Source: Xanthobacter sp. YC-JY1 (GTDB lineage: Bacteria > Pseudomonadota > Alphaproteobacteria > Rhizobiales > Xanthobacteraceae). Taken from it: a stretch of 64,000 nt of DNA. The notes under the pieces were generated by a model. It had not been told where the DNA came from. It worked only from the letters and a program-made list of their open reading frames with translations, and made no database searches. The position numbers and the translations under genes are program-made. The DNA is taken from contig NZ_CP032674.1 in NCBI RefSeq assembly GCF_021730305.1, positions 2,775,001 to 2,839,000 on the forward strand, given 5' to 3'. Below are positions 1-64,000 of the stretch, one piece after another; the stretch's first letter is position 1, and each line of letters begins with the position of its first letter.

Positions 1-123
1 ACCGGCAATTACGGCGAGATCTACGACCGCAATGTCGGCCCCGCCACGCCGCTCGGCATCGAGCGTGGCCTCAACAACCTCTGGACCAAGGGCGGCATCC
101 AGTACGGCCCGCCGGTGCGCTGA
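1..123 (+). CDS. aapJ: General L-amino acid ABC transporter substrate-binding protein, C-terminal end (partial)
   Basis: The window opens inside this gene. Only the last 40 codons are present, ending at TGA 121-123. The tail reads as the conserved end of periplasmic AapJ proteins, with an ARGLN-like GIERGLNNLW segment and a final GGIQYGPPVR. AapJ captures a broad range of L-amino acids in the periplasm for the AapQMP membrane complex encoded just downstream on the same strand. The call rests on this short tail plus the perfect operon context. Confidence 0.85.
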   Translation, partial: TGNYGEIYDRNVGPATPLGIERGLNNLWTKGGIQYGPPVR

Positions 124-177
124 GCGCATCGGGGCCTGATGGCCCGCGCCTTGCTTGAGAGCTGGGCTTGAAGACGG

Positions 178-232
178 GGCGGAGGACGCGGGCATCGTGC
201 CCTCCGCCACCAAGAACACAGGCCAAAGGCCT
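178..232 (+). promoter_or_regulatory. Intercistronic hairpins between aapJ and aapQ
   Basis: Two inverted repeats lie in the 126-base gap: GGCGGAGG (178-185) with CCTCCGCC (201-208), and AGGCC-AAA-GGCCT (220-232). Neither has a T-run, so they are not simple terminators. In binding-protein transporter operons such hairpins commonly stabilise the upstream mRNA, so the binding protein is made in excess over the permeases. That role is inferred here. Confidence 0.5.
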
Positions 233-249
233 GAGCTTTCGGGGGTTTC

Positions 250-1545
250 ATGTCTGAAGTCAGCCCTGCCGCGCCGCCGCGGCCAAAGGGCCGTCGCTGG
301 TCCTGGACGGATCCAAAGCTGCGGTCCCAGGTCATCCAGATCACCGTTGCGGTCATCCTCGTCTGGTTGCTGTGGTCGTTCTATTCCAACGCCCAGTCCA
401 ACCTGACCCGGCTCGGCATCGCCTCGGGCTTCGGCTTCCTCGACAATCGTGCCGGCTTCGCCATCAGCCAGTCGCTGGTCCCCTACAACGAATCCATGTC
501 CTACGGCCGCGCCTTCCTGGTGGGCCTGCTCAACACGCTGCTGGTGGCCTTCCTCGGCGTCATCCTGGCGACCCTCATCGGCTTCCTGATGGGCGTGGCC
601 CGGCTGTCGAAGAACGTGGTCATCAAGGCGCTGGCCTCCGCCTATGTGGAGATCACGCGTAATCTGCCGCCGCTGTTCCAGATCATGTTCTGGTATCTCG
701 CCGTGCTGGCCACCCTGCCGGGTCCGCGCCAGAGCTGGGGCTTCGGCCTCCAGCCGCTGCTCGGCGCCATCGGCTCGGGCCTGTCCTCCATCGGCCTCGG
801 CTTCCTCGGCGGCCCGCTCTCGGCCTATGCGGCCAGCCTCGCGGCGCCCGGCGTGTTCGTGAACAATCGCGGCCTCGTGGTGCCGCGCCCGATCTTCGAG
901 GACGGCTCCATGGCCATCCTCTACGCCCTCATCGCCGCCTTCATCTTGAGCTTCCTGCTCGCACGCTGGGCAAAGAAGCGGCGGGAGGCGACCGGACACT
1001 TCTTCCCCGTCTTCTGGACCTCGCTGGGCCTCATCATCGTGCTGCCGCTCCTCGCCTCCGCGGCGATGGGCTTCCCGGTCGGCGTCGAGAAGCCGGAACT
1101 GCGCGGCTTCAACTTCGTCGGCGGGCTGCGCGTCATCCCGGAATTCGTGTCGCTGCTGCTGGCGCTCTCCATCTATACCGGCGGCTTCATCGCCGAGATC
1201 GTGCGCTCGGGCATCCTGGCGGTGTCGAAGGGCCAGACGGAGGCGGCCCATTCGCTCGGCCTGCGCAATGGGCCGACGCTGCGGCTCGTCATCATCCCCC
1301 AGGCCATGCGGGTGATCGTGCCGCCGCTCACCAGCCAGTATCTCAACCTCACCAAGAACTCGTCCTTGGGCGTGGCAGTGGGCTATCCCGACCTGTTCGC
1401 GGTCTTCGCAGGCACCACGCTGAACCAGACCGGCCAGGCCATCGAGATCATCGCCATCATCATGGCGGTCTATCTCACCATCTCCATCGTCACGTCGGCG
1501 ATCATGGGCTGGTACAACAAGCGCGTCGCGCTGGTGGAGCGGTGA
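250..1545 (+). CDS. aapQ: General L-amino acid ABC transporter permease AapQ
   Basis: This is an inner-membrane permease of 431 residues, of the polar amino acid (HisM/GltK) type. It has an N-terminal membrane segment near residue 33, several further hydrophobic segments, and the cytoplasmic EAA-type loop at about residue 315 (EIVRSG then GQTEAAHSLGL), which docks on the ATPase. A long insert between the first two transmembrane blocks is typical of AapQ compared with the roughly 220-residue HisM type. It pairs with AapM to form the channel. The gene follows aapJ and is separated from aapM by one base. Confidence 0.95.
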   Translation: MSEVSPAAPPRPKGRRWSWTDPKLRSQVIQITVAVILVWLLWSFYSNAQSNLTRLGIASGFGFLDNRAGFAISQSLVPYNESMSYGRAFLVGLLNTLLVAFLGVILATLIGFLMGVARLSKNVVIKALASAYVEITRNLPPLFQIMFWYLAVLATLPGPRQSWGFGLQPLLGAIGSGLSSIGLGFLGGPLSAYAASLAAPGVFVNNRGLVVPRPIFEDGSMAILYALIAAFILSFLLARWAKKRREATGHFFPVFWTSLGLIIVLPLLASAAMGFPVGVEKPELRGFNFVGGLRVIPEFVSLLLALSIYTGGFIAEIVRSGILAVSKGQTEAAHSLGLRNGPTLRLVIIPQAMRVIVPPLTSQYLNLTKNSSLGVAVGYPDLFAVFAGTTLNQTGQAIEIIAIIMAVYLTISIVTSAIMGWYNKRVALVER

Positions 1546-1546
1546 C

Positions 1547-2956
1547 ATGACGGATATCTCCGCCCCCCGCCCCTCCATCACGCCCGCAACGCCCTTCGTC
1601 TCGACGGCGTTCCACGAGCCGCAGCCGGCCCCGGTCTCGACCCGCGGCCCCATCCTGTGGGCCCGCCAGCACCTGTTCGGCTCGGTGCCGCAGGTGCTGC
1701 TCACGCTGTTCGGCATCTGGCTCGTCTATGTGACGGTGCCGCCGCTCATCAAATTCTTCCTCATCGATGCGGTGTGGACCGGCACCAACCGCGACGCTTG
1801 CCTCGCCGAAAAGCTCGGGCGGCCGGTGGGCGCCTGCTGGCCCTTCATCTGGGCCAAGCTCGACCAGCTCATCTACGGCTTCTACCCGGCCAGCGAGCGC
1901 TGGCGGGTGAATGTGGTGTACTGGCTCGGCGCCCTTCTGCTGCTGCCTCTGCTGATCCAGAGCCTGCCCTACAAGCGGCTCAACGCCATCGCCTTCTTCG
2001 GCGTCTACCCGGTGGTGGCCTTCGTGCTGCTCACCGGCGGCAATCTCGATCTCCAGCGCTTCGTCCTCGGCTGGCTCGGCGTGGACTTCTCCACCATCGG
2101 CGGCGCTCAGGGCCTGCGGATCGGCTTCTGGGTCGACTACGTCCTCTCGACAGTCCTGCTGACAGCCATCGCCTTCGGCATCTCCCGCTTCCTTGCGGGG
2201 CCGGAGGGCGGACGCTCGGCGGCGCAGACGACGCTCAGCGTGCTCGGCGTGCTCGCCGTGGTGCTGCTGGCGGTGGACATCGACACCGGCCTGCCCCAGG
2301 TCGAGACGCGCCTGTGGGGCGGACTGCTGGTGACGTTGGTGATCGCCGTCACCGGCATCACCGTGTCCCTGCCCTTCGGCATCCTCCTCGCCCTCGGCCG
2401 GCGCTCCAAGCTGCAGCTGGTGAAGTGGCTGTGCATCATCTTCATCGAGTTCTGGCGCGGCGTTCCGCTCATCACGGTGCTGTTCTTCGCCACCTACATG
2501 CTGCCGTTGTTCCTGCCCGGCCGCTTCACCATCGACGGACTGCTGCGGGCGCTGGTGGGCGTCGCCTTGTTCGCCTCGGCCTACATGGCGGAGGTGGTGC
2601 GCGGTGGCCTGCAGGCTATCCCCAAGGGCCAGTATGAGGGCGCCATGGCGGTGGGCCTGCGCTCGGGGCTCATGATGCGCCTTGTGGTCCTCCCGCAGGC
2701 GCTGAAGCTGGTGATCCCGGGCATCGTCAACAACTTCATCGGCCTGTTCAAGGACACGACGCTGGTGCTGATCGTCTCGATCTTCGACCTGCTCGGCTCC
2801 ATGCGCGCGGCCTTCACCGATCCCAACTGGGCCTCGCCCACCACCCTGTTCACCGGCTTCGGCTTCGCCGGCATCATCTACTTCGTCTTCTGCTTCGGCA
2901 TGTCCCGGTATTCGATGGCGCTGGAGAAGCGCCTCGACCGGGCCCAGCGACACTGA
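1547..2956 (+). CDS. aapM: General L-amino acid ABC transporter permease AapM
   Basis: This is the second permease of the AapQM heterodimer, 469 residues long. That is longer than the roughly 384 residues I recall for the Rhizobium protein. The extra length is a hydrophobic block between the N-terminal segment (about residues 45-65) and the core permease domain (about 260-460). The EAA loop lies near residue 347 (EVVRGG then [11 protein letters not shown]). The last third is strongly conserved with other polar amino acid permeases. The start codon lies one base after the aapQ stop codon (TGACATGA junction), so translation is probably coupled. aapP follows after ten bases. Confidence 0.95.
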
Positions 2957-2966
2957 GAGGGACTTC

Positions 2967-3743
2967 ATGAGCACCGATCCCATCATCGCCGAAGTCGAGG
3001 CCACCGCCCCGAAGATCGCGGTCGAGATGACCGGCGTGAACAAGTGGTACGGCGACTTCCACGTCCTCCGGGACGTGAACCTGACCGTGGAGCGGGGCGA
3101 ACGCCTCGTCATCTGCGGCCCGTCCGGCTCGGGCAAGTCCACCCTCATCCGCTGCATCAACCGTCTGGAAGAGCACCAGAAGGGCCGCATCGTTGTGGAT
3201 GGCATCGAGCTGACCGACGACCTCAAGCGCATCGACGAGGTGCGCCGCGAGGTGGGCATGTGCTTCCAGCACTTCAACCTGTTCCCGCACCTCACCATCC
3301 TCGAGAACTGCACGCTTGCCCCCATGTGGGTGCGCAAGATGCCGAAGAAGGAGGCCGAGGATCTGGCGATGCACTTCCTCGAGAAGGTGAAGATCCCGCA
3401 CCAGGCGCACAAATATCCCGGCCAGCTGTCCGGTGGCCAGCAGCAGCGCGTGGCCATCGCCCGTGCGCTCTGCATGCGTCCGCGCATCATGCTGTTCGAC
3501 GAGCCGACCTCCGCCCTCGACCCCGAGATGGTGAAGGAGGTGCTCGACACCATGGTGTCGCTGGCCCAGGACGGCATGACCATGCTGTGCGTGACCCACG
3601 AGATGGGCTTTGCCCGTCAGGTGGCGAACCGGGTGATCTTCATGGATGCCGGGCAGATCGTGGAGATGAACGAGCCCAACGCCTTCTTCTCCAACCCGCA
3701 GCACGAGCGCACCAAGCTCTTCCTCAGCCAGATCCTGCACTGA
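2967..3743 (+). CDS. aapP: General L-amino acid ABC transporter ATP-binding protein AapP
   Basis: This is the cytoplasmic ATPase (258 residues) that powers AapQM. The Walker A motif GPSGSGKST is at 51-59, the LSGGQQQR signature at 154-161, Walker B (IMLFDEP) near 174-180, and the switch histidine in VTHEM. The preceding GAGAGGG is a good ribosome-binding site for the ATG at 2967. It ends the aap operon. A GC hairpin follows, then convergent genes. Confidence 0.96.
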
Positions 3744-3774
3744 GAAGGCGATGGTCCCACGGCACGCCGCCGCC

Positions 3775-3798
3775 CTCCGGCCTCACCGGGGGCCGGAG
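3775..3798. terminator. GC-rich hairpin between convergent aapP and LAB_N gene
   Basis: CTCCGGCC (3775-3782) pairs with GGCCGGAG (3791-3798) across an eight-base loop. It lies in the 87-base gap between two convergent genes and so could end transcription from either side, but there is no clear T-run. Confidence 0.35.
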
Positions 3799-3830
3799 CT
3801 TGCGCAGGTTACGGCTTGGAAAGGCGCGGC

Positions 3831-4160
3831 TTACGTCACCGCGCGGTTCGCCCGCCGCTCGCGCAGGGCGAACTGCAGGTTGCGGATGTAGATGAAGGTG
3901 GAGAGCGCCTGTCCGGCGATGAACACCGGGTCCTTGCGGTAGATGGCATAGACCAGCAGCAGCGAGCCGCCGCCGAGAGAAAAGGTCCAGAACGCAAAGG
4001 GAATGACCGAGCGCTGCGCCCGCTCGCTGGCGATCCACTGCACCACGAAGCGCATGGTGAACATGAACTGCGCGACAAGGCCCAGCGCCACCCACCAGTC
4101 GAACTGGTCGATGAACACCTCGGTCATGTAGCGACCGATCTGCGACAGGTAATAGACCAT
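3831..4160 (-). CDS. Lipid A biosynthesis N-terminal (LAB_N) domain membrane protein
   Basis: A small integral membrane protein (109 residues) with about three hydrophobic segments. It matches the LAB_N family in FDWWVALGLVAQ, RFVVQW, SERA and the YAIYRKDPVFI stretch. These proteins sit beside undecaprenyl-phosphate sugar transferases and lipid A modification genes. Their biochemical role is not settled, but help with lipid-linked sugar handling is likely. The start ATG (4160-4158) overlaps the TGA of the upstream GT2 gene by one base. A reading frame extends further upstream, but it lies inside the GT2 gene and lacks family similarity. It is the last gene of the four-gene operon. Confidence 0.85.
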   Translation of the reverse strand: MVYYLSQIGRYMTEVFIDQFDWWVALGLVAQFMFTMRFVVQWIASERAQRSVIPFAFWTFSLGGGSLLLVYAIYRKDPVFIAGQALSTFIYIRNLQFALRERRANRAVT

Positions 4161-4906
4161 CACCCGCGCTCCACCACATGCGGCGTGCGGCGGCGGCGGA
4201 CCAGCCAGAACACGCCGAACATGTCGATGATGCCGACCCACAGGCGGTTCCAGAACCCGTATTTCGACACGCCGTGCCAGCGCTCGCGGTCCACGACCTT
4301 CACTGTGAGGATGTCGTAGCCCTCGCGTCGCACCAGGGCCGCCATAAAGCGGTGCTGGCCGTCGAACATGGGCAGGCGCAGTTGCACCTCCCGACGCACG
4401 ACCTTGAGGCCACAGCCGGTGTCGCGCGAGCCGTCGTTGAGCAGGCTGCGGCGGACCCGGTTGGCGAGCCGCGACTGGAAGCGCTTGAAGCCAGTGTCCT
4501 TGCGCCCCTGACGTTCGCCCTGCACCATGCCGACGCGGGGCCCGCCCGCGTCCATGACACGGACCATCTCGGGCAGATAGCCGGGGTCGTTCTGGCCGTC
4601 GCCGTCCAGCAGCAGGAGAAGATCGCCCCGCGCCGCCCAGGCGCCGGTCTCGACGCCCGCGGACTTCCCGCAGGCCTTCTCGTGCGCGACGATGCGCAGA
4701 TAGGGACGGGTCTGCTGCGCCAGCCGCAGGTTGGCGCGGGTGGCGTCGGTGGAGCCATCGTCCACGAAGATCAGTTCGAACGGTTCGAACGATAGCGCCG
4801 CATCGATCTCTTCGATCAGCGGCAGCACGTTGTCCGCCTCGTCCTTTACGGCGATCACCACCGACAGCCGGGGGGCCGCGGCGGTTTCGGAAGAAGGGGA
4901 AGTCAA
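4160..4906 (-). CDS. Family 2 glycosyltransferase (polyprenyl-phosphate sugar synthase type)
   Basis: A 248-residue cytoplasmic GT-A enzyme resembling dolichol-phosphate mannose synthase and ArnC. Residues 14-20 start the fold (SVVIAVKDEADN), DDGSTD lies near 49-54, the metal-binding DGDGQNDP near 102, and a GQHRFM/SKYG block near 190-220. It should move a sugar from a nucleotide donor to a polyprenyl phosphate. The product would then feed the GT39 transferase encoded in the same operon. The gene overlaps the PAP2 gene by four bases (ATGA). The sugar cannot be told from sequence alone; Rhizobium RgtE uses galacturonic acid and E. coli ArnC uses 4-formamido-arabinose. Confidence 0.88.
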   Translation of the reverse strand: MTSPSSETAAAPRLSVVIAVKDEADNVLPLIEEIDAALSFEPFELIFVDDGSTDATRANLRLAQQTRPYLRIVAHEKACGKSAGVETGAWAARGDLLLLLDGDGQNDPGYLPEMVRVMDAGGPRVGMVQGERQGRKDTGFKRFQSRLANRVRRSLLNDGSRDTGCGLKVVRREVQLRLPMFDGQHRFMAALVRREGYDILTVKVVDRERWHGVSKYGFWNRLWVGIIDMFGVFWLVRRRRTPHVVERG

Positions 4907-5865
4907 GGTCTCGCCTCTTGGGCTGGAACGGCTGTGCTCATGTCTTGCGGCGGCGGAAGGGAGGATCCAGCCCGCGCGGGATTGACGGGAGCGAGGAGCC
5001 GCGCGAGCCGTCGCGCGGACGGCCCCGCCATGGGCACGATCGTCCCGCCCGCGTCAACCGCGAAGACGACGCGGCGGGCGGCGAACAGCTTGACCGTCCA
5101 CAAGGCGGCGGCTGTCCCAAGGACCGCGCCGGCCACCACGTCGCTCGGATAGTGGGAGCTGAGCACGATGCGGGTCGCGGCGATGGGAAAGGCCGCCACG
5201 AGGAGGATCGTCCGCGCCCGCGGGAACAGGGCGGCGAAGGCCACCGCGGCCGCGAATGTGGTGGTGGCGTGCCCCGAAGGGAACGACGCGAAGCTCGACT
5301 TCCAGATCAGGAAATCGAACGTCATCTCGGGGCTCGGGCCCTTGATGTGCATGGCGGCGTGGGGACGCGCCCGGCCGAGACTGTGCTTGACGATGGCCAC
5401 CAGGAGCCCCACCGGCGCGATGGCGAGGAACAGGAAGCCGAGGCGTGCCGCGACACTGGCGGCGATCCGCCGGGTCATCTCGTCGCCCACGTGGGTGAGC
5501 ATCAACGCATAGGCAAGGCCAATGCCGAGCGGCCACAGCACCACGCCGCTGAAGCCGAGGTCGGTGAGGCGGTCGCTGAAGATGACGAGCCACGACGGCG
5601 CCTTGAGCCTGAGGCCCATGGTGAGCGGGTCGACCAGCAGCATCAGCGCCGCCACGACGCCCGCCGTCAGCACCGCGAGCGCCAGAGCCTCCCAGCGCCC
5701 AAGGAAGCCGAGGCGCGGGCGCGGCACGCCAATACGGCGGTCGCGCAGATATGCGAGGCCGCGCCAGATGGAGAGGAGGAGCAGGCGCACGCCTTCTCCC
5801 ACCGTCCGCAGGATTGCGGCGAGCGAACCGGACTGAGCCGCGCCGGTGCCGACCTCGGTGCTCAT
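4903..5865 (-). CDS. PAP2-family membrane phosphatase
   Basis: A 320-residue multi-pass phosphatase with all three parts of the PAP2 signature: KHSLGRARP, PSGH, and an R-x5-HYPSD block. It is therefore expected to be active on a lipid (pyro)phosphate facing the periplasm. Likely substrates are undecaprenyl pyrophosphate or lipid A phosphates (LpxE-like). It overlaps the GT39 gene upstream and the GT2 gene downstream by four bases each, so the three products are probably made together. A hydrophilic, basic C-terminal tail of about 40 residues is not part of the family core. Confidence 0.9.
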   Translation of the reverse strand: MSTEVGTGAAQSGSLAAILRTVGEGVRLLLLSIWRGLAYLRDRRIGVPRPRLGFLGRWEALALAVLTAGVVAALMLLVDPLTMGLRLKAPSWLVIFSDRLTDLGFSGVVLWPLGIGLAYALMLTHVGDEMTRRIAASVAARLGFLFLAIAPVGLLVAIVKHSLGRARPHAAMHIKGPSPEMTFDFLIWKSSFASFPSGHATTTFAAAVAFAALFPRARTILLVAAFPIAATRIVLSSHYPSDVVAGAVLGTAAALWTVKLFAARRVVFAVDAGGTIVPMAGPSARRLARLLAPVNPARAGSSLPPPQDMSTAVPAQEARP

Positions 5866-7595
5866 GGGGCGGCCTCGTCGGAGCGGAACACGGTGATGGA
5901 GGTGGGTCGCCCGCCGTTATAGGTGAAGCCGGAGATGGTCGCCACCGCGTGATATTTGAGCCCGAGCAGCCCGGCGTGCCGCTCGAAGACCGGTGTGAAG
6001 CGCTCGTCGATGAAGGCCAGGGCGCAGCCTCCCTTCTTCAGCAGCGCGGCCGCCTCCTTGGGCAGGCCGTATTGGATCTGCGTGCCCACGAGGAAGACGA
6101 GGCTCGGCTCCTGATAGGGGAAGGAAGCGACGTTTGCGGCTGGGCAGCCCTGCTGCTTCACCACGGCGGCGAGCCGCTCGGAAATCCACAGCGCCCGCAT
6201 CTGCGGCAGCATGGTCTGCCAGACGGCGAGATAGAGCATCATCGCGCCGGCGAGCGCGGTGAGGAACGCCCCCTCGATCCCAACCCGTGAGTAGGCCCGC
6301 GCCGCCCACCACAGCAGCATGACGCCCAGCAACAGCAGCGGCCACGCCGCGAGGCCGAAGCCGCTGCCGAAATAGAGATAGGCCGCGCCAAGCGCCAGCG
6401 AGACCACAATGCCGAAGCCCGGCCAGAACCAGACCACGCCGGCGAGCCGCGAGCCCACGGCGGCCAGTCCGCCCCGCTCGACGACGAGGGCCGAGAGGAT
6501 CGCCAGCGCCGGATAGACCGGCAGCACATAATGCGGGAGCTTGGTGACGGCGATCTCGAACACCACCCAGCTCGGCACCAGCCAGCACAGCAGAAACCGC
6601 TCCGCCCGCCCGCGCCGGTTGCGCCAGACACAGGGGGCGGCCAGGGCGGCCACCACGATGGACGGCCAGAACGTGCCCCATGCGGCGAGGAAATAGCTGC
6701 CTGGCGGCCCCCAGTGGCCTTCCGCGCCTTCGGCCACTTTGCCCATCATGTCGACGCCGACGGCCAGCTGATAGAAGGCACCGTTGGTAACGAGGTAGAT
6801 GGCGACAAACCACGGCAGCACCAGCAACAGGCACCACAGCAGGCCCGGAAGGGGCTTCAGCGGCCGCAGGAAGGCGCCGGAGCGGTCCGCGATGGCGAGC
6901 GCCGCGATGGCCGGCCCGATGAACAGCGGCGCCACCGGCCCCTTCACGAGGATGCCCGCCGCAAGGCCGGTCCAGAAGATGAAGGCGAGGGTCCAGTCGC
7001 CGAGGCGCGCCCCGGGCGGACGGATATAGGCCCGCGCCAGCGCGCCGAAGCACGCGAGAATGGTGAAGAGCAGCACCGCGTCGGTCTTGGCGAGCCGCGC
7101 TTCCACCCCCAGCAGCACGCATCCCACCATCATCAGGGATGCGAACAGCGCGCCGCGTCGGGAGAGGAAGACGAGGGCCGTCCAATAGGTGAGCAGCACC
7201 GCGCCGATGGCGGCGACCAGAGACGGCAGGCGGTAGAGCCAGATGGAGGTGCGGGCGGACGGCCCGATCACCGCCTCGCCGGCTTTGACCGTTGCGGCTT
7301 GCAACCAGTAGATGCCGATGGGCTTCTTGTACCGCACCTGGGTATGGAAGCGGATGTCGATGTAATTGCCGCTTTCCAGCATCTGCTTCGTCGCCTGGGC
7401 GAAGCGCGCCTCGTCGCGATCGATGGGCGAGAGGTTGAAGAAGCCCGGCAGGAACGAGATGAGGGCGACGGCCACCAGCAGCAGCACGGCACGGCCATGA
7501 CGCGCCGACGCCGTGTCGAGGATCCCCACGAGGCGCTGCGGCAGGTCAAGATCGAACGCCCGCCGATGATCGGATGCGGGCTGTGAGATGGCCAT
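5862..7595 (-). CDS. Family 39 (ArnT-like) polyprenyl-phosphate-sugar glycosyltransferase
   Basis: A 577-residue membrane enzyme of the GT39/PMT family. The first periplasmic loop carries the catalytic acidic pair in DRDEARFAQ, followed by RYKKPIGIYWL, both hallmarks of ArnT and RgtA-type transferases. About ten more hydrophobic helices and a periplasmic C-terminal domain follow. It moves a sugar from a polyprenyl-phosphate carrier to lipid A, core sugar or another envelope acceptor. It is the first gene of the operon, so the 195-base gap to hemP should hold the operon promoter. Polymyxin resistance would be one possible outcome, but the sugar and acceptor are unknown. Confidence 0.9.
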   Translation of the reverse strand: MAISQPASDHRRAFDLDLPQRLVGILDTASARHGRAVLLLVAVALISFLPGFFNLSPIDRDEARFAQATKQMLESGNYIDIRFHTQVRYKKPIGIYWLQAATVKAGEAVIGPSARTSIWLYRLPSLVAAIGAVLLTYWTALVFLSRRGALFASLMMVGCVLLGVEARLAKTDAVLLFTILACFGALARAYIRPPGARLGDWTLAFIFWTGLAAGILVKGPVAPLFIGPAIAALAIADRSGAFLRPLKPLPGLLWCLLLVLPWFVAIYLVTNGAFYQLAVGVDMMGKVAEGAEGHWGPPGSYFLAAWGTFWPSIVVAALAAPCVWRNRRGRAERFLLCWLVPSWVVFEIAVTKLPHYVLPVYPALAILSALVVERGGLAAVGSRLAGVVWFWPGFGIVVSLALGAAYLYFGSGFGLAAWPLLLLGVMLLWWAARAYSRVGIEGAFLTALAGAMMLYLAVWQTMLPQMRALWISERLAAVVKQQGCPAANVASFPYQEPSLVFLVGTQIQYGLPKEAAALLKKGGCALAFIDERFTPVFERHAGLLGLKYHAVATISGFTYNGGRPTSITVFRSDEAAP

Positions 7596-7790
7596 GCTTC
7601 GGTCTGGATCCGCTCGAAATGGGCGCGGACAATAACAGAAACGCCCGCACCGAAAAGGACCGGACGGTCATGCGCAAAAGCAGCCTTTCCGCCGGGGCGC
7701 ACCCTCATGCAGACCAAACGCGGCGAAGGAAAGGCACCGGCCAAGCTCAAGCGGGTCGGTGTTTCAGACGGTATCGGGAAACGGGCCGAC

Positions 7791-8015
7791 CTATTTGGTC
7801 AGGATCAGCTTGTTCTGCGCCGTGAGCCGCAACTGATACGTGTGCTCGCCGTGGGCGATGGTCACGAGGCGCCCCGCGGCGAACAGATCCCGGCTGTCGA
7901 GCTGCGCATCCACCATGGGGATAGCCCGGCAGGTGTCATCCGACGAACGAAAGGTCCACTCGCCGCCAGCCTTGCCGTTATCGAGATGAGAACTCCCGTG
8001 TTCATGCCTGTTCAT
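7791..8015 (-). CDS. hemP: Hemin uptake protein HemP
   Basis: A small protein (74 residues) whose C-terminal 40 residues match the HemP family: DSRDLF, a HGEHTYQLRLT stretch and the final NKLILTK. HemP/HmuP proteins act in iron-starved cells and are tied to heme uptake genes; in rhizobia HmuP helps switch on the heme receptor gene. The ATG at 8015 has a GGAG at a good distance. No heme transport genes are adjacent, so this is an orphan copy. The region in front holds two overlapping palindromes that look iron-responsive. Confidence 0.85.
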   Translation of the reverse strand: MNRHEHGSSHLDNGKAGGEWTFRSSDDTCRAIPMVDAQLDSRDLFAAGRLVTIAHGEHTYQLRLTAQNKLILTK

Positions 8016-8073
8016 TTTGAATCGCTCCAGATCCGGGAGCGAGCCACGACCAATGCTGCGGGTCGCGGCTCAC

Positions 8074-8097
8074 TTTAGAAGCATTCAATACTTGAAT
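8074..8097 (-). promoter_or_regulatory. Overlapping palindromes upstream of hemP (candidate Irr/iron-control box)
   Basis: TTTAGAAGCATTCAATA (8074-8090) resembles the TTTAGAA-N3-TTCTAAA type Irr/ICE box with an imperfect right half. Overlapping it is a perfect inverted repeat ATTCAA-TAC-TTGAAT (8083-8097). The site lies 59 bases upstream of hemP, where a repressor could block transcription. Regulator identity is inferred. Confidence 0.5.
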
Positions 8098-8254
8098 ACC
8101 ACCGACTTATCCTTGAGTAATCCATGACGCGGCCGCGATCAATCCCCGCGAAGCGCGCGATGTACTGGACACGCGGCTGCGCGCCCGCAACTTTCGCTGC
8201 GTTCGCTGCGGCCGGCCCGAATGAAGGCTTGGAATCGGCGCGCGCGGGCGCGCG

Positions 8255-8491
8255 TCAGAAGGCCTTGAAGGTGATGATGGTGCGGGTGTCCTGAATGCCA
8301 GGAATGGTCTGCACCTTCTGGTTCACGTAGTGGCCGATGTCGGTTCCGGGCTCCACGTAGAACTTCACCAGAAGGTCGAACTCGCCGGCCGTGGAATAGA
8401 TCTCGGAGGCGATCTCCGCATTGGCGAGGGCATCGGCCACCTCGTAGGACTTCCCGAGCTGGCACTTGATCTGGACGAAGAAGGGAACCAC
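8255..8491 (-). CDS. Stand-alone Lrp/AsnC ligand-binding (RAM) domain protein
   Basis: A 78-residue protein that consists only of the effector-binding RAM domain of Lrp/AsnC regulators, with no DNA-binding helix-turn-helix. The pattern [27 protein letters not shown] and [13 protein letters not shown] is typical of this stand-alone group. The family start aligns with a GTG at 8491. A much longer open frame continues upstream but lies antisense to thiD and is not family sequence. Such proteins are thought to sense amino acids and may assemble with full-length Lrp proteins; the ligand here is unknown. Confidence 0.82.
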
Positions 8492-8614
8492 GGCGTGCTC
8501 CGCTGGCGGCGGGATCGGAAGGCCCTCGCGGGCCGCGCCAAGGTGGACAAATCCGCCGGGACTGGCAAGGGTGGCGGCTCGATCATCCCCGCCCACCGGA
8601 GCCTCACGTCGTCC

Positions 8615-9427
8615 ATGAGCCGGCCCATTCCCATCGCCCTCACCATCGCCGGCTCGGATTCGAGCGGCGGCGCCGGCATCCAGGCGGACCTGAAGACCTT
8701 CTCCGCGCTGGGCGTCTATGGCGCCAGCGTCATCACCGCGCTCACGGCGCAGAACACGCTGGGCGTGAGCGCCATCCACGACGTGCCGGATGATTTCATC
8801 GCCGCGCAGATGGATGCCGTGTTTTCCGATCTTGCGGTGAAGGCGGTGAAGATCGGCATGCTTTCGCGCCCGGGCGCCATCCGCACGGTGGCGGAGGGGC
8901 TGGCGCGCCACAAGGCGCGGCCGGTGGTGCTCGATCCGGTCATGGTCGCGGCGTCCGGGGCGCGGCTGCTGAGCGGCGATTCGCTCAACGACCTGCGCAC
9001 CATCCTCATTCCCGCCGCCGACCTCATCACGCCGAACCTGCCGGAGGCCGGAGCGCTGCTTGGCACCGAGGCCGCGCAGACGGAAGAGGAGATGCAGCGC
9101 CAGGGCGCGGCGCTGCTCGCGCTCGGCGCCCGTGCCGTGCTGATGAAGGGCGGGCACGGCGAGGGGCCTGAGAGCACCGACCTCCTCGTCACGACGGACG
9201 GCACGCTGCGCTTCACCGCCCCGCGCCATGTCACCCGCAACACCCACGGCACCGGCTGCACCCTTTCGTCCGCCATCGCCGCGGGGCTCGCATCCGGGCT
9301 CGACCTGCCCGAGGCGGTCGAGAAGGCCAAGGCCTACATCACCGGCGCCATCGCCGCCGCCGACCGCCTCGACGTGGGCGCCAGCCATGGCCCGGTGCAC
9401 CACTTTTTCGACCTCTGGCGTGACTAG
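8615..9427 (+). CDS. thiD: Hydroxymethylpyrimidine/phosphomethylpyrimidine kinase
   Basis: Phosphorylates HMP and HMP-phosphate to HMP-pyrophosphate, the pyrimidine half of thiamine. The 270-residue protein shows the ribokinase-fold signatures: [18 protein letters not shown] near the N-terminus, VKIGML, LDPVMVA, and the anion-hole [12 protein letters not shown] near residue 212. The ATG at 8615 fits the family start. The frame is open further upstream but runs into the divergent RAM-domain gene. I saw no TPP riboswitch in the 123-base gap, and no other thi gene is nearby. Confidence 0.95.
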
Positions 9428-9478
9428 GCGGCGGAAAATCGCACCTTCGTCGTACCTCCACCTTCCATCCCGCGCGCC

Positions 9479-9514
9479 CGGACGATAACGTCCGCCGAAG
9501 CGAACGCTCGTTCG
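9479..9514 (+). promoter_or_regulatory. Tandem palindromes upstream of the XRE-cupin gene (candidate autoregulatory operators)
   Basis: Two perfect palindromes, CGGACG-ATAA-CGTCCG (9479-9494) and CGAACG-CT-CGTTCG (9501-9514), share the half-site CGRACG. Their centres are 21 bases apart, about two turns of the DNA helix. They end 19 bases before the regulator's start codon, a natural place for autorepression by the XRE protein it encodes. Confidence 0.55.
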
Positions 9515-9533
9515 GTTGAAAGGATATTGGGGC

Positions 9534-10148
9534 ATGGCCGTCAGGGAACGCGGGGGCAGCTCTCTCGAAACCGGCGCCCAGGTGATTACCGGGCAGCTGG
9601 GCAAGACCATCCAGCGCCTGCGCAAGGCCTATAACCTGTCCCTGTCGGACCTCGCCGAGCAGTCCGGCGTGGCGAAGTCCATCATCAGCCAGATCGAGCG
9701 CAACGAGACCAACCCGACGCTGGCCACCGTGTGGCGCCTCTCCCAGGCGCTGGACATGTCGGTGGAGCGGGTGCTCGCCTCCTCCGACGACGCGCCCTTC
9801 GTGGAGAAGCTCTCCCGCGCCGATACGCCGATCCTCCTCTCCGAGGACGGACTGGTGCGCCTGTCCATCATCGGGTGGATCAAGACGGTGGAGTGGCTCC
9901 AATATTACGACATGGAAGCCGCGCCTGGCGGCGAGCTCGATTCGGACGGGCACCAGCGCGGGTCGGTGGAATGCCTCACCGTCATCGCCGGCACGCTGGA
10001 AGTGGACGTGGCGGGGCAGGTGGAGACGGTGAAGGAAGGCGAGACGGTGCGCTACCGCTGCGACCGCCGCCATGTCATCCGCAACCGCTCCGGCGCGCCC
10101 GCCCGCGCCTTCATGGTGTGCCTGCTCAAGGCCGCGGTTCTGGAGTGA
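9534..10148 (+). CDS. XRE-family transcriptional regulator with C-terminal cupin domain
   Basis: A 204-residue two-domain regulator. The N-terminal helix-turn-helix (about residues 24-79) contains LSLSDLAEQSGVAKSIISQIE and NPTLATVWRLSQAL. A cupin fold at about 105-200 would bind a small ligand; it includes a GSVECLTVIAGTLEVDVAG core. Such proteins often control amino acid, polyamine or sulfur metabolism. The ATG at 9534 is preferred over an in-frame TTG at 9516 because AAAGGA lies at proper spacing before it. Tandem palindromes directly upstream suggest autoregulation. The ligand and wider regulon are unknown. Confidence 0.88.
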   Translation: MAVRERGGSSLETGAQVITGQLGKTIQRLRKAYNLSLSDLAEQSGVAKSIISQIERNETNPTLATVWRLSQALDMSVERVLASSDDAPFVEKLSRADTPILLSEDGLVRLSIIGWIKTVEWLQYYDMEAAPGGELDSDGHQRGSVECLTVIAGTLEVDVAGQVETVKEGETVRYRCDRRHVIRNRSGAPARAFMVCLLKAAVLE

Positions 10149-10164
10149 CCATGCGGGCGTGAAC

Positions 10165-10188
10165 GGGGAGGGTCACCCCCTCCCCTTC
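10165..10188. terminator. GC hairpin between convergent genes
   Basis: GGGGAGGG (10165-10172) pairs with CCCTCCCC (10178-10185) in the short gap between the XRE-cupin gene and the convergent secreted-protein gene. The T-run is poor (TTCG), so termination is only a possibility. Confidence 0.4.
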
Positions 10189-10201
10189 GTGCCGGATCAG
10201 C

Positions 10202-11359
10202 TCACTCGTCGGTCAGCGGGCCCAGGATGAGCATTTCCAGCTTCACCCAGTTGGCGAGCTGCGCATAGGTCAGCTTCTCGGCCTTCAGGTCCCACGTCAC
10301 TTCCGAGCGGGTGGGGCCGACGCACTTGTCCCGGCCGTTGTCGCCCTTCACCCTTTTGCAGGCGTCCTCGCTGTCATTGTAGAAGACACGGCCATAGAGG
10401 CCGGGCTTGGACTGGTCCGCGGACGAGAAGAAGGCGTCGGACTGCGCCTGTGCTGCGTTGGCGTCGAAGAAGGACTGGTCGGTGTTCACCGCCTGCTCGT
10501 TCCAGCGCAAATTGTACTCGTAATAGCCGGTATAGGGCTTCTTCTTGCCGGCCTTGTCGGTGAAGTTGCCGTTCTCCTCCACGAAGCGGATCGAGCCGGA
10601 CACGCGGTCGGTGAAGGACTTGTCGGCGACGGTGTAGGCGAAGGTCACGCCATTGGCGTCGGTCAGCCAGTTGCCGAGCTCATAATCGTAATCGAGGTTG
10701 CCGGAGACCCGCACGTCCGGGAGGAAGGAGAAGGGGCCGGCCGCGAGCTGGGTGCGCTCGAAGCGCAGCGGATCGGGGTTCTTCACCTGGATCGACACCA
10801 CCTTGCCGTCGACCATGCGCGAATAAATCTTGTCCGCCTCCTTCTGCGCCCGGCGGAGCTGCTCGGCCACCTCCCACCAGCGCGTCACGTTGCGGCCCTG
10901 GATGGAGCCGCCGAAGGGCGAGGAGGTCTGGTTGCCCTTCACCACGTCGATGCGCAACCGTCCGGCGTCCGGAATGTAGCGGCCGTTGGCATCGATCTGC
11001 AGGTCACCGCGCAGGATCGCCACCTCCCGCGCCACCTGGGAGGGGTTGGACGGGTTGATGACGTCGAACTTCACGGAATAGACGAGGCTCTTGCCTGGCG
11101 TGCGCTGCACCGAGCCCTTCAGGATCATCAGGTCGGCCACCGAGAGGTCGCTGATCTCGTAGAGGTCGGTGCCGCTGGTCGAGCGCATGGAGCGGGAATT
11201 GTAGTCCACCGTCATGGCGCCGGTGAGCTTCGCCTTGTCGGCGGGAATCTCCTTCAGCGCCTGGCTCTGCTGGGCCAGCGCCGCGCCGGAGGCCAACAGG
11301 CTCGCGGCGCACAGGCCGGCGGCACAGGCGAATGTGGCCGGCGCGAAGCGAATGGTCAT
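10202..11359 (-). CDS. Secreted protein of unknown function
   Basis: A 385-residue protein with a clear Sec signal peptide: a basic start, a hydrophobic stretch, and an ALA-type cleavage site near residue 29. The mature part is hydrophilic and mixed alpha/beta, and contains two cysteines near the C-terminus (DACKRVKGDNGRDKCVG) that could form a disulfide in the periplasm. I do not recognise a family. The start at 11359 is chosen over an upstream frame because GGGAGA sits ahead of it and the signal peptide begins there. It is followed by a hairpin and preceded by a DUF1489 gene on the same strand. Confidence 0.75.
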   Translation of the reverse strand: MTIRFAPATFACAAGLCAASLLASGAALAQQSQALKEIPADKAKLTGAMTVDYNSRSMRSTSGTDLYEISDLSVADLMILKGSVQRTPGKSLVYSVKFDVINPSNPSQVAREVAILRGDLQIDANGRYIPDAGRLRIDVVKGNQTSSPFGGSIQGRNVTRWWEVAEQLRRAQKEADKIYSRMVDGKVVSIQVKNPDPLRFERTQLAAGPFSFLPDVRVSGNLDYDYELGNWLTDANGVTFAYTVADKSFTDRVSGSIRFVEENGNFTDKAGKKKPYTGYYEYNLRWNEQAVNTDQSFFDANAAQAQSDAFFSSADQSKPGLYGRVFYNDSEDACKRVKGDNGRDKCVGPTRSEVTWDLKAEKLTYAQLANWVKLEMLILGPLTDE

Positions 11360-11465
11360 GTCGATCTCCCTCGATGGCGCCGGGCGCGGGGGCACCGGGT
11401 GCTTCAGCGGCGGACCATGGCGAAGGATTCATGAACGGCAGATGACCAAGCGTCATCCGCCCCGT

Positions 11466-11900
11466 TCAGAGAAGGCCCAGATCGCGCAGCTCGCGGCTGA
11501 GGGCTTCTGGCAGATCGGCTGCGCCGGCGCTGGTGCCGAGATCGCGGGGCGCCTCCCTGTCGGCGAGATAGCGCCAGCCCTGGAAGGGACGCGAGGGCCG
11601 CGGCTCCACGCGGATGACGGCGGGGTCCAGCACGAGGCCGCAGCGGCGTATCCCGTCCGGATCGACCACGGTGCGCAGATCGAGCAGGCGCTGGCGCGCC
11701 GCCACCTCTCCCTTGATGACCCAATAGAGCGAACCGCCGTCGATCAACTCGTCCTTGCGGCTCGGCACCATGCGGGTGACGTGGATCTGCTCGAACGGAA
11801 CGCCGGCCCGCCGCGCGGTGTCGGCGCGGTCGGCGATCCAGGCTTCGAGGTCGGCGATGGAGGTCGCCCCGACGCACAGCTTGATGAGGTGAAGCGCCAT
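11466..11900 (-). CDS. DUF1489 family protein
   Basis: A 144-residue cytoplasmic protein matching the alphaproteobacterial DUF1489 family, notably LHLIKLCVG at the start, HVTRMVPSRKDELIDGGSLYWVIKG in the middle, and a C-terminal PFQGWRYL block. The family has no known function but is widely conserved in the class, usually as one copy. It is separated by nine bases from the upstream Pro/Ala-rich membrane protein gene, suggesting a two-gene unit. Confidence 0.85.
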   Translation of the reverse strand: MALHLIKLCVGATSIADLEAWIADRADTARRAGVPFEQIHVTRMVPSRKDELIDGGSLYWVIKGEVAARQRLLDLRTVVDPDGIRRCGLVLDPAVIRVEPRPSRPFQGWRYLADREAPRDLGTSAGAADLPEALSRELRDLGLL

Positions 11901-11909
11901 TGCGCCGCG

Positions 11910-12929
11910 CTACTGGCCGTTCGCGCCGGCGCCGGTGCCGTCGGCCGCGGGTTCGGCATCGGCCGGAGCCGCCGGCTGCGCCGGGGGCCGGGGCCGGGGT
12001 GCGGCCGGGCGCGGCGTCGGATTGGCCGGTGGCGTCGCCTGCGCCGCCGGGGTGCGCGCGGGGCGAGCGGGCGGCAGGGGCGCGGTGGGAGGGGCCGCGA
12101 TCACGTCAGGATCTTCCGCCGCCGGAGCAGCAGCCGGCGCTGCCACCGCGGGAGCGCCCGGCGCGCCGGGCTGGGCCGCGTGGGCGGGATCGGGCTGCGT
12201 CAGTAGCATGCCGAACGGGCCGGTGCGCGGCGGCGGCCCGCCGGTCATGCCGCGATTGCGCGCGTTGCGCTCCCACACCGGGGTGTATTTGGCGATGAGG
12301 CTGGCGTACCGCCCCTCATTCATGTTCGCGATGATGTGGGTGGGATCGCCGAAGATCGCGGCCTGCGGACAGTAGCTCACCGTGCAGCCGGAGAAGTCCA
12401 CCAGCGCCGAGGCGACGAGGCCGTAGGGATCCTGCTCCAGCGGCCGGCGCCAGGCGATGATCCGCTCGGTCAGGTAGTCGGCCTTGCGACGGCGCACGAA
12501 CTCGAAGGCATCCTCGACCAGCGCCATGCGCGCACGCACCATGGAGCGGGCGGAGGCCACGGTATCCGGCCGCTCGAACAGCACCGCCTCGCACACCCCC
12601 GTCAGGGACGGATCGGCACCGATGCAGCCAAGCGCCGCCGTCTGCGCGGCGGCGGCATCAAGGCCGGAGGCTCGGGCTTCCAGTGCACGCGCCTCCGAGA
12701 TGGAGGCGGCCTGGATGATCTGCTTGACCATGGCGCTGCCGACTGACAGGCCCCCAAGCAGGATGCCGATGAGCACGAGCAGGGTCAGCGGGTTTTCATT
12801 GGGCTCCGACCGCACGAACAGCACGAAGACGAATACGGCGCCTACGACCATGGCCGCGAGCACAACCCAGCCCGGCACATCGAAATTGCTGTTCAGAATG
12901 CTGAGCGTCCGGTCCATCCATTCCAACAT
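11910..12929 (-). CDS. Membrane protein with Pro/Ala-rich C-terminal tail, unknown function
   Basis: A 339-residue protein with two transmembrane helices near residues 19-40 and 47-66. A helical soluble domain follows to about residue 235, including CIGADPSLTGVCE and CTVSYCP, whose paired cysteines could form disulfides. A low-complexity tail of about 100 residues is rich in Pro and Ala. The domain order suggests an envelope protein whose tail crosses the cell wall layer or binds a partner. I do not recognise a family. Downstream DUF1489 is likely co-transcribed. Confidence 0.75.
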   Translation of the reverse strand: MLEWMDRTLSILNSNFDVPGWVVLAAMVVGAVFVFVLFVRSEPNENPLTLLVLIGILLGGLSVGSAMVKQIIQAASISEARALEARASGLDAAAAQTAALGCIGADPSLTGVCEAVLFERPDTVASARSMVRARMALVEDAFEFVRRRKADYLTERIIAWRRPLEQDPYGLVASALVDFSGCTVSYCPQAAIFGDPTHIIANMNEGRYASLIAKYTPVWERNARNRGMTGGPPPRTGPFGMLLTQPDPAHAAQPGAPGAPAVAAPAAAPAAEDPDVIAAPPTAPLPPARPARTPAAQATPPANPTPRPAAPRPRPPAQPAAPADAEPAADGTGAGANGQ

Positions 12930-13152
12930 GGCGCCCTCCGCGACGCAGCACTTGGGACGCGGGCGAACGCCTGCGTCCCTGTTCCGGTTCCCGCCCCCAC
13001 GATACGCCTACGGTCGCCGGTCGGGGCGCGGATCATTGTCCGGTCCGCCGCCCAAAGGCAACGCGGCGCACCGGCGCGCAAGTCCCATGGTAAAGGAAAA
13101 CCCGAGCCCTACGCCCGCGAAGCCGCCCGGTGTTTCCCGGCGGCCGCCGCGT

Positions 13153-13290
13153 TCAGTGGGGCCGGAGCGCGGAAGCCTCGAAGCCCCCGTAGAGATAGAT
13201 CACCGCGACGGCGACCAGAAAGACAGCAAGCGCAGTGCGCGCGACGCCCCAGCAGGAGCGGCGATGGGCATAACCTTGGCTGAGATCCAT
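13153..13290 (-). CDS. Small single-pass membrane protein (45 residues), hypothetical
   Basis: An open frame of 45 codons: a basic N-terminus (YAHRRSCWG), one transmembrane helix (ALAVFLVAVAVIYLYGG, residues 20-36), and a short tail. Codon third positions are GC-rich as in neighbouring genes. There is only a weak AAAGAG about 12 bases ahead of the ATG. It fills a stretch with no larger gene between the membrane protein and the DUF3253 gene. Function unknown; it could be an envelope micro-protein. Confidence 0.45.
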   Translation of the reverse strand: MDLSQGYAHRRSCWGVARTALAVFLVAVAVIYLYGGFEASALRPH

Positions 13291-13510
13291 GATGGATAGC
13301 GGCTCTTTCGACGTGTCCCCGCGGCACGACGAGCGTCCCGCAACGCAACATTCATTAAGAATTTATGACCGCTCCGACAAGCCCTGCGCCATGCTTTGTG
13401 CGAACGGCTCGCATGCGGGAACAAAGACTGCCGCAATCCACAGGCCGCCGATCCGGACGCAGCCGGGTTTGCCCGTGCGAAAATCCGCTCCGATGGGTTA
13501 GGACTTCCCC

Positions 13511-13813
13511 ATGACCACCAGCCGCACCTCCGATTCGACCACCAGCCCCTCCCCTCTGCCCGACGAGGAGGTCGCCGTTGCGCTGGTCCTGCGCCTCGCC
13601 GGCGAGGCCGGGCCGGGCAAGACCATCGGCCCCATGGATGCGGCGCTGGCGCTGATGCCCAAGGACGAATGGCAGCGGGCGCTTCCGGTGGTGCGCCGCG
13701 TGGCGGTCCGCCTCGCGCTGGAGGGCCGGCTGATAATCTACCGCAAGGGCAAGGCGGTGGACCCGGCCGATTTCCGTGGTGTCTACCGCATCGGCCTGCC
13801 GCGGGACGAATAG
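13511..13813 (+). CDS. DUF3253 family protein
   Basis: A 100-residue protein matching DUF3253: an acidic N-terminus, then a compact winged-helix-like domain (EVAVALVLRLAGEAGPGKTIGP, W.RALPVVRRVAVRLALEGRL, YRKGKAVDP, FRGVYRIGL). The family is common in proteobacteria and often predicted as a small DNA-binding or regulatory protein, without experimental support that I know of. It converges with the YdcF gene, one base apart. Confidence 0.8.
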   Translation: MTTSRTSDSTTSPSPLPDEEVAVALVLRLAGEAGPGKTIGPMDAALALMPKDEWQRALPVVRRVAVRLALEGRLIIYRKGKAVDPADFRGVYRIGLPRDE

Positions 13814-13814
13814 C

Positions 13815-14615
13815 TTACGGCGCCGGAAACAGCGCGCTGGTCTTGCCCGAGAGATAGTAGGCGACGAGCCCAACCCATTCCTTCACCGACACGTCGGCCA
13901 CATCGAGCCCGCTGGCGGCGCGCGAGAAGGTGTCGTTCAGCTGGCTGGGGCCGATGGTGCGGAAATCGACCGGGTAAGGAACGACATCGAAGCCCGCCTT
14001 GCGGAAGCAGCCCACCGCGCGGGGCATGTGGAACGCGCTCGTCACCAGCAGCCAGCGCTCGCCCGGCGACGGCTTCAGCATCTCCTTGGAAAACTCGGCA
14101 TTTTCCGCGGTGTTGCGGGAGTTTACCTCGTATTCTACACGGTCCGGGGCGATGCCGAGGTCCGGCAGCGTAATCTGCATCATCCGCGCCTCCGAGGCGA
14201 CGCCGTCAGAGAACAGCTGTCCGCTGCCGCCGATGAACGCGAGGCGCGCCTCCGGATGCTTCCGCGCCAGGGCGCCGAAAGCAATGGCCCGCTCCCCGGC
14301 ATTGGCGAAGGCGGGGACGCCGCGCGCCAGCCCCACCTCCGGCACCTCCGCACCGCCCAGGATGATGACGCCCGTCACCGGCCCGTCGCCGCGATAGATG
14401 GGGAAGCGCTCCTCCAACGGGTTAAGCAGATAGTTCGCGATCGGTGAGAAGCCCAGCACCGCCCACCCGATCACCGAAACGGCCAGCAGGCCCATGCCCG
14501 CGCGCCGGGTCCTGGCGAGCGCCAGGACGAGGCCAAGGCCGCCGAGCAGCACCAGCGCGTTCGACGGCGCGATGGCGAACCAGAACAGCTTGGAGAGGGT
14601 GAAGAAGGAATCCAT
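13815..14615 (-). CDS. YdcF/ElyC-type DUF218 membrane protein
   Basis: A 266-residue protein with two N-terminal membrane helices (about residues 15-35 and 38-58), then the DUF218 domain: GVIILGGAE near residue 80, LAFIGGSG, SRNTAENAEF and LLVTSAFHMPRAVGCFRKAGF. Its arrangement matches ElyC, which affects peptidoglycan and undecaprenyl-phosphate handling in E. coli. The gene stands alone on the minus strand, with LolD further along. Confidence 0.88.
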   Translation of the reverse strand: MDSFFTLSKLFWFAIAPSNALVLLGGLGLVLALARTRRAGMGLLAVSVIGWAVLGFSPIANYLLNPLEERFPIYRGDGPVTGVIILGGAEVPEVGLARGVPAFANAGERAIAFGALARKHPEARLAFIGGSGQLFSDGVASEARMMQITLPDLGIAPDRVEYEVNSRNTAENAEFSKEMLKPSPGERWLLVTSAFHMPRAVGCFRKAGFDVVPYPVDFRTIGPSQLNDTFSRAASGLDVADVSVKEWVGLVAYYLSGKTSALFPAP

Positions 14616-14691
14616 ACCACTTCCGCAGAATGCCGCCGCCCCGGAAAGGCGAGAGGGATCGGTGATCTCGGTGGGGACGCCCCAGACCCAG

Positions 14692-15429
14692 TCAGGCCAG
14701 CTCGACCACCTTGCCTTCGCGCAGGGTGACGCGCCGGTCCATCCGGGCGGCGAGGTCGAGATTGTGGGTGGCGATCAAGGCAGCGACGCCGGTGGCCCGC
14801 ACCAGCTCCGACATGGCGCCGAACACGTGGTCCGACGTCTTGGGGTCGAGGTTGCCGGTGGGCTCGTCGGCCAGCAGCAGCCGCGGCGCATTGGCCAGCG
14901 CACGGGCGATGGCCACGCGCTGCTGTTCGCCACCGGAAAGCTCCGACGGCCGGTGCGTGAGGCGGGCGCCGAGGCCGAGATAGGAGAGCAACTCCTTGGC
15001 CCGCGCCTCCGCTTCCTTCTTGCCGAGGCCACGGATCATCTGCGGCATGGCCACGTTCTCCAGCGCCGTGAACTCAGGCAGGAGATGATGGAACTGGTAG
15101 ACGAAGCCGATGGAGAGGCGGCGGATGCGGGTGCGCTCGGCATCCGGCAGGCGGGCGGTGGGCGCGCCGTCGATGAACACCTCGCCAGCGTCCGAATGCT
15201 CCAGCAGGCCGGCAATGTGCAACAGGGTGGACTTGCCGGAGCCGGACGGCGCGACGAGCGCCACCGACTGGCCGTGGGTGATGCCGAGGTCGGCGCCGCG
15301 CAGGATCTCCAGCGCTCCCTGCCCCTGCGCGTAGCGCCGCACCACGCCGGACAGCGCGAGGGCGAACTGGGGCCGGGCGCCGGGGGCGCGGCCGGCGGTG
15401 CGGCCTTCGGACGGGGTGGGCATGTCCAT
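14692..15429 (-). CDS. lolD: Lipoprotein-releasing ABC transporter ATP-binding protein LolD
   Basis: ATPase of the Lol complex, which lifts outer-membrane lipoproteins out of the inner membrane. The 245-residue protein has Walker A (APSGSGKST, 60-68), the signature [15 protein letters not shown], Walker B ([12 protein letters not shown]) and the switch histidine (ATHNLD). The start ATG overlaps the TGA of lolC by one base. An ATG two codons later is also possible. The longer open frame upstream lies wholly inside lolC. The proline/glycine-rich first 20 residues are variable in the family. Confidence 0.93.
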
Positions 15430-16730
15430 CACTCGTACCTCAGGGCTTCCACCGGATCGAGCCGGGCGGCCCGCCAGGACGGATAGAGCGTGGCCAGGAA
15501 AGAGAGCGCCATCGCCATCAGCACCACGGAAGAGGTCTCGCCGAAGTTCATCTGCGCCGGCAGGCGGGAGAGATAATACAGCTCGGGCGAGAAAAGCTCG
15601 GTGGAGGTCAGCCAGGAGATGAACTGGCGGATGCTCTCGATGTTGAGGCACACGATCACGCCCAGCAGCAGCCCCGACAGCGTCCCCACCACGCCGATGG
15701 AGGCGCCGGTGATGAAGAAGATGCGCATGATGGAGCCCTGCGTGGCGCCCATGGTACGCAGGATGGCGATGTCGTGCCCCTTGTCCTTCACCAGCATGAT
15801 GAGGCCGGAGACGATGTTGAGCGCCGCCACCAGCACGATCAGCGTAAGGATGAGGAACATCACGTTCCGCTCCACCTGCAGGGCGCCGAAGAAGGTGGCG
15901 TTCCGCACCCGCCAGTCGACGAGATAAACCGGCCGCTCCGCCGCGCTCTGGATGGCGGCGCGCAGCTCGCCCACGTCGTCGGGATTGTCGAGATAGACCT
16001 CGATGGCGTTCACGTCGCCATTGCGGTTGAAATAGGCCTGCGCCTCCGGCAGCGGCATGAAGACGAAGGCGCTGTCATATTCCGACATGCCCACCTCGAA
16101 CACCGCGGCGATCTTGTAGACCTTGATGCGCGGCGAGGTGCCCATGGGCGTCACCGCGCCGCGCGGGGCGACGAGGGTGATGTTGTCGCCCGCACGCAGG
16201 GACAGCTGATCAGCGAGGCGCTTGCCGATGGCGATGCCCTGCCCCTGGTCGAAATTCTCCAGCGTGCCCTGGCGGATATTGTGGGCGACCGAGGGCAGCC
16301 CGCGCAGATCCTTCTCCGCCATGCCGCGCACCAGCACGCCCGAGGCGCCGAAGGGCGAGGAGGCGAGCGCCTGCCCTTCCACCAGCGGCACCGCGAGGCG
16401 GATGCCGTTGAGCGCGGCGATGCGCGCGGCCACCGCCTTGTAGTCGGTGAGCGGGCTTTCCAGCGGCTGCACCAGCACATGGCCGTTGAGGCCGAGGATC
16501 TTGCCCAGCAGCTCCTGCCGGAACCCGTTCATCACCGCCATGACGATGATGAGCGTCGCCACCCCCAGCATGATGCCGAGGAAGGAGAAGCCGGCGATGA
16601 CCGAGATGAAGCCCTCCTTGCGGCGGGCTCTCAGGTAACGCAACGACAGCATCCACTCGAACGGCGCGAAGGGGCGCGTACCGGTGGTGTCCCCGCCTGC
16701 CCTCGCCGCCGCCGCATGGGTTGCCGTCAT
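15429..16730 (-). CDS. lolC: Lipoprotein-releasing ABC transporter permease (LolC/E family)
   Basis: Inner-membrane permease of 433 residues that works with LolD. It has an N-terminal [23 protein letters not shown] motif typical of LolC/E. A membrane helix at about 42-65 is followed by a large periplasmic MacB-like domain to about residue 290, then three C-terminal FtsX-type helices ending in the [17 protein letters not shown] box. Many alphaproteobacteria have one such permease, likely a homodimer, instead of separate LolC and LolE; only one is seen here. It overlaps proS by four bases (ATGA). Confidence 0.92.
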
Positions 16731-18049
16731 GCCTTCAGCCTCTCCACAATGTCGCTCGGCGCGATCAGCTCGCGCGAGCCGTCCACCCGGCGCTTCAGTT
16801 CCACCTTGCCCTCGGCGAGGCTCTTGGGCCCGACCAGGATCTGCCACGGCAGGCCGATGAGATCGGCAGTGGCAAACTTGGCACCGGCGCGCTCCTCGGT
16901 GTCGTCGTACAGCACGTCGTAACCGGCGGCGGTCAATTCCGCGTAAAGGGCGCCGCAGGCGGTATCGGTCGCGCTGTCGCCGACCTTGAGGTTCAGGATG
17001 CCCACCTGGAAGGGCGCCACGGCGTCCGGCCAGATGATGCCGTTGTCATCGTGAGACGCCTCGATCATGGCCGCCACGAGGCGCGAGGGGCCGATGCCGT
17101 AGGAACCCATGTGAATGGTGTGCTCCTTGCCGTCCGGGCCCAGCACCTTGGCGCCGAAGGGCTCGGAATACTTGGTGCCGAAATAGAAGATGTGGCCCAC
17201 CTCGATGCCGCGCGCGGCGAGGCGGCGCCCCTCGGGAATGGCCTCGAAGGCCGCCGTGTCGTGCTTCTCGGAGGTCGCGGCATAAAGCTGCGTCCAGCGG
17301 TCGAACACGCTCTGCAGGCCGGCCGGATCGTCGAAGTTCACATCGGCGGGGGGCGGCGCCATGTCGAGATAGTCGCCATGGCAGAACACCTCGCTCTCGC
17401 CGGTGGAGGCGAGGATGATGAACTCGTGGGAGAGATTGCCGCCGATCGGTCCTGTGTCCGCCACCATCGGAATCGCTTTCAGGCCCATGCGGGCGAAGGT
17501 GCGCAGATAAGCGACGAACATCTTGTTGTAGGAATGGCGGGCGCCGGCCGCGTCGAGATCGAAGGAATAGGCGTCCTTCATCAGGAACTCGCGCGAGCGG
17601 TAGACGCCGAAGCGCGGGCGCACCTCGTCCCGGAATTTCCACTGGATGTGATAGAGGTTGAGGGGCAGCGCCTTGTACGACTTCACATAGGCGCGGACGA
17701 TCTCGGTGATCATCTCCTCGTTGGTGGGGCCGAACAGCATCTCGCGGTCGTGCCGGTCGCGGATGCGCAGCATCTCCTTGCCGTAGTCATCATAGCGCCC
17801 GCTCTCGCGCCAGAGGTCCGCCGACTGGATGGTCGGCATCAGCATCTCGATGGCGCCGGCGCGATTCTGCTCCTCGCGGATGATGTTGCAGACCTTGTTC
17901 AGCACGCGATGGCCGAACGGCAGCCAGGCGTAGATGCCGGCCGATTCCTGCCGGATCATGCCGGCGCGCAGCATCAGCCGGTGCGAGACGATCTCCGCCT
18001 CCTTGGGCACCTCGCGCAGAATGGGAAGGAAATAGCGGGACAGTCGCAT
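16727..18049 (-). CDS. proS: Prolyl-tRNA synthetase (short form without editing domain)
   Basis: Charges tRNA-Pro. The 440-residue length and absence of the roughly 180-residue INS editing insertion place it in the short alphaproteobacterial class. Class II motifs are visible: [14 protein letters not shown] (motif 2), the GPTNEE loop, and GIGPSRL (motif 3). The start is set at [13 protein letters not shown], the conserved family N-terminus; about 60 extra upstream codons are open but look non-coding. It leads the proS-lolC-lolD unit, an arrangement often seen in Rhizobiales. Confidence 0.95.
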
Positions 18050-18193
18050 CGGGTGGCTCGGACTCTCGTGCGGAGGGAAATCAGGCTGGCGGGAGTGAAA
18101 GCGGAAGGGCGGCCAAAACACAAGGGCGGTGGCGCGAATGCGGTGCCCTGCAACCATATTGCGGCGCAGCGAACGACTTATTGCGGCGCAAGG

Positions 18194-18221
18194 ATGACAA
18201 ACGACAGATTCTTGTTCTATT
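18194..18221 (+). promoter_or_regulatory. Putative promoter of a small RNA
   Basis: ATGACA (18194-18199) resembles a -35 box and TCTATT (18216-18221) a -10 box, with a 16-base spacer, in an unusually A/T-rich patch. It points toward the strong terminator at 18418-18455 without an evident gene between. Confidence 0.4.
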
Positions 18222-18227
18222 TTCACC

Positions 18228-18455
18228 GCGCACAAGAAAGGGGACCGTCACCAGCCGGCCAGACGGCGGTGAATGCGGTCCAGGTCTCGGGAGGAGAGGT
18301 AAGAAAAAGCCGACCGACGGCCGCCTCTATGGCGCATACGGAATCGGCATCACGGATTGGCCGCGCAGCCACCAGAAGCGGACTTAGATCTGCAGGCAGC
18401 GCTGGACCCGTGGATTGAAAAGGCGAGGCCCGCACGGGGCCTCGCCTTTTTCTTT
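18228..18455 (+). ncRNA. Putative small non-coding RNA
   Basis: The 496-base gap between proS and the VOC gene has no convincing gene. The open frames through it use many A-ending codons, unlike the neighbours. It does have a promoter-like sequence, a long stem (GGACCGTCACC 18242-18252 with GGTGA 18268-18272 and CGGTCC 18276-18281), and a strong intrinsic terminator. These parts suggest a transcript of about 225 bases. Coordinates are estimates; I recognise no Rfam class. Confidence 0.4.
18418..18455 (+). terminator. Strong intrinsic terminator
   Basis: A perfect GC stem, AGGCGAGGCCC / GGGCCTCGCCT with a short loop, is followed by TTTTTC and preceded by AAAA, so it could work on both strands. 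No clear gene ends just before it on the plus strand. The VOC gene converges from the other side. Confidence 0.85.
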
Positions 18456-18545
18456 GGACCCGCTTCTTCGGGGCCTGCCTGTCTTTGGCAGGGCCAGGGC
18501 CATCAGGACTGATCCAGCCCGAGAATCGCCCGTTCGCCCCCTGCC

Positions 18546-18989
18546 CTAATAATTCTTCCAGAGCCCGGGGCTGGCGATCTCCGCAAGGTTTCCGTCCGGA
18601 TCGCGGAAATAGAGGCTCGTGGAGCCCTTCGGCCAGCCCACCTCGCCCTCGATGGCGACGCCGTGCGCCGTGAGGTGCGCGCGCCAGCGTTCCATGTCGG
18701 CGGCTTCGGCGGAAAAGGCGAAGTGCAGGCGGCCGGCGCCATCGTGCGGGGGAATCTCACCGCCGAAGGGCAACGCAATGGCCGTATCGGCCGATCCACG
18801 CAGGAACAGCAGCAGGACGGTGCCGCCGATGGGGTAGGCGACGAAGCGATCATCGGAGAGCATGGGCACGAGGCCGAGCACGCCTTCATAGAAGCCGCGC
18901 GCCCGGTCGAGATCATCCACGTAGAGACCGGTTTCAAGCACCCGGCCGAGGGGCGGCGCGGTGCGCGAAGTCCCCTCCCCGTCAGCCAC
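18546..18989 (-). CDS. VOC-superfamily (glyoxalase/bleomycin resistance type) protein
   Basis: A 147-residue protein with the two beta-alpha-beta-beta-beta units of the vicinal oxygen chelate fold. The first begins at RVLETGLYVDDLDRARGFYEGVLGL and the second at RLHFAFSA, ending SLYFRDPDGNLAEIASPGLW. Metal-ligand candidates are H in LHFAF and E in NLAEI. Such proteins act as lyases, dioxygenases or resistance proteins; the substrate is unknown. It is the last gene of the suf operon, nine bases after sufT, where other rhizobia usually have sufA. Confidence 0.82.
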   Translation of the reverse strand: MADGEGTSRTAPPLGRVLETGLYVDDLDRARGFYEGVLGLVPMLSDDRFVAYPIGGTVLLLFLRGSADTAIALPFGGEIPPHDGAGRLHFAFSAEAADMERWRAHLTAHGVAIEGEVGWPKGSTSLYFRDPDGNLAEIASPGLWKNY

Positions 18990-18998
18990 GCTCCGCCC

Positions 18999-19373
18999 TC
19001 ACCAGAGGTTGAGCGTGGCGCGGGCTTCCTCGGACATGCGGCCCTGGTCCCACGGCGGATCGAAGGTGATGTCCACCTTCACGTCCGAGATGCCGGCAAC
19101 GGCGGCGACGGCGCTCTCCACCATGCCGGGCAGCTCAGCCGCGGCGGGGCAGTTGGGCGTGGTGAGCGTCATCTCCACAGCAACGGTGCGGGCATCCGAG
19201 ATATCGACCTTGTAGATCAGGCCAAGCTCATAGATGTCCACGGGAATCTCGGGGTCATAGACCGTCTTGAGGGCGACCACGATGTCGTCGGTGAGCCGCG
19301 CAAGCTCCGCTTCCGGAATGGAAGACTGGATCTGCGGCTGGTTCGGCGCCTCGATCGACTTGGTATCGGTCAT
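18999..19373 (-). CDS. sufT: Fe-S assembly protein SufT (MIP18/DUF59 family)
   Basis: A 124-residue protein that helps mature Fe-S proteins downstream of the SUF scaffold. It has the DUF59 core: VYDPEIPVDIYELGLIY, VEMTLTTPNCPAA with its conserved cysteine, and DPPWDQGRMSEEARATLNLW at the end, a tail typical of bacterial SufT. The ATG overlaps the sufS stop codon by four bases. The N-terminal 25 residues are variable. It corresponds to sufX in the sufS2-B-C-D-S1-X-A order of rhizobia. Confidence 0.92.
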   Translation of the reverse strand: MTDTKSIEAPNQPQIQSSIPEAELARLTDDIVVALKTVYDPEIPVDIYELGLIYKVDISDARTVAVEMTLTTPNCPAAAELPGMVESAVAAVAGISDVKVDITFDPPWDQGRMSEEARATLNLW

Positions 19374-20623
19374 GCGAACAAATCCTGCGCCTTGACGAGG
19401 GCGTCCACGAGACGGTCCACGTCGGCGCGCGTGTTGTAAAGGGCAAAGGATGCGCGGCACGTCGCTGTGGCACCATATCGTGCCAAAAGCGGCTGTGCGC
19501 AATGGGTGCCAGCCCTTACCGCGACACCGTAACGGTCGATGATGGTGGCCACATCGTGGGGATGGGCGCCCTTCATCTCGAAGGAAATGATGGCGCCCTT
19601 GTCCGCCGCGGTGCCGATGATCCGCAGGGAATTGAGCGCCCGCAGGCGTTCGTGGGCATAGGCTGAAAGATCGTGCTCGTGCGCGGCGATGCGCTCGCGG
19701 CCGATGGACTGGACATATTCCATTGCAGCGCCAAGGCCGATGGCCTGCACAATTGGAGGTGTTCCAGCCTCGAAGCGGTGCGGAGGTACCCCGTACGTGA
19801 CGGTCTCCTCCGTCACCTCGCGGATCATCTCGCCGCCGCCCTCATAGGGAGGCATGGCCTCCAGCAATTCCTTCTTGCCGTAGAGCAGGCCGATGCCGGT
19901 GGGGGCATAGAGCTTGTGGCCGGTGACGGCGTAGAAATCGACATCGAGGTCGCGCACGTCCACCGGCATGTGGACGATGGCCTGGCAGCCATCCACCGCC
20001 ACCTTGGCGCCAACGGCATGGGCCGCCGCGGCGATCTCCTTGATGGGCGTCACCGTGCCGAGCACGTTGGACATGTGGGTGATGGCGACGATCTTGGTGC
20101 GCGGGCCGAGCAGAGCCTTGAAGGCGTCGAGGTCGAAGGAGCCATCCTCCCGTACCGGCGCCCACTTGATGACGGCGCCCTTGCGCTCGCGCAGGAAGTG
20201 CCACGGCACGATGTTGGAATGGTGCTCCATGATGGAGAGCACGATCTCGTCGCCCGCCTCGATGGACTGGCCGAGGGAAGAGGCCACCGTGTTGATGGCG
20301 CCTGTGCCCGAGCGGGTGAAGATGATCTCGTCGATGCTGCCGGCATTCAGGAAGGCGCGCGCCGTCTCGCGGGCATGCTCGAACGCCTCGGTGGCGGCGT
20401 TGGCGAGATAGTGCAGGCCGCGATGGACGTTGGAATATTCCCGCTCATAGGCGGTCACCATGCGGTCGATCACCTGCCGCGGCTTCTGCGCCGAGGCGGC
20501 GTTGTCGAGATAGGTGAGCGGATGGCCGTTCACCTCCAGCGACAGGGCCGGAAAGTCCGCGCGCACCCGCTCCACGTCGAAGGAGCCATCGGCGACGGCG
20601 GGGTGGGGCTTGGTCATGGCCAA
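19370..20623 (-). CDS. sufS: Cysteine desulfurase SufS
   Basis: A PLP enzyme of 417 residues that removes sulfur from cysteine and passes it on for cluster assembly on SufBCD. The PLP lysine is K237 (TGHKLYAP) and the catalytic cysteine C389 (ATCRASF), both intact. SIMEHHSNIVPW and RSGTGAINTVA are typical SufS (type II) motifs. It lies between sufD and sufT. The 132-base gap to sufD holds a palindromic repeat. A separate NifS-type desulfurase heads the same operon, so this is the S1 copy. Confidence 0.95.
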   Translation of the reverse strand: MAMTKPHPAVADGSFDVERVRADFPALSLEVNGHPLTYLDNAASAQKPRQVIDRMVTAYEREYSNVHRGLHYLANAATEAFEHARETARAFLNAGSIDEIIFTRSGTGAINTVASSLGQSIEAGDEIVLSIMEHHSNIVPWHFLRERKGAVIKWAPVREDGSFDLDAFKALLGPRTKIVAITHMSNVLGTVTPIKEIAAAAHAVGAKVAVDGCQAIVHMPVDVRDLDVDFYAVTGHKLYAPTGIGLLYGKKELLEAMPPYEGGGEMIREVTEETVTYGVPPHRFEAGTPPIVQAIGLGAAMEYVQSIGRERIAAHEHDLSAYAHERLRALNSLRIIGTAADKGAIISFEMKGAHPHDVATIIDRYGVAVRAGTHCAQPLLARYGATATCRASFALYNTRADVDRLVDALVKAQDLFA

Positions 20624-20662
20624 ATCCTTCTGGCAATCGTCTCAAGAAATGTCGTGTCCGAC

Positions 20663-20746
20663 GTCGCCCTCCGGCTCGACCGGAGGGCCCATCCATCCGC
20701 TGGCCCGGCGGCGCCGTGGATCCTCCGGCCCCGCCGGAGGATGACG
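20663..20746. repeat. Paired palindromic repeat, family 1, copy A (between sufD and sufS)
   Basis: Two palindromes face each other: CCCTCCGG-ctcga-CCGGAGGG (20667-20687), and TCCTCCGG (20721-20728) with CCGGAGGA (20734-20741). They are framed by CCATCCA and GTGGAT/ATGACGG, the same frame as the copies at 48.4, 53.5 and 56.4 kb. It sits inside the suf operon. It may act as an mRNA processing or stability element. Confidence 0.7.
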
Positions 20747-20755
20747 GTGTGCGGC

Positions 20756-22084
20756 CTAAACCGCCCGCTTTTCCAGCCAGCCGGAGATCCGTTCGATCAG
20801 CAGGTCGCGCAGGTCGGCATCCTCCACATATTCCACCGCCTCGCCGAGGAAGGCCTGGATGAGGAGCATCTCGGCTTCCTTCTCCGGCAGTCCGCGTGAG
20901 CGCAGGTAGAACAGCATGGAGCGGTCGAGGGCACCGGCGGTGGCGCCGTGGCCGCACTGGACATCGTCGGCGAAGATTTCCAGCTCCGGCTTGTTGTCCA
21001 TCTCGGCGCGGTCGGACAGGAGGAGCGACTGGCTCATCATCCGCCCGTCGGTCTTCTGGGCGGCACGGCGCACCACGATCTTGCCCTGGAACACGCCGTG
21101 GGACTCGTCCGCGAGCACAGTCTTGAACAGCTCGCGGCTCTCGCCCCCCGCCACCGCATGGTCGATGACCAGCGTCGTGTCCGAATGCTGGCGGCCGCGG
21201 GCGAGGGTCGCGCCGCGGATGCCGGCATGGGCGCCGGTGCCCTCGAAGCGGCCATAGACATTGTAGCGCGCCAATGCCGCGCCCTGGGCGAGGGCGAACA
21301 GGTTCAGCTTCGCCTCGCGGCCCAGCTCCAGCATGAGGGTGCCGAAGTGGAAGGCGGCGTCGCCCTCCTCCTGGATGCGCACGAGATTCACGATGGCACC
21401 GTCGCCCACCACCAGCTCCACCGCATGGTTGGACTGGTAGGCGACGCCATCACGCCCGGCGAAGGTCTCCACCAGTGTCACCTCGGCGCCAGCACCCACC
21501 ACCACGACGGTGCGGGTGAAGCCGGCGACGGCCTCGACGCCCGGAAAGGCGTGGGCGATGTGAACGGGCCGTGCGGCCTTCACCCCGGCATCGACGCGGA
21601 GCGCGACGCCCTCCCCGAGAAACCCGGTGTTGAGGGCGAGCGGCCCGTCATAGCGGCTCGGCGACAGGGCATTGATGCGATCGGCCAGCGGATCACCGGC
21701 GGCGATGGCGGCATCCAGCGGCAAGGCGGTGACGCCTTCCGAGAGCGCCGCGAAGTCCGAGCCGGCGCGGGAGAGCACGCCGTTCACGAACAGGATGCGG
21801 CCGGCATTGGGCAGCGACGGCACGAGCGGCGCGGCCTCGGCCTCCTCCATCGCACCCGGAGCGGGGGCGCAGTTGGGGAAGTCGCGCACGGCGGCGCGCA
21901 GGTCGGTGTACTTCCACTCTTCCACGCGGCGGCTGGGCAGGCCGTGGGACAGGAAGGCGTCGCGGGCGGCGCGGCGGACCTCGGGGATGCGCCCCTGCCC
22001 CGCCTCAGCGGTGATCGACGCCTCAAGCGCGGCGGCGATCGCCTCTTCCGCCGCCGTTCGGGCGGGACGGACGTTGATGGTCAT
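20756..22084 (-). CDS. sufD: Fe-S cluster assembly protein SufD
   Basis: A beta-helix partner of SufB in the SufBC2D scaffold complex, 442 residues. The conserved second half is clear: RGATLARGRQHSDTTLVIDHAVAGGESRELFKTVL, MMSQSLLLSDRAEMDNKPELEIFADDVQCGHGATAGALD, and a final MLFYLRSRGLPEKEAEMLLIQAFL. The start at ATG 22084 has GAGGGA at good spacing; a GTG five codons earlier is less likely. It lies 11 bases after sufC. Confidence 0.95.
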   Translation of the reverse strand: MTINVRPARTAAEEAIAAALEASITAEAGQGRIPEVRRAARDAFLSHGLPSRRVEEWKYTDLRAAVRDFPNCAPAPGAMEEAEAAPLVPSLPNAGRILFVNGVLSRAGSDFAALSEGVTALPLDAAIAAGDPLADRINALSPSRYDGPLALNTGFLGEGVALRVDAGVKAARPVHIAHAFPGVEAVAGFTRTVVVVGAGAEVTLVETFAGRDGVAYQSNHAVELVVGDGAIVNLVRIQEEGDAAFHFGTLMLELGREAKLNLFALAQGAALARYNVYGRFEGTGAHAGIRGATLARGRQHSDTTLVIDHAVAGGESRELFKTVLADESHGVFQGKIVVRRAAQKTDGRMMSQSLLLSDRAEMDNKPELEIFADDVQCGHGATAGALDRSMLFYLRSRGLPEKEAEMLLIQAFLGEAVEYVEDADLRDLLIERISGWLEKRAV

Positions 22085-22095
22085 GGTGCCGTCCC

Positions 22096-22845
<750 letters not shown>

Positions 22846-22937
22846 GGTCGGTCCTTGAAATGTCGATCCGCGCGGCTGCGGCCCAAGGGACGCGCTGCGC
22901 GAGAAACGGGGAGGCCGGCAGCGCGCCGGCCGGTTCG

Positions 22938-24410
<1,473 letters not shown>

Positions 24411-24461
24411 CTCTCTTCTCCTCTCCCACGCGGGGTCAAGGCCCGCGGGTCAAGTCCGTGT

Positions 24462-24480
24462 GCCGCGCATGATGCGCGGC
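24462..24480. repeat. Perfect 19-base palindrome between the NifS-type gene and sufB
   Basis: GCCGCGCAT-G-ATGCGCGGC gives nine-base arms around one base. It lies directly after the end of the upstream desulfurase and may separate the expression of the first gene from sufB onward. There is no T-run. Confidence 0.5.
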
Positions 24481-24488
24481 GTAATTCC

Positions 24489-25739
24489 CTACGCCGCGCG
24501 CGAAGCGCGGCTTCTCAGCTGCGGCACGGCCTTTTTCAAGGCTTCGACCGCGGCATCCACATCCTCGATGGTGCTCGACCAGCCGAGCGACAGGCGAATG
24601 GCGCCGGCCGCCTCGTCCTCGGGCAGTCCCATGGCCAGCAGCACCTGCGACCCGCCGACCTTCCCGGAGGAGCAGGCCGAGCCCGCACTGATGCTTACGT
24701 GGGCGAGGTCCAGCGCGATCACCAGTGTCTCGGCCCGAAGTCCGGCGAATGTGACCATCACGGTATTGGGCAGCCGATCGGCGCCCGAGCCCACAAGGCG
24801 TGTTCCAGGAACGCCCTCCAGCACCGCCCGTTCCAGCCGGTCGCGCAGTACGGTAAGCCGCTCCGCCTCCGCGGAAAGCGCTGCCTTGACGGCAGTTGCG
24901 GCCGCGCCGAAGCCGACGATGGCCGGCCCATTCTCGGTGCCCGCACGCCGGTTACGCTCCTGCCCGCCGCCGGACAGAAGTGGCGCGGTCCGATGGTCCG
25001 GCCCCGCCGCCACCAGCGCGCCGACACCGGGCGGGCCACCAATCTTGTGGGCGGAAAACGCGAGGAAGTCGGCGCCGAGGGCCGCCATGTCCAGCGGAAT
25101 GCGCCCGGCGGCCTGCACTGCGTCGCAGAAGACGATGCCATCCGCCTCATGCACCAACCGCGCCGCCTCGGCCACGGGCTGGCGCACGCCGGTCTCGTTG
25201 TTCGCCGCCATCACCGCGAGCATGGCGCGACGCCCAGCGGCGCGATGGCGGGCAAGGGCCTTGGCCAGCGCGGCGAGATCGAGCCGCCCCTCGCCGTCCA
25301 CCGGCAGGATCTCCAGCGCGTCGGAGGGGAAACGGTGGCCCTTGAGCACAGCCGGGTGTTCCACGGCGCTCGCCAGCAGCACGTCGCAGGGCTTGGCCCG
25401 GCCGGCGATCTCGACGGCGGGATGCAGCGCCAGTGCCGCCGCCTCGGTGGCGCCGGAGGTGAAGACCACGCCCCGGGCAGGCGCCCCCGCCAAAGCCGCA
25501 ACGGCCGCACGGGCGGCCTCGATGCGGGCGCGCGCGGCGCGGCCTTCGGCATGGACGGAAGAAGCATTGCCGCCGGCATCCAGCGCGGCGACCAGCGCGG
25601 CGCGGGACTCGGGCCGAAGGGGGCTCGTGGCGTTATGATCGAGATAGGCGCGGCGAGGCACCGGCGGGCGGGAAGCGATGGTCGCCTCAACCGTGCCCGC
25701 GAAGGTACCCATCTGCCGCGACCCGTCGCCCGCGCTCAT
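24489..25739 (-). CDS. NifS/IscS-type cysteine desulfurase (SufS2 position)
   Basis: A PLP-dependent desulfurase of 416 residues of the NifS/IscS (type I) group. Evidence is YLDHNATSPLRPE, SGATEA, the PLP lysine K232 (SAHKIGGPPG) and the catalytic cysteine C356 in SAGSACSSGK. It differs from the SufS type encoded later in the operon, so this organism carries two desulfurases in one suf cluster, like sufS2 and sufS1 of rhizobia. It is the first gene behind the promoter and Irr-type box. Confidence 0.93.
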   Translation of the reverse strand: MSAGDGSRQMGTFAGTVEATIASRPPVPRRAYLDHNATSPLRPESRAALVAALDAGGNASSVHAEGRAARARIEAARAAVAALAGAPARGVVFTSGATEAAALALHPAVEIAGRAKPCDVLLASAVEHPAVLKGHRFPSDALEILPVDGEGRLDLAALAKALARHRAAGRRAMLAVMAANNETGVRQPVAEAARLVHEADGIVFCDAVQAAGRIPLDMAALGADFLAFSAHKIGGPPGVGALVAAGPDHRTAPLLSGGGQERNRRAGTENGPAIVGFGAAATAVKAALSAEAERLTVLRDRLERAVLEGVPGTRLVGSGADRLPNTVMVTFAGLRAETLVIALDLAHVSISAGSACSSGKVGGSQVLLAMGLPEDEAAGAIRLSLGWSSTIEDVDAAVEALKKAVPQLRSRASRAA

Positions 25740-25879
25740 CTCCGCCTCCCGGCCGCATGTGCCAAACGCACCCGCGACCCGTGCCAGGCTTGCAATTGCC
25801 GGCGATCTCCGTCATAGGACAAACTTCACCCGTTCTCACAACGCAGCGCCCATCGGTTCGCGCAGCCGCCGGGAACAAA

Positions 25880-25894
25880 TTAGAATTATTCTAA
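25880..25894 (-). promoter_or_regulatory. Irr-type iron-control box of the suf operon
   Basis: TTAGAAT-T-ATTCTAA is a perfect 7-1-7 palindrome. It matches the TTTAGAA/TTCTAAA half-sites known for Irr (ICE) boxes in Rhizobiales. It starts one base after the suf -10 box and covers the predicted transcription start, so a bound protein would repress. Irr repression of suf genes is known in Agrobacterium; binding here is inferred. Confidence 0.75.
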
Positions 25895-25895
25895 A

Positions 25896-25924
25896 TAGAT
25901 AGGTCTCGCGCGTCCGTTAGTCAA
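25896..25924 (-). promoter_or_regulatory. Promoter of the suf operon
   Basis: On the minus strand, TTGACT (25924-25919) and TATCTA (25901-25896) are separated by exactly 17 bases. The Irr-type palindrome follows immediately. The leader to the first start codon is about 150 bases. Confidence 0.7.
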
Positions 25925-26043
25925 GCATTACCGTTCCGGCGTCAAGTCGACAGGGTCATGCTGACGGGTTCCGCGCCGGACCCGTCGTCCGCCAGGACGA
26001 AAGAGCGCCGCGCGTCATTGCTACCCAGAGGTTGCAGACTTCC

Positions 26044-26706
26044 ATGCCAGAAGTGATCTTCCCCGGCGAAAAGGGGCGCCTCGAAGGCCGCTACCAGCCC
26101 GCCAAGACCCGCAACGCGCCCATTGCCATCATTCTTCATCCCCACCCGCAGTTCGGCGGGACGATGAACAATCCGGTCGTGTACAATCTGTACTACCAGT
26201 TCGTGAACCGCGGCTTCTCGGTGCTGCGCTTCAACTTCCGCGGCGTCGGCCGCTCGCAGGGCTCGTTCGATCACGGCCAGGGCGAGCTTTCGGACGCCGC
26301 CGCCGCGCTTGACTGGGCGCAGTCGGTCAACCCGGACGCCCGCGCCTGCTGGATCGCCGGTTTCTCCTTCGGCGCGTGGATCGGCATGCAGCTGCTGATG
26401 CGCCGCCCGGAGGTGGAGGGCTTCATCTCCATCGCTGCGCCGGCGAACCTCTACGACTTCTCCTTCCTCGCGCCCTGCCCCTCCTCCGGCCTATTCGTCC
26501 ATGGCGACAAGGATGCGGTGGTGCCCACCTCCGCGGTGCAGACGCTGGTGGAGAAGCTGAAGACCCAGAAGGGCATCGTCATCGAGCAGCAGGTGGTGCC
26601 CGGCGCCAACCACTTCTTCGACGGCAAGACCGAAGAGCTGATGGGCGTGGTCGGCACCTATCTCGACAAGCGCCTGCCCGGCACCCGCAAGGACAGCGCC
26701 GCCTGA
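26044..26706 (+). CDS. Alpha/beta hydrolase
   Basis: A 220-residue cytoplasmic hydrolase. It has the oxyanion-like HPHPQFGGTM, FNFRGVGRSQG, the nucleophile elbow GFSFGAW (serine, about residue 112), an aspartate in HGDKDAVVP and a histidine in GANHFFDG, so the Ser-Asp-His triad is complete. It fits the conserved group of prolyl oligopeptidase-like hydrolases of unknown substrate. The ATG at 26044 is preferred to an in-frame TTG four codons earlier that abuts the AGAGG. It diverges from the suf operon. Confidence 0.85.
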   Translation: MPEVIFPGEKGRLEGRYQPAKTRNAPIAIILHPHPQFGGTMNNPVVYNLYYQFVNRGFSVLRFNFRGVGRSQGSFDHGQGELSDAAAALDWAQSVNPDARACWIAGFSFGAWIGMQLLMRRPEVEGFISIAAPANLYDFSFLAPCPSSGLFVHGDKDAVVPTSAVQTLVEKLKTQKGIVIEQQVVPGANHFFDGKTEELMGVVGTYLDKRLPGTRKDSAA

Positions 26707-26725
26707 GCGCGGCTCTCCCCGCTTG

Positions 26726-26757
26726 AACGGCGCGCTTCGGCGCGCCGTTTTCGTTTT
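26726..26757 (+). terminator. Intrinsic terminator with TTCG tetraloop
   Basis: AACGGCGCGC-TTCG-GCGCGCCGTT is a perfect ten-base stem on the very stable TTCG loop, followed by TTCGTTTT. It ends the hydrolase gene and may also serve convergent anmK. Confidence 0.9.
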
Positions 26758-26765
26758 GGGGCCCC

Positions 26766-27875
26766 TTACGGCCGGAACAGCACCCCGCCCGTCATCGGCG
26801 CGGCCACCCCCGTGGTGGTCGGAAAGGTCAGCGGCAGCCCCCGCAGGGAGCGCGCGGCGAGATAGCCGAAGGCGTGGGCCTCCAGCGCATCGCCGGACCA
26901 CCCCACCCGGTCGGCCGTGCGCACCTCGGCATTGAGGCGCTCGGCCAGCATTGCGAGCAGCGTCGGGTTGCGCGCACCGCCCCCTGCGACGATCCACACC
27001 GAAGGAGGCCGGGGCAAAAACGGCACGATGGCCGCGACGGTCGCCGCTGTGAGCGCCGTCAGCGTCGCCGCGCCATCCTCGACGGACAGGCCCGCCAGCC
27101 CCATCCGCTCCGTGGCCGCACGGCGGAAGGCATTGCGATCCAGCGACTTGGGGGGCGGCAGCTGGAAGAAGGGGTCCGCCAGCACCGCTGCGACACGCTC
27201 CTCGTCCACCCGCCCCCGCGCCGCCGCCCGCCCGTCCGCATCGAAGGGCACGCCGGTCCGCTCTTTGAGGAAATCGTCGATCAGGGCATTGCCCGGCCCG
27301 GTATCGCAGGCGATGGGCGGGGCATCGCCATCGATGACCGTGACATTGGCGACCCCGCCCACATTCAGTACCGCTACCGGCTGCGGGAGGGTGAGCCGCC
27401 GCACCAGCGCCTGATGGAACACCGGCACCAGCGGCGCCCCCTGCCCGCCCGCCGCCACGTCCGCCGCGCGGAAATCCGCCACGACCGGGATGCCCAAAGC
27501 CGTGGCCAGCCGCTGGCCCTCGCCGATCTGCACGGTGAGGCGCGCATCGGGGCGGTGGATCACCGTCTGGCCGTGGAAGCCCACGAGGTCGATGTCGCCG
27601 GGTGTGAGCCGCAGCGGCTCCAGCAGCGCGCGCACCGCCTCGGCGTGGAGATCGGTGATGCGCCGCTCGGCTTCCGCCAGCGCGCCCGGCCGGTCGTCGC
27701 GATGGTTCACGCCGCGCGCATCCTCCATGGCGGTGACGAGGAGGGCGCGGGTCTTGGCGTCGATGGGGCGGGTGATGGCGCAGCCGAGCCAGGCGACGCT
27801 CTCGCCATCGGTCTCGATCAAGGCGGCGTCGATGCCGTCCATGGAGGTGCCGCTCATCAGCCCGACCACACGCAT
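26766..27875 (-). CDS. anmK: Anhydro-N-acetylmuramic acid kinase
   Basis: Phosphorylates anhydro-MurNAc from cell wall recycling to MurNAc-6-phosphate. The 369-residue protein has the family start [16 protein letters not shown], then [41 protein letters not shown] and the C-terminal [21 protein letters not shown]. These nucleotide and sugar site blocks are complete. It converges with the hydrolase gene and diverges from tyrS. Confidence 0.95.
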
Positions 27876-27977
27876 ATCCGCCCCCTCGCCTCACGCACAT
27901 GCATTCTTGCGCCGGACCTGATACACCACCGCTCCTTTCCGGCGCGTGAGCGCCAGCCTCAAGCCTGAATCTGCGTG

Positions 27978-29228
27978 ATGACTTCTCCTTCCTTCCGCTC
28001 CGACTTCCTGCGCACCCTCTCCGAGCGCGGCTACATCCACCAGTGCTCGGACCTTGAGCGCCTCGATGCCAAGGCCGCGGAAGGGCCCATCACCGCCTAT
28101 ATCGGCTTCGACGCCACCGCATCGAGCCTGCATGCGGGGCACCTGCTCTCCATCATGATGCTGCGCACCCTCCAGCGCACCGGCCACCGGCCGATCGCGC
28201 TCATGGGCGGCGGCACCACCAAGATCGGCGACCCGTCCGGCAAGGACGAAGCCCGCAAGATGCTGACGGACCAGCAGATTTCGGACAACATCGCGTCCAT
28301 CCGCAAGGTCTTCGCGCGCTTCCTCGATTTCGACGGCGGCGCCATCATGGAGAACAATGCGGGCTGGCTGGACGAGCTGAAATACATCCCCCTCCTGCGC
28401 GAGGTGGGGCCGCATTTCACCATCAACCGGATGCTGACGTTCGATTCGGTGAAGCTGCGCCTGGAACGCGAGCAGCCGCTCACCTTCCTCGAATTCAACT
28501 ACATGATCCTGCAGGCCTATGACTTCGTGGAGCTGAACCGGCGCCACGGCTGCATGCTGCAGATGGGCGGCTCCGACCAGTGGGGCAACATCGTCAACGG
28601 CATGGAGCTGGGCCGCCGCATGCACGGCGCCGACCTCTTCGCGCTGACGACCCCGCTGCTCACCACCTCCTCCGGCGCCAAGATGGGCAAGACCGCCGGC
28701 GGCGCCGTGTGGCTCGATGCCGACCTTCTGAGCCCCTACGAGTACTGGCAGTACTGGCGCAATGCGGGCGATGCGGACGTGGAGCGGTTCCTGAAGCTCT
28801 TCACCGAGCTGCCGCTGGACGAGATTGCCCGCCTCGCCGCCCTTCAGGGGCAGGAAATCAACATCGCCAAGGAGGTGCTCGCCACCGAGGCGACCGCGCT
28901 CCTGCACGGCCGCGAGGCCGCCGAGAAGGCCAAGGAGACCGCCCGCACCACCTTCGAGCAGGGCGCGCTGGCCGTGGACCTGCCCACCGTGGAGCTGCCG
29001 CGGGCGAAGCTGGAGGCGGGCCTTCCCGTTGCCAACGCCTTCGTGGAGGCCGGCCTCGTCGCTTCCACCAGCGAGGCGCGCCGCCAGATCAAGGGCGGGG
29101 GCCTCAGGGTGAACGACGCCGCCGTGACCGACGAAAAGGCGTCCATCGACCTTGCCGCGCTCACCCCCGAGGGCGTGGTGAAGCTCTCCATGGGCAAGAA
29201 GAAGCACGTGCTGCTGAAGCCGGTGTGA
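27978..29228 (+). CDS. tyrS: Tyrosyl-tRNA synthetase
   Basis: Charges tRNA-Tyr. A class I synthetase of 416 residues with the HIGH-like SLHAGHLLS, the tyrosine pocket QAYDF and GGSDQWGN, the KMSKS-like AKMGKTAGG, and a C-terminal S4 RNA-binding domain (about residues 350-415). ATG 27978 is used; a GTG one codon earlier is possible. A repeat-rich gap follows. Confidence 0.95.
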
Positions 29229-29259
29229 GGCGCGGGGCCGCTCTCTTGCCTCGGCCGAC

Positions 29260-29415
29260 TGGAGCGGAGCGGAAGGAGAGCCGTGGCCCAGCGCCACATG
29301 TCGCCGAAGGCGGCCTGATCCCGGGGATCTTCCAGAGTGTCGCCGGCTTCGCCGACCTTTCCCCTGGGCCCCGGCTCGGCGCTCCGGCTTCGCCGTCGCT
29401 GGTCCGGGGAACACG
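29260..29415. repeat. Composite dispersed repeat, family 2, copy 1 (between tyrS and rimO)
   Basis: A left arm (29260-29296, diverged) and a right arm (29367-29415, containing GCGCTCCGGCTTCGCCGTCG and GTCCGGGGAACAC) are near inverted copies, separated by about 70 bases that include TCGCCGAAGGCG. The same layout occurs at 53.6 kb. The rest of this 355-base gap has no gene that I can support; the rimO promoter should lie after 29420. Confidence 0.55.
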
Positions 29416-29583
29416 TCCTCCCTCCTTCGGCCACAAAGGCCGGTCATTGGGCGCAGCGTTGACGGCCCCGTCGCGCTGACGTAAGCGCACGCCCTTCGCA
29501 CAGCCACCTGTTTCAACGCATTTTCTTCACGCGAACCGGTACCCACTTCGCTCGAAAATGCTTCAGAAAGAACCTGCCTCCCC

Positions 29584-30906
29584 ATGGCCGAGCCCGCGCC
29601 GCGCATCTCCTTCGTTTCCCTCGGCTGCCCGAAGGCGCTGGTGGACAGTGAGCGCATCGTCACGCGCCTGCGCGCCGAGGGATACGAGCTGACGAAGACC
29701 CATCAGGGCGCGGACCTCGTCATCGTCAACACCTGCGGCTTCCTCGACAGCGCCAAGGCGGAAAGCCTCTCCGCCATCGGCGAGGCGTTGGCGGAGAACG
29801 GCAAGGTGGTGGTCACCGGCTGCATGGGCGCCGAGCCCGAGCAGATCCGCGAGGTGCATCCCAGCGTCCTCGCCATCACCGGCCCGCAGCAATATGAGAG
29901 CGTGCTCGCCGCCGTCCACGAGGCGGTGCCGCCGCAGCACGATCCCTTCCTCGATCTCGTGCCTGAGCAGGGCGTGAAGCTCACGCCCCGCCACTACGCC
30001 TATCTCAAGATCTCCGAAGGCTGCTCCAACCGCTGCACCTTCTGTATCATCCCCAAGCTGCGCGGCGACCTCGTCTCCCGCCCCGCCGCCGACGTGCTGC
30101 GCGAGGCCGAGCGGCTGGTGAAGGCGGGGGTGAAAGAACTGCTCGTCATCTCGCAGGATACCTCCGCCTATGGGGTGGACCTGCGCTACGCCCCGAGCCA
30201 GTGGGGCGACAGGGAAGTGGCGACACGCTTCCTCGACCTCGCCGCGGCGCTGGGCGACCTCGGCGCCTGGGTGCGCCTGCATTATGTCTATCCCTACCCG
30301 CATGTGGATGCGGTGATGGAGCTGATGGCCGCCGGCAAGGTGCTGCCCTATCTCGACATTCCCTTCCAGCATGCGAGCCCCACCGTGCTGAGGCGCATGA
30401 AGCGCCCGGCCTCGCAGGAAAAGACCCTTGCCCGCATCCAGGCGTGGCGGGCGGCTGTGCCGGACCTGACGCTCCGCTCCACCTTCATCGTCGGTTTCCC
30501 CGGCGAGACGGAAGCGGAGTTCGAGGAGCTTCTGGCCTTCATGGAAGAGGCCGAGATCGACCGCGCCGGTGCCTTCAAGTTCGAGCCCGTGCGTGGGGCG
30601 GATGCCAATGCCCTGCCCGATCCGGTGCCGGACGAGGTGAAGCAGGACCGCTACGACCGCTTCATGCGCACCCAGCAGAAGGTCTCGGCGCGCCGGCTGA
30701 AGAAGAAGGTCGGCACCCGTCAGCAGGTCATCATCGACTCCGTGTCGCCCGAAGGCGCCATCGGCCGCACCAAGGGCGACGCGCCGGAGATCGACGGCAC
30801 GGTGAAGGTCTTCTCCCGTCGCCCGCTGCGCGTGGGCGAGATCGCCACGGTGAAGATCGAGGCCGCCGGGCCCTACGACCTCACCGGCACGGCCGTGGGA
30901 TTCTGA
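29584..30906 (+). CDS. rimO: Ribosomal protein S12 methylthiotransferase RimO
   Basis: A radical-SAM enzyme that adds a methylthio group to an aspartate of ribosomal protein S12. The 440-residue protein has the UPF0004 domain with cluster cysteines C15, C51 and C80, and the radical-SAM CxxxCxxC at C147, C151 and C154 (GCSNRCTFC). A C-terminal TRAM domain spans about 370-438. The [12 protein letters not shown] start and the DTSAYGVDL block are specific for RimO rather than MiaB. It needs two 4Fe-4S clusters, so it depends on the suf genes in the window. Confidence 0.95.
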
Positions 30907-30931
30907 TCTGAACTCAACCCGGGAGCCGGCC

Positions 30932-31072
30932 AGGCTCCCTCTCCCCTTGCGGGAGAGGGTTGGGGTGAGGGGTATTTGCCCCTTTGCCCCACCAGCCGCT
31001 GAAACGGCAACAGCCCCCTCGCCCGTCTCGCGGCTGCGCCGCGATCCACCCTCTCCTACAAGGGGAGAGGGA
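30932..31072. repeat. Dispersed repeat, family 3, copy 1 (between rimO and the amidotransferase gene)
   Basis: The left part contains CTCCCTCTCCCCTTGCGGGA, then GAGGGTTGGGGTGAGGGG. The right part (about 31049-31072) returns inverted as CCCTCTCCT/AAGGGGAGAGGG. A second left part lies at 56279-56320. Such CTCCCTCTCCCC/GGGTGAGGGG repeats are common in proteobacterial intergenic DNA. It fills most of the 186-base gap between convergent genes. Confidence 0.65.
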
Positions 31073-31092
31073 AGAAGGGAGAGAGGCATCCC

Positions 31093-31800
31093 TCACCACG
31101 TCGCCTTGAAGTTGCGGTAGAGCTGCTCCGCCGCCGCTGCGAAGACCGGCATCCGCTCCTTGGTCGCGTTCTCGAGCAGCGCCTGCCCGCCGGCGCCGGT
31201 GATGGCCTCCAGCGCGCAGCGGTATTCGGGAATCACGCCCCATTCCGGCACCGTCTCGTCGGTCAGCTCCACGTGATACTGGATGCCGAACGCCTTCTCC
31301 CCCACCTGCAGCGCCTGAATGGCGCAATGCTCGTTCTCGGCCAGCACCACCCCGCCCGGCGGCAGGGCCAGCACCGCCGCGCCGTGCCACTGGAGGGTCG
31401 GGAAGGTGGGGCCGAGGTTCTTGAAGAGGGGGGATTCGCGCCCGGCCGCCGTCAGCGAGACGTCGGTGACGCCCACTTCCGGCCGGGGCATGAGGCCGAC
31501 CTTGCCGCCCAGCGCGTCGGCGAGGAGCTGGTGGCCGAGGCATACGCCGAGATAGGGCTTGCCGGTGGCCATCCAATCCCGGATGGCGGCCTTCTCGGCG
31601 ACGAGCCAGGGCAGTTCTTCCTCCTGCCACACGTCCATGGGCCCGCCGAACACCATGAGGGCAGCGAAATCGTCGAAGGCCGGGATGGGCTCGCCCTCGT
31701 CCAGCTCCACGGCGTGCCATTCCACGCCGTCGGCCTGCATGAACTCGCGGAAGCGGCCGGGGTGCTCGCAGGCGACATGCTGGAAGACGAGGACTTTCAA
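31093..31800 (-). CDS. Type 1 glutamine amidotransferase (GATase1) protein
   Basis: A 235-residue class I amidotransferase domain protein. The nucleophile cysteine lies in the GVCLGHQLLADALGG elbow, and the triad histidine and glutamate lie in FGIQYHVELTDE. No synthase partner domain is present, so it could be a GMP synthase-like amidotransferase or a gamma-glutamyl hydrolase-type enzyme. The start is a TTG at 31800 with GGAGG seven bases ahead; earlier in-frame codons lack family similarity. It diverges from mntP. Confidence 0.82.
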   Translation of the reverse strand: MKVLVFQHVACEHPGRFREFMQADGVEWHAVELDEGEPIPAFDDFAALMVFGGPMDVWQEEELPWLVAEKAAIRDWMATGKPYLGVCLGHQLLADALGGKVGLMPRPEVGVTDVSLTAAGRESPLFKNLGPTFPTLQWHGAAVLALPPGGVVLAENEHCAIQALQVGEKAFGIQYHVELTDETVPEWGVIPEYRCALEAITGAGGQALLENATKERMPVFAAAAEQLYRNFKATW

Positions 31801-31983
31801 GGGATGGCCTCCATGAACGACGCGACCGTCGGACGTGCGACGGGCGGTGCCTTGATAGTGAACCGCCACGCCACAGCCCCGCAACCAGTTTTCCTCACAG
31901 GCAAAACGCGAATGCGAGTTAGTTGCGCTAAAGAGTGACTTCCCCGGGTTTACCCCCCACCCGCCAAGCCGCTATCAGAGGCG

Positions 31984-32107
31984 CGATCGGGGAGTAGCTA
32001 CCGCCTTGGAGTGCACCAAAGCGGGGTCGTGCCAACAGGCTTGCGCGGAAAGCGCATGGCGCGACCAGCCGAACGTTTCGGCCCGGCGAGACCGTGACGC
32101 ACCGGTT
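31984..32107 (+). promoter_or_regulatory. yybP-ykoY manganese riboswitch upstream of mntP
   Basis: The leader contains the hallmarks of the yybP-ykoY class: GGGGAGTAGC (31989-31998), a CCAACAGGCTTG segment near 32032-32043, and GGCGAGACCGTGACGCACCGG near the end (from 32085). The class binds Mn2+ through two loops and turns on manganese exporters. Its position ahead of mntP fits that role. Boundaries are approximate. Confidence 0.85.
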
Positions 32108-32169
32108 CGCGCGCGGACGGGCCGGATGCGCCAGGGTTCTCAAGCCTCCCCTTCCGCCGGACAATTTTG

Positions 32170-32730
32170 ATGTCGCCTGCCACGATTCTCGTGCTCGCCA
32201 TGAGCATGTCCATGGACGCCTTCGCCGTCAGCGTGGGGCGCGGCGCCGCTATGGGCCGCCCGCGCGTGTCCGAGGCGCTGCGTACCGGCATGGTGTTCGG
32301 CCTCGTCGAAGCCGCAACGCCGGTCATCGGCTGGGCGGCAGGGCTTGCCGCCAGCAGCTATGTGGAGGCGGTGGACCACTGGATCGCCTTCGCCTTGCTC
32401 GGCGGCGTCGGTGTGCACATGCTCGCCTCCGCCTTCTTCGCGCGGGAGGAGGAAGAGGCGCCGCGCGGGCGGTCCCTGCCGATTCTGCTCGCCACGGCGG
32501 TCGGCACCAGCATCGATGCGATGGCGGTGGGCGTGTCGCTCGCCTTTCTGGACGTGAACATCTGGATCACTGCCGCCGCCATCGGCCTTACTACCTTCAT
32601 CATGTCGTCCGGCGGCATGCTGCTGGGGCGGCTTGTCGGCGCGCGTTTCGGGCGGGTTGCGGAGGTCGTCGCCGGTGTGGCACTGGTCGCCATCGGCGCC
32701 ACGATCCTCATCGAGCATCTCAGCGCCTGA
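32170..32730 (+). CDS. mntP: Manganese efflux pump MntP
   Basis: An inner-membrane exporter of 186 residues with six predicted helices. The metal-site aspartates are in [13 protein letters not shown] (first half) and [14 protein letters not shown] (second half), reflecting the internal repeat of the DUF204/MntP family. It protects cells from excess Mn2+. The ATG at 32170 is preferred to a TTG just ahead. A manganese riboswitch lies in the leader, so expression should rise with intracellular Mn2+. Confidence 0.93.
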
Positions 32731-32750
32731 GGCGGAAATGTCGGTCGGCG

Positions 32751-32779
32751 TTGACTCCCCACGCTTTCGCGACTAAGAA
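32751..32779 (+). promoter_or_regulatory. Candidate promoter of rpsD
   Basis: TTGACT (32751-32756), a 17-base spacer and TAAGAA (32774-32779) lie in the gap between mntP and rpsD. They would give a leader of about 170 bases, long enough for S4 autoregulation, though I see no known S4 leader structure. Confidence 0.45.
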
Positions 32780-32955
32780 CCCGCCACCTTTGCGGGCCGG
32801 GAATGGCCCGCTTGGCGTTTCACGCACCCGTGGCATCGCAAGGCAGCGCGCCGGGCGAGCCTGTCGGCGGAACGGTCCGGAACCTCGTGTTCCATCCATT
32901 TCGCAGAGGAGGGGCGCGATCCAAACCCGAACGAACCAACAGGGATCCGCGTTAC

Positions 32956-33573
32956 ATGAGCAAGCGCATTGCGGCCAAGCACAAGATCGATCGCCGTATG
33001 GGCGAGAACATCTGGGGCCGCCCCAAGAGCCCGGTGAACCGTCGTGAGTACGGTCCCGGCCAGCACGGCCAGCGCCGCAAGGGCAAGCTGTCCGACTTCG
33101 GCGTGCAGCTGCGCGCCAAGCAGAAGCTGAAGGGCTATTACGGCTCCATCGGCGAGAAGCAGTTCCACAAGGTGTACGTCGAGGCTTCCCGCCTCAAGGG
33201 CGACACCGGCGCCAACCTCATCGGCCTGCTGGAGCGCCGCCTGGACGCGGTGGTCTACCGCGCCAAGTTCGTGCCCACCATCTTCGCCGCCCGCCAGTTC
33301 GTCTCCCACGGCCACGTGAAGGTGAACGGCAAGCGCGTGAACATCCCGTCCTACCTCGTGAAGGTCGATGACGTGATTGAGGTGAAGGAAGCCTCCCGCC
33401 AGCTCGCCATCGTGATCGAGGCGCAGCAGCTCGCCGAGCGCGACGTGCCCGACTACATCGAGCTCGACACCCACAAGCTCACCGCGCGCTTCGCCCGCAT
33501 CCCGGAGCTGAACGAGGTGCCCTACCCGGTTCAGATGGAACCGAACCTCGTGGTCGAGTTCTACTCGCGCTGA
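32956..33573 (+). CDS. rpsD: 30S ribosomal protein S4
   Basis: A primary 16S rRNA-binding protein that starts small-subunit assembly. The 205-residue sequence shows the alphaproteobacterial S4 N-terminus [45 protein letters not shown], and the S4 domain [14 protein letters not shown] to [16 protein letters not shown]. The start follows the family N-terminus; the longer open frame upstream covers the leader. It stands alone with its own promoter candidate and strong terminator. Confidence 0.97.
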
Positions 33574-33595
33574 TCCGGCGCGGGACCCGAAAAAG

Positions 33596-33627
33596 AAAAG
33601 GCCGCCCACCGGGCGGCCTTTTTGTTT
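33596..33627 (+). terminator. Intrinsic terminator of rpsD
   Basis: AAAAGGCCGCCC-AC-CGGGCGGCCTTTTT is a long GC stem followed by TTTTTGTTT, 22 bases after the rpsD stop. The A-run ahead would let it also end the convergent DUF1476 transcript. Confidence 0.92.
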
Positions 33628-33670
33628 GGGCCGCCGCGTCGTCCGACGCGGCGGGAGACCCTCAGCAGAC

Positions 33671-33994
33671 TCAGCTGCCGGACTTCACCTCGGCCGCGGC
33701 GGCGGCGAGGAACTCGTCCATGTTGCGGCGGATCTGGTGGTCGGAGACGTCCACCTGCTTGGCGTCGAAGTCGGCGCGCAGCTTGCGGAACACGTCCTCG
33801 TCACCGGCTTCCTCGAGGTCGGCCTCGACGACGGCCTTGGCATAGGAGAGAGCCTCCTCGCCGGAGAGACCCAGCTTCTCGGCGGCCCACAGGCCGAGCT
33901 TCTTGTTGCGGCGGGCGAGCGCCCGGAACCGCGTCTCCTCGTCGAGCGCGAAAGCCTTTTCGAAACCTTCCTCGCGCTTGTCGAACGTGGTCAT
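33671..33994 (-). CDS. DUF1476 protein, F1Fo-ATPase zeta-type inhibitor subunit homologue
   Basis: A 107-residue, mostly helical cytoplasmic protein of the DUF1476 family. MTTFDKREEGFEKAFALDEE is the N-terminal inhibitory segment that in Paracoccus denitrificans inserts into F1-ATPase and blocks ATP hydrolysis. The following LWAAEKLGLSGEEALSYAKAVV and ADLEEAGDEDVFRKL form the four-helix body. The match to the zeta subunit is strong at family level; inhibition varies between species and cannot be read from sequence. It stands alone, away from atp genes. Confidence 0.88.
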   Translation of the reverse strand: MTTFDKREEGFEKAFALDEETRFRALARRNKKLGLWAAEKLGLSGEEALSYAKAVVEADLEEAGDEDVFRKLRADFDAKQVDVSDHQIRRNMDEFLAAAAAEVKSGS

Positions 33995-34280
33995 GGCACC
34001 CCTCTTCCTGCGAATGGGCGGCCGGCGGCCGGCCTGATCTGTCTGCGCGGACCTGGCTGATTTGGGTTGCCGCTGCGCTCACGCAAGGGCAGCCGTCGTC
34101 CGCACGCGCGCCTTGAATATCCCCCGCCTCATATTAGATCAACGTCAGTAAAGCTCCGCGCCCCGTTGCGACCGTGCGACCAGATGGCCGCCCCCGCCTC
34201 TTCAAGGGGATGGCCCGGGCGGGCTCATCGGGACGCGCGTTGTATCCAGCCGTCCAATCGGCTAGTGTCCGAACGGGCTT

Positions 34281-34305
34281 GGGATGTCCTTGAAACAGAC
34301 ATCCC
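34281..34305 (+). promoter_or_regulatory. Inverted repeat in the purC leader region
   Basis: GGGATGTC (34281-34288) and GACATCCC (34298-34305) form a perfect eight-base stem around a nine-base loop, 75 bases before purC. The rest of the 386-base gap (33995-34380) shows no gene; the AT-rich patch near 34130-34150 may hold a promoter. Confidence 0.45.
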
Positions 34306-34380
34306 CGGCCCCGCCGAGGAGCGTCACACGAACGGAGCCTTGGCAAACCCATGGATTTCCTCAATCGACGGTATACCCCC

Positions 34381-35145
34381 ATGAGCCGCCGCCGCCGAAT
34401 CTACGAAGGCAAGGCGAAAGTCCTGTATGAAGGACCCGAGCCCGGCACACTTATTCAGCACTTCAAGGACGATGCCACGGCCTTCAATGCGAAGAAGCAC
34501 GATGTCATCGACGGCAAGGGTGTGCTGAACAACCGGATCTCGGAGTACATCTTCTCCCGGCTGAACGACATCGGGGTGCCGACCCACTTCATCCGCCGGC
34601 TGAACATGCGCGAGCAGCTCATCCGGGAAGTGGAGATCATCCCGCTTGAGATCGTGGTGCGCAACGTGGCCGCCGGCTCCATCTCGACCCGCCTCGGGAT
34701 CGAGGAAGGCACCCAGCTGCCGCGCTCGATCATCGAGTTCTATTACAAGAACGACGCGCTCAACGACCCGATGGTGTCGGAAGAGCACATCACCGCCTTC
34801 GGCTGGGCCACCACCCAGGAAATCGACGACATCATCGCCCTCGCGATCCGCGTCAACGACTTCCTGTCCGGCCTCTTCCTTGGCGCCGGCATCCGTCTTG
34901 TGGACTTCAAGATGGAATGCGGCCGCCTGTGGGAGAACGACATGATGCGGATCGTGGTCGCTGACGAGATCAGCCCCGATTCGTGCCGGCTCTGGGACAT
35001 CAAGTCGAACGACAAGATGGACAAGGACCGCTTCCGCCGCGACATGGGCGGCCTCGTCGAGGCCTATACCGAGGTCGCGCGCCGGCTCGGGATCCTGATG
35101 GAGAACGATCCGACGCAGGGCAAGGGTCCCGTCCTCGTGAAGTGA
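34381..35145 (+). CDS. purC: Phosphoribosylaminoimidazole-succinocarboxamide synthase
   Basis: Adds aspartate to CAIR in purine synthesis (SAICAR synthase), 254 residues. It begins [22 protein letters not shown] and contains [33 protein letters not shown] and [10 protein letters not shown], the ATP and substrate site blocks. The start used is ATG 34381, which aligns with relatives; an ATG ten codons earlier is also open. No strong ribosome-binding site is seen for either. It begins the purC-purS-purQ-purL run. Confidence 0.94.
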
Positions 35146-35195
35146 GACGTCAATTCGGGCGGGGGCGTTGAGTCCTCTACCCGAAAAGTGCTAGG

Positions 35196-35221
35196 CGGGG
35201 GCCGGATCGGCCCCCGTTTTG
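35196..35221 (+). terminator. Intrinsic terminator after purC
   Basis: CGGGGGCCG-GAT-CGGCCCCCG is a nine-base perfect stem followed by TTTTG. It separates purC from purS, so the two may be independently controlled or partly read through. Confidence 0.82.
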
Positions 35222-35311
35222 CGTTGCTGAGCCCCATACGGGCTTGGCGATGCCCGGCGGTAGGCAAGCAACAGCGCGGGCGCAAGCGCGTGCCATGAAG
35301 GCGAGGTTTCC

Positions 35312-35554
35312 ATGAAGGCCCGAGTGATCGTCACCCTCAAGTCGGCGGTGCTCGACCCGCAGGGCAAGGCCATCGAAGGCGCGCTGCGGTCGCTGGGTGT
35401 GGCCGGCGTGCAGAGCGTGCGGCAGGGGAAGGTGTTCGACGTGGAGCTGGCCGGCAACGACCGCACCGCCGCCGAGGGCGCCCTCAAGGACGCCTGCGAC
35501 AAGCTCCTCGCCAACACCGTGATCGAGACCTACAAGGTCGAGTTCGCCGAGTGA
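35312..35554 (+). CDS. purS: Phosphoribosylformylglycinamidine synthase subunit PurS
   Basis: An 80-residue small subunit of the three-part FGAM synthase. KARVIVTLKSAVLDPQGKAIEGALRSLG is the PurS signature. It bridges PurQ (ammonia source) and PurL (synthase) and helps channel ammonia. It lies just upstream of the small protein gene and purQ. Confidence 0.95.
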   Translation: MKARVIVTLKSAVLDPQGKAIEGALRSLGVAGVQSVRQGKVFDVELAGNDRTAAEGALKDACDKLLANTVIETYKVEFAE

Positions 35555-35604
35555 TGTGATATTCTGGCGGCCGCTTCAGGGAGCAAGGCCGCCGAGAGGG
35601 CATG

Positions 35605-35829
35605 ATGGCCGAGATCACCAACGAGCTTCTCATCGAGGTTCCGAAGTCGATCCCGCGGGACGCAGCCCCCGGCCGGCGAGCCATGACGGCTCGCGAAGAG
35701 GTGATCGCCCGGCGCGATCCCCGACAGGCCGTGGGGCAGGACATGAACACCATATACGGCATGCACGCGGGCCGTGACGCGCGGCTCGCTCGCATCGAAC
35801 GCAGGCTCGGCCTCGTCGGCATCCACTGA
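35605..35829 (+). CDS. Small conserved helical protein between purS and purQ, unknown function
   Basis: A 74-residue protein with a GAGAGG ribosome-binding site a few bases before its ATG. It opens MAEITNELLIEV and ends with a charged amphipathic helix (ARLARIERRLGLV) of the coiled-coil type seen in small DUF proteins of Bradyrhizobiaceae. Its position between purS and purQ is compact: 50 bases after purS and six before purQ. The middle (SIPRDAAPGRRAMTAREEV) has lost some heptad regularity. Function unknown; an accessory or simply a translated spacer is possible. Confidence 0.6.
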   Translation: MAEITNELLIEVPKSIPRDAAPGRRAMTAREEVIARRDPRQAVGQDMNTIYGMHAGRDARLARIERRLGLVGIH

Positions 35830-35835
35830 GAGATC

Positions 35836-36534
35836 ATGAAACCAGCCGTCATCCTCTTCCCTGGCTCCAATCGTGAGCAGGACGCCGTGCGCGCGCTGCG
35901 GCTCGTCGCCGGCGCCAAGCCCCAGGTGGTGTGGCACGCCGAGCACGAGCTGCCCAAGGGCACCGACCTCGTGGTCCTGCCCGGCGGCTTCTCCTATGGC
36001 GACTATCTGCGCTGCGGCGCCATCGCCGCGCGGGCGAACATCATGGACGCGGTACGCGCCCACGCCGCCCGCGGCGGCCTGGTGCTCGGCATCTGCAACG
36101 GCTTCCAAATCCTGTGCGAGGCGGGGCTGCTGCCCGGCGTGCTGGTGCGCAACGCCCGCCTGCGCTTCGTCTGCCGCGAGGTGCTGCTCCGGGTGGAGCG
36201 GGCCGATACGCCCTTCACCAAGGCCTATCGCAAGGGCGAGCTGATCCGCATCCCGGTGGCCCACGGCGAAGGCAATTTCACCGCCTCCGAGGCCAACCTC
36301 GCGCGGATCGAGGGCGACGGCCGTGTCGCCTTCCGCTATGCGCGCCGCGACGGCCAGATCGACGAGACGGACGGCCCCAACGGCGCCATCAACGGGATCG
36401 CCGGCATCTATTCCGAGAAGTTCAACGTGCTCGGCATGATGCCCCACCCGGAAAACTACATCGAGCCGGAGATCGGCCCCACCGACGGACGCGGCCTCTT
36501 CGAGAGCCTCGCCGGCGCCCTCAAGGCGGCGTGA
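35836..36534 (+). CDS. purQ: Phosphoribosylformylglycinamidine synthase subunit PurQ
   Basis: A glutaminase subunit of 232 residues. It frees ammonia for PurL. The catalytic cysteine is in [10 protein letters not shown] (about residue 95), with the histidine in MPHPE and the glutamate in the same C-terminal block. [15 protein letters not shown] and GEGNF are PurQ-specific. It lies in the purS-purQ-purL operon, 28 bases before purL. Confidence 0.96.
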
Positions 36535-36562
36535 GCCGCGGCCTCAATTCGGATCGACGCCC

Positions 36563-38779
36563 GTGAACCTCATTCCCAATACCCCCCGCATCACGCCGGA
36601 ACTCGTCGCCGAGCACGGCCTGAAGCCGGAGGAGTACGATCACTTCGTGAAGCTGATCGGCCGTGAGCCGACCATCACGGAGCTCGGCATCGTCTCCGCC
36701 ATGTGGAACGAGCACTGCTCGTACAAGTCCTCCAAGGTCTGGCTGCGCACCCTGCCCACCACCGGCAAGCGCGTGATCCAGGGGCCGGGCGAGAATGCCG
36801 GCGTGGTGGACATCGGCGACGGCCTCGCCGTCGTGTTCAAGATGGAGAGCCACAACCACCCCTCCTTCATCGAGCCCTATCAGGGCGCGGGAACGGGCGT
36901 GGGCGGCATCCTGCGCGACGTGTTCACCATGGGCGCGCGGCCCATCGCGGCGCTCAACGCCTTGCGCTTCGGTGACTGCCACAATCTGAAGACCCGCCGC
37001 CTGCTGGCCGGCGTGGTGGCCGGCATCGGCGGCTATGGCAATTCCTTCGGCGTGCCCACGGTGGGCGGCTCGGTGGGCTTCCACAAGCGCTACAACGGCA
37101 ACATCCTCGTCAACGCCATGGCCGTCGGCCTCGCGAAGACCGACGAGATCTTCTACGCGGCGGCCACCGGCGTCGGCCGCGCCATCGTCTATCTCGGCTC
37201 GAAGACCGGCCGCGACGGCATCCACGGCGCCACCATGGCTTCGGCCGAGTTCGGTGCCGACGCCGAGGAGAAGCGCCCCACCGTGCAGGTCGGCGACCCC
37301 TTCGCCGAGAAGCTGCTGCTGGAAGCGTGCCTCGAGATCATGCAGGCGGGCTGCGTGGTGGCGATCCAAGACATGGGCGCCGCCGGCCTCACCTGCTCCG
37401 CCGTGGAGATGGGCGCCAAGGGTGACCTGGGCGTGGAGCTGAACCTCGACGCCGTGCCCTGCCGCGAAACCGGCATGACGGCCTATGAGATGATGCTCTC
37501 GGAGAGCCAGGAGCGCATGCTCATGGTGATCGCCGACGGCAAGGAAGACGAGGCGGAGGCCATCTTCCGCAAGTGGGGCCTCGACTTCGCCATCGTCGGC
37601 CACACCACCGACACCCTGCGCTTCGTGGTGAAGCACAAGGGCCTCGTGGAAGCAGACCTCCCCATCAAGGAGCTGGGCGACGAAGCGCCGGAATACCGTC
37701 GTCCCTACGAGGAGCCGGCCCCGCGCCCCGAGATCCTGCCTTCGGACGTGCGCACCACCGCCTCGGTGGCGGACGCGCTGGAGCGGCTCATCGCCTCCCC
37801 GGACCTGTGCTCCAAGCGCTGGGTGTGGGAGCAGTACGACCACCTCATCCTCGGCAATACCGTGCAGCGGCCGGGCGGCGACGCCGCGGTGGTGCGCGTG
37901 AATGACGGGCCCAAGGCCCTCGCCATGACCACCGACGTGACGCCCCGCTATTGCGAGGCCGGCCCCTTCGAGGGCGGCAAGCAGGCGGTGGCCGAGGCGT
38001 GGCGGAATCTCACCGCCGTGGGCGCCACCCCCATCGCCGTCACCGACAACCTGAACTTCGGCAACCCCGAGAAGCCGGAGATCATGGGCCAGTTCGTGGC
38101 CTGCGTGAAAGGCATCGGCGCGGCCTGCGAGGCGCTGGACTTCCCGGTCGTCTCCGGCAACGTCAGCCTCTACAACGAGACCAACGGCAAGGCGATCCTG
38201 CCCACCCCGACCATCGGCGGCGTCGGCTTGATCGAGGATCTCGACCAGACCATGACGCTGGATTTCAAGGCGGCGGGCGAGCCGGTGCTGCTCATCGGCA
38301 AGACCAAGGGCTGGCTCGGCGCCTCCGCCTTCCTCGCCACCGTGTGCGAGCGCGAGGAAGGGGCCCCGCCCCCGGTCGATCTCATCGCCGAGAAGCGCAA
38401 CGGCGACTTCGTGCGCAACCTCATCCGCGACGGCGTCGCCACCGCCGTGCATGACGTATCGGACGGCGGCCTCCTGGTCGCACTGGCCGAAATGGCCATG
38501 GCCAGCGGCATCGGCGTCTCGCTGGAAGACGCGCCGGACGGCATGGACCCCTATGCGTGGTGGTTCGGCGAGGATCAGGCGCGCTACGTGGTCACCGTCG
38601 CGTCCGGCCAGGGCGCCGAGGTGATCCACAAGGCGGAGATGGCCGGCGTGCCGGTCATGAAGATCGGCAAGACCGGCGGCGACCGCTTGATCGTGCCGGA
38701 CGACCGCTCGATAGTCGTGGAATCGCTGAAGGATCGGCACGAGACGTGGCTGCCCATCTACATGGGCGCCTCGTCCTGA
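36563..38779 (+). CDS. purL: Phosphoribosylformylglycinamidine synthase subunit PurL
   Basis: Makes FGAM from FGAR using ATP and ammonia from PurQ. The 738-residue length is that of the small-type PurL that needs PurS and PurQ. Key blocks include [54 protein letters not shown] and DMGAAGLT, repeated in the second half ([23 protein letters not shown]). The GTG start at 36563 has GGA at suitable distance. It is followed by bolA after 31 bases. Confidence 0.96.
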
Positions 38780-38810
38780 CGCTTTCGCGCACAGCAAGGA
38801 CGTTTCGACC

Positions 38811-39047
38811 ATGCCCATGAATGCCCGCGACATCGAGCAGCTCATCAAAGATGCGCTGCCCGACGCGACCGTGGTGATCGAGGATCTGGCTGGGGACGGC
38901 GACCACTACGCCGCCCGCATCGTTTCGGCCTCGTTCCGCGGCAAGAGCCGGGTGCAGCAGCACCAGATGGTCTATGCCGCCCTCAAGGGGAACATGGGCG
39001 GCGTGCTGCACGCCCTCGCCCTGCAGACCTCCGCGCCGACCGAATAG
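38811..39047 (+). CDS. bolA: BolA family protein
   Basis: A 78-residue BolA-fold protein with the conserved core [42 protein letters not shown]. The histidine in QQHQMVY is the likely cluster ligand when it pairs with a CGFS monothiol glutaredoxin. Such a glutaredoxin gene is the next gene, a well-known pairing in Fe-S trafficking and iron sensing. AAGGA lies ten bases before the ATG. Confidence 0.92.
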
Positions 39048-39217
39048 AGCGGCTTCCTGCGCACCGCGTGCGCCGCACCATCGCGGCGCCCCAACACGCG
39101 CCTGTGCAAGCGTGTCGCCGCCGTGTCGCGCCCTGCACCCTTGCGCTTTGGGCCACATGGGCCGATCTTTATCGGCGGAAGGCCTTCTTTCCGGCCGCAG
39201 ACATTGGATTTGAGACC

Positions 39218-39556
39218 ATGGGCATTCGTGACGATATCGACGCCATCGTGAAGTCTGGCGATGTGGTGCTGTTCATGAAGGGCACGCCGCAGTTCCCGCA
39301 GTGCGGCTTCTCCGGCCAGGTGGTGCAGATTCTCGACCACGTGGGCGTCCCCTTCAAGGGCGTGAACGTGCTCGAGAACGACATGATCCGCCAGGGCATC
39401 AAGGACTACGCCAACTGGCCGACCATCCCGCAGCTCTACATCAAGGGCGAGTTCGTGGGCGGCTGCGACATCGTCCGCGAGATGTTCCAGTCGGGCGAGC
39501 TGGTCCCGCTGCTGGAAGAGAAGGGCGTCGCCATTCGCGACCGCGCCATCGGCTGA
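39218..39556 (+). CDS. grxD: Monothiol glutaredoxin Grx4 type (CGFS)
   Basis: A 112-residue monothiol glutaredoxin that binds a shared 2Fe-2S cluster and works with BolA in Fe-S transfer. The active-site CGFS is at residues 29-32 (FPQCGFSGQ). The glutathione site [19 protein letters not shown] is complete. The gap to bolA is 170 bases with no clear terminator, so the two may be co-transcribed with purL. Confidence 0.95.
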
Positions 39557-39566
39557 TTCTAGCAGC

Positions 39567-39914
39567 GTGAACGCACCGCCATCGGCGCCTGAGGCGGCCT
39601 TGCCGCCGGCCCCGCTCCCGCCGCCGCAAGCGGCGGGTTGGGGGCTCAAGGTCGCCATGGCTTTCGGGCTGCTGGCGGATGCCGGTGTCGTCATCCTGCT
39701 CATCGCCATTTCCGGCTTCGTCTTCGGCGGGCCGGAAGGTGCGCGGGGCGAAATTTACGCCGTGATGGAATGGGCCGGCGCGGTGGCGACCTTCGTCGTT
39801 CCGCCTGCGATCGGTCTCTGGTTCTGGCGGCGCGGCCGGCCCGATCTTGGCATCGCGCTCGCATGGCTTCCGCCGCTCGCGGCACTGGCCGCCTTGGCCC
39901 TCGGGCTGCTCTAG
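39567..39914 (+). CDS. Small membrane protein, hypothetical
   Basis: A 115-residue protein starting at GTG ten bases after grxD. It has a Pro/Ala-rich cytoplasmic start, then three hydrophobic segments (about residues 28-50, 65-82 and 92-113). I do not recognise a family. Similar small membrane proteins often follow grxD in relatives, but I cannot confirm this. It ends before a strong terminator. Confidence 0.65.
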   Translation: MNAPPSAPEAALPPAPLPPPQAAGWGLKVAMAFGLLADAGVVILLIAISGFVFGGPEGARGEIYAVMEWAGAVATFVVPPAIGLWFWRRGRPDLGIALAWLPPLAALAALALGLL

Positions 39915-39932
39915 ATCACCCCTGCCCGGCCA

Positions 39933-39964
39933 ATAGCCGGCGGCGCGATGCCGCCGGCTATTTT
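39933..39964 (+). terminator. Intrinsic terminator at the end of the bolA-grxD unit
   Basis: ATAGCCGGCGGC-GCGAT-GCCGCCGGCTAT is a 12-base perfect stem followed by TTTTCG. It lies between the membrane protein gene and convergent folD. Confidence 0.88.
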
Positions 39965-39974
39965 CGTGCGAGTC

Positions 39975-40853
39975 TCAGGCGGCGAGACCCTTCTGCCGCT
40001 TCGCCGCCGTCAGCGTGTTCTGTAGCAAGCAGGCGATGGTCATCGGCCCGACACCGCCGGGAACCGGCGTGATGAGGCCGGCAATGCCCTGCGCTTCCGC
40101 ATAGGCCACGTCGCCCACGAGGCGCGTCTTGCCGTCGTCCTTCGGCACCCGGTTGATGCCCACGTCGATCACCGTCGCGCCCGGCTTGATCCAGTCGCCC
40201 CGCACCATCTCCGGTCGGCCCACCGCCGCCACCAGGATATCCGCCGTGCGGCATTCGCCGGGCAGGTCGCGGGTGCGGGAATGGGCGATGGTGACGGTGC
40301 AGTCTTCCTTCAGCAGCAGCTGCGCCGCCGGCTTGCCGACGATGTTCGAGCGGCCGACCACCACCGCCTTGAGGCCGGCGAGGCTGCCGAGATGGTGCTT
40401 GAGCAGCATGATGCAGCCGAGCGGCGTGCAGGGCACCAGCGCGTCGAGACCCACCGCGAGGCGGCCGGCATTCACCACATGGAAGCCGTCCACATCCTTG
40501 GCGGGATCGATGGCGGCGATGACCTTGGTGGCATCGATCTGCGCCGGCAGCGGCAGCTGGACGAGGATGCCGTTCACCGCCGGGTCGGCGTTCAGCTTCG
40601 CCACGAGGGCGAGAACGTCCGCCTCCGGGGTATCGGCCGGCAGCTTGTGCTCGAAGGAGGCCATGCCGGCCTCGGCCGTCTGGGCCGCCTTGTTGCGCAC
40701 ATAGACCTGGCTGGCAGGGTCCTCGCCCACCAGAACCACGGCGAGGCCGGGGGTGAGGCCGGCGCTGGCCTTGAGGGCGGACACCTCCTCGGCGATGCGG
40801 GCGCGCAGGCCGGCCGCGAAGGCCTTGCCGTCGATGGGTTTGGTCTCGATCAC
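39975..40853 (-). CDS. folD: Bifunctional methylene-THF dehydrogenase/methenyl-THF cyclohydrolase
   Basis: Interconverts 5,10-methylene-THF and 10-formyl-THF, the one-carbon donor used in purine synthesis. The 292-residue protein has [13 protein letters not shown] with its catalytic lysine, [41 protein letters not shown] and the C-terminal [16 protein letters not shown]. The start is GTG 40853 behind GGGGG; an upstream frame is open but lies outside the family. It is close to pur genes but convergent. Confidence 0.95.
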
Positions 40854-41047
40854 GAAGCACCCCCAGGAATCATCGGGAGACCGGCGCTGGGCGAGGCCGG
40901 CTCCGCTTGCTGTTCGGCAATTCCCCGTCCTTGTCGGCAGGCGGGGCGGCTGAGGCAAGGCCAAATGCATGCCGGAACGCCGCAGCTGTGGTGCTTACAG
41001 CGCGCATATATTTCGTGTAAAGAAAATTATCTTATCTGATGGAAAGA

Positions 41048-43204
41048 TCAGGCCCGCGCCGCGCCGCCCGCGCTGGCCTGCAGCGTCTCGTCCTGCCGAC
41101 GCAGCATGTCGATGGCGGCGGCGATGGGGAGCGGCGGGGCGAACAGGTAGCCCTGGGCGGTCGGCATCCCGATGGCGCGCAGGAAGCGCAGCTGCTCCCG
41201 CGTCTCCACCCCCTCCGCAGTCACGTTGATGCGGAGCGACTGGGCGAGCTTGAGCTTGTGCTCGATGACCGCCGCCACGTCCGGATCGGTGCAGGCCTTC
41301 AGCGTGAAGGAGCGGTCGATCTTGATGCGGCTGATGGGAAAGCGGCTGACATGGTGCAGCGAGGCGTAGCCTGTGCCGTAATCATCGAGGGCGATGCCGA
41401 CCCCGAGCGCGCGCAGCGCTTCGAACGTGCGGCTCAGCTCCGACGCGGTGTTGAGCACGATGGTCTCCGGCACCTCGATCTCCAGCCGCGCGGGATCGAA
41501 GCGAGTCTCCTGGAGGATGGTCGCGACCTGCTCGGCGAAGTCCGGCGCCTTCATGGTGGCGGGGGCGATATTCACGGAGATGGACATGCCAGGCAGGGCC
41601 GCCGCCTCGATGCAGGCGCGGCGCATGCCGTAGAGGTCCAGCCCGGCGATGATGTGCATCTCCTCGGCCATGGCGATGAACTGGGCCGGCAGCAGGCGGC
41701 CGAGCCGGGGATGGTCCCAGCGCAGCAGCGTCTCGAAGCCGACCACGCGCCCGCTCACCACGTCCACCTGCGGCTGATAGGAGATGACCAGCTCGCCCCG
41801 CTCCAGCGCCCCGCCGAGGGCGCTTTCGATCTCGCGGCGGGCATTGCGCTCGCTCTCGAGCTGCGTGTCGAAGCGGCAGAGGGTGTCGCCGCCGGTATCC
41901 TTGGCCCGGTAGAGCGCAATGTCGGCCCGCCGCATCAGGTCGCTGGCGGAAACCGCATCCTGCGGCGCCTCCGCGACGCCGATGGAGGCCGAGACGCGGA
42001 TTTCCCCGGCGCCATCCGGAACGGGCGGCTTCAGCTCCGCCCGCAGGCGATTGAGAACCTCGTCGATTTCGCCGGGGTGCGCGGCCGGGAAAAAGGCGAC
42101 GAACTCGTCGCCGCCGAACCGCCCCACCACGCCACGCTCGCCGATGGCGGTGGCGATGCGGCCCGCGACCGCCTTCAGCAGCAGGTCGCCGGCGCCGTGG
42201 CCTGCGGTGTCGTTGATGAGCTTGAAGTCGTCGAGGTCGATGAAGAGCAGCACCAGCCGCTGGTCGGACGCCAGGCCCGCGAGCGCCGATTCCAGCGCCT
42301 CGATGAAATAGCCGCGGTTGAACAGGCCCGTCAGATAGTCGCGCGAGGCCATCTCGCGGGCCTGCGCCTCGCTTTCGGCGAGGACGGCGGCGACCCGCAT
42401 GGCGCGGAACATCATGACGAGGAAGGTCACCGAGAGCAGCGTGGTGAGCACCGCCAGTGCTGGCAGGGCATTGCGCAGCAGGCTCCGGCCGGGCTGGGCG
42501 CCGCGCCAGGCCAGTTCCGCCTCGGTGCCGTCATAGAGATTGGGGACGGCGGTGCCGACGCGGTCGGGATGGTTGGTGGCGCCGCGGCCGGTGCGCAATT
42601 GCACGTCGTGCAGATGGGCGGGCGCGGCGAGGCTCTGGAGCAGCGAATCGTCGAGCAGGTCCACCGTCACCGCCACCAGTGGCTGCGGCGCCTTGATGTC
42701 ATCCGTCCGCTCCGAGAACGGGCGGGCCACCAGGATGCCGGCGCCGTCCTTGCTGGCGACGAGGCCGGCGCGGCCGGCGCGGCCCTCCGCCAGAGCCCGG
42801 GCAACGGCGGGGCGGATCCAGGCGTAGGCCTTGCGCTCGCCCGGCTTCCCGTTCTCGGACGAATAGAGCACGTCGCCGTTGGCGTCGGTGATGTAGATGA
42901 ATTCGAGCCCGAACCCCTCGTTGAGCCGCCGGCCGAAGCGCTCGTGCAGCCGGGCGAGGTCGCCGGCCGCAAGCTGGGTCAGGACCTGCTTCTCGTCTTC
43001 CGAGGTGGCCATGGCCTGCTGGATGAGGGATTCATGGGCCTGCAGCGCCGCCAGAAGAGCCAGCCGCTCCCGCATGCCGGCCTTCTCGTCCTGCTTCATG
43101 CCGGCATAGATGAACACGCCGACGAGCCCCGCCACCAGAAGCGCGAGCGCAGCCAGCCCGGCCAGGAGCGGAATGTGGACGTGACGGCCGGACGGGCGAG
43201 AAAT
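41048..43204 (-). CDS. Membrane-bound GGDEF-EAL cyclic-di-GMP protein (probable AUU start)
   Basis: A 718-residue inner-membrane protein. It has a helix at about 11-33, a periplasmic sensor region to about 230, a second helix, then GGDEF (about 280-440) and EAL (about 460-710). GRFGGDEFVAFF is intact. The EAL side has FETLLRW, DDYGTGYAS, KIDRSF and TAEGVE, so it is probably an active phosphodiesterase with a GGDEF domain that may be regulatory or active. The first GTG (43135) would cut the first helix in half. An ATT at 43204 with GGGAGG seven bases ahead restores it and is chosen here. Confidence 0.85.
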   Translation of the reverse strand: MSRPSGRHVHIPLLAGLAALALLVAGLVGVFIYAGMKQDEKAGMRERLALLAALQAHESLIQQAMATSEDEKQVLTQLAAGDLARLHERFGRRLNEGFGLEFIYITDANGDVLYSSENGKPGERKAYAWIRPAVARALAEGRAGRAGLVASKDGAGILVARPFSERTDDIKAPQPLVAVTVDLLDDSLLQSLAAPAHLHDVQLRTGRGATNHPDRVGTAVPNLYDGTEAELAWRGAQPGRSLLRNALPALAVLTTLLSVTFLVMMFRAMRVAAVLAESEAQAREMASRDYLTGLFNRGYFIEALESALAGLASDQRLVLLFIDLDDFKLINDTAGHGAGDLLLKAVAGRIATAIGERGVVGRFGGDEFVAFFPAAHPGEIDEVLNRLRAELKPPVPDGAGEIRVSASIGVAEAPQDAVSASDLMRRADIALYRAKDTGGDTLCRFDTQLESERNARREIESALGGALERGELVISYQPQVDVVSGRVVGFETLLRWDHPRLGRLLPAQFIAMAEEMHIIAGLDLYGMRRACIEAAALPGMSISVNIAPATMKAPDFAEQVATILQETRFDPARLEIEVPETIVLNTASELSRTFEALRALGVGIALDDYGTGYASLHHVSRFPISRIKIDRSFTLKACTDPDVAAVIEHKLKLAQSLRINVTAEGVETREQLRFLRAIGMPTAQGYLFAPPLPIAAAIDMLRRQDETLQASAGGAARA

Positions 43205-43321
43205 GACGACACCCTCCCTGGAACCTCGTTCCAGATCGAAAATGCCGCGCTGAGAGCCGGAATTGACGCCGCGCGGCAGAAAATGCGGCTGTGACGGCCG
43301 GATTTATCTCTATGTCCGATA

Positions 43322-43363
43322 GATTTGGACCTTGCGCAAGGTTGTTTCGACCTTCTCCAAATC
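43322..43363. repeat. Nested inverted repeats upstream of the GGDEF-EAL gene
   Basis: The outer arms GATTTGGA (43322-43329) and TCCAAATC (43356-43363) enclose the 14-base palindrome ACCTTGCGCAAGGT (43329-43342). This lies 118 bases ahead of the proposed start and could be an operator or a folded leader. Confidence 0.5.
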
Positions 43364-43498
43364 CGTGCCGCCGACCGGCGAGCGAGCAACCATCGGGGTT
43401 CAACCAGGGGGACGTCTTCCGCCTCGACGGCAATCTATACTGACGCAGCGACAGGGGCCGTCACGGCGCCCGGCGCGGCGCGGGGCGCGCATTCACCT

Positions 43499-43522
43499 TG
43501 CAGTGCAGCACCTTGCACTGCA
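43499..43522. repeat. Nine-base inverted repeat
   Basis: TGCAGTGCA (43499-43507) and TGCACTGCA (43514-43522) are separated by six bases, between the STAS terminator and the GGDEF-EAL leader. No T-run follows. The remainder of the 420-base gap between these two genes shows no gene. Confidence 0.4.
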
Positions 43523-43541
43523 CACGCCGGATGGTGGCGGC

Positions 43542-43585
43542 AAAAAACAACGCCGCCCGGCTGAGGATGTCCCAGCCGGGCGGCG
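43542..43585 (-). terminator. Intrinsic terminator of the STAS gene
   Basis: On the minus strand a 13-base stem, CGCCGCCCGGCTG with CAGCCGGGCGGCG, is followed by TTGTTTTTTG. It lies 40 bases after the STAS stop codon, so the downstream GGDEF-EAL gene needs its own promoter. Confidence 0.88.
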
Positions 43586-43624
43586 AAGTATTACCCAAGG
43601 TGAAGCCGCCGACGGCGGCGGCTT

Positions 43625-43972
43625 TCAGCTGGCGGCAGGCACCAGGAAGCGGTCGGCATCGGCGCGCGTGGCGACGATTTCGGTCAGCTCTCCGACGCCG
43701 GTGGTGAGCAGCACGCGCTCCACCTGCGGGTCGCAGTTGAACAGCACCAGCTTGCCGCCGCGCTTGTAGAGGGACTTGGCGTTGGCGAGGATGAGGCGGA
43801 TGCCGATGGAGGCGAGGAAGGTCACGCCCGCCATGTCCACCAGCGCCACATGGGCATGGCTCGCCAGGGCGCTGAAGGTGGTCTCGATTTCCGCCGCGCC
43901 GGCAATGTCCATGCGGCCGGCGAGGGAAATGACGATCTGCCCGGGTTCGAGCGGAGTGGAATCGAGCTTCAT
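43625..43972 (-). CDS. STAS-domain protein (anti-sigma factor antagonist-like)
   Basis: A 115-residue single STAS domain of the SpoIIAA/RsbV type. IVISLAGRMDIAGAAEIE and VALVDMAGVTFLASIGIRLILANAKSL are typical; the serine in LASIG is the usual phosphorylation site. Such proteins bind a kinase or anti-sigma partner. No RsbW-type kinase is in the window, so the partner is elsewhere. The next upstream gene encodes an unusual NTPase. Confidence 0.87.
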   Translation of the reverse strand: MKLDSTPLEPGQIVISLAGRMDIAGAAEIETTFSALASHAHVALVDMAGVTFLASIGIRLILANAKSLYKRGGKLVLFNCDPQVERVLLTTGVGELTEIVATRADADRFLVPAAS

Positions 43973-44115
43973 GGCGGTCCGCCGTGGTTCGCTGAGCCGT
44001 GCGCCCGCAACCGGTGCGATTGCGGGCTATCCGGCTCCTCTTCCCACCCGGCCTTTACAGTTTTGTGACAGCGCGCCGGGGCGGCCCGCCTGCCCCGGCA
44101 GCGCGGGGCGGGCGG

Positions 44116-45171
44116 TCAGCCGAGGGCAGCAATGCGTGCGTCCAGCGCCTCGCCCACCGGAAGGTCCGCCACCTCTTCCACCGCGAGGCCGCCGCCCGCG
44201 AGATGATGGACCATGGGGAAGAAGCGCCCGGCGCAGCCCTCGCTCTTCGCCAGCATGTCAGTCCAGAGCCGGTCGAAGGTGTCGAGCACCGGCCCGAGTG
44301 GCGCCACGGGAAGCTGCTGGCCGGAATAGCGCGGGAATTTGTTGGTCAGCTTCTTCCAGTCGTCCTTGAGCGCGTCGCGCAGCACGGGGTCAGCGGTGAG
44401 GCGGGCATCACGGCCGCCGCGCTCGTAGGTGGCGCGGGTTTCCATCAAGGAGAGGAGCAGCGCGTTGGACCGGCTCCGCAGCAGCGGCCGCAGGCGTTCC
44501 ACGAACAGCTTGCGCAGCGCATCCACATAGTCCGGATCGGAAAGGCCGACCTCCTGGCCGCCCACTGCGGGACCGGGGGCGAACTTCGCCGCCGCCGTGG
44601 CGAAGCGTTCTGCCGGCCAGTCCCCAGCCGGGCGGGAGGTGAGGAGCAGGACAATGCCGGGCGGGATCGCTCCAGGGCCGGGCAGGAGCGCGAGGGCCTC
44701 AGCATCCGCCCCTTCCAGCCCGTCGATGCAGACCAGCAGGCGCTTGGCCCCCTGCCCCGTTGCCGCCCCGGCGAGCGCCGCGAGCCAGCCGGCGAAGGTG
44801 TCCGGACTGGCGGATGCCCCCGACGCGTCCGGCGCGGGACACGCGAATTCGGCCTCAAACGCTGCCTTCAGCGCCTCGACCAGCGCCGCCGGGCTCGCGT
44901 CTGCCGCAAGGCCCACGGCGATGGCGCGGGCGCCGCTGGAGATGGCGCTGTCGATGCCCTCAGGACTGCCGTCGTTGGCGGTCCGCCGGGCGATGATGCC
45001 GCGCACGAACCGCGTCTTGCCGGCGCCGGCAGGCATCCGCAGCCAATAGAGGCCGCTTTCATGGCTGACAAGGAAGGAGCGGAACGGGGTCCGCACATGG
45101 GCGGGGGACACGTAGTCCGAGTCGGTCTCAAGGGAGAGCGGGAACGGCTGGGCTGTCAGCTGTGCTGTCAT
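44116..45171 (-). CDS. Compact STAND/NACHT-like P-loop NTPase, unknown function
   Basis: A 351-residue cytoplasmic protein. It has a P-loop variant at residues 46-53 (MPAGAGKT, lacking the first glycine), a Walker B-like LLVCIDGLEG at about 145-154, and a sensor block LLLTSRP at about 175-181. This trio is typical of STAND-type NTPases. No repeat sensor or effector domain follows; the last 120 residues are helical (DWKKLTNKFP, LGPVLDTFDRLWTDML). The start at 45171 has GGAG six bases ahead. Its role is unknown. Confidence 0.65.
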   Translation of the reverse strand: MTAQLTAQPFPLSLETDSDYVSPAHVRTPFRSFLVSHESGLYWLRMPAGAGKTRFVRGIIARRTANDGSPEGIDSAISSGARAIAVGLAADASPAALVEALKAAFEAEFACPAPDASGASASPDTFAGWLAALAGAATGQGAKRLLVCIDGLEGADAEALALLPGPGAIPPGIVLLLTSRPAGDWPAERFATAAAKFAPGPAVGGQEVGLSDPDYVDALRKLFVERLRPLLRSRSNALLLSLMETRATYERGGRDARLTADPVLRDALKDDWKKLTNKFPRYSGQQLPVAPLGPVLDTFDRLWTDMLAKSEGCAGRFFPMVHHLAGGGLAVEEVADLPVGEALDARIAALG

Positions 45172-45323
45172 GGGAGGCTCCGGGGCGAGAGCATGGATCG
45201 CCTTCCGGCCGCTCTCGGTCCCGGCGGGTTTCGGCCAACAATCCAGACAGGAAACCCCAAGCATTTAGCGTGCCCCGGCCGGATCGCCGGGGGCACGTCG
45301 CCCGCCGCCCTGCCCGCGGCGCC

Positions 45324-45551
45324 TCAGCGCTTGCGGTCGCCGCCGGCGAAATTGCTGGTGTGGCCTTCCTTCGTCGCCTGCGCGCGCCAGGCCTTGGCCA
45401 CCGCCTTCAGCTTCTGGTCGGGCGCGATGCGCGACACCATCTGCTCCGCGCGGGTGCTGCCGCACGACGGGCAGACGGGCGTGTCGGACGACGAGATGAG
45501 GAGTTCGAACTCCTTGTCGCAATCGGGACAATGGAAATTGTAGAGCGGCAC
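45324..45551 (-). CDS. FmdB-family zinc ribbon protein
   Basis: A 75-residue protein with the FmdB start PLYNFHCPDCDKEFELLISSSDTPVCPSCGS: two CxxC knuckles that would bind zinc. The C-terminal half is basic. The family is named for a formamidase-linked regulator in Methylophilus, but most members are unstudied. A GTG start at 45551 has AGGAGG six bases ahead. The TrpC-like gene lies 173 bases upstream on the same strand. Confidence 0.83.
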   Translation of the reverse strand: MPLYNFHCPDCDKEFELLISSSDTPVCPSCGSTRAEQMVSRIAPDQKLKAVAKAWRAQATKEGHTSNFAGGDRKR

Positions 45552-45724
45552 GCCGAGCCTCCTGTCCTGTTCCGGGGGCACGTCCGCGCGTCCGGCGCAA
45601 GTCCTTGAAAGACCACGCGCAAGCCGCTGCCGACGTGCTGCGGCGCCGCGCTGCCGCCGTCGCCCGGTAGCGCGCGCCGGCTTCTGCCAAGCAGGAAGTG
45701 GGCCAGATGGCGGAGGAGCGTCCG

Positions 45725-46543
45725 TCAGCCCACGGTCTCGATGCCGAGCACCTTCTCCAGTACCCCGGCGGGGTCTTCATCCAGCATCAGGGACGTGCCC
45801 ATGAGCAGCGCCTTGGCGCCGGCCGTGGCGAGCCGCTCCCGGTCTTCCGCCGTGCCGAGGCCGCCTTCCGCCACCACGAAGGCCTTTTCCGGCGGGATCA
45901 GCGGGATCAGCGCCTCGCAGGTGCCGGGCACGAGCTCGAAGGTGTGGATGTTGCGGTTGGTGACGCAGATGAGGTCCGACCCCGCCGCCAGCGCCGCTTC
46001 CACATCGGCGGGGGTATGCACCTGAACCAGCACGTCGAGGGCAATGGAGGCGGCGCGCTCGCGATAGGCGGGAAGGTCCGGCCCCAGCAGCGCCGCCGAG
46101 AGCACCACCGCATCCGCGCCGGCGAGCCGCGCCTCAAGGATCTGGTATACGTCGTAGATGATGTCCTGGGCGAGGATGGTCAGGTCCACCGCGCCGCGCA
46201 CGGTGGCGAGGTCCGAATAGGAGCCGCGGAAGGATTGCCGCTCCACCGCCACCGAAAGGGCCGCCGCGCCCACCGCCTCGAAATCCTCGGCCAGCGCCTT
46301 GTAGGGCACCATGGTCTTCAATGCCGGCTCGAACGGCGAGCCGCCCTTCAGCTCGCAGATGATGCCGGGCTTGCCGGTGGCCCGGAAGGCGGCGGCGAGC
46401 GCGCCCTGGAAGCCGCGGGTCATGGGCATCTCGCCCACCTTGCCCTGGATCTGGCCCAGCGAGCGGCGGGCCTTGGCCTTGGCGAGCTGGTCGCGGCGCT
46501 GGAGGAGAAACGGCTTCAGCCGGCTGCTTTCGGGCAGGATCAT
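45725..46543 (-). CDS. TrpC-like TIM-barrel protein with altered catalytic residues
   Basis: A 272-residue protein clearly homologous to indole-3-glycerol phosphate synthase: ICELKGGSP (E64, K66), YQILEARLAGADAVVL, and the phosphate-binding end LLMGTSLM. However, the usual KDF lysine is Q126 (LAQDI), the LVEVH glutamate is Q174, the first asparagine of INNR is T195, and the ESG serine is G227. These positions carry the general acid/base chemistry and substrate contacts, so normal activity is doubtful. It is not near other trp genes. A true trpC probably exists elsewhere. Confidence 0.8.
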   Translation of the reverse strand: MILPESSRLKPFLLQRRDQLAKAKARRSLGQIQGKVGEMPMTRGFQGALAAAFRATGKPGIICELKGGSPFEPALKTMVPYKALAEDFEAVGAAALSVAVERQSFRGSYSDLATVRGAVDLTILAQDIIYDVYQILEARLAGADAVVLSAALLGPDLPAYRERAASIALDVLVQVHTPADVEAALAAGSDLICVTNRNIHTFELVPGTCEALIPLIPPEKAFVVAEGGLGTAEDRERLATAGAKALLMGTSLMLDEDPAGVLEKVLGIETVG

Positions 46544-46762
46544 GAAAGAACGTCCACGGCAAAGGAGGCAGAGAAACGAGGCGCGCTAACGAACGGGACC
46601 AAACGCCCCGATTTGAAAAAGTCGCTTCAGCTTCACAGATTTCGCGCGCTTTGGCCATGCCGCTTTCGCACCGCGGCAGAGGCGGCGGCGCGGTTGGCCC
46701 TTTCCTCTCGCAGCGCAACGCGCGATGATCCGCCCATTCTTTGCTTGATCGAGTTTTTGAAG

Positions 46763-47095
46763 ATGTTCACGCGCGTCTGCAAAGCGGAAACCGTTGCCGA
46801 AGGTGGCATGCGGCTGGTGATCGCCGACAATCACCTCATCGTCCTCGCCTGGCCCGACAATGGGGAGATCCGCGCCTTCCAGGGCGTCTGCCCCCATTCG
46901 AACGCGCCGCTCAACGAGGCGGAGTTCGACGGCACCGTCCTCGTCTGCCCCATCCACCGCTGGACCTGGGACCTGAATTCCGGCGCCCCCCTCGAGCCGC
47001 AGGAAAGCGCGCTCGCGGAATATCCGGTGAAGGTGGAAGATGGCGTCGTCTATATCGACACGGAAGGCATAGAGCCCCTGTTCGCCGCGCCCTGA
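46763..47095 (+). CDS. Rieske [2Fe-2S] ferredoxin
   Basis: A 110-residue soluble Rieske protein. The cluster ligands are C43-x-H45 and C62-xx-H65 (CPHSNAPL and CPIHRWTWDLNSG). Its size and the LxxYPVKVEDGVVYID end resemble electron-transfer ferredoxins of aromatic or alkene monooxygenases and NirD-like proteins. No oxygenase or reductase gene is adjacent, so its electron partner is unknown. It diverges from the TrpC-like gene, sharing a 219-base regulatory gap, and precedes an SDR gene by 84 bases. Confidence 0.9.
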   Translation: MFTRVCKAETVAEGGMRLVIADNHLIVLAWPDNGEIRAFQGVCPHSNAPLNEAEFDGTVLVCPIHRWTWDLNSGAPLEPQESALAEYPVKVEDGVVYIDTEGIEPLFAAP

Positions 47096-47179
47096 GAGCG
47101 CCGCAGCCAGCCCAGACAATCAGTGGAGGCGCCGCGCCGGGTGCATGGCCGGGGCGCGGCCAAAGCCGGAGTTCGACCC

Positions 47180-47887
47180 GTGACAGATGAGACCGCCGCC
47201 CAGACCGCCATCATCGTCGGCGCAGGCAAGGGGCTGTCCGCCTCCCTCGCCCGCCGCCTCGCCCGCGAGGGCTTTCGCGTCGCCCTCGTGGCGCGCGACG
47301 TGGACAAGCTCGCCCCCCTCGTCGCCGAGACCGGGGCACGCGCCTACGCCGCCGACGCACAGAACGCGCCCGCCATCGAAGGCGTCTTCGCCGAGGTGGA
47401 CAAGGCCTTCGGCCCGCCCGACCTCGTGGTGTTCAACGCCTCCATGCGCTACCGCGGCCCGGTGGAGGTGCTGGACCCGGCCGACGTGATGGAGGCCTAT
47501 TCCGTCGGCGCCTTCGCCGGCTTCCTCACCGCGCAGGCCGCGACGCGGCGCATGCTGGCGCGGGGACAGGGCTCCCTCTTCTTCACCGGCGCCACCGCCA
47601 GCGTGAAGGCCATGCCCCATTCGGTGCCCTTCGCCATGGCGAAGTTCGCCCTGCGTGCGCTGGCGCAGGGCCTCGCGCGCGAACTCGGCCCGCGCGGCAT
47701 CCATGTGGCGCACTTCATCCTCGACGGCGGCATCGCCTCGTCCTGGGCGACGGCGGGAGAGCCAGGTCCGGCGGACAAGTGGCTCGATCCCGACGCCATC
47801 GCCGAGACCTACCTGTCCGTCCACCGCCAGCACCGCTCGGCCTGGACCTGCGAGCTGGACCTGCGGCCATGGGTGGAGAAGTTCTGA
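47180..47887 (+). CDS. Short-chain dehydrogenase/reductase family protein, catalytic Tyr replaced by Phe
   Basis: A 235-residue Rossmann-fold SDR. The nucleotide site is VGAGKGLSASLARRLA (residues 13-28), with VFNAS at 85-89. The catalytic YxxxK is FAMAK (F151, K155), so the usual proton-donating tyrosine is missing. A group of SDRs with this FAxAKFALRALAQ pattern exists and is poorly studied. GTG 47180 with CGGAG ahead is the start. It may act as a non-classical reductase or as a binding protein. Confidence 0.85.
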   Translation: MTDETAAQTAIIVGAGKGLSASLARRLAREGFRVALVARDVDKLAPLVAETGARAYAADAQNAPAIEGVFAEVDKAFGPPDLVVFNASMRYRGPVEVLDPADVMEAYSVGAFAGFLTAQAATRRMLARGQGSLFFTGATASVKAMPHSVPFAMAKFALRALAQGLARELGPRGIHVAHFILDGGIASSWATAGEPGPADKWLDPDAIAETYLSVHRQHRSAWTCELDLRPWVEKF

Positions 47888-47974
47888 AGCCCCTGCGTTA
47901 AGCCTGCCGCCGCCCGTGCATTGTGGCGGGCGGGGCGGCATGCCATCTTCCGGTCCCAACGACGGGAGGATTTC

Positions 47975-48262
47975 GTGCCGCATTCCATGGTCAACGGCCG
48001 CCAGATCAAGGCCGGCCGCGCCCTGCTCGGCTGGTCGCGCAAGGATCTGGCCGAGCGCACCGGCGTGACCGCCGACACCGTGAAGGTGGTTGAGCAGGAT
48101 GCCGTCACGCTGGAAGCCCTCGCCTCCACGCGCACCCGGCTGTGCGCCACGCTCGAGGCCGAGGGCATCAATTTCCTGAACGGCGGCGGCATGGGCGTGC
48201 AGATCGTTCCCAAGGACGAGGGCATCCGCGCCGAAGACCTCAACGCCTCCAACGACGACTGA
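47975..48262 (+). CDS. Small XRE-family DNA-binding protein
   Basis: A 95-residue protein with one Cro/C1-type helix-turn-helix: GRQIKAGRALLGWSRKDLAERTGVTADTVKVVEQ, then a short acidic tail. A GTG start at 47975 follows GGGAGG. Its targets are unknown. A 30-codon membrane peptide gene follows after eight bases. Confidence 0.8.
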   Translation: MPHSMVNGRQIKAGRALLGWSRKDLAERTGVTADTVKVVEQDAVTLEALASTRTRLCATLEAEGINFLNGGGMGVQIVPKDEGIRAEDLNASNDD

Positions 48263-48270
48263 CGAGCCCC

Positions 48271-48363
48271 ATGATCCTGCACAATTTCGCCGCCCGCCAC
48301 TGGATCATCGTGGCGATCATCCTCGTCATCGCGACGCTCGCCTATCTCGGCAGCTGGTCCTGA
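48271..48363 (+). CDS. Very small membrane peptide (30 residues), hypothetical
   Basis: An open frame of 30 codons just after the XRE gene. It has a short polar start (MILHNFAARHW), then one transmembrane helix (IIVAIILVIATLAYLG). Codon use is GC-rich at third positions. Such peptides can modulate membrane enzymes, but no function can be assigned. Confidence 0.45.
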   Translation: MILHNFAARHWIIVAIILVIATLAYLGSWS

Positions 48364-48406
48364 TCGGCTGATCGCGGACGCGGAAGGGCATCTCCGCAAT
48401 CACCTT

Positions 48407-48519
48407 CGTCATGGCCGGGCTTGTCCCGGCCATCCACGTGGTCAGGCCGGGCAAGCTTCCTGTGAGCATCGCGCCATCGGCCCGACGTGGATGCCCGGGA
48501 CAAGCCCGGGCATGACGGC
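48407..48519. repeat. Paired palindromic repeat, family 1, copy B
   Basis: The left unit (48407-48450) holds GGCCGGG-cttg-TCCCGGCC, framed by GTCAT and ATCCACGTGG. The right unit (48484-48519) holds GCCCGGGACAAGCCCGGGC, framed by GTGGAT and CATGACGGC. The units are inverted copies. They occupy most of the 233-base gap before the methyltransferase gene. Confidence 0.8.
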
Positions 48520-48596
48520 TTGAAGGCGGATAAAGACGCGCCTTCGCTCGTCATTCGTGCCCGATTCCCAAGCCCTCGTGGACCGGGCCCCTCCCC

Positions 48597-49262
48597 TCAC
48601 TTCACCAGCAGCAGCGCGAAGCCGTCATAACCTTTGGTGCCGACGGTCTGCACCGCCGTGGCGGTGAGGCGCGGTTCGGCGCCGGCGATCTCGTAGGTGC
48701 GGCGGATGCCGTTGACCGAGGCGTCCTCGCTTTCGGCATCGAGCACCCGGCCGGCGCGCACCACGTTGTCGCAGACGATGAGCGTGCCCGGCCGCGACAG
48801 GCGCAGCGCCCAGTCGAGATAGGCCGGATTGCTCGGCTTGTCGGCGTCGATGAAGATGAGGTCGAACGGCCCCGCCCCTTCCGCCGCCAGCACCGGCAGC
48901 GTCTCGATGGCCGGGGCGACGCGCAGGTCGATGCGCTCGGCCAAGCCGGCGCGGGCGAAATTGGCGCGGGCGACGGCGGCGTGGTGGGCGTCCGCCTCCA
49001 GCGTCACCACCGTCCCGTCCTCGGGCAGAGCCCGGGCGAGGAAGATGGTGCTGTAGCCGCCCAGCGTGCCGATTTCGAGGATGCGCCGCGCACCCATCAT
49101 GCGGGCGAAGATGTGGAGCATCTGCCCCTGCGCCGCCGAGACGCTGATGGCCGGCAGGCCCGCTTGCTCACAGGCGGCCTGCACGTCGTCGAGCACCGGA
49201 TCGGCCGGCAGCAACTGCTCAACGATGAAGGCGTCCATCTCCTCCCAGAGTGGCGAATGCAT
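48597..49262 (-). CDS. O-methyltransferase (class I SAM-dependent, CCoAOMT-like)
   Basis: A 221-residue methyltransferase. Motif I is RILEIGTLGGYSTIFLARAL (about residue 60), followed by VTLEAD, the metal-binding FDLIFIDADKPSNPAYLDWAL and CDNVVRAG. It belongs to the caffeoyl-CoA/catechol O-methyltransferase family, which methylates hydroxyls using a divalent metal. The substrate is unknown. It stands alone. Confidence 0.9.
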   Translation of the reverse strand: MHSPLWEEMDAFIVEQLLPADPVLDDVQAACEQAGLPAISVSAAQGQMLHIFARMMGARRILEIGTLGGYSTIFLARALPEDGTVVTLEADAHHAAVARANFARAGLAERIDLRVAPAIETLPVLAAEGAGPFDLIFIDADKPSNPAYLDWALRLSRPGTLIVCDNVVRAGRVLDAESEDASVNGIRRTYEIAGAEPRLTATAVQTVGTKGYDGFALLLVK

Positions 49263-49334
49263 GTCCCTCTCCCACGATCATTGCCGGCGCAATGAATACC
49301 GCTTGCATGAAGGATTTGCGTCGGCTGTCCGGGT

Positions 49335-49766
49335 TCAATCCTGGTCGCTCTCCCGCGCGGCGCGGATGGATAGCACGGCATAGGCCACCACCAGCGCCAG
49401 CTCCACCAGCGTGAACAGCATCAGCCGTGTCATGCCGGCCGGCGCCCATACGCCGAGCACCACCTGAGTCAGTGTCGCGAGTAGCCAGAGCACGATGGCC
49501 CAGCCGGCGCGCAGCCAGAGCCCGACGCCGGCGATGGGATCGATGATCGCCGCCCAGATCACCGCCGCCTGCGCGGCCATGGGCATGGCTTCGAAGCGGC
49601 TCGCCGGCCCGTCGCCGATGCCGAGGATCACCGCCCAGTGGATGATGCCTTCCAGCAGCAGAAAGGCCGCGACGCCGCGCAGGAACAGGAACAGCCGCCG
49701 CCGCCAGGGCGAGAGATTTTCCCATTGGGCTCGGGCGCTGGCGTCGATGGGATCGTAATGACTCAT
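49335..49766 (-). CDS. Four-helix membrane protein, unknown function
   Basis: A 143-residue protein with four hydrophobic helices after a charged start (MSHYDPIDASARAQW). It looks like the alphaproteobacterial DUF6163-type proteins, but this is tentative. Its ATG overlaps the stop of the HIBYL-CoA hydrolase gene by four bases, so the two are translationally coupled, although their link is unclear. Confidence 0.7.
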   Translation of the reverse strand: MSHYDPIDASARAQWENLSPWRRRLFLFLRGVAAFLLLEGIIHWAVILGIGDGPASRFEAMPMAAQAAVIWAAIIDPIAGVGLWLRAGWAIVLWLLATLTQVVLGVWAPAGMTRLMLFTLVELALVVAYAVLSIRAARESDQD

Positions 49767-50833
49767 GTGCCGGGGGCCAGAAGTTCCAGTTCGTCGGGTA
49801 TGGGATCGAAATGCGCCGCGATGACGGCCGGGTCCACCTCCGCCAGGGTCGCCGGCTGCCATTGGGGGGCGTTGTCACGATCAACGAGGACCGCGCGCAC
49901 GCCTTCGTAGAAATCATGCCCCGCCGCGACGCGGTTCACCACCCGGAATTCCAGCTTCAGGCAGTCACCCAGCTCCAGCTCCGGCCCGCGCCGCATCTGC
50001 TCCATGGTGATGGAGAGGCTGGTGGGCGACTTGCCGGCGATGTCGGTGAGGAGCGTGGTGGCGAACGCCGCATGGGGTCCCTCGCCCTCCGCCACCGCCT
50101 GCAGCGCGCCGAGAATGCCGGCGAGGTGGCCCCGCCCGAAGGCGTCGGCGATGAAGTCCGCGCGATCGGCGAAGGCGCCGGGGCCGGGCTCGATGCGATG
50201 GTCGGCGATGATGCGCTCCACATCGCCGCCCGCGCACAGCGCCTCCTCCAGCGCCGGGAAGGCGGCGCTCGGCACCACGTCGGTCGCGAGGCCGCAGGCG
50301 AAGGCCTCGGCGGCGCGGATGCGCGTGCCGGTCAGCGCCAGGAACACGCCGAAAGCGCCCGGCAGGCGCGGCAGCACATGGGTGCCGCCCACGTCCGGGA
50401 ACAGGCCGATATTCACCTCCGGCATGGCGAACAGATACTTGTCGCCCGCCACACGGTGCGCGCCATGGGCCGAGAGGCCGAAGCCGCCGCCCATGCAGAT
50501 GCCGTCGACCAGCGCCACATAGGGCTTGGGGAAGCTGCCGATATAGTCGTTGAGGACATATTCCTCGCGCCAGAACTGCAGCGATTCGGCGGTGTTGCCG
50601 GCGCGGCCGAGGTCGTAGAGGGAGCGCACGTCGCCGCCGGCGCAGAAGGCCTTCTCGCCCGCCGCCTTGATGACCACGCGGGTGACGGCCGGGTCCTGCG
50701 CCCATTGCCGCAGGCGCGGCAGTATCTCGCGCACCATGGAGAGGTTGAGCGCGTTGAGCGCCTTCGGACGGTTGAGGGTGATGACCCCGGCTTCGCCCTT
50801 CACCTCGAGCAGGACTTCAGGCTCCGTGGTCAT
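49763..50833 (-). CDS. 3-Hydroxyisobutyryl-CoA hydrolase (enoyl-CoA hydratase family)
   Basis: A 356-residue crotonase-fold enzyme of the HIBCH type, which releases 3-hydroxyisobutyrate in valine breakdown. Oxyanion blocks are FCAGGDVRSLYD and DGICMGGGFGLS. The catalytic MPEVNIGLFPDVGGTHVLPRL block is the HIBCH signature, distinguishing it from a normal hydratase. The C-terminal extension (residues 260-350) is also typical. It precedes the four-helix membrane protein gene. Confidence 0.93.
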   Translation of the reverse strand: MTTEPEVLLEVKGEAGVITLNRPKALNALNLSMVREILPRLRQWAQDPAVTRVVIKAAGEKAFCAGGDVRSLYDLGRAGNTAESLQFWREEYVLNDYIGSFPKPYVALVDGICMGGGFGLSAHGAHRVAGDKYLFAMPEVNIGLFPDVGGTHVLPRLPGAFGVFLALTGTRIRAAEAFACGLATDVVPSAAFPALEEALCAGGDVERIIADHRIEPGPGAFADRADFIADAFGRGHLAGILGALQAVAEGEGPHAAFATTLLTDIAGKSPTSLSITMEQMRRGPELELGDCLKLEFRVVNRVAAGHDFYEGVRAVLVDRDNAPQWQPATLAEVDPAVIAAHFDPIPDELELLAPGT

Positions 50834-50973
50834 TCATCCCTCCCCGTTCCGCCCCCGCCGCTGAGCGACGGTCGTTGCCGGCAGGGTTAGACGCGGCCGG
50901 AGGGAGCGTCAACGCGAGCCGGCGCACCGTGGCCGTGCGGCTGCGCACACGCTGAACGTGCACGCACGGGTGA

Positions 50974-52122
<1,149 letters not shown>

Positions 52123-52144
52123 AGCCCCTCGCGGGAGAAGACGA

Positions 52145-53413
52145 ATGACCGTGCCCGCGACGGCGCTGGAAATCGAAACGCCTCGGGACCTGCCCGTCAC
52201 CCTCGCCGATGTGGAGGGCGCGTGGCCGCTGGTCCGCGCCTCCGTGCTGCGCACGCCGACCCTGCGCGCCCCCCGCCTCTCCGCCTTCACCGGCGCCGAG
52301 GTCTATGTGAAGTACGAGAACCTTCAGGCCACCGCCTCCTTCAAGGAGCGCGGCGCGCTGGTGAAGCTCTCGCGCCTCACGCCGGAGGAAGCGCGGCGCG
52401 GCGCCGTCGCGATGTCGGCCGGCAACCATGCGCAGGCGGTGGCCTATCACGGCACGCGGCTCGGCATCTCCACCCTCATCGTGATGCCAGAGACGACGCC
52501 GCAGGTGAAGGTGGCCGCCACCGAGGCCTTCGGCGCCGAGGTGGTGCTGTTCGGTGAGACCGTGGCCGACGCCTATGAGGAGGCCGAGCGCATCTCCAAG
52601 GCGCAGGGCCGCGTCTTCGTCCACCCCTATGACGATGTGGACGTGATCGCCGGCCAGGGCTCCGTGGCGCTGGAGATGATCGAGGACGGGCCGGCCTTCG
52701 ACGCCGTGCTGGTGCCCATCGGCGGCGGCGGGCTCATCGCCGGCATGGCAGTGGCCTTCGCCGGCCGCTCGCCTGCCACGCAGGTGGTGGGCGTCGAGAC
52801 CCAGCTCTATCCCGCCATGTGGACCGCCATGACCGGCGAGGCCCGCCCCTGCGGTGGCCCGACGCTGGCCGAAGGCATCGCCGTGCGCAACGTGGGGGAG
52901 ATCACCTCCCGCATTGTCCGGCGCCTCGTGCCCCATGTGGTGCTGGTGGACGAGACGGCGCTGGAGCGGGCGGTGAACGCCTTCCTCATGCATCAGAAGA
53001 CACTGGCGGAAGGCGCGGGCGCCGCCGGCCTCGCCGCCCTCATCGCCGAGCCGGAGCGCTTCCGGGGCAAGACGGTGGGCCTCGTCGTCTCCGGCGGCAA
53101 CATCGACCCGCGCATGATCGCCGGCATCCTGCTGCGCGAGCTGGAGCGGGAAGAGCGCATCGTCTCCTTCCGCCTCACCATCCTCGATCGGCCAGGCATG
53201 CTGGGGCGCATTGCAACCCTGCTCGGCAAGCTCGGCGCCAACATCCTGGAAGTGCACCACCGCCGCACCTTCCTCGACGTCCCCGCCAAGGGCACCCGCC
53301 TCGACCTCACGGTGGAAACGCGCGACCAGGCCCACGCCGAGCTGATCCAGAAGGCGCTGGAAGGCGAAGGGCTGCCGGTGCAACGGCTGGGGGCGGGTGG
53401 CGCGGACTGGTAG
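52145..53413 (+). CDS. ilvA: Threonine ammonia-lyase with C-terminal ACT-type domain
   Basis: A PLP enzyme of 422 residues that deaminates threonine to 2-oxobutyrate. The PLP lysine is in TASFKERGA (about residue 64). SAGNHAQAVAYHG and PIGGGGLIAGMA bind the cofactor phosphate. One C-terminal ACT-like regulatory domain spans about 340-415 (ILDRPGMLGRIATLLGKLGANI). Its single-ACT form resembles the one-C-terminal-domain ilvA group. It could be biosynthetic or catabolic. Confidence 0.92.
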   Translation: MTVPATALEIETPRDLPVTLADVEGAWPLVRASVLRTPTLRAPRLSAFTGAEVYVKYENLQATASFKERGALVKLSRLTPEEARRGAVAMSAGNHAQAVAYHGTRLGISTLIVMPETTPQVKVAATEAFGAEVVLFGETVADAYEEAERISKAQGRVFVHPYDDVDVIAGQGSVALEMIEDGPAFDAVLVPIGGGGLIAGMAVAFAGRSPATQVVGVETQLYPAMWTAMTGEARPCGGPTLAEGIAVRNVGEITSRIVRRLVPHVVLVDETALERAVNAFLMHQKTLAEGAGAAGLAALIAEPERFRGKTVGLVVSGGNIDPRMIAGILLRELEREERIVSFRLTILDRPGMLGRIATLLGKLGANILEVHHRRTFLDVPAKGTRLDLTVETRDQAHAELIQKALEGEGLPVQRLGAGGADW

Positions 53414-53468
53414 GGGGTCGGCCCTTACGCCGCCCTGTCAGCCAATGGGGCGTTCCCGTACGTTGTTC

Positions 53469-53581
53469 GCGTCATGCCCGGGCTCGTCCCGGGCATCCAC
53501 GTCAGGCCGGCGCAACACTGCGCCGCAAGGTATCCCCGGCCAATCTACGTGGATGGCCGGGACAAGCCCGGCCATGACGGC
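53469..53581. repeat. Paired palindromic repeat, family 1, copy C
   Basis: The left unit (53469-53510) has GCCCGGG-ctcg-TCCCGGGC between GTCAT and ATCCACG. The right unit (53545-53581) has GGCCGGGACAAGCCCGGCC between CTACGTGGAT and ATGACGGC. The structure is the same as copy B. It lies between ilvA and purB. Confidence 0.8.
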
Positions 53582-53636
53582 AGCTCTTTTACCGGGACGC
53601 CTGCTCGCGCAGTCGCGGGCCGCCGAACCGCCCTCG

Positions 53637-53806
53637 CGCCCCGGACGCATGCAGCGATAGCGGAATACGAGCCGGGGGCCAGCGCAGGGGTTCGCCGAAG
53701 GCGCTTCCGAACCCGATGACCCTCGGATTTAGCTCGCTGCGCGGGTGTCTTGCGCTGGGCCCCGGATCCGCGCTCCGGCTATCGCCGTCGCTTGTCCGGG
53801 GCACAG
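53637..53806. repeat. Composite dispersed repeat, family 2, copy 2
   Basis: The left arm is 53637-53689 (CCCCGGACGCATGCAGCG, then CGAGCCGGGGGCCAGCGCA) and the right arm 53757-53806 (GGATCCGCGCTCCGGCTATC, then CTTGTCCGGGGCACAGC). The arms are diverged inverted copies around about 67 bases with TCGCCGAAGGCG. With copy C it fills the 398-base gap between convergent ilvA and purB. Confidence 0.65.
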
Positions 53807-53811
53807 CCCTC

Positions 53812-55119
53812 TCAAGCCCGACCGAACACCCGCTTGAAGATGTTGTCCACGTTCTTGAAGTGGTAGCCGAGGTCGAACTTCTCGTTGATGTCCTCCTCGG
53901 ACAGATACTTGCGCACGTCCGCATCGTTGAGGAGGAAGGTGCGGAAGTCGCCCTCGCCGCGCCAGACGCGCATGGCGTTGCGCTGCACGAGACGATAGCT
54001 GTCCTCACGGCTGGCGCCCTTCTGGGTGAGGGCGAGGAGGACGCGCTGGGAGTGGATGAGGCCCCCCAGCTTGTCCATGTTCTTCTGCATGTTATCGGTG
54101 TGGACGACGAGCTTGTCCATCACGCCGGTGAGACGCGCGAGGGCGAAGTCCAGCGTCACGGTGGAGTCGGGCCCGATCATGCGCTCGACGGAGGAGTGGG
54201 AGATGTCCCGCTCGTGCCACAGGGCCACATTCTCCAGCGCCGGGGTCACATAGGCGCGCACCATGCGGGCAAGGCCGGTGAGGTTCTCGGTGAGCACCGG
54301 GTTGCGCTTGTGGGGCATGGCCGAGGAGCCCTTCTGCTCGGGGGAGAAATACTCCTCCGCCTCCAGCACCTCGGTGCGCTGAAGATGCCGCACCTCGGTG
54401 GCGAGCCGCTCCACGGAGGAGGCGACCACGCCGAGCACGGCGAAGAACATGGCGTGCCGGTCGCGCGGGATGACCTGGGTGGAGACGGTCTCCACCTTCA
54501 GCCCCATCTTTTCCGCCACATGGGCCTCAACCGCCGGGTCGATATGGGCGAAGGTGCCCACCGCGCCGGAGATGGCGCAGGTGGCGATCTCCTCCCGCGC
54601 CGCCACGAGGCGGGCGCGCGAGCGCTGGAACTCGGCTGCGGCGATGGCCAGCTTCACGCCGAAGGTGGTGGGCTCGGCATGGATGCCGTGGGAGCGGCCG
54701 ACCGTGGGCGTCAACTTGAACTCGAACGCCCGGCGCTCCAGCACCGCAAGCAGCTTGTCCACGTCGGCGATCAGCAGGTCTGCCGCGCGGGCGAGCTGCA
54801 CGGCGAGGCAGGTGTCCAGCACGTCCGATGACGTCATGCCCTGATGAACGAAGCGCGCTTCCGGCCCCACGAACTCGGCGAGATGGGTGAGGAAGGCGAT
54901 GACGTCGTGCTTCACCTCGCGCTCGATGGCGTCGATGCGCTCCACGTCGAACTCGGCCTTGCCGCCCAGCTCCCAGATCTTGGCTGCGGCCTCCTTGGGG
55001 ACGATGCCAAGCTCGGCCATGGCGTCGGCGGCATGGGCCTCGATCTCGAACCAGATGCGGAAGCGGGCCTCGGGGGACCAGATGGAGGCCATTTCCGGCC
55101 GGCTGTAACGCGGGATCAT
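53812..55119 (-). CDS. purB: Adenylosuccinate lyase
   Basis: Cleaves SAICAR and adenylosuccinate in purine synthesis. The 435-residue protein starts MIPRYSRPEMASIWSPE and has HQGMTSSDVLDTCLA, the catalytic serine loop KGSSAMPHKRNPVLTE, and ERDISHSSVER. All family blocks are present. It is separate from the purC-purL cluster, as is common. Confidence 0.96.
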   Translation of the reverse strand: MIPRYSRPEMASIWSPEARFRIWFEIEAHAADAMAELGIVPKEAAAKIWELGGKAEFDVERIDAIEREVKHDVIAFLTHLAEFVGPEARFVHQGMTSSDVLDTCLAVQLARAADLLIADVDKLLAVLERRAFEFKLTPTVGRSHGIHAEPTTFGVKLAIAAAEFQRSRARLVAAREEIATCAISGAVGTFAHIDPAVEAHVAEKMGLKVETVSTQVIPRDRHAMFFAVLGVVASSVERLATEVRHLQRTEVLEAEEYFSPEQKGSSAMPHKRNPVLTENLTGLARMVRAYVTPALENVALWHERDISHSSVERMIGPDSTVTLDFALARLTGVMDKLVVHTDNMQKNMDKLGGLIHSQRVLLALTQKGASREDSYRLVQRNAMRVWRGEGDFRTFLLNDADVRKYLSEEDINEKFDLGYHFKNVDNIFKRVFGRA

Positions 55120-55193
55120 GGATCGATGCTCGTCAAAATGTCAGGCAGGCGGCTCGTCTAGCAGATGACGGCGGCCGGGGGTAGCGGCGCGGC

Positions 55194-56162
55194 TCACGCC
55201 TTGCGGCGGCCGGCGGCGCTGACGCGGCGCGCCAGCGGCAGCATGACCACCGGCAGCAGGTAGATGGGAAATTGTGCTGCCGCTACGTAAAGCCACGTTT
55301 CGTGTGGCAGGACGGCGCCGGTGGCGGCGATCACCACCGCCATGTTGCGGTGGCCGCCGCAGAAGCCGAGCATCATCGCATCCCCAGGATCGACGGCGCG
55401 GAAGATGAGCGCGGTCGCGCCGAAGCCCAGCAGCGAGACGAAGAAGGCCAACGCGACCAGCCCCGCCATGAAGCCGGGCTGGTCGAGGAAGGCATAGGTT
55501 ACCCCGTCCATCAGCCCGACGGCGAGAAGGCCCAGCAGCACCACGTTCAGCCCGTCGAGATGGGCGGAAATGGCTTCCACACGCTTGAGACCCAGCAGCC
55601 GGCGGATGAGGAGGCCGGCCCCCATGGTGCCGCCCACCACCGCGGCGAGCCTGAGCGCGAGCGCCAGCGGATCGAGCGCCAGCGCGCCGCCCGAGAAGTG
55701 GAACACCAGCCCGGGCGCGGTGAGCGGCGTCAGCGCCATGCCGCCGAGCATGGTCACCAGCACCAGCCGCGCATCGAGGCCAAGCAGCGCCGCGAAGGCG
55801 GGGGCGGACATGATGGGCGGGGCCGAGGCCTGCATGATGAGGGCGAGCACGATGGCGTTGGGCTCGCCGAGAAGCCGCGTGAAGAGCCCCATCGCGAGCG
55901 GCAGCACCAGCATGACCCAGGCGCAGGCCAGCACTGCGATGCCCGCGCGCCGCACGGTGAAGGCCCCGGCCATGGAGGTGCGCACGAAGGCCAGCACCAG
56001 CAGCGCGAGGATGGTGGGCACCACCAGCGGCTTCGCCAGCGCCGCGAACGGCGGCAGGGCGAGCCCGATGAACACGCTCAGCGCCACCGCCGGCGCGCTC
56101 CGCCGGCCAAGCCAGGCCAGAAGGCGCGTCAAAGCGAGCGCGGGCAGGAAGCCAGGGCTCAT
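55194..56162 (-). CDS. Bile acid:sodium symporter (BASS)-family transporter
   Basis: A 322-residue membrane protein with about nine to ten helices and a basic C-terminal end. The middle and C-terminal half show the BASS pattern (ASAPPIMSAPAFAALLG, GFCGGHRNMAVVIAATG with a polar crossover). Relatives move organic acids with sodium; the substrate is unknown. The gene stands between purB and a repeat-rich gap. Confidence 0.8.
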   Translation of the reverse strand: MSPGFLPALALTRLLAWLGRRSAPAVALSVFIGLALPPFAALAKPLVVPTILALLVLAFVRTSMAGAFTVRRAGIAVLACAWVMLVLPLAMGLFTRLLGEPNAIVLALIMQASAPPIMSAPAFAALLGLDARLVLVTMLGGMALTPLTAPGLVFHFSGGALALDPLALALRLAAVVGGTMGAGLLIRRLLGLKRVEAISAHLDGLNVVLLGLLAVGLMDGVTYAFLDQPGFMAGLVALAFFVSLLGFGATALIFRAVDPGDAMMLGFCGGHRNMAVVIAATGAVLPHETWLYVAAAQFPIYLLPVVMLPLARRVSAAGRRKA

Positions 56163-56278
56163 GGGCGAGATCTTGTGCGGGAAAGGGGCATCGAATGGGC
56201 CTCGGTCGCTTCTAGCCCCTGCCGGTATCTAATGGAAGCCACGGACGTGTCACCCATGGTGATCGGCCAGAACCGGCC

Positions 56279-56320
56279 GGCTCCCTCTCCCCTTGCGGGA
56301 GAGGGCTGGGGTGAGGGGTG
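56279..56320. repeat. Dispersed repeat, family 3, copy 2
   Basis: GGCTCCCTCTCCCCTTGCGG, then GAGAGGGCTGGGGTGAGGGG, nearly identical to the left part of copy 1 at 30932. It begins the repeat-rich 550-base gap before rnr. Confidence 0.65.
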
Positions 56321-56387
56321 TGGCGCCGCAAGAGCAGAGGCGCGAGAGGGTGGAGAGGCCCCCCTCCCCCCAGCCCCTTCGCGCTCC

Positions 56388-56440
56388 GGACGCATGGAGC
56401 GCAGCGGAGTGCGAGCCGAGGCACAGCGCAATCATATCCG
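56388..56440. repeat. Dispersed repeat, family 2, left arm of copy 3
   Basis: CTCCGGACGCATGGAGCG, then GTGCGAGCCGAGGCACAGCGCA, closely matches the left arm at 53637. The matching right arm is 56571-56619, with family 1 copy D in between. Confidence 0.6.
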
Positions 56441-56443
56441 CTT

Positions 56444-56552
56444 GTCATCGCCCGGCGTGTCCGGGCGATCCACCGTGCCGCTTGAGCAATGTCCGAAGGA
56501 TTAACCAGGCCATTCCGTGGATCGCCCGGACACGCCGGGCGATGACGGCGAC
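56444..56552. repeat. Paired palindromic repeat, family 1, copy D (between two family 2 arms)
   Basis: The left unit (56444-56475) has CGCCCGGCGTGTCCGGGCG between GTCAT and ATCCACCG. The right unit (56515-56552) has CGCCCGGACACGCCGGGCG between GTGGAT and ATGACGGCGACG. Both palindromes are perfect inverted copies. Confidence 0.8.
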
Positions 56553-56570
56553 GCGGGAACTATTGTGCTG

Positions 56571-56619
56571 AACCCCGATCAGCGCTCCGGCTGTGCCGTC
56601 GCTTGTCCGGGGAACGGAG
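56571..56619. repeat. Dispersed repeat, family 2, right arm of copy 3
   Basis: GCGCTCCGGCTGTGCCGTCG, then CTTGTCCGGGGAACGGAG, matches the right arms at 29367 and 53757. It overlaps the start of the longest rnr reading frame, which argues for a later rnr start. Confidence 0.6.
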
Positions 56620-56712
56620 CGCTGGCGGCCAGGGGTCGCCGCCCCACGGAAACCCACCACTGGCGGCCGGGGCGTGTTCCGGGTAGCGTCCACGGGAAAC
56701 CGGAAACACCCC

Positions 56713-59196
56713 TTGCCGAAGCGCCCAACCAAGCCGCCCACCCGTACCCACGCCAGCAAGGACGGCCGCGCCGCCAAGCCATCCCACGCGGAGAGGCCAG
56801 CACGCGCGACGAAATCCCGTGCCGCGCGCAAGCAGGCCGCCGCGGCCCATGAGGCGGCGGCGCTCGCCGTTGCGCCGCTGGCCACCGGCGAAATGCCGAC
56901 CAAGGCGCAGGTGCTGGCCTTCATCGCCACCCAGAACGGCGAGGTGGGAAAGCGCGAGATCGCCCGCGCCTTCGGCCTCTCGGCGGCGCAGAAGGTGGAA
57001 TTGAAGCAGCTCCTGCGGGACCTCTCCGAGGAGGGCACGGTGAGCCGCGAGCGGCGGCGCCTGCATGTGCCCGGCGCGCTGCCGGCGGTGGTGCTGGCCG
57101 ACATCGTCTCCCGCGACGGCGACGGCGAACTGGTCGCCGTGCCCGTCGAGTGGGACAGCGAGGCCCAGGGCGAGGCACCGCACATTCTCGTCCAGGTGCC
57201 GCGCCGCGCGTCGGGACCGGCGCCAGGATTGTCGGACCGGGTGCTGCTGCGCATCGTGGAAGGCTCCATCGAGCATGCGGTCCCCCATGTGGGCCGCGTC
57301 ATCAAGGTGCTGGAGAAGGCCCGCAAGCAGACCATGGGCATCTTCCGCGCCGCTCCGCAGGGCGGCGGCGGGCGCATCATCCCCATCGACAAGAAGCAGC
57401 TCGGCCGCGAATTGCAGGTGCCCCCCGGCGCCGAGCATGAGGCGGAGGACGGCGATCTCGTCACGGTCGAGCTGATGCGCCAGCGGGTGTTCGGCCTGCC
57501 GACCGCGCGGGTGAAGGAGAAGCTGGGGTCGCTGAAGTCCGAGAAGGCGGTGAGCCTCATCGCCATCCACGCCCACGGCATCCCCAACGCCTTCCCGGAC
57601 GTGGTGCTGAAAGAGGCCGAGGCGGCGAAGCAGATCACCGTGCGCGGCCGCGAGGACTGGCGCGGTCTGCCCCTCGTCACCATCGATCCGCCGGACGCCA
57701 AGGACCATGACGACGCCGTCCATGCGGCGGCGGACGAGGACGGCGGCTTCATCGTCACCGTCGCCATCGCCGACGTCTCCGCCTATGTGCGGCCCGGCAC
57801 GGCGCTGGACCGCGAGGCGCTGATCCGGGGCAATTCGGTCTATTTCCCCGATCGCGTCGTGCCCATGCTGCCGGAGCGCATCTCCAACGATCTGTGCTCC
57901 CTGCGCCCGGACGAGGACCGGCCGGCGCTGGCGGTGCGCCTCGTCATCGGCGCGGATGGGAGGAAGCGCAGCCACAGCTTCCACCGCATCCTCATGCGCT
58001 CGGCCGGCAAGCTCGCCTATGCGCAGGCGCAGAACGCCATTGAGGGCCGCACCGACGACATCACCGATCCGCTGGTGGAAGGCGTGCTCAAGCCGCTCTA
58101 TGCGGCCTATGCCTGCGTGAGGAAGGCGCGCGACGCCCGCCAGCCCCTCGACCTCGATTTGCCCGAGCGCAAGATCATCCTCAAGCCCGACGGCACGGTG
58201 GACCGGGTGGTGGTGCCGGAGCGGCTGGACGCCCACCGGCTGATCGAGGAGTTCATGATCCTCGCCAACGTCGCCGCCGCCGAGACGCTGGAGGAGAAGA
58301 AGACTCCCCTCATCTACCGCGTCCATGACGGCCCGACGCTGGCCAAGCTCTCGGCCCTGCGCGACTTCCTCAAGACGCTGGACATCGGCCTGCCGAAGAC
58401 CGACCAGGTGCGCCCCTCCCACTTCAACCGCATCCTGGACGAGGTGAAGGACACCGACGCCGCCCCGCTGGTGAACCAGGTGATCCTGCGCAGCCAGAGC
58501 CAGGCGGAGTACGCTTCCGAGAATTACGGCCATTTCGGCCTGAACCTGCGCCGCTACGCCCATTTCACCTCGCCCATCCGGCGCTATGCGGACCTCATCG
58601 TCCATCGCGGGCTCGTGCGGGCGCTGGGCGTGGGCAAGGACGGGCTGCCGGACGATGCCACCGTCGAGAGCCTCGGCGAGGTGGCGGCCGCCATTTCCGT
58701 TACGGAACGTCGCGCCATGGCGGCGGAGCGGGAGACGGTGGATCGGCTCATCGCCCATCACCTCGCCGACCAGATCGGTGCCACCTTCAATGGCCGCATC
58801 ACCGGGGCGACCAAGGCGGGACTCTTCGTCGCGCTCGACATCACCGGGGCGGACGGCTTCATTCCCGCCTCAACCCTGGGCCAGGACTATTACCGGTACG
58901 ACGAAGTGCGGCAGGCGCTGGTGGGGGACCGCACCGGCGAAATGCACCGCATCGGCGACCGGGTGGAGGTCAAGCTGGTGGAGGCCGCCCCGGTGGCCGG
59001 TGCGCTCCGGTTTGAGCTTCTGAGCGAAGGCTCCTATGTAAAGGGACCACGCGGGGGTGGACCGCAGCGCCGCGGTGCGCCGTCCGGTTTCGCCGGCAGG
59101 CCGGGCAAATCCTTGCCGGGCCGGGCAAAACCAGGCAAGTCGGGTTCCGGCAAGGCCAGCCCCGGCAAGGCCAAGCCCGGAGGTGGCAGGCGCTGA
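56713..59196 (+). CDS. rnr: Ribonuclease R
   Basis: A 3'-5' exoribonuclease of 827 residues that degrades structured RNA. It has a basic tail and winged-helix-like region (about 1-140), cold-shock domains, the RNB catalytic domain with DPPDAKDHDDAVHA aspartates (about residue 325-340), and an S1 domain (about 695-770), then a Lys/Gly/Pro-rich tail. The start is TTG 56713 (MPKRPTKPP), because the frame upstream runs through a dispersed repeat; GGAAAC lies ahead. Confidence 0.92.
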   Translation: MPKRPTKPPTRTHASKDGRAAKPSHAERPARATKSRAARKQAAAAHEAAALAVAPLATGEMPTKAQVLAFIATQNGEVGKREIARAFGLSAAQKVELKQLLRDLSEEGTVSRERRRLHVPGALPAVVLADIVSRDGDGELVAVPVEWDSEAQGEAPHILVQVPRRASGPAPGLSDRVLLRIVEGSIEHAVPHVGRVIKVLEKARKQTMGIFRAAPQGGGGRIIPIDKKQLGRELQVPPGAEHEAEDGDLVTVELMRQRVFGLPTARVKEKLGSLKSEKAVSLIAIHAHGIPNAFPDVVLKEAEAAKQITVRGREDWRGLPLVTIDPPDAKDHDDAVHAAADEDGGFIVTVAIADVSAYVRPGTALDREALIRGNSVYFPDRVVPMLPERISNDLCSLRPDEDRPALAVRLVIGADGRKRSHSFHRILMRSAGKLAYAQAQNAIEGRTDDITDPLVEGVLKPLYAAYACVRKARDARQPLDLDLPERKIILKPDGTVDRVVVPERLDAHRLIEEFMILANVAAAETLEEKKTPLIYRVHDGPTLAKLSALRDFLKTLDIGLPKTDQVRPSHFNRILDEVKDTDAAPLVNQVILRSQSQAEYASENYGHFGLNLRRYAHFTSPIRRYADLIVHRGLVRALGVGKDGLPDDATVESLGEVAAAISVTERRAMAAERETVDRLIAHHLADQIGATFNGRITGATKAGLFVALDITGADGFIPASTLGQDYYRYDEVRQALVGDRTGEMHRIGDRVEVKLVEAAPVAGALRFELLSEGSYVKGPRGGGPQRRGAPSGFAGRPGKSLPGRAKPGKSGSGKASPGKAKPGGGRR

Positions 59197-59260
59197 GGCG
59201 TCCGGCCGGCACAACGTTGGAGAAGCGCGCTCCTCAGGAGCGACCGAGAGGTTCAGGACC

Positions 59261-59806
59261 GTGACCACGCCGACCGGCATGACCGTGACCCAGAAGCTGT
59301 CGGCCCCCGATGAGGCGCCGACCGGCAATGTTCCGGGCGCGCCTGCCGTCGGCGGCGCCTTCGAACTTCCCCCGCCCCGCCGCGAGGTGCCCGGCGCGCT
59401 GATGCGGGGCGCGCGGTGCCTGTGCCCCGCCTGCGGCTCCGGCAGCATGTTTTCCAGCTACCTGAAGGTCACGCCCTTCTGCGCCACCTGCGGCGAGGAG
59501 CTGTATCACCACCGCGCCGACGACGCGCCGCCCTATGCGGTGATCTTCGTGGTGGGCCACATCGTGGTCCCGCTCATGGTGCTGGTGGAGGAATTGTACC
59601 GGCCGGAGGTGTGGGTGCACCTCTCGCTCTGGCTGCCGCTGACCTTGGTGCTCTGCCTCGCCCTGCTGCCGCCGCTGAAGGGCATGCTGGTGAACCTGCA
59701 ATGGGCGCTGCGCATGCACGGCTTTGATTCCGGCAGCGACGAACGGGAGGCGCCGCCCGAAGGCGCCATCCGTCCCGTCATCCGCGCCGTCCGTCCGACC
59801 CTCTGA
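59261..59806 (+). CDS. DUF983 family membrane protein with zinc-ribbon-like N-terminus
   Basis: A 181-residue protein. Cysteines in RCLCPACGSGSMFSSYLKV and CATCGEEL form a zinc-ribbon-like knuckle typical of DUF983, followed by two membrane helices (about residues 100-120 and 128-148). The family is widespread in alphaproteobacteria, often near rnr and Nudix genes as here, but its function is unknown. The start is GTG 59261 with GAGAGG nine bases ahead; ATG 59279 is possible. Confidence 0.83.
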   Translation: MTTPTGMTVTQKLSAPDEAPTGNVPGAPAVGGAFELPPPRREVPGALMRGARCLCPACGSGSMFSSYLKVTPFCATCGEELYHHRADDAPPYAVIFVVGHIVVPLMVLVEELYRPEVWVHLSLWLPLTLVLCLALLPPLKGMLVNLQWALRMHGFDSGSDEREAPPEGAIRPVIRAVRPTL

Positions 59807-59811
59807 GAACC

Positions 59812-60546
59812 ATGAACGATTTCGCGACCCGCCTGACCGCTTCCGAGCGGCGTCAGGATTCCCCGAACGTCCGCCCGAGCGACGCCGCCACCCTCATCCT
59901 CATCGACCGCAAGGGCAAGAAGCCCCGCGTGCTGATGGGGCGGCGGCATCCCAAGCTCAAGTTCCTGCCGGGCGTCTACGTCTTTCCCGGCGGCCGGCTG
60001 GAGAAGGCCGACAAGACCATGCCGGTCTACGGCTTCCTCGATGCCGACAGCGAGCGCCGGCTGCTCACCAACGTGCAGCGCCCGAGCCTCGGCCGCGCCC
60101 GGGGCCTCGCCGCCGCCGCCATCCGCGAGATGTATGAAGAGACCGGCCTGCTGGTGGGCACCAAGGAGTGCGGCGCGCCGGAAGCCCCCTGCGACGACTG
60201 GCGGGTGTTCGAGGAGCGCGGCGTGTTCCCGGACCTCGGCGCCCTCAGCTTCGTCGCCCGCGCCATCACCCCGCCCCGCCGCCCCCGGCGCTTCGACACC
60301 CGCTTCTTCGTCGCCGACGCCTCGGCCGTGTGCGACGAGGTGAAGGGGCTGGTGGGCGAGGATTCGGAACTCATCGATCTCGCCTGGCTCACCTTCGCGG
60401 AGACGGAGAAGCAGGAGCTTCCCACCATCACCCGCGTGGTTCTGGAAGAACTGGCCGCCCGCATCGATGCCGGGTTCGGCCCGCGCCTGCCGGTGCCCTC
60501 CTACGCCATGGTCCGCGGACACTTCGTCCGCACCCTCCTGGATTGA
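59812..60546 (+). CDS. Nudix hydrolase
   Basis: A 244-residue hydrolase for nucleoside-diphosphate-type substrates. FPGGRLEKADK begins the Nudix box and AAAIREMYEETGLLVG completes it after an insertion. This split-box form occurs in a group often found next to DUF983. The metal-binding glutamates in REMYEETG are intact. The substrate is unknown. It follows DUF983 after five bases. Confidence 0.87.
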   Translation: MNDFATRLTASERRQDSPNVRPSDAATLILIDRKGKKPRVLMGRRHPKLKFLPGVYVFPGGRLEKADKTMPVYGFLDADSERRLLTNVQRPSLGRARGLAAAAIREMYEETGLLVGTKECGAPEAPCDDWRVFEERGVFPDLGALSFVARAITPPRRPRRFDTRFFVADASAVCDEVKGLVGEDSELIDLAWLTFAETEKQELPTITRVVLEELAARIDAGFGPRLPVPSYAMVRGHFVRTLLD

Positions 60547-60587
60547 AGCCGAACGCGATGCATGCTCCCCACGGGTCCCTCGGCCAC

Positions 60588-61733
60588 ATGAGCCGGACGG
60601 CCTCCATCGCAGCCGCGATCTCCGCCATCACGGTGGTGGGTGTTGGCATCAGCCTGTCCATCCCCCTGCTGGCGCTGGAGCTGGAATCGCGCGGCATCGC
60701 CAACAAGTGGATCGGCATCAACACCGCCGTGGCGGGCATCGCCACCATCTTCACCGCGCCCTTCGTGCCGCTGCTGGTGCGCAAGATGGGGCTGCGCGCG
60801 CTGCTGGTGGGGGCCATCATCCTGGCCGCCGCGAGCCTCGTGGGCTTCAAGGCGGCGCCGTCCTTCCTCATGTGGTTCCCGCTGCGCTTCGCCTTCGGCG
60901 CGGCGCTGTGCATCCTGTTCGCGGTCTCGGAATTCTGGATCAATGCCCTCGCCCCGCCGAACCGGCGCGGGCTCATCATGGGCATCTATGCCACCGCGCT
61001 GTCGCTGGGCGCGGCGCTGGGGCCGACCATCCTCAGCGTGCTCGGCGCCTCCGGCTGGGCGCCCTACCTCGCCGGCGCCGTGGTGCTGCTGCTGGGTGCC
61101 ATCCCCATCCTGCTGGCGCGGGGAATCACCCCGCGCATCCATGACGACAGCCATCACGGCGTGCTCACCTTCGTGCGCCGCTCGCCCTCGGCGGTGCTGG
61201 CGGCGCTGGTGTTCGGCGCCATCGAGACGGCGGTGATGACCTTCCTGCCGCTCTACGGCCTGCGCCTCGGCCTCTCCGAGACCAGCGCGGCGCTGCTGCT
61301 GACGGCGGCGGTGCTGGGCAACGTCGCCTTCCAGATCCCCATCGGCCTCATCAGCGACAAGGTGGACCGGCGGGTGCTGCTGTTCTGCTGCTCGCTGGCG
61401 GGCGCAGCGGGCGCCTTCACCTTGCCCTTCGTGCCGGTGTCGAGCCCGTGGTTCCTGGCCATGATCTTCCTCGCCACGGGCGTGGTGGGCTCGCTCTACA
61501 CCGTGGGCCTCGCCCATCTCGGCGAGCGATTCCATGGCGCGGACCTCGCGGCAGCCAATGCGGCGTTCGTGATGCTCTATTCCGTGGGCCTCATCGCCGG
61601 CCCGCCTCTGGCCGGCGCGGGCATGGACCTTTACAACCCCTATGGCTTCGCTTTCGTCATCTCCACCATGCTGGCCGTCTATGCGGCCATCGTCGCCGGG
61701 CGGCTGATGACACGGGGCCGGAGGGCGGCGTGA
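60588..61733 (+). CDS. MFS transporter (YcaD-like)
   Basis: A 381-residue major facilitator superfamily protein with 12 predicted helices. PLLVRKMGLRALL is the loop 2-3 signature, and ISDKVDRRVLL repeats it in the second half. It is closest in pattern to YcaD-type transporters of unknown substrate. ATG 60588 is used; ATG 60558 is also in frame, and neither has a strong ribosome-binding site. It follows the Nudix gene closely. Confidence 0.85.
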   Translation: MSRTASIAAAISAITVVGVGISLSIPLLALELESRGIANKWIGINTAVAGIATIFTAPFVPLLVRKMGLRALLVGAIILAAASLVGFKAAPSFLMWFPLRFAFGAALCILFAVSEFWINALAPPNRRGLIMGIYATALSLGAALGPTILSVLGASGWAPYLAGAVVLLLGAIPILLARGITPRIHDDSHHGVLTFVRRSPSAVLAALVFGAIETAVMTFLPLYGLRLGLSETSAALLLTAAVLGNVAFQIPIGLISDKVDRRVLLFCCSLAGAAGAFTLPFVPVSSPWFLAMIFLATGVVGSLYTVGLAHLGERFHGADLAAANAAFVMLYSVGLIAGPPLAGAGMDLYNPYGFAFVISTMLAVYAAIVAGRLMTRGRRAA

Positions 61734-61898
61734 TCCACCGCAAGGATGGCCCACCCTTGACATTATGGGCGCATTGAGAGAGTTTCCGCGCCCACGAGCC
61801 GCCGGAGACCGGCAGCGCGTCCGTTCTTCTTTTCGCCACCTCACGGTTTGCAAAAACCAGACGGTCGCACGCCGCACGCGGCACCCAGGGATCAAGAC

Positions 61899-62066
61899 AT
61901 GGCCAAGGCTGCAACCATCAAGATCAAGCTCCTGTCCTCGGCGGACACGGGCGTGTTCTACGTCACCAAGAAGAATTCCCGCACCAAGACCGACAAGATC
62001 GTGCTCAAGAAGTACGATCCGGTGGTGCGCAAGCACGTCGAGTTCCGCGAAACCAAGATCAAGTGA
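61899..62066 (+). CDS. rpmG: 50S ribosomal protein L33
   Basis: A 55-residue ribosomal protein. [20 protein letters not shown], then [20 protein letters not shown] and [12 protein letters not shown], is L33. It lacks the zinc-binding cysteines of the C+ form, so it is the zinc-free type. It is followed by two terminators. Confidence 0.97.
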
Positions 62067-62131
62067 TTCCGCTGCGGCGCTGGACATCGGCGCCGCGCGG
62101 CCTACAATCTGAGGTTCATCGTGACTGGACA

Positions 62132-62159
62132 GGGCACCCTCCGGGTGCCCTTTTCTTTT
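62132..62159 (+). terminator. First terminator after rpmG
   Basis: GGGCACCC-TCC-GGGTGCCC followed by TTTTCTTTT, 65 bases after the rpmG stop codon. Confidence 0.9.
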
Positions 62160-62170
62160 GCGCGGGAGAC

Positions 62171-62197
62171 GGGCGCCGGGAGGCGCCCTTTTCGTTT
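62171..62197 (+). terminator. Second, tandem terminator after rpmG
   Basis: GGGCGCC-GGGA-GGCGCCC followed by TTTTCGTTT, just 11 bases after the first. Together they should isolate rpmG from the convergent transglycosylase gene. Confidence 0.85.
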
Positions 62198-62224
62198 GTG
62201 CGGTCGGGCGGCGGGTGATTCCCC

Positions 62225-63493
62225 CTACCGCCCCTGCCGCAGCGCGTTGAGCACGGCGATGGAGGCATAGCCGTCCGCCGGCGTGATTCCCGCTTTCTGC
62301 TGGAAGGCGCGCACCGCCCGCATGGTGTCGGCGCCCACGCGGCCATCGGATCCGCCGGTGTTGAAGCCGGCCGCCGTGAGGCGCTGCTGCACCTCCTGGA
62401 TCTCCGCCAACGTCAGCGCCCGCTCGCCACCGGGCCAGGAGGCGACGAACGGCCCCTCCCCCATCACCCGGTCGCCCAGATGCACCACCGCCAGCGCGTA
62501 GTTGGAGGACGGGTTATAGGAGCGCACCGCATAGAAATTGTGGAGCAGCAGCAGCGCCGGCCCGCCCGGACCACCCGGCAGCCAGAGCCGCGCCGGCTCG
62601 TCATAGGCGGACAGCGACTGCCCCTCGATGGTGGTGAGACCGAGTTCGCCCCACTGGGAGAGCGGGCGGCGCGTCTTGTTGTCGGCGAGGTCGGAATTGA
62701 AATTGCCCGGCAGCTTCGCCTCGAAGCCCCACGGCTCGCCGCGCCGGTACTTGCCGCGCTTCACCAGATAATTGGCGGTGCCGGCCAGCGCGTCGTCCGG
62801 CTTGCCGAAGGGGGAGATGCGCCCGTCGCCGTCGAAATCCACGCCCATGTTGAGCCAGACCTCGGGCATCCACTGGGTGTGGCCCATGGCGCCGGCCCAC
62901 GAGCCGGTCATCTCCTGCGGCGTGCCCCAGCCGCGCTCGACGATGACGAGGGCGTTGAGAAGCTCCGCCTCCCAGTATTTGCGCCGCCGCGCATCACCCC
63001 ACGCCAGCGCCGCCAGCGAATTGAAGATGGGCTTCATGTGGGCGGGGTTGGAGAGCACCTCGCCATAGGCGCTTTCCATGCCCCAATAGCCGAGCATCAC
63101 CCGGCGATCGACGCCGAACGCCTGCTCGATGCGATCCAGCAGCCCGGAATATTGCTTGGCTTTCTGCCGGCCGGTGGAGATGCGCCAGTCGGAGACGCGG
63201 CGGTTGAGATACTGCCAGGACTGCTCCGTGAACTCTTCCTGGTTGCGGTCCTGGGCATAGACCGCAGTGTCCGGCTTCAGGCCGCTGAACACCTTGTTGT
63301 AGGTGGCATCCGACACGCCGCGGGCCCGGGCCCGGGCGCGGAAGGTCTCGACCCATTTGGGAAACGGCTGCGCCGCCTGCTGGGCGAAGACCGGCGGGGC
63401 GAGAAGGCCGGTACCGGCCAGAAATGCGCTCCCCGCAAGAGAGAGGGTAAAGGCGCGGCGGCCGATGAGCAGGCGGGATCGGTCGTCGGTCAT
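62225..63493 (-). CDS. Lytic murein transglycosylase (MltB family) with peptidoglycan-binding domain
   Basis: A 422-residue cell-wall enzyme. The N-terminus has a twin-arginine-like signal (IGRRAFTLSLAGSAFLAG), cut near residue 38. The SLT_2 catalytic domain spans about 40-335, with the glutamate in GYWGMESAYGEVL. A PG_binding_1 domain ends the protein (about 362-420, with GGSDGRVGADTMRAVRAFQ). It cuts glycan strands to anhydro-MurNAc ends, the substrate type later recycled by AnmK. The GGGAGA site supports the start at 63493. Confidence 0.92.
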   Translation of the reverse strand: MTDDRSRLLIGRRAFTLSLAGSAFLAGTGLLAPPVFAQQAAQPFPKWVETFRARARARGVSDATYNKVFSGLKPDTAVYAQDRNQEEFTEQSWQYLNRRVSDWRISTGRQKAKQYSGLLDRIEQAFGVDRRVMLGYWGMESAYGEVLSNPAHMKPIFNSLAALAWGDARRRKYWEAELLNALVIVERGWGTPQEMTGSWAGAMGHTQWMPEVWLNMGVDFDGDGRISPFGKPDDALAGTANYLVKRGKYRRGEPWGFEAKLPGNFNSDLADNKTRRPLSQWGELGLTTIEGQSLSAYDEPARLWLPGGPGGPALLLLHNFYAVRSYNPSSNYALAVVHLGDRVMGEGPFVASWPGGERALTLAEIQEVQQRLTAAGFNTGGSDGRVGADTMRAVRAFQQKAGITPADGYASIAVLNALRQGR

Positions 63494-63509
63494 GTCTCTC
63501 CCGGTCAGG

Positions 63510-64000
63510 TCAGCTAGAGGAGGTGAAGGGCCGGGCGGAGGCCAGCACCTCGGGATCGGCCACGGTGCGGCCGACGATGGCGGTGACACGCTCCGGCTCG
63601 AACGGCCGCAGCGTGGAGATGAGGCGCACAGGCGCCGTATCGGGCGGCGCCACGGCCGGGCCGATGAGCTGCGTCACCCGCCGGGCGATGGCGGGGGCGG
63701 GGTCGATCCAGGTGACGGGCCACGGCGCGAGGCGCTCGAAGCGGTCCACCAGCAGGGGATAATGGGTGCAGGCGAGAACCACCGTGTCGGTGCGCCGGCC
63801 ACCGGCGGAGACGAAGCAGGGCGCGATCTCGGCGAGGATGTCTTCATCATCCACCGGATCGCCGGATATGGCCGCCTCGGCGAGGCCCGCGAGGCGATCG
63901 CTGGGCACGAGGGCCACGTCGCAGCCCTGCGCGAACTCGCGCACGAGGCCGGCCGTATAGTCCCGCCGGACGGTGCCGGGGGTGGCGAGAACGCTGACCC
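63510..64000 (-). CDS. murI: Glutamate racemase MurI, C-terminal part (partial)
   Basis: The window ends inside this gene; 163 C-terminal codons are visible (the first two bases at the edge are partial). VLATPGTVRRDYTAGLVREF, then VDDEDILAEIA and VLACTHYPLLVDRF with the second catalytic cysteine, identify MurI, which makes D-glutamate for peptidoglycan. The next gene downstream on the same strand is the lytic transglycosylase, 16 bases away, so they may be co-transcribed. Confidence 0.93.
   Translation of the reverse strand, partial: VSVLATPGTVRRDYTAGLVREFAQGCDVALVPSDRLAGLAEAAISGDPVDDEDILAEIAPCFVSAGGRRTDTVVLACTHYPLLVDRFERLAPWPVTWIDPAPAIARRVTQLIGPAVAPPDTAPVRLISTLRPFEPERVTAIVGRTVADPEVLASARPFTSSS

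Follow-up and report, generated by a model that had tools for sequence, protein, structure and literature searches.

What does a protein with the fold of indole-3-glycerol phosphate synthase (IGPS, TrpC) do once catalytic residues of that enzyme have been replaced and its gene adjoins a Rieske ferredoxin gene instead of tryptophan genes? IGPS is a textbook model of (beta/alpha)8-barrel evolution and a favoured scaffold for enzyme design, and the question is raised by a locus in Xanthobacter sp. YC-JY1, whose genome is one contig of 5.39 Mb. The window, that is, the whole stretch of DNA analysed here, comprises 64,000 nucleotides of this contig (NZ_CP032674.1, positions 2,775,001 to 2,839,000), and the following features of it are discussed:

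45725-46543, minus strand: IGPS/TrpC-like protein of 272 aa, from the ORF, PF00218 and the alignment (K110Q, E159Q, N180T, S211G; S. solfataricus numbering)
46544-46762, no strand: divergent intergenic region of 219 bp, with a block, CACAGATTT...TTTGGCCA, common to the orthologues
46763-47095, plus strand: Rieske [2Fe-2S] ferredoxin, T4moC/TmoC-like, with the cluster motifs CPH and CPIH; closest structure 1vm9 (E 6e-18)
47180-47887, plus strand: SDR-family oxidoreductase, a conserved neighbour 3' of the Rieske gene that also occurs in genomes without the pair

The TrpC-like ORF is genuine, and the sequence-only reading, which had called its product a TrpC paralogue from a fold-level match, is borne out: the protein scores 180 bits against PF00218 (cut-off 27), covers profile positions 5-249 of 254 and thus belongs to the homologous family, and among PDB entries it matches the IGPS 3tsm best (E 6e-39). 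Its nearest named relative is X. aminoxidans, with 94% amino-acid identity. On the other hand, it misses all NCBIfam TrpC equivalog cut-offs, the best score being 176.6 bits versus 260, and it is 34% identical to the host's own TrpC. The latter is encoded at G000:C1:2704733-2705497 (310 bits; G000:C1 is the host contig), directly 3' of genes reading as trpG and trpD, in a trpG-trpD-trpC cluster; a normal trpC is therefore present elsewhere, and the absence of one, which had been named as grounds for abandoning the idea of an altered TrpC, is not found. Beside the TrpC-like gene no trp genes were recognised in the neighbourhoods read, a linkage that is common in TrpC but not strictly defining, and the neighbour is indeed, as had been pointed out, a Rieske gene, adjacent and divergent.

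To place its residues, the window protein and its orthologues (n = 12) were aligned with 30 canonical TrpCs and S. solfataricus IGPS. Residue numbers follow the S. solfataricus enzyme; the residue conclusions are independent of this reference because each of the columns concerned is invariant across the 30 canonical TrpCs. Canonical TrpC (PF00218, EC 4.1.1.48) and the paralogue share full-length homology at 33-40% identity together with E51, K53, R182, E210, G212 and G233, whereas K110, E159, N180, S211, L83 and I133 are replaced in the paralogue, which also lacks the trp context. The four substitutions named from the sequence are correctly placed, since window residues Q126, Q174, T195 and G227 align with K110, E159, N180 and S211. 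Equally correct was the description of E64 and K66 as kept, these being E51 and K53, which are present in all 12 orthologues, and the phosphate-binding end does retain its phosphate-binding glycines.

Whether the four changes recur in orthologues had been proposed as a check, and they largely do so in the 12 available, but positions 110 and 159 vary. Position 110 is Gln in 11 and Arg in one; position 159 is Gln in 10, the window protein among these, Met in one and Glu in one; position 180 is Thr in 10 and Ser in two; and position 211 is Gly in all 12, whereas Lys, Glu, Asn and Ser, respectively, are found in 30 of 30 canonical TrpCs. One orthologue, from genome G011, combines R110 and E159, and the M159 belongs to another. 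Neither Gln can be indispensable to any new chemistry, because both positions vary, and the label "acid-to-amide exchanges" fits E159Q only, the other changes being Lys-to-Gln, Asn-to-Thr and Ser-to-Gly. Moreover, at 18 columns the 30 canonical TrpCs all share one residue and the paralogues all share another; these columns include S211G as well as changes beyond the four first noticed: K54G, A55G, S58F, L83A, F112I, I133S and G178C. The invariant new residues A83, S133, F58, G54, G55, I112 and G211 are a better signature of a putative new site than the amides. Enrichment of invariance in the pocket is weak (p 0.049 for a broad residue set, 0.29 for a strict one), and a structure predicted for the paralogue with five sequences as input reached a pLDDT of 39, too poor for use.

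K53, K110, E159 and N180 are reported to be essential for IGPS (PMC7681013), and in M. tuberculosis IGPS a Lys-to-Arg change at the equivalent of K110 lowers kcat more than 2700-fold (PMC10591298). Since three of these four published essential residues (K110, E159 and N180) are replaced in the window protein, efficient IGP synthesis is very unlikely. Judged by its residues, the TrpC-like protein is very probably not a working IGPS. TrpC-like genes of this clade should not be annotated as trpC.

Of the 14 Xanthobacter genomes sampled, 12 have the paralogue. Outside Xanthobacter, none was found in samples of the family (392 genomes, 47 genera), the order (397 genomes) or the phylum (398 genomes), and in the class sample (385 genomes) the sole extra matches, L139 and L140, are canonical TrpCs in trp operons and not paralogues; the one aligned in full carries every catalytic residue, and two more proteins from the order of L139 and L140 have similar scores. 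No relatives of the paralogue were found on viral contigs, and the only matches on plasmids were TrpC-family proteins of less than 60% identity, most of them, among the matches listed, annotated as trpC. The reading frame is open in all 12 carriers, apart from a contig edge in genome G005, and the TrpC-like gene has a median dN/dS of 0.225; the corresponding values are 0.159 in canonical trpC, 0.198 in the SDR gene and 0.151 in the Rieske gene. The TrpC-like gene is under purifying selection and maintained as a protein-coding gene. In the tree, the 12 paralogues form a single clade outside the TrpC clade of the order, on a branch of about 1.6 changes per site, and a grouping with the TrpC of Xanthobacteraceae fails the AU test (p 0.0017); the gene did not arise by recent duplication of the host's trpC. 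When L139 and L140 are added, these canonical TrpCs of another alphaproteobacterial family become the sister of the paralogues (95/82). They are alike at the N-terminus but lie within trpD-trpC-trpF, in contrast to the paralogue clade with its very long branch, of 1.5 changes per site in this tree; as long branches are in play, this position is only a lead to the evolutionary source of the clade.

The TrpC-like and Rieske genes are inherited together. They adjoin and are transcribed divergently in 11 of 11 genomes in which the neighbourhood is assembled, the SDR gene following the Rieske gene there, and both are missing from genomes G007 and G010; in the 12th carrier, G005, the contig stops inside the TrpC-like gene, short of the Rieske position. 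The intergenic distance ranges from 179 to 299 bp across the 11 orthologous regions aligned, and despite variable flanks the block CACAGATTT...TTTGGCCA is conserved in these 11 genomes, which makes it a candidate shared promoter or operator; a sigma-70 consensus site was looked for in the divergent intergenic region and not found. On genus trees, one or two changes suffice to account for the presence of the paralogue, and as the link between the two genes comes from one genus, it represents few independent events.

The Rieske protein is a single domain with CxH and CxxH motifs, and its nearest PDB structure, T4moC (PDB 1vm9), which it resembles in single-domain size and cluster motifs, is its closest solved relative. 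In contrast to T4moC, the Xanthobacter gene is not in a monooxygenase operon, and it occurs in genomes in which no di-iron hydroxylase was detected: a profile search found no PF02332 hydroxylase in five carriers of the pair (G001, G002, G003, G004 and G009). The Rieske protein is therefore not simply the ferredoxin of a di-iron monooxygenase, and at least in those genomes its partner is something else. The host does have, outside the window, a TmoA-F-like cluster for a soluble di-iron monooxygenase, a Rieske gene included (L113 5993-9686, G000:C1:3035992-3039685), the roles in it other than that of PF02332 being a reading of the sequences; its Rieske protein is 45% identical to that of the window, and further PF02332 genes lie nearby, at about 3043206-3045110. 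Another Rieske protein of the host shares 39% identity with that of the window and is encoded beside an FAD oxidoreductase-like gene (L114 6646-8260, G000:C1:3509645-3511259), and similar Rieske matches of 37-40% are found in most genomes of the genus.

Several explanations of the locus can be weighed against these observations. A decaying trpC pseudogene would account for the lost catalytic residues, but it is scarcely credible with a frame open in 12 genomes (the G005 contig edge aside), a dN/dS of 0.22, a conserved neighbour and a gene that is not a recent copy of the host's trpC; selection and conservation refute it. It is quite improbable that the protein still works as a second, slow IGPS with other residues standing in for K110 and E159: no paralogue out of 12 has K110, the Lys-to-Arg enzyme of M. 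tuberculosis is nearly inactive (PMC10591298), N180 and S211 are changed as well, and a canonical trpC is present while the trp context is missing. In favour of a slow second IGPS are the retained K53 and E51, the proposed acid/base of the dehydration step, and the E159 of the G011 orthologue. It is also improbable that the pair is left over from, or a spare part for, a soluble di-iron (toluene/alkene) monooxygenase system that the Rieske protein would serve as ferredoxin, with the TrpC-like protein a bystander. T4moC as the closest PDB match and the 45% identity to the Rieske protein inside the host's TmoA-F-type cluster speak for such an origin, but five genomes that carry the pair lack PF02332 and the host cluster has a Rieske gene of its own.

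With the catalytic set lost and the gene conserved, the best interpretation remains the one suggested by the sequence-only reading, either an altered reaction or a role in binding. The second of these, a non-catalytic ligand-binding or regulatory protein that would bind CdRP, IGP or a similar compound, or pair with TrpC, and so tune tryptophan flux or the Rieske partner, is somewhat unlikely. It would explain why catalytic residues are lost while binding residues (K53, R182 and the phosphate glycines) are kept and why position 159 varies freely among Gln, Met and Glu, but the protein lacks any known regulatory domain, its gene does not adjoin a trp gene in the examined genomes, and a pure binder would have no obvious need of E51, K53 and E210. 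On balance, we lean towards a neofunctionalised (beta/alpha)8-barrel of the IGPS fold that would still bind a phosphorylated ligand and would work with the Rieske ferredoxin, possibly in physical contact with it.

For this neofunctionalised barrel, the old CdRP pocket would retain the binding of a phosphorylated, probably carboxylated, small molecule, which can reasonably be expected because K53, E51 and R182 remain; R182 is able to contact both the carboxylate and the phosphate of the ligand (PMC7681013). K53 and E51 have been proposed by some authors as the acid/base of the dehydration step, as cited in passages of PMC7681013 and PMC10591298, and the retained pair may catalyse a different reaction, or the protein may present or sense its ligand. 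The link to a Rieske ferredoxin suggests redox chemistry, and the ferredoxin would supply or remove electrons in the same process via an oxygenase or reductase encoded elsewhere. The most specific form of the proposal is put forward tentatively and is unlikely to hold in every part: a re-tooled natural IGPS barrel would be a new enzyme acting on a phosphorylated, carboxylated substrate and coupled to a dedicated Rieske protein, the two genes making up a redox module seen only in Xanthobacter so far. Papers on this paralogue, or on TrpC paired with a Rieske protein, were looked for in the literature and not found.

Designed enzymes built on the IGPS barrel have made clear that the scaffold can host other chemistry, and we know of no association of redox chemistry with the IGPS fold. 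The designed retro-aldolases and Kemp eliminases (PDB 4a29, 3uxa) share with the paralogue an IGPS barrel with a changed pocket, but they are man-made. How evolution itself has made use of the same pocket would become visible in a natural lineage, kept by selection, in which three of the four essential residues are gone and new ones are fixed.

The wider neighbourhood is less constant than the pair. The SDR gene is retained in G007 and G010, both of which are without the TrpC-like/Rieske pair, and it is probably the older gene, beside which the pair sits, as it occurs in genomes without the pair and as another gene lies upstream of it in G010 and G005. In these two genomes that gene encodes a glutamine/glycine-rich protein (L112 3798-4787, L116 488-1339) and occupies the place taken elsewhere by the pair. 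In the more distant G003 and G013 the positions of other neighbours (zinc ribbon, HTH, methyltransferase) are not conserved, and PADLOC gives no support for a defence role of the locus. A gene downstream of the TrpC-like gene, at 44116-45168 on the minus strand of the window, matches AAA_16 only weakly; its sequence diverges rapidly (56-82% among relatives), and in several relatives it was not found at this place. In G005, the TrpC-like gene (L043 4623-5390) and the SDR gene are on different contigs, so the pair may have moved or inserted separately.

What the first reader, a model, noticed from the sequence alone, without database searches (positions are those of the whole stretch)
48407..48519. 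Family 1: paired inverted palindromes with a constant frame and variable core
Four copies (20663, 48407, 53469, 56444) share GTCAT...ATCCA and TGGAT...ATGACGG frames. The palindromic core differs between copies, yet within each copy the two units match each other, as if the arms are compensating. This suggests selection for folding or copying as a unit, like BIME elements.
Basis: seen in the sequence. Interest (0 to 1): 0.5.

Follow-up and report, generated by a model that had tools for sequence, protein, structure and literature searches.

The report
Paired CGTC-type REP hairpins in Xanthobacter
The four sites are members of a known class of short hairpin repeats found between bacterial genes, and comparison with two sister species suggests the hairpin stems are kept intact while the DNA between them drifts.

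Summary
Three of the four sites are head-to-head pairs of 29-nt hairpins (GTCAT, 7-bp arm, 5-nt loop, arm, ATCCA). The fourth (20663) is a hybrid whose left unit has another frame. The genome is a Xanthobacter with 141 exact units (reversed-pattern control 0) and 81 called pairs. Arms covary inside each unit, but the two units of a pair usually differ: 67 of 81 pairs are heterodimers, including 48407 and 53469. This fits the published CGTC-3 REP family. No Y1/RAYT transposase gene was found.

At 30 comparisons with two sister genomes, stems (2.7%) and frames (2.0%) diverge less than loops (11.7%) or spacers (13.5%), with sharp edges. This suggests upkeep at resident loci rather than decay, but the loci were sampled for intact units, and gene conversion is not excluded. 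Three loci, the reported one included, show whole-unit type switches with both arms changed together.

In passing: a 60-bp two-hairpin element sits at CC^GG in the 3' arm of these units at nine loci in three genomes (eight exactly 60 bp).

It is a new member of a known kind, with two features worth testing.

The parts
48408..48436 (+). REP unit, stem type a (GGCCGGG), left half of a head-to-head heterodimer
   Evidence: DNA fold -13.2 kcal/mol for 48405-48441, z -5.1
48437..48487 (.). spacer of the dimer; 9 of 51 aligned positions differ from the X. aminoxidans (G002) copy at the same site
48488..48516 (-). REP unit, stem type b (GCCCGGG); in X. aminoxidans (G002) the same unit is type b' (both arms changed together)
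   Evidence: strand 48405-48519 folds with z -9.1
53471..53499 (+). REP unit type b
53550..53578 (-). REP unit type a; heterodimer with 53471
56444..56472 (+). REP unit type e (CGCCCGG)
56518..56546 (-). REP unit type e; homodimer with 56444 (this pair lies between genes called divergent)
20663..20692 (+). unit of a second frame (GTCG..CCCAT); left half of a hybrid dimer
20717..20745 (-). REP unit GTCAT-CCTCCGG..ATCCA, right half of the hybrid dimer
47921..48262 (+). called gene upstream of the 48407 site (left partner of a convergent pair)
48597..49262 (-). gene for a 221-aa protein (O-methyltransferase-like by recall), convergent partner

Best explanation
The element is a head-to-head dimer of CGTC-type (CGTC-3) REP hairpins, usually two different stem types, placed mostly between convergent or co-directional genes. 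Agreement with the published family is shown feature by feature. The inferred mechanism is that each unit acts as a hairpin (in the 3' untranslated RNA, in extruded DNA, or both). The arms and the GTCAT/ATCCA frame are kept by purifying selection at the resident site, while the loop centre and spacer drift. Units are sometimes replaced in place by another existing type. The pairs turn over between species. No Y1/RAYT transposase gene is detected in this genome, so what spreads them is unknown. Likely role (inferred, not shown): protecting mRNA 3' ends, or acting as a two-way barrier between convergent genes.
For: 141 exact units against 0 in the control. Stem of AT+7 bp, 5-nt loop and CCA tail match the published CGTC-3 description; C precedes GTCAT in 136 of 162 own dimer units and T in 23. 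81 head-to-head pairs, 67 of them heterodimers. Arm covariation 0.962 against 0.732 shuffled. At 30 syntenic comparisons with homologous spacers: stem 23/840 (2.7%), frame 12/600 (2.0%), loop 35/300 (11.7%), spacer 166/1231 (13.5%). Edges are sharp: GTCAT 0.7% against 21.7% in the 3 bases before it; ATCCA 3.3% against 10% in the 3 bases after it (ungapped). Convergent junctions 29 of 70 with a dimer against 27 of 193 without (Fisher p 5e-6). No Y1_Tnp in the own genome. 15 of 28 family genomes with at least 100 units have no Y1_Tnp match.
Against: Target loci were fetched mainly because they hold intact units, and units with more than 3 defects or with indels were not called; both lower apparent divergence. 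Scoring only units whose partner is exact in both genomes still gives stem 21/728 and frame 12/520 against loop 30/260, but this reduces the bias rather than removing it. Damaged partners do exist. At three more shared sites one unit is broken by a 1-bp insertion, a 1-bp deletion, or loss of the GTCAT frame; adding them gives stem 25/923, frame 12/655 plus five lost frame positions, loop 37/330. Twelve exact own units have no called partner. Conversion by other copies could also keep stems alike: all 5 double changes (3 loci) go between types common in the genome, and loop changes are mostly swaps between common alleles. Of 18 changed stem pairs, 9 are broken pairs. No expression data. Five dimers called between divergent genes (56444 among them) and four inside called genes do not fit a 3'-end role (home-made gene caller).
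Confidence: 0.63

Rival explanations
1. Selfish REPIN-like mobile pairs with no host role: the ends look conserved only because copies with intact ends spread, and resident copies decay neutrally. Di Nocera 2013 suggests CGTC families may be going toward extinction.
For: High turnover of sites: 17 of 47 syntenic dimer-dimer comparisons have spacers below the homology threshold, 13 of the 17 with different unit arms (two of these matches, 1331544 and 3511491, are doubtful). Of 11 own dimers whose sites were found in G009 stretches chosen by synteny or from the window, 6 showed no REP pair, 2 one intact unit with a damaged partner, 2 a second-frame unit and 1 a dimer of another type; most of these stretches were picked because no orthologue had been seen, so they are biased to absence. 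REPINs share the anatomy (passages).
Against: Shared resident copies keep stems and frames about five times better than spacers. Recent copies should have sister copies with matching spacers; only 15 of 3240 own pairs of spacers score 0.5 or more.
Confidence: 0.32
2. Homogenisation by gene conversion or template switching among copies, not selection, keeps stems alike.
For: Whole-unit switches between existing types: 2334147 (a to d, rest homologous), 2823408 (= window 48407, b to b'), 4685892 (a and b exchanged around a non-inverted homologous spacer). Position 14 of the loop differs in 30% of comparisons, mostly CTTGT/CTCGT. In 11 of 51 a+b-type pairs of two genomes the spacer appears reversed relative to the units (simple motif score, one doubtful, and some are the same locus seen in both genomes).
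Against: A tract covering both arms also covers the loop, yet loop centres diverge near the spacer rate. Conservation stops at the motif edges. Random conversion inside a pair would make a+a or b+b pairs, and only 1 of 30 such own pairs is a homodimer.
Confidence: 0.35
3. A MITE-type transposon with terminal inverted repeats moved by a conventional DDE transposase.
For: Elements of mostly 103-109 bp with inverted ends.
Against: No clean empty site of a whole dimer was found, so target duplication could not be judged; the empty sites seen lose about 39-75 bp of flank on each side too. Each end is itself a covarying hairpin, unlike a plain TIR.
Confidence: 0.1

Closest known systems
CGTC-3 REPs (Di Nocera, De Gregorio and Rocco 2013, PMC3733652)
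   Same: CGTC tag, stem of AT plus 7 bp, 5-nt loop, CCA tail, head-to-head dimers, heterodimers predominating, location downstream of genes, no dedicated transposase
   Different: Xanthobacter has 0 occurrences in that paper's text. Its figures with consensus sequences are not held. Not met with in what I read of it: divergence at shared loci, unit switches in place and the 60-bp insert.
REPINs with RAYTs (Bertels and Rainey 2011, PMC3116915)
   Same: inverted REP doublet, conserved ends, less conserved spacer whose length matters, long hairpin, compensatory changes (passages)
   Different: there linked to RAYT transposases and (by PMC3733652) GTAG-tagged; here no Y1_Tnp is found and the tag is CGTC
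BIMEs of E. coli
   Same: inverted REPs of different types (Y, Z1, Z2 named in a passage of PMC6006769)
   Different: E. coli REPs belong to the GTAG-3 family
Br-REP1 of Bradyrhizobium (Hahn 2016, PMC5082802)
   Same: CCGGAA..TTCCGG palindrome flanked by other palindromes in overlapping 3' UTRs (section 15 read); resembles the 60-bp insert found here
   Different: one short palindrome; relation not tested

Membership tests
[quoted passage not shown]
   136 of 162 own dimer units have C before GTCAT, 23 have T
CGTC-3 REP | 9-bp stem starting AT, 5-nt loop, CCA tail | tested here: met
   the A-T and T-A pairs 95.7% and 99.4% Watson-Crick, the seven further pairs 98.1-98.8% in 162 own units (units were called by frame and pairing)
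CGTC-3 REP | mostly head-to-head dimers, heterodimers predominating | tested here: met
   81 head-to-head dimers, 67 hetero; but against random pairing of all types there is no overall lack of homodimers (14 seen, 12.3 expected)
CGTC-3 REP | between convergent or unidirectional genes | tested here: met
   30 convergent, 42 co-directional, 5 divergent, 4 inside called genes of 81
CGTC-3 REP | match to the published consensus figure | not testable with these tools
   figures are not held
REPIN/RAYT system | a RAYT (Y1_Tnp) gene in the genome | tested here: not met
   0 matches to PF01797 in the own genome; 46 of 198 family genomes have one
REPIN/RAYT system | GTAG-type tag | tested here: not met
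   tag is CGTC/TGTC
MITE | target-site duplication | tested here: inconclusive
   no precise empty site of a whole dimer found
Sinorhizobium RIME1/RIME2 | sequence similarity to RIME | not tested
   recalled as a lead only

The most novel reading that the evidence does not exclude
CGTC-3 dimers in Xanthobacter are maintained two-hairpin elements with a partner rule (in the CCGGG-stem group, a with b or b' in 29 of 30 own pairs). Their hairpins are also the landing site of a 60-bp two-hairpin mini-element that enters at one exact step (CC^GG in the 3' arm), in one orientation, without evident target duplication. That would imply a hairpin-recognising, single-strand type recombination activity in a genome without any detected Y1 transposase.
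Probability: 0.33. Interest if true: 0.6.

Novelty: new member of a known kind. Interest (0 to 1): 0.4.

Why it matters
The 2013 description left two questions open: why heterodimers are preferred, and whether CGTC repeats, lacking a transposase, are dying out. The divergence test at shared loci speaks against simple decay in this genus. Unit switches at otherwise homologous loci, and a second element nested at one fixed place in the hairpins, give concrete handles for finding what acts on them.

Tried and rejected
Weakly against a classical terminator: no terminator-like site in 47900-48700, but only 0.4 were expected by chance, so this says little. No known Rfam family at gathering scores in the window. 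A Y1/RAYT gene as present-day mover is not supported: none in this genome; across 198 genomes a weak link (median 38 units with a Y1 match against 26.5 without, p 0.034, not corrected for genome size or kinship); of 20 Y1 loci, one holds four units and one a weak unit.

Unsupported: that heterodimers exist to prevent the long foldback. RNA energies favour the long foldback in 66 of 67 heterodimers and 14 of 14 homodimers. A general ban on homodimers fails: type e pairs with itself (12 pairs), and outside the CCGGG-stem group homodimers are as frequent as by shuffling (13 seen, 12.7 expected; G002 6 against 6.9; G009 4 against 4.4). In the CCGGG group there is 1 of 30 against 11.9 expected (G002 1 of 23 against 8.8). 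In another genus (g41), 19 of 19 pairs that I read by eye from the capped listing (about 20 places a genome; spacing 40-110) are heterodimers; 2.8 homodimers expected, 3.3% of shuffles as low.

Led nowhere: orientation of heterodimers against replication direction (no bias; replichore split guessed from GC skew of the fetched blocks); precise empty sites of whole dimers; a first gene caller that chose wrong strands (replaced). A first rate estimate (stem 11/784) was biased because type was defined by the 5' arm; one search replaces it.

Limits: own units beyond position 3.44 Mb came only from two stem-restricted patterns, so pairs with unusual stems there are missed. G002 fetches covered most of the roughly 100 hits listed of 138 (60 stretches); G009 fetches were 20 stretches by REP hits and 13 by predicted synteny, of 145 hits. 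The junction search had a reversed control about as rich as its matches in most genomes, so I use it for nothing.

Full report
What is there. The window is G000:C1:2775001-2839000 of a 5.39 Mb single-contig genome. The best hit of a flanking gene in the named species collection is Xanthobacter aminoxidans at 90%. Sites 48407, 53469 and 56444 are head-to-head pairs of 29-nt units: GTCAT, 7-nt arm, 5-nt loop, arm, ATCCA. Site 20663 pairs one such unit with a unit of a second frame, GTCG..CCCAT. The window holds 7 units by a loose pattern, against 0.27 expected. The genome holds 141 exact units, with none for the reversed pattern. Single units fold with z between -3.5 and -5.1, and the 48405-48519 strand with z -9.1.

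How many and of which kind. Around the places listed I fetched stretches and called 81 head-to-head pairs. By 5' arm the main kinds are a+b 21, c+d 19, e+e 12 and a+b' 8; 67 of 81 are heterodimers. Covariation is inside units: 60 distinct units have 96.2% Watson-Crick stem pairs against 73.2% +- 1.5 when 3' partners are shuffled (calling required at least 5 of 7 pairs). Within the CCGGG-stem group only 1 of 30 pairs is a homodimer (11.9 expected, 0 of 5000 shuffles as low). Over all types there is no lack of homodimers (14 seen, 12.3 expected), because type e pairs with itself. So pairing is specific rather than simply hetero.

What it is called. The features match the CGTC-3 REP family of Di Nocera et al. 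2013 (I read abstract, Background, Results and Discussion; figures not held). That paper says the heterodimer preference has no obvious explanation and that CGTC repeats lack a dedicated transposase. My searches for later work on CGTC repeats, or on such repeats in Xanthobacter, listed nothing closer (search listings only, open-licence papers only).

Divergence at shared loci. By flanking DNA there were 47 syntenic dimer-dimer comparisons (33 with G002, 14 with G009; 41 own dimers). 30 of them have homologous spacers in the same orientation. There, spacer divergence is 166/1231, loop 35/300, stem 23/840 and frame 12/600. By position the edges are sharp: the three bases before GTCAT 21.7%, GTCAT 0.7%, arms 1.9% and 3.6%, loop 11.7%, ATCCA 3.3%, the next three bases 10% (ungapped). 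Conditioning on an exact partner in both genomes changes little. Three further shared sites, missed at first because one unit is damaged, bring the sums to stem 25/923, frame 12/655 with five lost frame positions, loop 37/330. The loci were sampled mostly because they contain intact units, so the contrast is likely inflated to some degree. The loop and spacer serve as internal controls at the same loci.

Changes in place. Of 18 changed stem pairs, 9 are broken in one of the two genomes, 4 differ on one side with both forms paired (G-C against G-T), and 5 (three loci) changed both sides. One is the reported site: unit b at 48488 is b' in X. aminoxidans. At 2334147 the left unit is a in one genome and d in the other, with the rest homologous. 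At 4685892 a and b are exchanged around a non-inverted spacer. These all switch between existing types, which points to replacement by other copies rather than stepwise compensation. At 4860762 the pair may be inverted in place, but the spacer score (0.23) is below my threshold of 0.38. In 17 of 47 comparisons the spacers fall below that threshold, 13 of them with different unit arms. At the 48407 site G009 carries a second-frame dimer.

Context and mover. Dimers favour convergent junctions (29 of 70 against 27 of 193, p 5e-6) and avoid divergent ones (3 of 70 against 32 of 193, p 0.007), by a home-made gene caller. By the gene positions, 48407 and 53469 lie between convergent genes, 20663 between co-directional ones and 56444 between divergent ones. 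No Y1_Tnp gene was found in this genome, and 15 of 28 family genomes with at least 100 units have none at E 0.001. 191 of 198 family genomes contain the unit pattern.

A second element. Of 12 exact own units without a called partner, five have a partner broken by another palindromic element. A scan for units split by 50-79 bp gave 16 lines; ten of them are a 60-bp insert of this element, and removing it leaves a unit with at least 6 of 7 pairs: own 278220, 3443333, 4672440 and 4716512, G002 L244, L261, L274, L278 and L279, G009 L294; the other six lines are unrelated. The fifth own case, 1893305, is degenerate. L244 is the orthologue of own 4716652, and L294 of own 3443475. That makes nine distinct loci in three genomes, eight with an exact 60-bp insert. 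The insert is two 24-nt hairpins (GGAA..TTCC) joined by 12 nt, at CC^GG in the 3' arm in the same orientation in all ten lines, in units of types a, b', c, d and e. L261 is filled in G002 and empty in the own genome at 159135. A pattern for the hairpin hits 28 places in the own genome (reversed control 4); 17 of them make up ten copies, five in these units and five of a variant (mostly CGAA- or TGAA-framed) in the loop of a CCCTCTCCC..GGGAGAGGG repeat; the other 11 places, all at two mismatches, were not examined. Host group and insert subtype go together, so some cases may be copies of a composite rather than separate insertions. Insertion sequences that enter REPs are known (PMC1525189, abstract). 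One search aimed at a nested palindromic mini-element returned nothing relevant.

Verdict. A member of a known repeat class, with a testable case for maintenance at resident loci and a side observation that may be more interesting than the finding itself.

Noticed in passing
L328 (278266), L330 (3443353), L339 (4672460), L340 (4716533), L336 (1893187); G002 L244, L261, L274, L278, L279; G009 L294: A 60-bp element of two 24-nt hairpins (GGAA..TTCC) sits inside CGTC-REP units at CC^GG of the 3' arm, same orientation; L261 is filled where the own genome (159135) is empty.
   Followed up: partly
L329 (2335787), L332 (4541239), L334 (4701081), L337 (2006597), L343 (4853073): A variant of the same two-hairpin element, mostly CGAA- or TGAA-framed, sits in the loop of a CCCTCTCCC..GGGAGAGGG repeat.
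   Followed up: partly
window 30936-31072 and about 56300: Copies of the CCCTCTCCCCTTGCGGGAGAGGG palindromic repeat.
   Followed up: no
window 53630-53805: A dispersed repeat of about 175 bp with many copies in this and related genomes.
   Followed up: no
window 48271-48363: Short open frame of 30 codons reading like a single membrane helix, translated by eye; alignments with several genus members run to its stop codon.
   Followed up: no
L203 about 2744 (G009), L189 about 4368 (G009): At the sites of the 48407 and 56444 dimers the sister genome carries dimers of the second frame (GTCG..CCCAT).
   Followed up: partly
loop position 14 of the units: This position differs in 30% of orthologous units, more than the spacer rate, mostly T/C.
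   Followed up: no
L218: One Y1_Tnp locus in another genus has four CGTC units within about 0.9 kb of the gene match.
   Followed up: no
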